A DNA stretch of 18,998 nt from Thermoplasmatota archaeon (lineage in GTDB: Archaea > Thermoplasmatota > Thermoplasmata > RBG-16-68-12 > JAGMCJ01): assembly GCA_022848825.1 (NCBI GenBank), contig JAJISH010000397.1, positions 1-18,998 on the forward strand. Direction: 5' to 3'. The notes below the pieces were generated by a model. The model was not told where the DNA came from, made no database searches, and was given only the letters and a program-made list of their open reading frames with translations. The position numbers and the translations under genes are program-made. Below are positions 1-18,998 of the stretch, piece by piece (position 1 is the stretch's first letter; each line of letters opens with the position of its first letter).

Positions 1-666
1 CTGAGATTCGACGACTTCTTCAGAGACACAGGACTTGTGGAGACCGTCAGGAGCATAGGATTCCGAGGACTACCGGACATATTGGGTCTGCTGATCTTCT
101 GGTTCGTGTTCCTTTTCTTCGTTGCCATGACCTTAGAGTACCTTGATATGCCGAATATCGCTGCGTTCGTTACGCTGATAATCGAGTATCTGCCGAAGGT
201 CTTTGGAGCCGTCCTCATTGCCCTGGGCGGCCTCTGGCTGGGAACTTGGCTGTCACAGAAGGTCGAGATGCCCATGAAGGAGGCTGATGTCCCACTAACG
301 GCAGAGACGACCGCGACTCTGGTCAGGTGGCTGGTGATCTTCATAGCTATCGTGATGGCGCTCGGGCTGGTCGGAATCGACACGACCCTTCTGATATGGA
401 CCTTCATCATTCTCATCGGGGCCCTTGGCCTGGGTCTGGCGATCTCCTTCGGAATCGGCGGCAGGGATGTTGCGGCGAACGTCAGCGCCTACTCTTCCGT
501 CTCGAAGACGCTCAGCATTGGCGACGAGATAACGGCGGGAGAGTACAGCGGGACCGTGCTCCTGGTGGGCAGGTACGCCACCGTGCTGAAGATGGCTTCG
601 GGCGATCAAATCACTCTGCCGAACGCGATGCTCGTAAACACGGTGATTACGAAGAAGCCGAAGTAG
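1..666 (+). CDS. MscS-type mechanosensitive ion channel family protein (5' partial)
   Basis: The frame is open to the first base of the window, and the codons before the GTG at 37 (reading LRFDDFFRDTGL) continue the pattern of the conserved helix of this family, so the gene very likely begins upstream. Four hydrophobic segments are visible: around LGLLIFWFVFLFFVAM, VFGAVLIALGGLWLG, LVRWLVIFIAIVMALG and IWTFIILIGALGLGLA. After the last one comes a short beta-rich region with SIGDEI, then a T-x-x-x-x-x-x-G-D-x-I-x-L-P-N motif like that of the MscS beta domain, where the usual DG is replaced by GD. The large C-terminal cage domain of E. coli MscS is missing, so this is a short-form channel or channel-like membrane protein. 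It would act in the cytoplasmic membrane, presumably in osmotic response. The family call is fairly secure; actual gating is inferred. Confidence 0.8.
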   Translation: MRFDDFFRDTGLVETVRSIGFRGLPDILGLLIFWFVFLFFVAMTLEYLDMPNIAAFVTLIIEYLPKVFGAVLIALGGLWLGTWLSQKVEMPMKEADVPLTAETTATLVRWLVIFIAIVMALGLVGIDTTLLIWTFIILIGALGLGLAISFGIGGRDVAANVSAYSSVSKTLSIGDEITAGEYSGTVLLVGRYATVLKMASGDQITLPNAMLVNTVITKKPK

Positions 667-786
667 CCGCTCCGGACATCTGGGACAAGTCTATCCATCC
701 AGTGTTGCCCTTCGCATTGACCGCACAGCCTCTTAGCCGGCCGAGGATAGGTGACCAGCGGATGCGTGAACGGAGGACGTGAGATA

Positions 787-1449
787 TTGGCGGCTCGAGG
801 CAGGACCGCAAGGGTCAATCCCCGGAATCTGAGAGAGAAGTCAGACGAATGGTTGACGAGGATCGAGAAGTTCAATGTCCACAGGTCTCCTGTAGGAGTG
901 GAGCGCTCCGCGCTCCTCGTCATAGACATGCAGAAGTTCTTCCTGGGCTCGAGGGTCGCATCGCTCTTGGACTCCGGAACCGCGATTCTCCCAAATGTGA
1001 AGAGGCTCATAGACCACTACCACGAGAAAGGGAGACCGGTGATCTACACGCGCCACGTTCACAGCCCGGACGGTTCCGATCTGGGCATACTGGGAGAGTG
1101 GTGGGACGAGCACTGTCTGGAGGGGACGGAGGAAGCGGAGATACACGACTCGATCGCTCCCGGGCCCGAGGATTCGGTGATTCTCAAGCATCGATACAGT
1201 GCGTTCTATGGCACGGATCTGGATGACGTCCTGGTGGAACGTCAAGTTGAGGAGGTCGTCATCAGCGGCGTGATGACCAACATATGCTGCGAGTCGACCG
1301 CCAGGGACGCCTTCTTCAGAGACATGTGGGTGAGGTTCGTGGCGGACGCCACCGCAAGCGTGAATGAGGAGATGCACGTGGCGACGCTTCAAAGCCTGGC
1401 ATATGCGTTCGCGGAGGTATGCGTGACGGAGGATGTTCTCCGCGGGTAG
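787..1449 (+). CDS. Isochorismatase-family cysteine hydrolase
   Basis: This is an alpha/beta cysteine hydrolase of the isochorismatase/nicotinamidase superfamily. Numbered from this start, the triad is Asp47 (LLVIDMQ), Lys134 (ILKHRYS) and Cys167 (TNICCEST), all in the expected order and spacing. Family members hydrolyse amides, ureas or vinyl ethers; the substrate cannot be read here, although the W-W-D-E-H segment after GEWW could line the pocket. The start is uncertain. The longest form begins at GTG 751, but the TTG at 787 has a GGAGG (772-776) at good spacing and leaves an N-terminus of more usual length. No TATA element is obvious in the 84-base gap after the channel gene, so the two may be cotranscribed. 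The Cys-Cys pair (second Cys where Val is common) is slightly unusual. Confidence 0.83.
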   Translation: MAARGRTARVNPRNLREKSDEWLTRIEKFNVHRSPVGVERSALLVIDMQKFFLGSRVASLLDSGTAILPNVKRLIDHYHEKGRPVIYTRHVHSPDGSDLGILGEWWDEHCLEGTEEAEIHDSIAPGPEDSVILKHRYSAFYGTDLDDVLVERQVEEVVISGVMTNICCESTARDAFFRDMWVRFVADATASVNEEMHVATLQSLAYAFAEVCVTEDVLRG

Positions 1450-1503
1450 GACGACATTGACGGGCTGCTCAGCGCCGACTGACGACCGGAGCGGATGGCG
1501 GTA

Positions 1504-1514
1504 TGCTTTTATAC
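1504..1514 (+). promoter_or_regulatory. Predicted TATA/box A for the coiled-coil/mtnA operon
   Basis: TTTTATA at 1507-1513 is an archaeal box A match. Its centre lies about 34 bases before ATG 1544, predicting a start of transcription near 1535 and a very short leader that includes the GGGAG before the ATG. It sits after the stop of the cysteine hydrolase, so it separates the two transcription units. Confidence 0.5.
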
Positions 1515-1543
1515 CTCGAAACATGATTGGACCGGGAGAGAAT

Positions 1544-1774
1544 ATGCCCGTCAAGAGCGTTCTGATAACTCTGGAAGAGCAGAAGAAGTGGAAGAGACGA
1601 AGGGACTTCCTGCAGAACAAGCTGGACAGTGTCAAGAGAAGGAAGCAAGGTGTCCTGCGGGAACTTGAGCGGGTCAGCAAGCGAATGGCCCGTTTCGACA
1701 AGAGGATGGCTTCGCTCAAGGAAGCGGCGGTTCCGCGGGAGATATCCACCGTGAGAATCGAGTCGATGAGGTGA
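1544..1774 (+). CDS. Small coiled-coil protein, copy A of a tandem pair
   Basis: A 76-residue, highly charged (Lys/Arg/Glu) helical protein with no membrane segment or Cys. Heptad-like leucines and charged residues from about residue 7 to 58 suggest a coiled coil or helical hairpin. I do not recognise a named family. ATG 1544 is chosen because a box A and a GGGAG lie just upstream; the frame is open further 5' to 1433, but that part overlaps the hydrolase gene and the promoter. The downstream gene encodes a clear relative: W-x-x-R-R-x-x-L-x-x-x-L followed by VLREL-x-RV is shared, with about 15 identities in 41 ungapped positions by hand alignment. The two may form a heterodimer or hetero-oligomer; that is inference. 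Confidence 0.75.
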   Translation: MPVKSVLITLEEQKKWKRRRDFLQNKLDSVKRRKQGVLRELERVSKRMARFDKRMASLKEAAVPREISTVRIESMR

Positions 1775-1777
1775 ACC

Positions 1778-2005
1778 ATGAAGGAGCTCGACGTGCTGCA
1801 GGAGGAATACGAGCGATGGAGGTTCAGGCGGAAGGACCTCGAGGGGAATCTCAGAGAACTGGCACGGGAAGAGAGTGATGTTCTTAGGGAGCTCGCGAGA
1901 GTGGATGGTCAGATATCGTACTACGACTCCCTGGAGAGCGATATGAAGAAGGAACTCGAACCGCCCCGACTCTCAGACCTCCTGAGTTCGTTGAGGAAGA
2001 GGTGA
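1778..2005 (+). CDS. Small coiled-coil protein, copy B of a tandem pair
   Basis: A 75-residue charged helical protein beginning three bases after the stop of copy A, with GAGGTG at 1768-1773 as ribosome binding site. It shares W14, R17-R18, L21, L25, VLREL (35-39), R41-V42 and D50 with copy A, so the two arose by duplication. Unlike copy A, its C-terminus is acidic then Pro-containing (LEPPRLSDLL). Its stop overlaps the GTG start of mtnA in a GTGA arrangement, so translation of all three genes is probably coupled. No known function; the position invites a link to MtnA but does not prove one. Confidence 0.78.
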   Translation: MKELDVLQEEYERWRFRRKDLEGNLRELAREESDVLRELARVDGQISYYDSLESDMKKELEPPRLSDLLSSLRKR

Positions 2006-3012
2006 GCTTCTTGCGGGTCGTTGTCGACGGAAGGGTCCGCGACATCAAAACGGTATGGATGTCAAACGGTGTCGTATGGCTGATCGAGCAGAACCTTCTA
2101 CCGTTCGAGGTCCAGTTCTTCAAGGCGCAGACGGTAGAGGACATTGCCAGGGCGATAGAGACCATGGTTGTGCGGGGCGCTCCGGCCATCGGAGCCACGG
2201 CGGCCTACGGGATCGCTCTTGCGGCCTTGAAGAGAGAACCGCTGGATGAAGCCGCCGAGAGATTGAGGGCCACCCGACCCACGGCCTACGACCTGTTCTA
2301 TGCCATTGACCACGTGCTCGAGGAGATTGAGAAGGGGACTCCTCCAGTCAAGGCGGCCGACGACTATGCCGCTCGGATTTCGGACATGTGCAAGAGGATC
2401 GGTGAGAACGGCGACGAAGTGATAAGGAACGGGGATTCCATCCTCACACACTGCAACGCTGGAGCGTTGGCGACAATCGACCACGGAACCGCCCTCGCGC
2501 CCATGAGAGAGGCGCACAGGAACGGCAAGAAGATCTTCGTCTTTGTCGACGAGACCCGCCCAAGATTGCAGGGAGCGAAGCTGACCGCCTGGGAGCTGTC
2601 CAACGAGGGCATAGACTATGCGATCATCGTGGACAACGCGGCGGGGCGCCTGATGCAGTCGGGAGAGGTGGACGTCGCCCTCGTTGGGGCGGACAGAATA
2701 GCGGCGAACGGAGATGTCGCGAACAAGATAGGGACGTACGAGAAGGCCCTTATCGCCAAGGACAACAGCGTACCGTTCTACGTCGCAGCACCCACGAGCA
2801 CGATAGACTTCTCACTCCCGGAGGGTCAGAGCATCCCCATTGAGGAGAGGAGCGAGAGTGAGGTCCTGCACATCGGCGGGAGGAGCATAGCCCCGAAAGG
2901 ATCAAAGGCAAGGAACCCGGCGTTCGACGTCACATCCAAAGATCTGATCACGGGCATAATCACAGAGAAGGGGATCCACAAACCGTATGAACTGAGGAAC
3001 TTGCAGGGGTAG
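2002..3012 (+). CDS. mtnA: S-methyl-5-thioribose-1-phosphate isomerase
   Basis: MtnA belongs to the eIF2B alpha/beta/delta-like isomerase family and converts methylthioribose 1-phosphate to methylthioribulose 1-phosphate after methylthioadenosine phosphorolysis. Archaeal members can also isomerise 5-deoxyribose 1-phosphate. Diagnostic segments are RGAPAIG (59-65), THCNAGALAT with catalytic Cys151, VDETRPRLQGA (182-192), GADRIAANGDVANKIGTY with catalytic Asp231, APTST (263-267) and the NPAFDVT near the C-terminus. At 336 residues it is full length. The GTG start overlaps the stop of the preceding small gene by four bases and has GAGG at 1993-1996. The later steps of methionine salvage are not encoded nearby, so the fate of the product is open. 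Ribose-1,5-bisphosphate isomerase is a related alternative, but the LQGA..LTAWEL and THCNAGALAT segments favour MtnA. Confidence 0.93.
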   Translation: MSFLRVVVDGRVRDIKTVWMSNGVVWLIEQNLLPFEVQFFKAQTVEDIARAIETMVVRGAPAIGATAAYGIALAALKREPLDEAAERLRATRPTAYDLFYAIDHVLEEIEKGTPPVKAADDYAARISDMCKRIGENGDEVIRNGDSILTHCNAGALATIDHGTALAPMREAHRNGKKIFVFVDETRPRLQGAKLTAWELSNEGIDYAIIVDNAAGRLMQSGEVDVALVGADRIAANGDVANKIGTYEKALIAKDNSVPFYVAAPTSTIDFSLPEGQSIPIEERSESEVLHIGGRSIAPKGSKARNPAFDVTSKDLITGIITEKGIHKPYELRNLQG

Positions 3013-3025
3013 CCAAAGCTCGAAA

Positions 3026-3036
3026 ACCTCTATAAC
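3026..3036 (+). promoter_or_regulatory. Predicted TATA/box A for the zinc-ribbon/nop5 operon
   Basis: TATAAC at 3031-3036 lies 22-27 bases upstream of ATG 3058, the distance expected from box A to the transcription start. The mRNA would then begin at or very near the ATG, which supports ATG 3058 over GTG 3049. Confidence 0.55.
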
Positions 3037-3057
3037 GACATTGCCGATGTGGGTACA

Positions 3058-3549
3058 ATGACGAGATGTCCCGTGTGCGACTTTGACTTGGAGGACGCAT
3101 CGGTCTGTCCGCGTTGCGGGACGGCCGTCGCCGGACTTCTCGATCCCACCCCAGCACTTTCTGTGGAAGGCGTTGAGGGGCCGCTCGTCGACCTGCGATG
3201 CGAACGTTGCGGCGAGGGCGACCTGATGCTAGTCACAGACGAGACGGACATACCGAGATACAGATGCCCGAAGTGCGAGTCATACAGGGGAGAGTTCCTA
3301 CATACGGGGAGGGAGACCTACTACTCCACGACGGAGCTGCGGGTAGGTCAATTCATCGACACGCGACTCAAGATGACCGGTGACCTCCTCCTCCCCATAG
3401 AGGATCACATGGCGTATCTCTCCCGAAAGATATCTGAGGCCACGAACATCGACCCAGAGCAGGTCGAGAAGGCGGTCGAGTACCTCAAGGAGCGGGAGAT
3501 CATCATGATAATGCACAAGGGAGACCACTTCGAGGTTGAGTTCAGATGA
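3058..3549 (+). CDS. Zinc-ribbon protein with possible C-terminal winged helix
   Basis: A 163-residue soluble protein. Four C-x-x-C pairs (4/7, 17/20, 48/51, 70/73) would form two zinc ribbons: a rubredoxin-like N-terminal one (CPVCDFDL...CPRCG) and a second resembling TFIIS/TFIIB-type ribbons (CERCG...YRCPKC). The C-terminal third, with ISEATNIDPEQVEKAVEYL followed by a beta-hairpin-like tail, could be a winged helix. Together these suggest nucleic-acid binding. ATG 3058 is preferred because the box A ahead of it predicts a leaderless mRNA. The gene is 22 bases upstream of nop5 in the same orientation with no promoter between, so a role in RNA or RNP biology is a reasonable but untested guess. 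I do not recognise a named family. Confidence 0.8.
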   Translation: MTRCPVCDFDLEDASVCPRCGTAVAGLLDPTPALSVEGVEGPLVDLRCERCGEGDLMLVTDETDIPRYRCPKCESYRGEFLHTGRETYYSTTELRVGQFIDTRLKMTGDLLLPIEDHMAYLSRKISEATNIDPEQVEKAVEYLKEREIIMIMHKGDHFEVEFR

Positions 3550-3571
3550 GGTCCTTTTCGGCGGTGGTAAG

Positions 3572-4621
3572 ATGATCCTTGTCACGACCTGGTTCGGATC
3601 CTTCCTGCTTGACGGAGACCGGGTCTCGGAGTACAAACTGTTCCCGAAGAACGCCCGGGACATCGCAGCGAGGATGCGAAGGGCGAACGATTCCAGGATC
3701 ATTGGAGAGGAAAGGGAGCTTGTCAAGGACCTTGACGAGTTCTTCGTCGTGGAGAAGAGGCTGGAGAAGATTGGAGGGACCAACATTAGCGTTGAACCTC
3801 CTTTCATACGCCCCGAGGACTACGACTTCGGCCGTGACCTGCTCCATGATGCCATGATTCTCGTGGCGAAGGAGAGCATGACCCGGGCCGTGGGCAGGGA
3901 CGATCATGTCTCGCAGGCCGTGAACGCGCTGGACGACATGGAGAAGACCGCCAACATCCTGTACGGCAGACTGAAGGAGTGGTACGGCCTCCATTTCCCT
4001 GAGCTGGAGAAACTCGTCGACGGAGACAGCTATGTGCGCCTGATATCCGAGTTCGGGAGCAAGGACAAGATGGCAGATATGAAGGATGTGGAGTCCATTG
4101 GGTTCGAACTCACGCCAGAAGATGAGCAGACGATCATGGAACTCGCAAGCATGATAGAGGAAGCGATATCGAGGAAGGCAACGCTCCAAGCGTACATCGA
4201 GAGCGGCATGAGGTCGTTCGCTCCCAATGTGAGCGAAATCGCGGGGCCGATCATCGGTGCAAGGCTCATAGATCTGGCGGGCGGTCTCGATCGGCTCGCG
4301 AGATTGCCCAGTGGCACGGTCCAACTCCTTGGCGCGGAAAGGGCGCTATTCAGACACCTGAAGAGCAAGAGCAAGACCAAACCCCCGAAGCATGGCGTGC
4401 TGTTCCAGCACCCCGATGTGCACAGATCCCCGTACTGGCAGAGAGGGGCGATTGCCAGGGCTTATGCGGGGAAGATATGTATCGCGGCCAGAGCCGATCA
4501 CTACTCCAAGCGGTTCATAGCGGGGGAGCTGAGGAAGGACCTAGAGGAAACGCTGAGGAGGATCAAAGAGACCCGCAAGGAAGCCCCTGTGCCAAGGAAA
4601 CGTCGCGGCAAGAGGAGGTAG
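3572..4621 (+). CDS. nop5: Nop5/Nop56-58 family box C/D RNP core protein
   Basis: The scaffold of archaeal box C/D RNPs, bridging L7Ae-bound guide RNA and fibrillarin so that rRNA (and tRNA) receives 2'-O-methyl groups. The start ILVTTWFGSFLL is typical of the N-terminal fibrillarin-binding domain, so ATG 3572 is used rather than GTG 3536, which would run into the upstream gene. A coiled-coil middle region (about 100-200, with GLHFPEL at 139-145) precedes the Nop domain: AGPIIGARLI, GAERALF (254-260), KHGVLFQHPDV (273-283) and RGAIARAYAGKICIAARAD. The tail is Lys/Arg-rich (RKRRGKRR), as is common in this family. At 349 residues it is of usual length. The fibrillarin gene flpA, often adjacent in archaea, is not next to it; the next gene encodes a solute-binding protein. 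Confidence 0.95.
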   Translation: MILVTTWFGSFLLDGDRVSEYKLFPKNARDIAARMRRANDSRIIGEERELVKDLDEFFVVEKRLEKIGGTNISVEPPFIRPEDYDFGRDLLHDAMILVAKESMTRAVGRDDHVSQAVNALDDMEKTANILYGRLKEWYGLHFPELEKLVDGDSYVRLISEFGSKDKMADMKDVESIGFELTPEDEQTIMELASMIEEAISRKATLQAYIESGMRSFAPNVSEIAGPIIGARLIDLAGGLDRLARLPSGTVQLLGAERALFRHLKSKSKTKPPKHGVLFQHPDVHRSPYWQRGAIARAYAGKICIAARADHYSKRFIAGELRKDLEETLRRIKETRKEAPVPRKRRGKRR

Positions 4622-4770
4622 CTCTTCCGCTCATGCGCCCCGAACACAACGAATACTGACTCGGAAACAGGGCATCGACATTGCGCGGAGAGTCGCATAT
4701 CGCGATCTGTCTGGCTGAGGCCCATCCAGTACAGCATTGCAGACTTCAGCACGCTATTACAAAAGAATAT

Positions 4771-4788
4771 ACCAAATACATTATAAAC
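4771..4788 (+). promoter_or_regulatory. Predicted BRE/TATA promoter of the solute-binding protein gene
   Basis: The 187 bases between nop5 and the next start hold this AT-rich element. TTATAAA at 4781-4787 with an A-rich BRE-like stretch just upstream lies about 25 bases before ATG 4809, predicting a leaderless mRNA. It is among the best TATA matches in the window. I see nothing else in this gap. Confidence 0.65.
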
Positions 4789-4808
4789 CCCATAGGACTT
4801 TAGAATGC

Positions 4809-7688
4809 ATGGGGAGACCCATGACTGGTGTAGAGAAAGGATCTGATACGAGAAGAAGCGCGATTGCCCTTGCGATTCTGATGGCCTTTATGTTCTTGGC
4901 TTTTTTCGGGGCCGTGGCTCAAGTAGCTCTGGCAGGAGAGACAAGGCAAGACCTCATTCTGAGAATCGGTGCTCAGGACGAGTTGAAGTCGAGGAACATC
5001 CTCGCCATCGGTGATGTCTGGAGCACGAACGTGCTGGGCCCGATCTATGAGAGTGTTGGCCAGGTGGACCCGACAACGGAGAACCCGGTTCCCTATAATC
5101 TCTTGGGGATCGATGCGAACGAGGATGGCGTGTTCGAGGAGAGCGAGTATGGAGTGTACACAAAGCTGACGAACCAGTCCGAGGTCACTGCCTTCTACGA
5201 CCTGAATGGTGTCCACTTCCATGATGGCGTGCAGGCAACGATGCATGACGTTCTCTTCGCATATCATCTGAACGCTCTGGATCCAATTACGACATCCCTT
5301 GATGTGCTGAAGGACAAGAACAACCTGCCGGGCACCAACTACTCGACGAGCAGGTGGCTGCATGTCTGGCCTGTTGAGGCAGAATGGGTCGACGCTATAC
5401 CAAAGGGTGCGAATGAATCGCTGAGGTTCGCACTTCACTTTAAACAGCAAGCCACGTATGCCAGATTCACGGACTGGACCCTGAACGGGGGCAGCATCCT
5501 CCCGCGCCACATATGGGAGGGTACGGGAAGACTGTGTCTTGACGCGACTGATGGCGTGTGCAGCAACTGGAGGGAGAACATACACCTGGACTTCAAGCGC
5601 GCCTATGATGATTCAACGCACAACGGCGTACCCGCAACGGAGACTTTCGCTTTCAAGTTCAGCGACGCCGAATCCTGGCTTATGGAGGACAACGAGGTCA
5701 TTGGAACGGGACCGTTCTCGTTCGGAATATGGACCCCCGGTGTCACGGTGAAGATAGACAAGAACTGGGACTACAAAGCGGACGTTGTCGCTTGCGAGAA
5801 GGTGGGAACTCCACCCGTTTGTACGGGGAACTTCTACTCGTACATGCACCAGCCGTACATCGACGGGATGCTGTTCAAGATATACAAGACCGCGCAGGCA
5901 GCCGTGTTCGCGCTCCAGGCGGGAGAGATAGACGTCGTGTCATGGTCCGTTCCTCCTGAGTTCGTGGGCGAACTCATCCGGGACCCGAATGTGGAGATAA
6001 CGGCAACGGCTGAGAAGGGATTCTTTTATCTCAGCTACAATATGCGGATATCTCCGTTCGGCTATCCCGACAACGATCCGACCCAGGGCGATGTTGGGCT
6101 TTGGCTCAGGAAGGCCATCGCTCATGTCATTGACAAGAAGAGAATCGTGACGACGTTGCTACAGAACTTCGGTGTTCGCGGAGATCAGCCCGTGAGCCCT
6201 GGCTTCACGAAATGGTACAACGCGTCCGTTACCAAATACGATTACGATCTGGAAACGGCGAAGGAGATACTGGACGACCACTACACAGAATCGTTCCAGG
6301 GAGGAGACGGCCTCGGCTGGGCAGGTGGATGGAGGATTCTTCCGACGATAGGGAACCAGGAGATCGAGCTACTGTGTCCCCAGGCGGACTACGATCCGAT
6401 CCGTGCCCAGGCCTGCAACATGATAGCGGGCGACATGCGGAAGATAGGGTTGAACGCAGACGCGAAGCTGGTGGCATTCGGGGAAATCGTGGAGAGGCTG
6501 AACAACCGTGACATGCAGATGTGGGTCCTCGGATGGAGGATAGGTTCCGATCCACCCGACTACTACTACGCCTTCTTCTACTCAGGAAACGCCAGAGCTG
6601 GACAGAACTATCCCGGGTTCCAGAACGAGACATTCGACAGCTTGATCACGGCGGCTCGTGCGGAGCTCGACCTGGAGAAGCAGACGAAGATCATCAAGCA
6701 ATGCAGCGGGCTGCTGACGGATGCGCTGCCCTACGACGTGCTCTACTTCAGAACCAACATCGAACCGTACAGGGCGGACAGATTCGTCAACTGGACTGTT
6801 GGACCAGCCGGATCGATATTCGGTGGTTCCCCGCAGTCCTGGATCGGGATTCATCCGCCTGTGAAGAAGACGATGAAGGTACTGCTAGAGCTCAGATCGT
6901 CCATGAAGGCTAGCGGTATCAACGAGACAAGTACACAGGCCGTCACGGTCAGGGTCAGAAACATAGCGGACAACACGCCGAAACAGGGCGCCAATGTCAC
7001 GATAAGCCTCGCCGTCCCGATAGGCCAACTCGCCTACGGAACCCAGCAGGGCGGATCGGTGTCTGGCTTGTCAGACGTGAATGGCAACTTCATCGCGACC
7101 TACGTGGCACCTGTCTGGAATGAGACGGTAAACGACACTGAACGACTGACAATCACGGCAAGTGCGGAGTTCGAGGGCGAAGAGACCGGACAGGTCCTAG
7201 CTGACGTCCTCATCTATCCTCGAGGCCGCCCCTTCCTTGCAGTCCTCACGAAGTGGACGGTTTCAGATATCGTCCTCACGAAGGACTCCGTCCCGCTCGA
7301 AGTAGAGGTGACGGATCAGGATGGCATCACGGTTAACGGCGCTGAGGTCACGGTCACACCCGAAGTTGGAGGGCCGACCGTGTCTCCTGAGATTGGGGTG
7401 ACTTCAGGCGGCAAGGCTGACTTCATCATCACGGCCCCGAAAAAGGTCTCGGACACCGCGAACGCCGAAGTGGACTTCCTATTCAGGGTCCAGGCTACGG
7501 CCGCGGGACTCGCCTCCGAACCGTACCAGATTCTGCTTACGGTCAAGGAGAAGGGCGGCGACGACGGCGGCTTTGATATGACCATCCCGGCAATCGGGGC
7601 TGCAGTCGCCATTGTGGCCGTCGTGGTAATTGCCTCCTTCCTTGCGGTCAAGAAGAAACCGAAGAGACGCCGAAAGAGGAACAAGTGA
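4809..7688 (+). CDS. Membrane-anchored family 5 (peptide/nickel-type) solute-binding protein with Ig-like region
   Basis: A 959-residue cell-surface receptor. A hydrophobic segment after R15-R16 (about 17-40, ending ALAGE) is a signal peptide or N-terminal anchor. Residues about 45-680 form a family 5 extracellular solute-binding domain: IGTGPFSFGIW, LQAGEIDVV, the LRKAIAHVIDKKRIV helix, MQMWVLGWRIGSDPPDYYYAFF and the terminal ALPYDVLYFRTNIEPYR. Residues about 690-915 contain Ig-like beta repeats (VTVRVRN...NVTISLAV; VPLEVEVTDQDG...VEVTVTP-type strands). A second membrane helix (about 923-945) and a Lys/Arg tail follow. Many N-x-S/T sequons fit an exported archaeal glycoprotein. ATG 4809 fits the promoter distance; ATG 4821 is the alternative. 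No permease or ATPase for peptide import is adjacent. Substrate unknown; peptide or oligosaccharide are both known for the family. Confidence 0.88.
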   Translation: MGRPMTGVEKGSDTRRSAIALAILMAFMFLAFFGAVAQVALAGETRQDLILRIGAQDELKSRNILAIGDVWSTNVLGPIYESVGQVDPTTENPVPYNLLGIDANEDGVFEESEYGVYTKLTNQSEVTAFYDLNGVHFHDGVQATMHDVLFAYHLNALDPITTSLDVLKDKNNLPGTNYSTSRWLHVWPVEAEWVDAIPKGANESLRFALHFKQQATYARFTDWTLNGGSILPRHIWEGTGRLCLDATDGVCSNWRENIHLDFKRAYDDSTHNGVPATETFAFKFSDAESWLMEDNEVIGTGPFSFGIWTPGVTVKIDKNWDYKADVVACEKVGTPPVCTGNFYSYMHQPYIDGMLFKIYKTAQAAVFALQAGEIDVVSWSVPPEFVGELIRDPNVEITATAEKGFFYLSYNMRISPFGYPDNDPTQGDVGLWLRKAIAHVIDKKRIVTTLLQNFGVRGDQPVSPGFTKWYNASVTKYDYDLETAKEILDDHYTESFQGGDGLGWAGGWRILPTIGNQEIELLCPQADYDPIRAQACNMIAGDMRKIGLNADAKLVAFGEIVERLNNRDMQMWVLGWRIGSDPPDYYYAFFYSGNARAGQNYPGFQNETFDSLITAARAELDLEKQTKIIKQCSGLLTDALPYDVLYFRTNIEPYRADRFVNWTVGPAGSIFGGSPQSWIGIHPPVKKTMKVLLELRSSMKASGINETSTQAVTVRVRNIADNTPKQGANVTISLAVPIGQLAYGTQQGGSVSGLSDVNGNFIATYVAPVWNETVNDTERLTITASAEFEGEETGQVLADVLIYPRGRPFLAVLTKWTVSDIVLTKDSVPLEVEVTDQDGITVNGAEVTVTPEVGGPTVSPEIGVTSGGKADFIITAPKKVSDTANAEVDFLFRVQATAAGLASEPYQILLTVKEKGGDDGGFDMTIPAIGAAVAIVAVVVIASFLAVKKKPKRRRKRNK

Positions 7689-7727
7689 TCACCCGCTGCC
7701 AGATTCTTGGCCCCGACTCCGCTGAAA

Positions 7728-7737
7728 ACGTTATAAG
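7728..7737 (+). promoter_or_regulatory. Predicted TATA/box A for aIF5A
   Basis: TTATAAG at 7731-7737, preceded by GAAAAC (a BRE-like purine run), lies about 36 bases before ATG 7770. Transcription would start near 7759, leaving a leader of roughly 10 bases that holds GAGG (7759-7762). Confidence 0.6.
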
Positions 7738-7769
7738 CCGCTCTCACATTACGTTGCCGAGGAATTCCC

Positions 7770-8156
7770 ATGTCATGGAATCAGGCTGAAATGAGGTCTC
7801 TCAAACCGAACAGATACGTCCTCATAGACGAGGAACCCTGCAAGATTCTCAGCGTCAACATCTCGAAGCCAGGGAAGCACGGAGAAGCGAAAGCCAGGGT
7901 AGAGGCCGTGGGGATCTTCGACAAACAGAAGAGGAGCATCGTGCACCCTGTCACGCACAAGGTCAAGGTTCCGATTGTCGACAAGAGGAGGGCTCAGATT
8001 CTCACGGTTATGGGTTCTGAGGTTCAGCTCATGGACCTTGAGACGTACGAGACGTTCAACGTCGCGATATCGGCAGAACTGGGCGGTAAGCTCAGCCCAG
8101 GCGGCGAGATCCAGTATCTCGTGGCAATGGGGAGGAAGAAGATAACCAGGACGTGA
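7770..8156 (+). CDS. eif5A: Translation factor aIF5A (hypusine-containing)
   Basis: Archaeal homologue of eIF5A/EF-P, which binds the ribosomal E site and relieves stalling. The modification loop S-K-P-G-K-H-G-E-A-K is intact, with Lys36 the residue expected to become (deoxy)hypusine through deoxyhypusine synthase. Residues about 1-68 form the SH3-like domain and about 70-128 the OB-fold domain, matching the usual archaeal length. ATG 7770 has GAGG upstream. Its TGA overlaps the GTG start of the agmatinase gene by four bases, so the two are probably translationally coupled, which fits a shared place in polyamine/hypusine metabolism. Confidence 0.96.
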   Translation: MSWNQAEMRSLKPNRYVLIDEEPCKILSVNISKPGKHGEAKARVEAVGIFDKQKRSIVHPVTHKVKVPIVDKRRAQILTVMGSEVQLMDLETYETFNVAISAELGGKLSPGGEIQYLVAMGRKKITRT

Positions 8157-9028
8157 TCCCTCCGATGAGGCCCGCTCCCCTCGCCTTTGCGGACGCGCGC
8201 GCGGACCTGCAGGGGGCGGAGTTCGTGATATTCGGCGTCCCCTTCGATGGGACGTCCACGTTCAGGAAGGGGTCCAGTCTCGCGCCTGAGAAGATAAGGG
8301 AGGCCTCCTACAACTTCGAGACCTACATCTTTGAGCAGGACATCGATCTTGATGACGTTCCAGTCCACGACGCGGGAGATGTCGAGTGCTCTGGCGGTGT
8401 GAAGGAGGTCCTTGGTCGCGTGCGGGACTTCTCGAGCGAAGTGGCGGACTCCGGCAAGATCCCCGTAGCGATCGGCGGTGACCATTCCTTTACCCCCGCG
8501 GTTGTCGAGAGCTTTGATGACATCGGTGTCGTGATCCTGGACGCTCACCTCGATTTCAGGGACTCGTACGAGGGCGAGGGACTCGGCCATGCGTGCACGA
8601 CCAGGCGCGTGTCAGAGGTGGTCGGAATCGACCATGTCATCCCGGTCGGTGTTCGGTCCTTTTCGAGGGAGGAATCGACGGATGCGAAGGATCTTGGACT
8701 GTCCTACATACCTGCCAGTGAGATCTTCGAGAAGAAGCTCATGGCGAGCACCGCGAGAAAGGCTCTGAGCTTCGTAGAGAGAAGCGACATCTACCTGTCG
8801 ATCGATATGGATGTGGTTGACCCAGCGTATGCTCCGGGCGTGGGAAACCCGGAACCGTTCGGATTGACCGCTGACCAGGTGAGGGAGCTCATCGACCTGC
8901 TCGGGAGCAGACTCGTGGGTGTGGATTTCGTCGAGGTCTCTCCTCCCCATGATTGTGGCACAACGGCATTGCTCACTGCGCGCCTCATAAGGGAGGCGAT
9001 CGCCGTGATGAAAAAGGCTCACAGATAA
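8153..9028 (+). CDS. speB: Agmatinase/ureohydrolase family enzyme
   Basis: A Mn-dependent ureohydrolase of the arginase/agmatinase family; agmatinase makes putrescine and urea from agmatine. All metal ligands are visible: His111 (GGDHSFT), Asp130, His132 and Asp134 (DAHLDFRD), Asp218 and Asp220 (SIDMDVVDPAYAPG). Glu261 sits in the conserved VDFVEVSPPHD. At 291 residues it is full length. GTG 8153 overlaps the aIF5A stop; ATG 8165, four codons later, is also possible. Coupling to aIF5A supports agmatinase over arginase or formiminoglutamase, and in Haloferax volcanii an agmatinase-like enzyme has been linked to the hypusine pathway, so action on an agmatine-modified aIF5A is conceivable. The 3' end overlaps the convergent gene by ten bases. 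Confidence 0.9.
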   Translation: MIPPMRPAPLAFADARADLQGAEFVIFGVPFDGTSTFRKGSSLAPEKIREASYNFETYIFEQDIDLDDVPVHDAGDVECSGGVKEVLGRVRDFSSEVADSGKIPVAIGGDHSFTPAVVESFDDIGVVILDAHLDFRDSYEGEGLGHACTTRRVSEVVGIDHVIPVGVRSFSREESTDAKDLGLSYIPASEIFEKKLMASTARKALSFVERSDIYLSIDMDVVDPAYAPGVGNPEPFGLTADQVRELIDLLGSRLVGVDFVEVSPPHDCGTTALLTARLIREAIAVMKKAHR

Positions 9029-9624
9029 CCGGGGATGTCCGCTGTCCTGTGAGAGATCTTCTCGAGGTCCACCCTCCTCAGCTCATCGTCAAACTTCTTG
9101 TCGACGGAACCCTTCCTCTCCTTGAGGTCGATGACCTTCGTGGTGTCCTCCCCGGCGTCCTTTCTGAGCGTCTCGATCTCCTTGACAAGGGCGATGTCTA
9201 TCTTGACGCCGTTCATTCCGAGTATCCAAAGGGTGTTCCTCATGATGTCGAGCTCGAGCACCATCCTCTCCCTGGTTCCGATCCTATTCAGTTTCCGACT
9301 CATCTTCACCAGGAAGTCCCGATGACTCTTCAGGGCGTTGAGGATGTTGTCTATCCTCTCGCTCGTCCTCAGAAGGTACTCCTCGAGCCTCATGACAGCA
9401 CCGTTGAGGTCCCCCATGAGCCCGCCCTCGCCCTTCTTCGTCCTGGTCGTGATCCTGAGGGCGTCCATCATGATCCCTTCGCGCTTGATTCGGGTCTCCA
9501 GCTTCCTCTCCAGGGCTCTCGTCTTCTTCTTCTCTTCCGCCAGTTGCTTCTGAATGGATTTCAGACGCCGCTCTACCTTGTCAAGACGCCCCTGGAGTTT
9601 GCTGGCATCCCCTGGCCCCGTCAT
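9019..9624 (-). CDS. Coiled-coil protein of unknown function
   Basis: A 201-residue soluble, strongly charged protein. A long coiled coil runs through about residues 8-50 (LQGRLDKVERRLKSIQKQL, then Lys/Glu-rich), a middle segment (LNGAVMRLEEYLLRTSERID, about 70-95) is helical, and the C-terminal third is also mainly helix. No membrane segment, Cys cluster or catalytic motif is seen, and I do not recognise the family. The frame is open upstream to a GTG at 9738 and contains another ATG at 9714, but that stretch has atypical, AT-richer codons and lies in the divergent promoter region, so ATG at 9624 is preferred. It converges on and overlaps the agmatinase gene by ten bases and diverges from the ABC operon. 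Confidence 0.72.
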   Translation of the reverse strand: MTGPGDASKLQGRLDKVERRLKSIQKQLAEEKKKTRALERKLETRIKREGIMMDALRITTRTKKGEGGLMGDLNGAVMRLEEYLLRTSERIDNILNALKSHRDFLVKMSRKLNRIGTRERMVLELDIMRNTLWILGMNGVKIDIALVKEIETLRKDAGEDTTKVIDLKERKGSVDKKFDDELRRVDLEKISHRTADIPGYL

Positions 9625-9642
9625 CTGCCTTATGATTGCCCG

Positions 9643-9655
9643 AGTAGAATAAGAA
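9643..9655 (-). promoter_or_regulatory. Possible weak box A for the coiled-coil gene
   Basis: On the minus strand CTTATTCT (9645-9652) lies about 25 bases before ATG 9624. It is a poor match to the consensus but is at the correct distance for a leaderless transcript. The intergenic region 9625-9779 (155 bases) contains this and the divergent ABC promoter, and I see nothing else in it. Confidence 0.3.
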
Positions 9656-9752
9656 GTTTGTGATATCGTTCTCGACCGGCGGATTCTATGCTTGGCTGGG
9701 GTTGGATTGCTCATGTCTGGTCTCAAGTCATCCGTCACTTGTGGTCAGATTC

Positions 9753-9761
9753 CTTAAATAC
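9753..9761 (+). promoter_or_regulatory. Predicted TATA/box A for the ABC-2 operon
   Basis: TTAAATA at 9754-9760 is centred about 23 bases before ATG 9780, predicting a leaderless mRNA for the ATPase gene and supporting this start over upstream in-frame candidates. Confidence 0.6.
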
Positions 9762-9779
9762 CGTGCACATCCTAATCGA

Positions 9780-10817
9780 ATGACTATGAGCGAACCTATC
9801 ATTGCGATAGAGAACATCTCGAAGACCTTCACTTCCAAGGAGCGAGGAAAAGGACGGAAGCGGAAGAAGAAGGTCGAGGCGCTCAAGGATGTGAGCCTTG
9901 AGATCTTCGACGGAGAGGTATTCGGCTTGCTGGGGCCCAACGGTGCTGGGAAGACCACCCTGATCAAGTGTCTCACGACACTGCTGCTCCCGACATCAGG
10001 AACCGCCTGGATAAATGGTTTCAACCTTCAGAAGGAGGAGAACAAGGTGCGAGCTTCCATCGGTTGCATGCTGATGGGCGAGCGGGGACTCTATTGGAAG
10101 CTTACGGGCAGGGAGAACCTGGACTACTTCGGAGCGCTCTACTATATCCCCAAGAACGTCAGAAGGGAGAGGATCGACTACCTTGTCGATCTTCTGGAGC
10201 TCTCGGACTTCGTGGACAGGACGGTGGAGACGTATTCGAGCGGGCAAAAGATGATCCTGGCATTTGCCAAGTCTCTGATCAACGATGCTCCCATCCTCTT
10301 CCTTGACGAGCCCACTGTGACGATGGACGTTCACGCGGCACGCAACCTGAGGAGCATAGTCAGGAGTCTGAACAAGGAGGGCCACACGATAATCTACACC
10401 ACACACTTGATGGCGGAGGCCGACGAGCTCTGTGACCGGGTGGCCATCATAGACCGAGGTGAGATCATCGCCCTCGGTCCTCCCAGCGAGCTCAAGTCCT
10501 CGATCCCGCAGGAGAGCGTCGTCGACGTGGAAGGTGTGATACCTGAGTCCGCCCGGAACAGGATAGTCGAGATACCGGGGATAAGGACGGCAGTGGTCAA
10601 GGATGAGACGAACGGGAAGACAATGCTGGGGATAATTTGCGACAACAGCCGAAGGGTGCTCCCGAAGATAATCGACGTGCTCGTGGAGGAGGACGCGATC
10701 ATTGAGTACATAAGCCCGCAGGAAGTGACGCTCGAGGACGTTTTCATTGCCAAGACCGGGAGGTCTCTGAGCATAGACACGAGGGAGATTGTGACGCCCA
10801 AGGATGCGGGGAAGTGA
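9780..10817 (+). CDS. ABC-2 exporter ATP-binding protein
   Basis: Cytoplasmic ATPase of an ABC-2 (DrrA/NatA-like) exporter, working with the two downstream permeases. Walker A is GPNGAGKTT (52-60), the signature SSGQK (153-157) and Walker B ILFLDEP (172-178), with the switch His209 in TTHLM. After the nucleotide-binding domain (about 7-240) is a C-terminal domain of roughly 100 residues typical of ABC-2 ATPases. Oddities: a Lys/Arg insertion (GKGRKRKKK) between the first two strands; the usual Q-loop glutamine replaced within LMGERGLYWKLTG; and the D-loop GLD replaced by TMDV. ATG 9780 fits the TATA element, with ATG 9786 as alternative. The stop overlaps the next gene's GTG. Confidence 0.93.
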   Translation: MTMSEPIIAIENISKTFTSKERGKGRKRKKKVEALKDVSLEIFDGEVFGLLGPNGAGKTTLIKCLTTLLLPTSGTAWINGFNLQKEENKVRASIGCMLMGERGLYWKLTGRENLDYFGALYYIPKNVRRERIDYLVDLLELSDFVDRTVETYSSGQKMILAFAKSLINDAPILFLDEPTVTMDVHAARNLRSIVRSLNKEGHTIIYTTHLMAEADELCDRVAIIDRGEIIALGPPSELKSSIPQESVVDVEGVIPESARNRIVEIPGIRTAVVKDETNGKTMLGIICDNSRRVLPKIIDVLVEEDAIIEYISPQEVTLEDVFIAKTGRSLSIDTREIVTPKDAGK

Positions 10818-11689
10818 CGGCAAAGACTGTGCACAAGAACCTGGGCCTCTCGGAGATCTCATGGAGGTCCTCACTCGGTGTCACGAAGACCGTTCTGATC
10901 GCGCGGTTCAAGATCGTCCTTCGATACAAGGGCGCCATTGTGTTCGACATGATACTCCCGGTAATCCTGGCGGCCCTTCCCATCCTCCTCGGTGTGGCGA
11001 TTGCGGGACAGGCCGCAGCTCAGAATTTCGAGGACGCCACGGGGACGGAGAACTACAAGCTCTACATGCTCATCGGCGCGAGCACGTTCATCGTCGTCAC
11101 GCTCATGCTTTGGCTCGTTGGCTACTGGATAAGGAGAGAGATGGAGACAGGGACGCTCGAGTCCGTCTATGCTTCCCCTGCCAAGAGGGTCGAGGTCCTG
11201 TCGGGAGTCACGTTGTACGCGCTCATCAGATCGCTCATGGCATTCGCGTTCGCCATGGTAGTGGGCTCTTTCATCTTCCAGGTCGATCTCTTCCAGGGCG
11301 AGATGGCATTGGCATTGGCCTTTGTCGTCATCGGCATAATCCCGTTGTGGGGCATCAGCTTCGCGTTTGGAGCCCTGATCCTCAAGGTGAAAGAGGCCGA
11401 TTCTCTGATCCAGGTCATGCAGTGGGTCGTGGCGTTCTTCATGGGGATATTCTTCCCGATCACGGTGTTCCCGCCCTTCCTCAGGTACGTGGCGTTGAGC
11501 TTCCCGCCAACCTGGATGACGAACGGGGTCAGGGCCTCGTTGCTGGACGTCGCCTACTTCTTCGGGACGTGGTACCTCGATCTGGCGGTCCTCTTGGCCT
11601 TCGCAGCGGTCCTCCCGCTCGTAGGGTACACAGTCTTCTTGAGGACTGAGCGCAGGATTAAGAAGAACGAGGGGGTTGGACAATTCTGA
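10814..11689 (+). CDS. ABC-2 type permease, paralogue 1
   Basis: An integral membrane subunit of 291 residues with about six hydrophobic segments (for example GAIVFDMILPVILAALPILL, FIVVTLMLWLVGYW and the C-terminal LAVLLAFAAVLPLVGYTVFL). GTLESVYASPAKR and the FFMGIFFPITVFPP-like loop are typical of ABC-2/DrrB-type permeases. It starts at GTG 10814, overlapping the ATPase stop by four bases, with GGGG just ahead. It is paralogous to the next gene (GTLES-x-Y-x-SPA, K-x-KE and FFP segments shared) and the two probably form a heterodimeric channel. The loop between helices 1 and 2 is short (AAAQNFEDATGTENY), unlike its partner. Substrate unknown; lipids, drugs or polysaccharides are known for this class. 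Confidence 0.9.
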   Translation: MTAKTVHKNLGLSEISWRSSLGVTKTVLIARFKIVLRYKGAIVFDMILPVILAALPILLGVAIAGQAAAQNFEDATGTENYKLYMLIGASTFIVVTLMLWLVGYWIRREMETGTLESVYASPAKRVEVLSGVTLYALIRSLMAFAFAMVVGSFIFQVDLFQGEMALALAFVVIGIIPLWGISFAFGALILKVKEADSLIQVMQWVVAFFMGIFFPITVFPPFLRYVALSFPPTWMTNGVRASLLDVAYFFGTWYLDLAVLLAFAAVLPLVGYTVFLRTERRIKKNEGVGQF

Positions 11690-13023
11690 AGGGAAAAACC
11701 GTCAGCAGGGGATTCGGCCTTTCGGATTTCTCCTTCAAGCAGAGCATTGCGACGTTCATTTCCATGTCGAAGAAGACCATCGTGGAGTTCTCCAGGTACC
11801 CCTTGTCCTTCGGTGCGATCTTCCTTCAGATATTCCTCATGGTGCTCATGTTCATGTTCGCGGTCTTTGCCTTTTCGTCTCCGACGCAGGCGCTTGACTC
11901 CTTCGAGGACGCGTCCCTGTCGGGCTGGGCAGAGGACCCGCTCTCCCACGTCGGCGAAGGGGAGTTCTATCGAGTACTGACGGGCCCGTACGGGGATGAG
12001 CCGTCGATGGTCACATTCCTGAACCTTACGGACCCAGCTCATTCATACGGTGTGGAGAAGAACCCGGAGGGCGTGTCCGATTGGTCGGCCTTCAAGCAGA
12101 TACAGATAGGGCTATATTCGTCCAGTGGAACGACCGCGGACGTCTCGATCCAGCTGAAAGGGGATTCTGGCGAGAACGGGACATGGTGGGAGTCCGACAT
12201 CGTGGGCTTTGGCGGAGGCCAGGACACCCTCGTCTTCAACATCACTGACTTCGGCGGGGAGAACTCGACACTGGAAAGTGTGGATTCGCTCAGCATAAGG
12301 TTTCAGAACGCCGATAACGGAACGATCGTGTACGTAACCCAAATAGACATGGTCCTGACGCCCCAAGGAGCGAGACTGGCTGGCGTCATGATGTACGGGT
12401 TCGTCATCTTCATCTTCCTCAGTTTCATACTCTGGGAGGTGGGCTTCTCCATCAGGGAGGAACAGTTCCGCGGGACGTTGGAGTCTCTCTATCTGTCACC
12501 GGCGAACAAGTTCAGCAACCTCATATCCAGGGTCTTCGCGATCTTCATGTGGATCACCGTGATCGCCTCGATAGCCCTCGTTGTCGTTTCCAACATCGCA
12601 GGCGGTCTTCCGTTGAACAACGTCGCTCTCGCCTTCCTGATCCTCTTCCTCACCGTCTCGGGGATACTCGGGATGGCGTTCTTCGTCGCTGGTCTCACGA
12701 TAAGGATCAAGGAGAGCGCCGCTCTTCTCGTGAACTTCCTTCAGTTCTTCTTCATGATATTCTGCGCCGCGTTCTTCCCCTTCCGTGCGCTGCCATCCGT
12801 CGTCGTCGACTACGTGAGCAGGTGGATACCGGTGAGCTACGGCGTGGATGCGTTCAGATCGGTGCTCATAGGGTTGCCAGAGGGGTACCCTGAACTGCTC
12901 CCCTTCGAGGCCGAGATGGTGGTGGTCGTGCTCTTCGGCATCCTCTCGCCCCTTCTCGGATATCTCTACTACAGGCATTCGGAGAAGAAAGCAAGAATCC
13001 AGGGGACCCTCGGCGAGTACTAG
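11686..13023 (+). CDS. ABC-2 type permease, paralogue 2, with large extracytoplasmic beta-sandwich insert; probable CTG start
   Basis: A 445-residue partner of the preceding permease. From a CTG at 11686 the N-terminus aligns without gaps to paralogue 1 from its first codon: K4-T5-V6, G11-L12-S13, S16, S20 and R37-Y38 are identical. The CTG overlaps the upstream TGA exactly as the GTG of paralogue 1 overlaps the ATPase stop, and GAGGGGG lies ahead at 11669-11675. No ATG, GTG or TTG occurs in frame from 11662 until ATG 11764, the conventional start, which would lose 26 residues. Between helix 1 (about 43-64) and helix 2 (about 232-252) is an extracytoplasmic domain of about 160 residues resembling a galactose-binding/CBM jelly roll ([12 protein letters not shown], then beta strands), with five N-x-S/T sequons. 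Helices 2 onward match ABC-2 permeases ([14 protein letters not shown]). The insert could bind glycans or substrate at the cell surface. Confidence 0.87.
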
Positions 13024-13035
13024 AAGAGAGCAATC

Positions 13036-13045
13036 CTTTAATATC
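13036..13045 (+). promoter_or_regulatory. Predicted TATA/box A for the rtcB operon
   Basis: TTTAATAT (13037-13044) lies just downstream of the permease stop and about 35 bases before ATG 13076. Transcription would start near 13065, close to the GGGAGGTG ribosome binding site (13063-13070). Confidence 0.55.
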
Positions 13046-13075
13046 CTCTGTCCTCTCTTTCAGGGAGGTGTGAAG

Positions 13076-14533
13076 ATGCCGCGATGGAATGGTCCGCTGA
13101 AGCAAATCGATGAGTTCCGATACGAGATTCCGAGCAGCTACAAGCATGGAATGAGAACAAGCGGGCTGATCTACGTGGACGAGAAGATGATGAAGAACGT
13201 CATCAGGGACAACGCTCTGGAGCAGGTCGCGAACGTCGCGACGCTCCCGGGGATACTGAAGAAGTCCATGGCGATGCCGGACATTCACTGGGGATACGGA
13301 TTCCCTATCGGAGGCGTTGCTGGCATGGACCCTGACGAAGGTGTCATCTCCCCAGGCGGAGTGGGCTATGACATCAACTGCGGCGTGAGAATGCTCACGA
13401 CCAACCTCACCGTGAAGGACGTGTCGCCCAAGCTCAAGGAGCTCATCGACACTATGTTCACGAACGTCCCGTCGGGCCTTGGGTCGAAGGGGAAGGTGAG
13501 AGTCGACAGCAGGACGCTCACCCAGGTCCTTGAGGAAGGAGCCAAGTGGGCCGTGGAGAGCGGCTACGGTTGGCAGGAAGATCTGGAACATCTCGAGGAG
13601 GGCGGGGGCATGGAAGGCGCGGACTCCGGGAAGGTGAGCCAGAAGGCGATTGACAGAGGGAAGTCTCAGCTCGGAAGCCTGGGCGCTGGCAACCACTTCC
13701 TGGAAATCCAGAAGGTCGACCAGATCAGGAATGAGGAAGCCGCGAAGAGGATGGGCGTCAACGAGCTGGACCAGATAATAGTGATGATACACACGGGCTC
13801 CAGGGGCTGCGGTCACCAGATAGCCAGCGACTACATCCGCAAGATGGAGGTGGCTTACAGGAAGTATGGGATCGATCTCCCGGACAGACAGCTTGCCTGC
13901 GCGCCGATAGACTCTCCAGAGGGACGGGACTACTTCTCCGCGATGGCGTGCGGCGCTAACTTCGCCTGGACGAACAGGCAGATGATCCTCCATTGGATAA
14001 GGGAATCCTTCGAGCAGGTGTTTGGCCAGAAGGCGGAGGACATGGGACTGAGGGTCATCTACGACGTGGCCCATAACATAGCCAAGTTCGAAGAGCACGA
14101 CGTGGACGGAAGGAGAATGAAGGTCTGCGTCCACAGGAAGGGGGCGACAAGGGCGTTCGGTCCGGGCAGACCGGAAGTCACTTCGGACTACAGGGAATTC
14201 GGACAACCCGTCCTCATCCCTGGGGACATGGGAACGCACTCGTTCCTGCTCCTGGGCACGGACGAGGCGATGGCGCAGACATTCGGCTCCACCTGTCACG
14301 GTGCGGGCCGTGTGATGTCTAGACGCCAGGCGACGAGGATGTTCAGAGCCGATGAGGTCAGGAGCCAACTGCAGAGGAAGGGCATATACGTTCACGCGGC
14401 GAGCATGAAGGGCATCGTTGAGGAGGCTCCCGATGTCTACAAGGACATACTGGACGTCGTCAAGGTCGCCAGCGGTGCAGGGATATCCAGCGTAGTTGCA
14501 CGCATGTCCCCGATGGGCGTTGTGAAGGGGTAG
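13076..14533 (+). CDS. rtcB: RNA-splicing ligase RtcB
   Basis: RtcB joins tRNA exon halves after intron removal by linking a 2',3'-cyclic phosphate (or 3'-phosphate) end to a 5'-OH, using GTP and Mn. In numbering two lower than from the GTG at 13070, visible ligands and active-site residues are Asp99 and Cys102 (GYDINCGVR), Asn206-His207 (GAGNHFLE), His239 (HTGSRGCGH), His333 ([10 protein letters not shown]) and the guanylylated His408 (TCHGAGR). It is intein-free and of normal length (485 residues). ATG 13076 has a strong GGGAGGTG at good spacing, so it is preferred over GTG 13070, which lies within that site. The archease cofactor gene is not adjacent. The archaemetzincin gene follows after one base. 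Confidence 0.97.
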
Positions 14534-14534
14534 A

Positions 14535-15035
14535 TTGAGGACGGCTATTCTCCCGATCGGCGACATGGACGATTTCATCCTCACGCATCTGGCTTCCGAG
14601 CTGTCCGTCTTCGGCGACGTTGAGATCCTGCCGAGAGTGGATGTGCCTGAGTCTGCGCACAGACCGCGCAGGGGTCAATATCTCGCCTCCGACCTTAAGG
14701 AGCTGACAGCGTCGTTTCCGCACGACAAGGTTCTCGGGGTCGTGGACGTTGACATCTACGAGGGTTCGAATAGGTTCGTCTTCGGGTTGGCCGATGTCAA
14801 GGGGAGGTCTGCCATCATATCATTGAACAGATTGAAGGGTGATGCCGAGACATTCAAGCAAAGAGCGGCGAAGGAGGCCTTGCACGAGCTCGGACACACG
14901 TTCGGGTTGCGTCACTGCCAAGATAGGAGTTGCGTCATGACGTTCTCGAAGTCCTTGGCGGACACGGACGCAAAGCAAAAGGATTATTGCCAATTCTGCG
15001 CTCTCAGACTCAGGACTGCGGGAGTATTCCCGTAG
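14535..15035 (+). CDS. amzA: Archaemetzincin (zinc metalloprotease)
   Basis: A 166-residue metzincin-type zinc protease. The signature H117-E-L-G-H121-T-F-G-L-R-H127-C128, then C133-V-M135 and C152-x-x-C155, matches archaemetzincins: three His bind the catalytic zinc, Glu118 is the base, Met135 makes the Met-turn, and the four Cys bind a second zinc. The N-terminal ILPIGDMDDFIL is also typical. No signal peptide, so it acts in the cytoplasm; physiological substrates of the family are poorly known. The start is TTG one base after the rtcB stop, with AAGGGG just upstream; no other start in frame preserves the conserved N-terminus, and coupling to rtcB is likely. Confidence 0.94.
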   Translation: MRTAILPIGDMDDFILTHLASELSVFGDVEILPRVDVPESAHRPRRGQYLASDLKELTASFPHDKVLGVVDVDIYEGSNRFVFGLADVKGRSAIISLNRLKGDAETFKQRAAKEALHELGHTFGLRHCQDRSCVMTFSKSLADTDAKQKDYCQFCALRLRTAGVFP

Positions 15036-15044
15036 GTGAAGCGC

Positions 15045-15350
15045 ATGTTGGCGGAAGTGAGCATATTCCCGGTAGGAGAGGGCGTGAGCCTGAGCAAGTG
15101 GGTCGGCAGATGCCTGAGGATAATCGACGGAAGCGGCCTGCGGTACCAGCTCAACCCGATGGGCACGGTGATCGAGGGCGACTACGACGTGGTGATGGCG
15201 GTCATCCGGAGGTGCCACATGGCGGTCCTCGAGGACACGGAGCGGGTCTCTACGTACATCAAGATCGACGACCGGAAAGCCACCAAGGAAGCGATGCTCA
15301 AGAAGGTCCAGAGCGTCGAAGAGCGCGCCGGAAGGCCCCTCAGCAGGTGA
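15045..15350 (+). CDS. MTH1187/YkoF-like thiamine-binding family protein
   Basis: A 101-residue protein of the MTH1187/DUF77 family (Thiamine_BP fold). It starts LAEVSIFPVGEG and continues with a Ser-rich step (VSLSKWVGRCLRII), LNPMGTVIEGDYD, and the terminal IKIDDRK, all typical. Members form ferredoxin-like oligomers, and some relatives bind thiamine or pyrimidine moieties; the role in archaea is not settled. ATG 15045 has AGGTGA (15034-15039) at five-base spacing, so it is chosen over GTG 15036, which directly follows the archaemetzincin stop. It ends the rtcB operon and converges on the MFS gene with a two-base gap, leaving almost no space for a terminator. Confidence 0.88.
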   Translation: MLAEVSIFPVGEGVSLSKWVGRCLRIIDGSGLRYQLNPMGTVIEGDYDVVMAVIRRCHMAVLEDTERVSTYIKIDDRKATKEAMLKKVQSVEERAGRPLSR

Positions 15351-15352
15351 TC

Positions 15353-16531
15353 TCACTCGACCCGTGAGAGAAGAGCCAGGCCTCCTGCGGCCATCACGAT
15401 TCCGTAGAGAAAGGGGTACGCTGGGCTGAAGATCCACAGGAAACCTGCGACAAGGCTGGCGGGCAGCTTGGCGATGCCCGTGAAGGTATGATACGTGCCC
15501 ATCGATGTTGCCCTCAGGTTCTTCGGTGACATGTCCGCCACGTACGCTCTCTGCACCCCGTCGAGCGCGGCCATGCACAGTCCGAAGGTCAGGAAGAGCA
15601 CGGCCAGGTGAGAGATGTCCCTGGCGAACACGAACCCGGCGAAGGTTACTATGAAGACCCCGTAGCCAAAGGCGATCATCGGTTTCTTCCCGATTCTGTC
15701 AGAGAGAGCGCCCGCAGGGAAGGCGAGCAACGCGTAGGACACGTTGAACAGGAGGTAGAGCGCAATCACCGAATCCACCCTGCCAACGAGTTCCGTGCTT
15801 CGATAGAGGAGGAAGAGAACAGAGAAGTTGCCTATCTCGAACGCCGTGGCGGCAAGAACGAAGAGCTTGAGATTTCGGGGGATCAAGGAGAGGCTTGCCT
15901 TGAAGGACTCTGGTGGGGCCCTAGCGACCGGCTTCTCCCTCAAGCGGAAGACGAGCAGGAACGCGATCACGGCGGGAACCGTCGCTATGAGGAAGATCGT
16001 GCGTATGTTCCCGCCAGTTTCACCGCCCAGGAGCGGCAGGAGAAGCAAGACCATCGCCGGTCCGAGGACGGCACCAGCGGTGTCCATCGCTCGGTGAAGG
16101 CCGAAGGCTTTGCCCGTGGTCTCCGGTGTCGTGGACTCGGCGATTATGGCATCTCTCGGAGGAGTTCTGATCCCCTTCCCGACCCTTTCGAGAAACCTCC
16201 AGGCCGTGAAGTCGATCCAAGATACAGAGAAGAAGAAGAGCAGCTTGGAGAAGGAGGACACCCCATATCCCGCGGCGACCAGGTCCTTCCTTCTCCTCAT
16301 CCTGTCGGACCAGAAGCCAGAGGCCACCTTGAGCAAAGACGCAGTGCTCTCCGCTATCCCCTCGATCAGCCCGAGAATAAGCGGGCTACCAGCAAGAACG
16401 ACGATGACGAAAGTGGGGATGAGCGGGAGCATCATCTCGCTGCTCGTATCCGTTAGAAAGCTCACGAAGGCCAGGATGACTATGTTCGCTGTGAGCCCGG
16501 AGGTTAGACGGGAGAGGAACTTCCCCTTCAT
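15353..16531 (-). CDS. Major facilitator superfamily transporter
   Basis: A 392-residue membrane protein with about twelve hydrophobic segments. MFS motif A is seen in both halves: GFWSDRMRRRK (72-82) after helix 2 and GALSDRIGKKP in the second half. A conserved patch ERVGKGIRTPPRDA (115-128) is shared with a clade of prokaryotic MFS proteins of mostly unknown substrate, and TDTSSEMM at the start of the chain is also characteristic. It acts in the cytoplasmic membrane as a secondary exporter or importer. ATG at 16531 is supported by a box A upstream on the minus strand. Substrate cannot be told; no metabolic genes flank it on the same strand. Confidence 0.92.
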   Translation of the reverse strand: MKGKFLSRLTSGLTANIVILAFVSFLTDTSSEMMLPLIPTFVIVVLAGSPLILGLIEGIAESTASLLKVASGFWSDRMRRRKDLVAAGYGVSSFSKLLFFFSVSWIDFTAWRFLERVGKGIRTPPRDAIIAESTTPETTGKAFGLHRAMDTAGAVLGPAMVLLLLPLLGGETGGNIRTIFLIATVPAVIAFLLVFRLREKPVARAPPESFKASLSLIPRNLKLFVLAATAFEIGNFSVLFLLYRSTELVGRVDSVIALYLLFNVSYALLAFPAGALSDRIGKKPMIAFGYGVFIVTFAGFVFARDISHLAVLFLTFGLCMAALDGVQRAYVADMSPKNLRATSMGTYHTFTGIAKLPASLVAGFLWIFSPAYPFLYGIVMAAGGLALLSRVE

Positions 16532-16558
16532 AGGTGCTCAGAAGGGAATCATCGCACC

Positions 16559-16568
16559 GTATAAAGCA
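16559..16568 (-). promoter_or_regulatory. Predicted TATA/box A for the MFS gene
   Basis: On the minus strand CTTTATAC lies about 32 bases before ATG 16531, predicting a leader of only a few bases. It shares an 81-base intergenic region with the promoter of the divergent NAD(P)HX repair gene. Confidence 0.6.
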
Positions 16569-16581
16569 GGTTCTCCCGAAA

Positions 16582-16591
16582 GTTATGTAAT
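16582..16591 (+). promoter_or_regulatory. Predicted box A for the NAD(P)HX repair operon
   Basis: TTATGTAA (16583-16590) is centred about 26 bases before ATG 16613, a fit for leaderless transcription. AGG at 16606-16608 would be a weak ribosome binding site if the mRNA starts further up. Confidence 0.45.
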
Positions 16592-16612
16592 GCCAATGGG
16601 ATATTAGGATGG

Positions 16613-18052
16613 ATGATTCCTTTCGAGGAGGTCAAGGTTCTTGACATAAATGCGGAACATCTTGGGGTTCCGACATCCCGGCTGATGGAGAACGCGGGCA
16701 AGGGGATTGCGGACACGCTTCAAGAGGATTTCCAGATTGAAGGAAAGAAGGTCGTTTTCATCTGCGGTACGGGAAACAATGGCGGGGATGCGTTTGTCGC
16801 TGCCAGGATGATCGACCGCAAATGCACTACGACTGTCGTACTGGCAAAGCCACCCGAAGAAGTCCGGAGCGAGCTGTCCAAGAAGAACCTGTCCAAGTAC
16901 AATGGCGATGTGGTTGTGGGCGCCGACCCGGCAGCTTCCGAGATCGAGTCCGCGGATGTCATCGTGGACGCGCTCCTCGGGATCGGCGTGAGAGGGGAGA
17001 TCAGGGAACCGCTCAGAACCTTCATCGATGTCATCAACAGCTCAGGCAAACCGGTTCTCTCGGTGGACGTGCCAAGCGGTCTGGGCTCGGACACTGCCGT
17101 AAGGCCGACGATGACCGTGACGTTCCATGACACCAAGATCGGTATGAACGAGAAGAACTCGGGCAAGATAGTGAAGGTCGATATCGGCATCCCAGAGGAT
17201 GCGGACCGGTTCACTGGGCCCGGCGAACTGGTCTACTACCCGCACCCCGCGGACGATTCCCATAAGGGCCAGAACGGTGTATTGCTTGTCGTCTGCGGCG
17301 GGCCGTTCACCGGTGCTCCCGCGCTCGTCGGACTTGCCGCGCTCCGCGCGGGTTGCGACCTCGTCCGAATCGCGGTTCCTGAGAAGGCTTGGCAGGTGGT
17401 TGCGTCGTTCTCCCCTGCCCTCGTAGTGCGATCCCTGGAAGGGGACTTCCTCAACCCGGGGAATATCGACGACCTCTTGGAGATGGTCCGAGATGTTGAC
17501 GCTGCGGTCATAGGACCAGGACTTGGACTGGAAGATGAGACTTTGAAGGCCGTCAGGGAGTTCGTTTCGAAGCTCGACATCCCGTTCGTCGTTGACGCGG
17601 ACGGCATCACCGCTGTGGCCGAGGACCTGAGCACGATCAAGGGGAAGAAGTGCATTGTCACCCCGCACTCAGCAGAGCTCGAGAGGCTCTGCGGGAAGGA
17701 GCCTCCCAGAGACATGGATGAGAGAGCCCGATTCATCGATTCCTTCTCGAGGGAGAACGGGTTCACGGTGCTTTTCAAGGGGGCCGTGGACATAATCACC
17801 GGAGAGGGGCGATTGAAGCTGAACAAGACCGGAAACGTGGCGATGACCGTCGGCGGGACGGGAGACGTCCTCGCAGGGATATGCGGTTCCCTTCTGGCCA
17901 GGAATGTGGCGCCGTTCAACGCTGCGAGGATGGGTGCGTTCTTGAGCGGCTCCGCCGGGGATCTGGCCTTCGAGAAGCTGAGCTACGGACTCACTCCCGA
18001 GGACGTTGTGTCGGAGATACCCGAGGTTCTCAAGACCTTCCTGAAGACGTAG
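16613..18052 (+). CDS. nnr: Bifunctional NAD(P)H-hydrate epimerase / ADP-dependent NAD(P)H-hydrate dehydratase
   Basis: A metabolite-repair enzyme that restores damaged NADHX/NADPHX. The N-terminal YjeF_N-type epimerase domain (about 1-215) has SRLMENAGKGIAD, GTGNNGGDAFVAAR (52-65) and SVDVPSGLGSD (150-160), and interconverts the R and S hydrates. The C-terminal ribokinase-like dehydratase domain (about 220-479) has GPGLGLE (301-307), TPHSAELERL (350-359) and NKTGN...GGTGDVLAG (414-422) with catalytic Asp418. Fusion of the two is usual in prokaryotes, and 479 residues is typical. ATG 16613 lies at box A distance; an out-of-frame ATG at 16609 overlaps it. The metallophosphoesterase gene follows after seven bases. 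Confidence 0.95.
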   Translation: MIPFEEVKVLDINAEHLGVPTSRLMENAGKGIADTLQEDFQIEGKKVVFICGTGNNGGDAFVAARMIDRKCTTTVVLAKPPEEVRSELSKKNLSKYNGDVVVGADPAASEIESADVIVDALLGIGVRGEIREPLRTFIDVINSSGKPVLSVDVPSGLGSDTAVRPTMTVTFHDTKIGMNEKNSGKIVKVDIGIPEDADRFTGPGELVYYPHPADDSHKGQNGVLLVVCGGPFTGAPALVGLAALRAGCDLVRIAVPEKAWQVVASFSPALVVRSLEGDFLNPGNIDDLLEMVRDVDAAVIGPGLGLEDETLKAVREFVSKLDIPFVVDADGITAVAEDLSTIKGKKCIVTPHSAELERLCGKEPPRDMDERARFIDSFSRENGFTVLFKGAVDIITGEGRLKLNKTGNVAMTVGGTGDVLAGICGSLLARNVAPFNAARMGAFLSGSAGDLAFEKLSYGLTPEDVVSEIPEVLKTFLKT

Positions 18053-18059
18053 GTGGTCA

Positions 18060-18812
18060 TTGTTGAGGCTTCAACCCGTTCCCGATGAAGCTGCACTGCT
18101 CTTCGACAGGACGATAGTCGTTGCAGACCTTCACATCGGCATCGAGTTCGGCTTCAGAGAGTCCGGGTTCGTGATCCCAAGCCAGACGAATCGGATGCTG
18201 GAGAGGCTGATCGATATTGCCGACCGCCACAAGGCGGAGAGGGCCGTCATAGTGGGCGACGTCAAGCACAAGATCAAGAGCGTCAGCCCGCAGGAAAGAG
18301 CGGAGATCCCTCCCTTCTTCGAGAGAGTTCTGGAAGTAGTCCCGGAAGTTCATCTTGTCCCCGGCAACCACGATGCCAACATCCTCAGCATCCTGCCGGA
18401 GAAGGTGAAGGCGCACGACCCGAGGGGCATCAAACTGGATGATGTCGGCTTCACCCACGGATACGCCTGGCCGAGCCAGGAAGCCATGGACTCCGAGGTC
18501 TTATGCATGGGTCACGTCCATCCCTCCGTTCTGTTCGTGGACAGGCTCGGACTCAGGATGACGAAGCGATGCTGGCTGAGAGCCGAGTTCATAGGCGGGG
18601 GAAAGAGGTACGATGCGAATCCGAAGGAGCTGATCGTGATTCCCAGCTTCAACGATTTCTGCGGTGGATTCCCTGTCAATGGTCCGAGGTCAAGACCGAT
18701 GGGAACGATTCTGAGGTCCGACCTCACCGACCTGGAGAACTCCAGAGTATACCTGTTGAATGGAGTCGACCTGGGCAGGTTGAAGGATCTGACAATCTCA
18801 CAGAAACTATGA
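18060..18812 (+). CDS. ICC-like metallophosphoesterase (COG1407 type)
   Basis: A calcineurin-fold phosphoesterase of 250 residues with all binuclear metal motifs: Asp23 and His25 (ADLHIG), Asp67 (VGDVKH), Asn103-His104 (PGNHD), His133 (THGYAWP) and His152/His154 (GHVHP). The motif set and length fit the COG1407 ICC-like group, some of which are DNA-repair-associated phosphodiesterases; the substrate here is unknown, and a nucleic-acid end or cyclic nucleotide are both possible. Two consecutive TTG codons (18060 and 18063) can start it; the second is better spaced from GGTGG at 18052-18056. It is cotranscribed with the NAD(P)HX repair gene. No ligase or helicase gene is adjacent within the window. 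Confidence 0.88.
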   Translation: MLRLQPVPDEAALLFDRTIVVADLHIGIEFGFRESGFVIPSQTNRMLERLIDIADRHKAERAVIVGDVKHKIKSVSPQERAEIPPFFERVLEVVPEVHLVPGNHDANILSILPEKVKAHDPRGIKLDDVGFTHGYAWPSQEAMDSEVLCMGHVHPSVLFVDRLGLRMTKRCWLRAEFIGGGKRYDANPKELIVIPSFNDFCGGFPVNGPRSRPMGTILRSDLTDLENSRVYLLNGVDLGRLKDLTISQKL

Positions 18813-18848
18813 CAAGAGAAGGAGGAGGCTCGAGTCGCGTCGGGTGAA

Positions 18849-18921
18849 TGGGCCCGGGCGGATTCGAACCGCCGATATTCACCTTGTAAGGGTGACGTCA
18901 TAACCGCTAGACCACAGGCCC
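18849..18921 (-). tRNA. tRNA-Val(UAC)
   Basis: Read on the minus strand, a complete 73-base cloverleaf is seen: acceptor GGGCCTG pairing with CGGGCCC (one T-G pair), D stem GTC/GAC around TAGCGGTTAT, anticodon stem TCACC/GGTGA with loop CTTACAA, a short variable loop, and T arm GGCGG-TTCGAAT-CCGCC. The anticodon TAC reads valine codon GUA, and the discriminator base is A. CCA is not encoded, as is common in archaea, so it is added by the nucleotidyltransferase. There is no intron. Confidence 0.97.
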
Positions 18922-18946
18922 TTGGAGCATTGGATATTCGGAGAGT

Positions 18947-18957
18947 AGATAAGCTTT
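18947..18957 (-). promoter_or_regulatory. Predicted box A for tRNA-Val
   Basis: On the minus strand AAAGCTTATC is centred about 30 bases before the first base of the mature tRNA, as expected for archaeal tRNA promoters with a few bases of 5' leader for RNase P. The bases from here to the window end hold nothing else I can recognise. Confidence 0.45.
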
Positions 18958-18998
18958 CCTCAGTCACCCTTCGGGTCGGGATTCTGATTCCTCTGGTT

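Follow-up and report, generated by a model that had tools for sequence, protein, structure and literature searches.

Genes at the exporter locus

The window, meaning the whole stretch of 18,998 nucleotides analysed here, comes from a genome of 1.96 Mb in 453 contigs and carries the ATPase and the two permeases of an ABC-2 exporter in one operon (Table 1). Both permeases score above the Pfam cut-off for ABC-2 families; permease 2 matches ABC2_membrane_3 (PF12698) at 47.3 bits (cut-off 31.6) and ABC2_membrane (PF01061) at 41.1 bits (cut-off 26.9), the former match taking in only profile positions 139-322 of 347 and lying C-terminal to the insert described below. With the DrrB/Mtu_efflux model TIGR00025 the score is 24.8 bits, under the cut-off of 146.9. 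The ATPase reaches 271 bits with the drrA model TIGR01188, under its cut-off of 312.45, and its C-terminus matches DrrA1-3_C weakly (26.7 bits vs 27.4).

Table 1. Features of the exporter operon, with positions in the window.
Feature	Position	Strand	Basis
DrrA-like ATPase, same operon	9786..10817	+	ABC_tran 99.2 bits; no CBM match (Pfam)
ABC-2 permease 1 (partner), short loop	10814..11689	+	Pfam, loop alignment, hydropathy
ABC-2 permease 2 of 445 aa; probable start is the CTG at the permease 1 stop, which it overlaps	11686..13023	+	Pfam; N-terminus and CTG/TTG position conserved in relatives
TM1 core, residues 45-63	11818..11874	+	hydropathy
Inserted domain, predicted CBM11/CIA30-like jelly roll, residues 71-226	11896..12363	+	translation, strand prediction, fold matches
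Sequon N113-L-T	12022..12030	+	
Sequon N164-G-T (N-E-T in G001)	12175..12183	+	
Sequon N185-I-T	12238..12246	+	
Sequon N193-S-T (N-R-T in other three genomes)	12262..12270	+	
Sequon N211-G-T	12316..12324	+	
TM2 core, residues 231-249	12376..12432	+	hydropathy

The initial annotation numbered the insert as residues 66-226, which implies a start at 11701, where the codon is GTC and not a start codon. The first ATG of permease 2 is at 11764, but the N-terminus upstream of it is conserved in relatives, and a CTG that overlaps the upstream TGA (CTGA) is present in all four genomes of the genus that have the gene and is likewise positioned in L040, G025, G032 and the four genomes of family f9, with TTG in its place in seven other relatives (L034-L039, L041). 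The CTG at 11686 is thus the likely start, which fixes the residue numbering used here; a conserved CTG start, if true, would be unusual.

Gene order (ATPase, permease 1, permease 2) is conserved in 10/10 loci, in nine of which the exporter adjoins relatives of the window genes at 7770 and 8153, which we take to encode eIF5A and agmatinase. Neighbours of this type are uninformative on the exporter substrate; the operon neighbours gave no clear substrate clue, and no glycan-synthesis genes were found among the flanking frames scanned. In 8/10 loci the exporter is separated from the 8153 gene by an open frame (9019-9738, minus strand, in the window) that has no Pfam match and looks coiled-coil by eye. 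Further upstream, 4737-7688 encodes a 983-residue protein with an SBP_bac_5 match at 158-619 and a long C-terminal part that ends in a hydrophobic and basic tail; no permease-like neighbour gene was recognised by eye.

Anatomy, fold and conservation of the insert

The placing of a domain in the loop that joins the first two helices of permease 2 was borne out: 11896-12363 is free of stops and encodes 156 residues within a TM1-TM2 loop of 167, while the hydrophobic cores of the paralogous permease 1 are, as had been claimed, separated by a short loop of about 20 residues by hydropathy. The loop is acidic (K+R 6, D+E 25); the 44 residues ahead of TM1 are basic (K+R 7, D+E 2), which suggests that the N-terminus lies inside and the loop outside. 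The insert holds the five sequons first reported, all of them N-x-T and using five of its seven asparagines, and the flanks have none among six asparagines; in 20,000 shufflings of the insert the mean was 1.28 sequons, with P(>=5)=0.002. All five are retained in 4/4 genomes of the genus, the middle residue varying at two, and the G001 insert has a sixth. Two matches to STT3 above cut-off in the window genome make N-glycosylation of the insert plausible.

As for the fold, the initial annotation had proposed a galactose-binding or CBM-type beta sandwich. Structure prediction and fold search point towards a sandwich: the predicted strands that make up most of the domain are of low confidence, and the best PDB fold matches are to CBM11 (CtCBM11, 1v0a/6r31; 15% identity over 119-121 residues) and to other CBMs. 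Scoring equal to CBM11 is 7zkq chain A, probably CIA30/NDUFAF1, a protein that to our knowledge is not a lectin. A profile of 14 homologues reaches an agarase at E=7.8e-5, and the insert scores 16.6 bits with Pfam CBM_11 (PF03425), below the cut-off of 27. CD69 matched at E 0.016-0.056, beating CBM11 in the same search (0.13-0.16), but with partial cover around the W-rich stretch, and was judged a chance match. A CBM11/CIA30-like beta-sandwich is thus supported, but not settled, as the predicted fold.

Coding sequences of the insert diverge with omega values of 0.18-0.33, well below 1 in 6/6 pairs. Between the window genome and G001 there are 31 synonymous and 30 non-synonymous differences in the insert (dS 0.358, dN 0.089, omega 0.25), against flank values of 0.02 on the N-terminal and 0.11 on the C-terminal side. 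Since omega is below 1 but above that of the flanks, the insert is kept by purifying selection, yet is freer than the membrane part.

Distribution and origin

A permease profile (E<=1e-30) applied to 400 genomes of the class found orthologues in 24, of which four, all of the window's genus, have the domain, four of family f9 have an unrelated insert, and 16 have a short loop. Missing from 20 of the 24, the domain is not a general property of these permeases; the claim that canonical permeases have no such domain stands for most orthologues, but in four of those 20 the loop holds an insert of another sort, and permease ectodomains of other kinds occur in ABC exporters such as the type V/VI hybrids and LptFG (PMC11466899). 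Loop length measured between anchors is 171 in 4/4 genus genomes, 122-126 in 4/4 f9 genomes and, in the 15 further genomes where it could be measured, 13-16; the remaining one, G006, was scored as short-loop because its matches to query residues 1-65 and 224-321 lie only 9 bases apart. Eight short-loop orthologues (48-62% identity) align on both sides of the insert, which substitutes for the short loop. The same in-frame insert recurs in three of the genus's four other genomes, with identities of 84, 95 and 99%; the fourth (G002, 76% complete) gave no permease match at E<=1e-10. Presence in four genomes of the genus rules out an assembly artefact. Permease 1, by comparison, aligns without a break, with no more than 13 gaps and no insert, in 19/20 loci, L022 being cut by a contig end. 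The insertion, as judged from these alignments, is clean and lineage-specific.

In a tree of permease 2 built with loops removed (22 rows, leaving out L024 of G006, broken by N, and L025 of G096, at a contig end), the two insert groups are separate (supports 100/99 and 100/100), and two changes are required and sufficient under midpoint rooting. Because the root is the midpoint, the direction of these changes rests on parsimony, by which both would be gains; an ancestral domain lost elsewhere is disfavoured, as the tree needs just two changes, with the qualification that the root is only a midpoint.

The f9 insert (L021:1180-1575, L020, L022, L023) occupies the same loop of permease 2 and has 5-9 sequons. 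It has no Pfam or PDB match, and its profile matches f9 only (4/250 genomes). Common origin with the domain of the window's genus found no support in profile comparison (hhalign probability 0.2%), though a very remote one may lie beyond the reach of profiles. That two unrelated inserts sit at one point of permease 2 shows the loop to be permissive, and the loop may also face a useful place. Directly upstream of the exporter in one f9 genome (G039) are genes for an Ig-repeat protein with Big_13 and Glucodextran_B matches and for an M50/PDZ protease (L097:97-2529 and 3160-4755).

The profile of the genus's own domain matches 14 of the 400 genomes of the class, and among the matches listed outside the genus's permease each falls within a different open frame, 307-3143 residues long. 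The large proteins with the module (L049, L050, L064-L071), from the same order and class, have open frames of 477-3143 residues, a few of them truncated at contig ends, and are not transporters, and their modules are 30-31% identical to the insert in the nearest cases and 16-24% in the others. Nine such frames read by eye have a hydrophobic N-terminus and carry the module towards that end; six of the nine (the second frame of L065, L066-L069, L071) share the C-terminal motif DEDILAGMLTA or a near version, preceded by a hydrophobic stretch where that region was seen, while the first frame of L065 ends without it and L064 and L070 break off short of their ends. The same plan is seen in L049 and L050, L049:835-6063 (minus strand) having Ig and cadherin-like repeats; the large protein of G004 has no Pfam match. 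The large proteins at L049 and L064-L071, whose module is CBM11-like, are perhaps membrane-anchored sensors. A neighbour link between them and ABC exporters was discarded: by tblastn, ABC ATPases occur in 1/11 loci of 4-12 kb (L049), where they are 28% identical to the window ATPase.

At phylum level (E<=1e-6) the domain profile matches 4/389 genomes, three of the genus plus G005, and G004 and G001 show an additional, non-permease copy of the module. In a tree of modules (long branches, midpoint root) the permease inserts group with those of G005/G016 and G060 (96/96), whereas the module that G004 itself has in a large protein (L068) falls elsewhere. The likely source of the insert is this family of modules in large proteins that look surface-anchored. 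Taken jointly, the anatomy and origin described above are very probably correct.

Possible role of the insert and comparison with known exporters

In the three-gene exporter of one Thermoplasmata genus, this domain takes the place of the short outside loop of permease 2. We propose that it is N-glycosylated and that, as an accessory ectodomain on the outer face next to the route of export, it docks to, or binds, a surface glycan or glycoprotein, thereby placing or regulating the exporter. It would not itself perform transport: most relatives have the exporter core with a short loop and no domain, which argues that the domain is accessory and the core pump independent of it. The explanation as a whole is evenly balanced between right and wrong; its docking step, tentative and a little short of that, is favoured with modest confidence over the alternatives that follow.

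One is the initial annotation's own idea, that the jelly roll holds the exported glycolipid or polymer at the channel exit and so mirrors, on the outside, what the CBM of Wzt does. The CBM-like fold matches suit it, as does the place of the insert in an outside loop of a membrane subunit, presumably near the exit, and PMC9445017 provides the precedent of a CBM on an ATPase; yet the flanking frames scanned held no glycan-synthesis gene and sister families have short-loop orthologues, and we consider such holding unlikely. Somewhat more doubtful is a glycan shield or spacer, in which any soluble sequon-rich domain would suffice and N-glycans would shield or space the exporter under a surface layer. 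The sequon-rich but unrelated f9 insert in the same loop would fit, and so would retention of five sequons in 4/4 genomes despite the middle-residue changes; glycosylation, however, is a prediction, and the absence of sequons from 15 short loops reflects their small size. That the domain was shuffled in by chance and is tolerated would agree with its confinement to one genus and an omega above that of the flanks, but omega well under 1 in every pair, conserved sequons and a reading frame intact even between domains 84% identical make this very improbable.

Beyond the docking role that we prefer, a bolder and rather improbable generalization is that permease 2, unlike permease 1, offers in its TM1-TM2 loop an evolutionary socket for different N-glycosylated ectodomains in separate archaeal lineages, through which a widely kept exporter came to sense surface glycans, or be gated by them, from the outside. 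That a single loop of just one permease of the pair has received two unrelated inserts does suggest that the outer face of permease 2 meets something extracellular, and asymmetric roles in two-permease ABC-2 exporters thereby become testable in archaea. Since relatives of the exporter exist both with the domain and lacking it, and its likely source family is visible, they amount to a natural before-and-after experiment. No description of a permease of such design was found among the open-access titles and abstract openings examined, which is no proof of absence.

Among proteins with a similar domain, CBM11 (CtCBM11) and 7zkq chain A are alike in being among the best fold matches, CBM11 differing in its low identity and sub-cut-off Pfam score; the large Thermoplasmata proteins have the homologous domain in common with the permease but are not transporters. 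Among exporters, the O-antigen exporter Wzm-Wzt likewise combines an ABC exporter with a carbohydrate-binding-type domain, but carries it on the ATPase subunit Wzt (PMC9445017), whereas here the module would be outside, on one permease, and Pfam shows no CBM in the ATPase. The type V/VI hybrid exporters YhaQP, LnrLMN and NatAB resemble the window exporter in combining a membrane domain of type V-like build with an extracellular domain of relatively large size, but their permease ectodomain consists of a sheet of five strands flanked by helices (PMC11466899), and here the ABC2_membrane_3 match comes only after the insert. LptF/LptG, of type VI, are exporter proteins with beta jelly-roll domains (PMC11466899), a likeness of domain type; the LptF_LptG family is absent from the Pfam hits listed for E up to 10, filters dropping most above 0.1. 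These known exporters with extra domains show the principle, but differ from the window exporter in place, subunit or fold.
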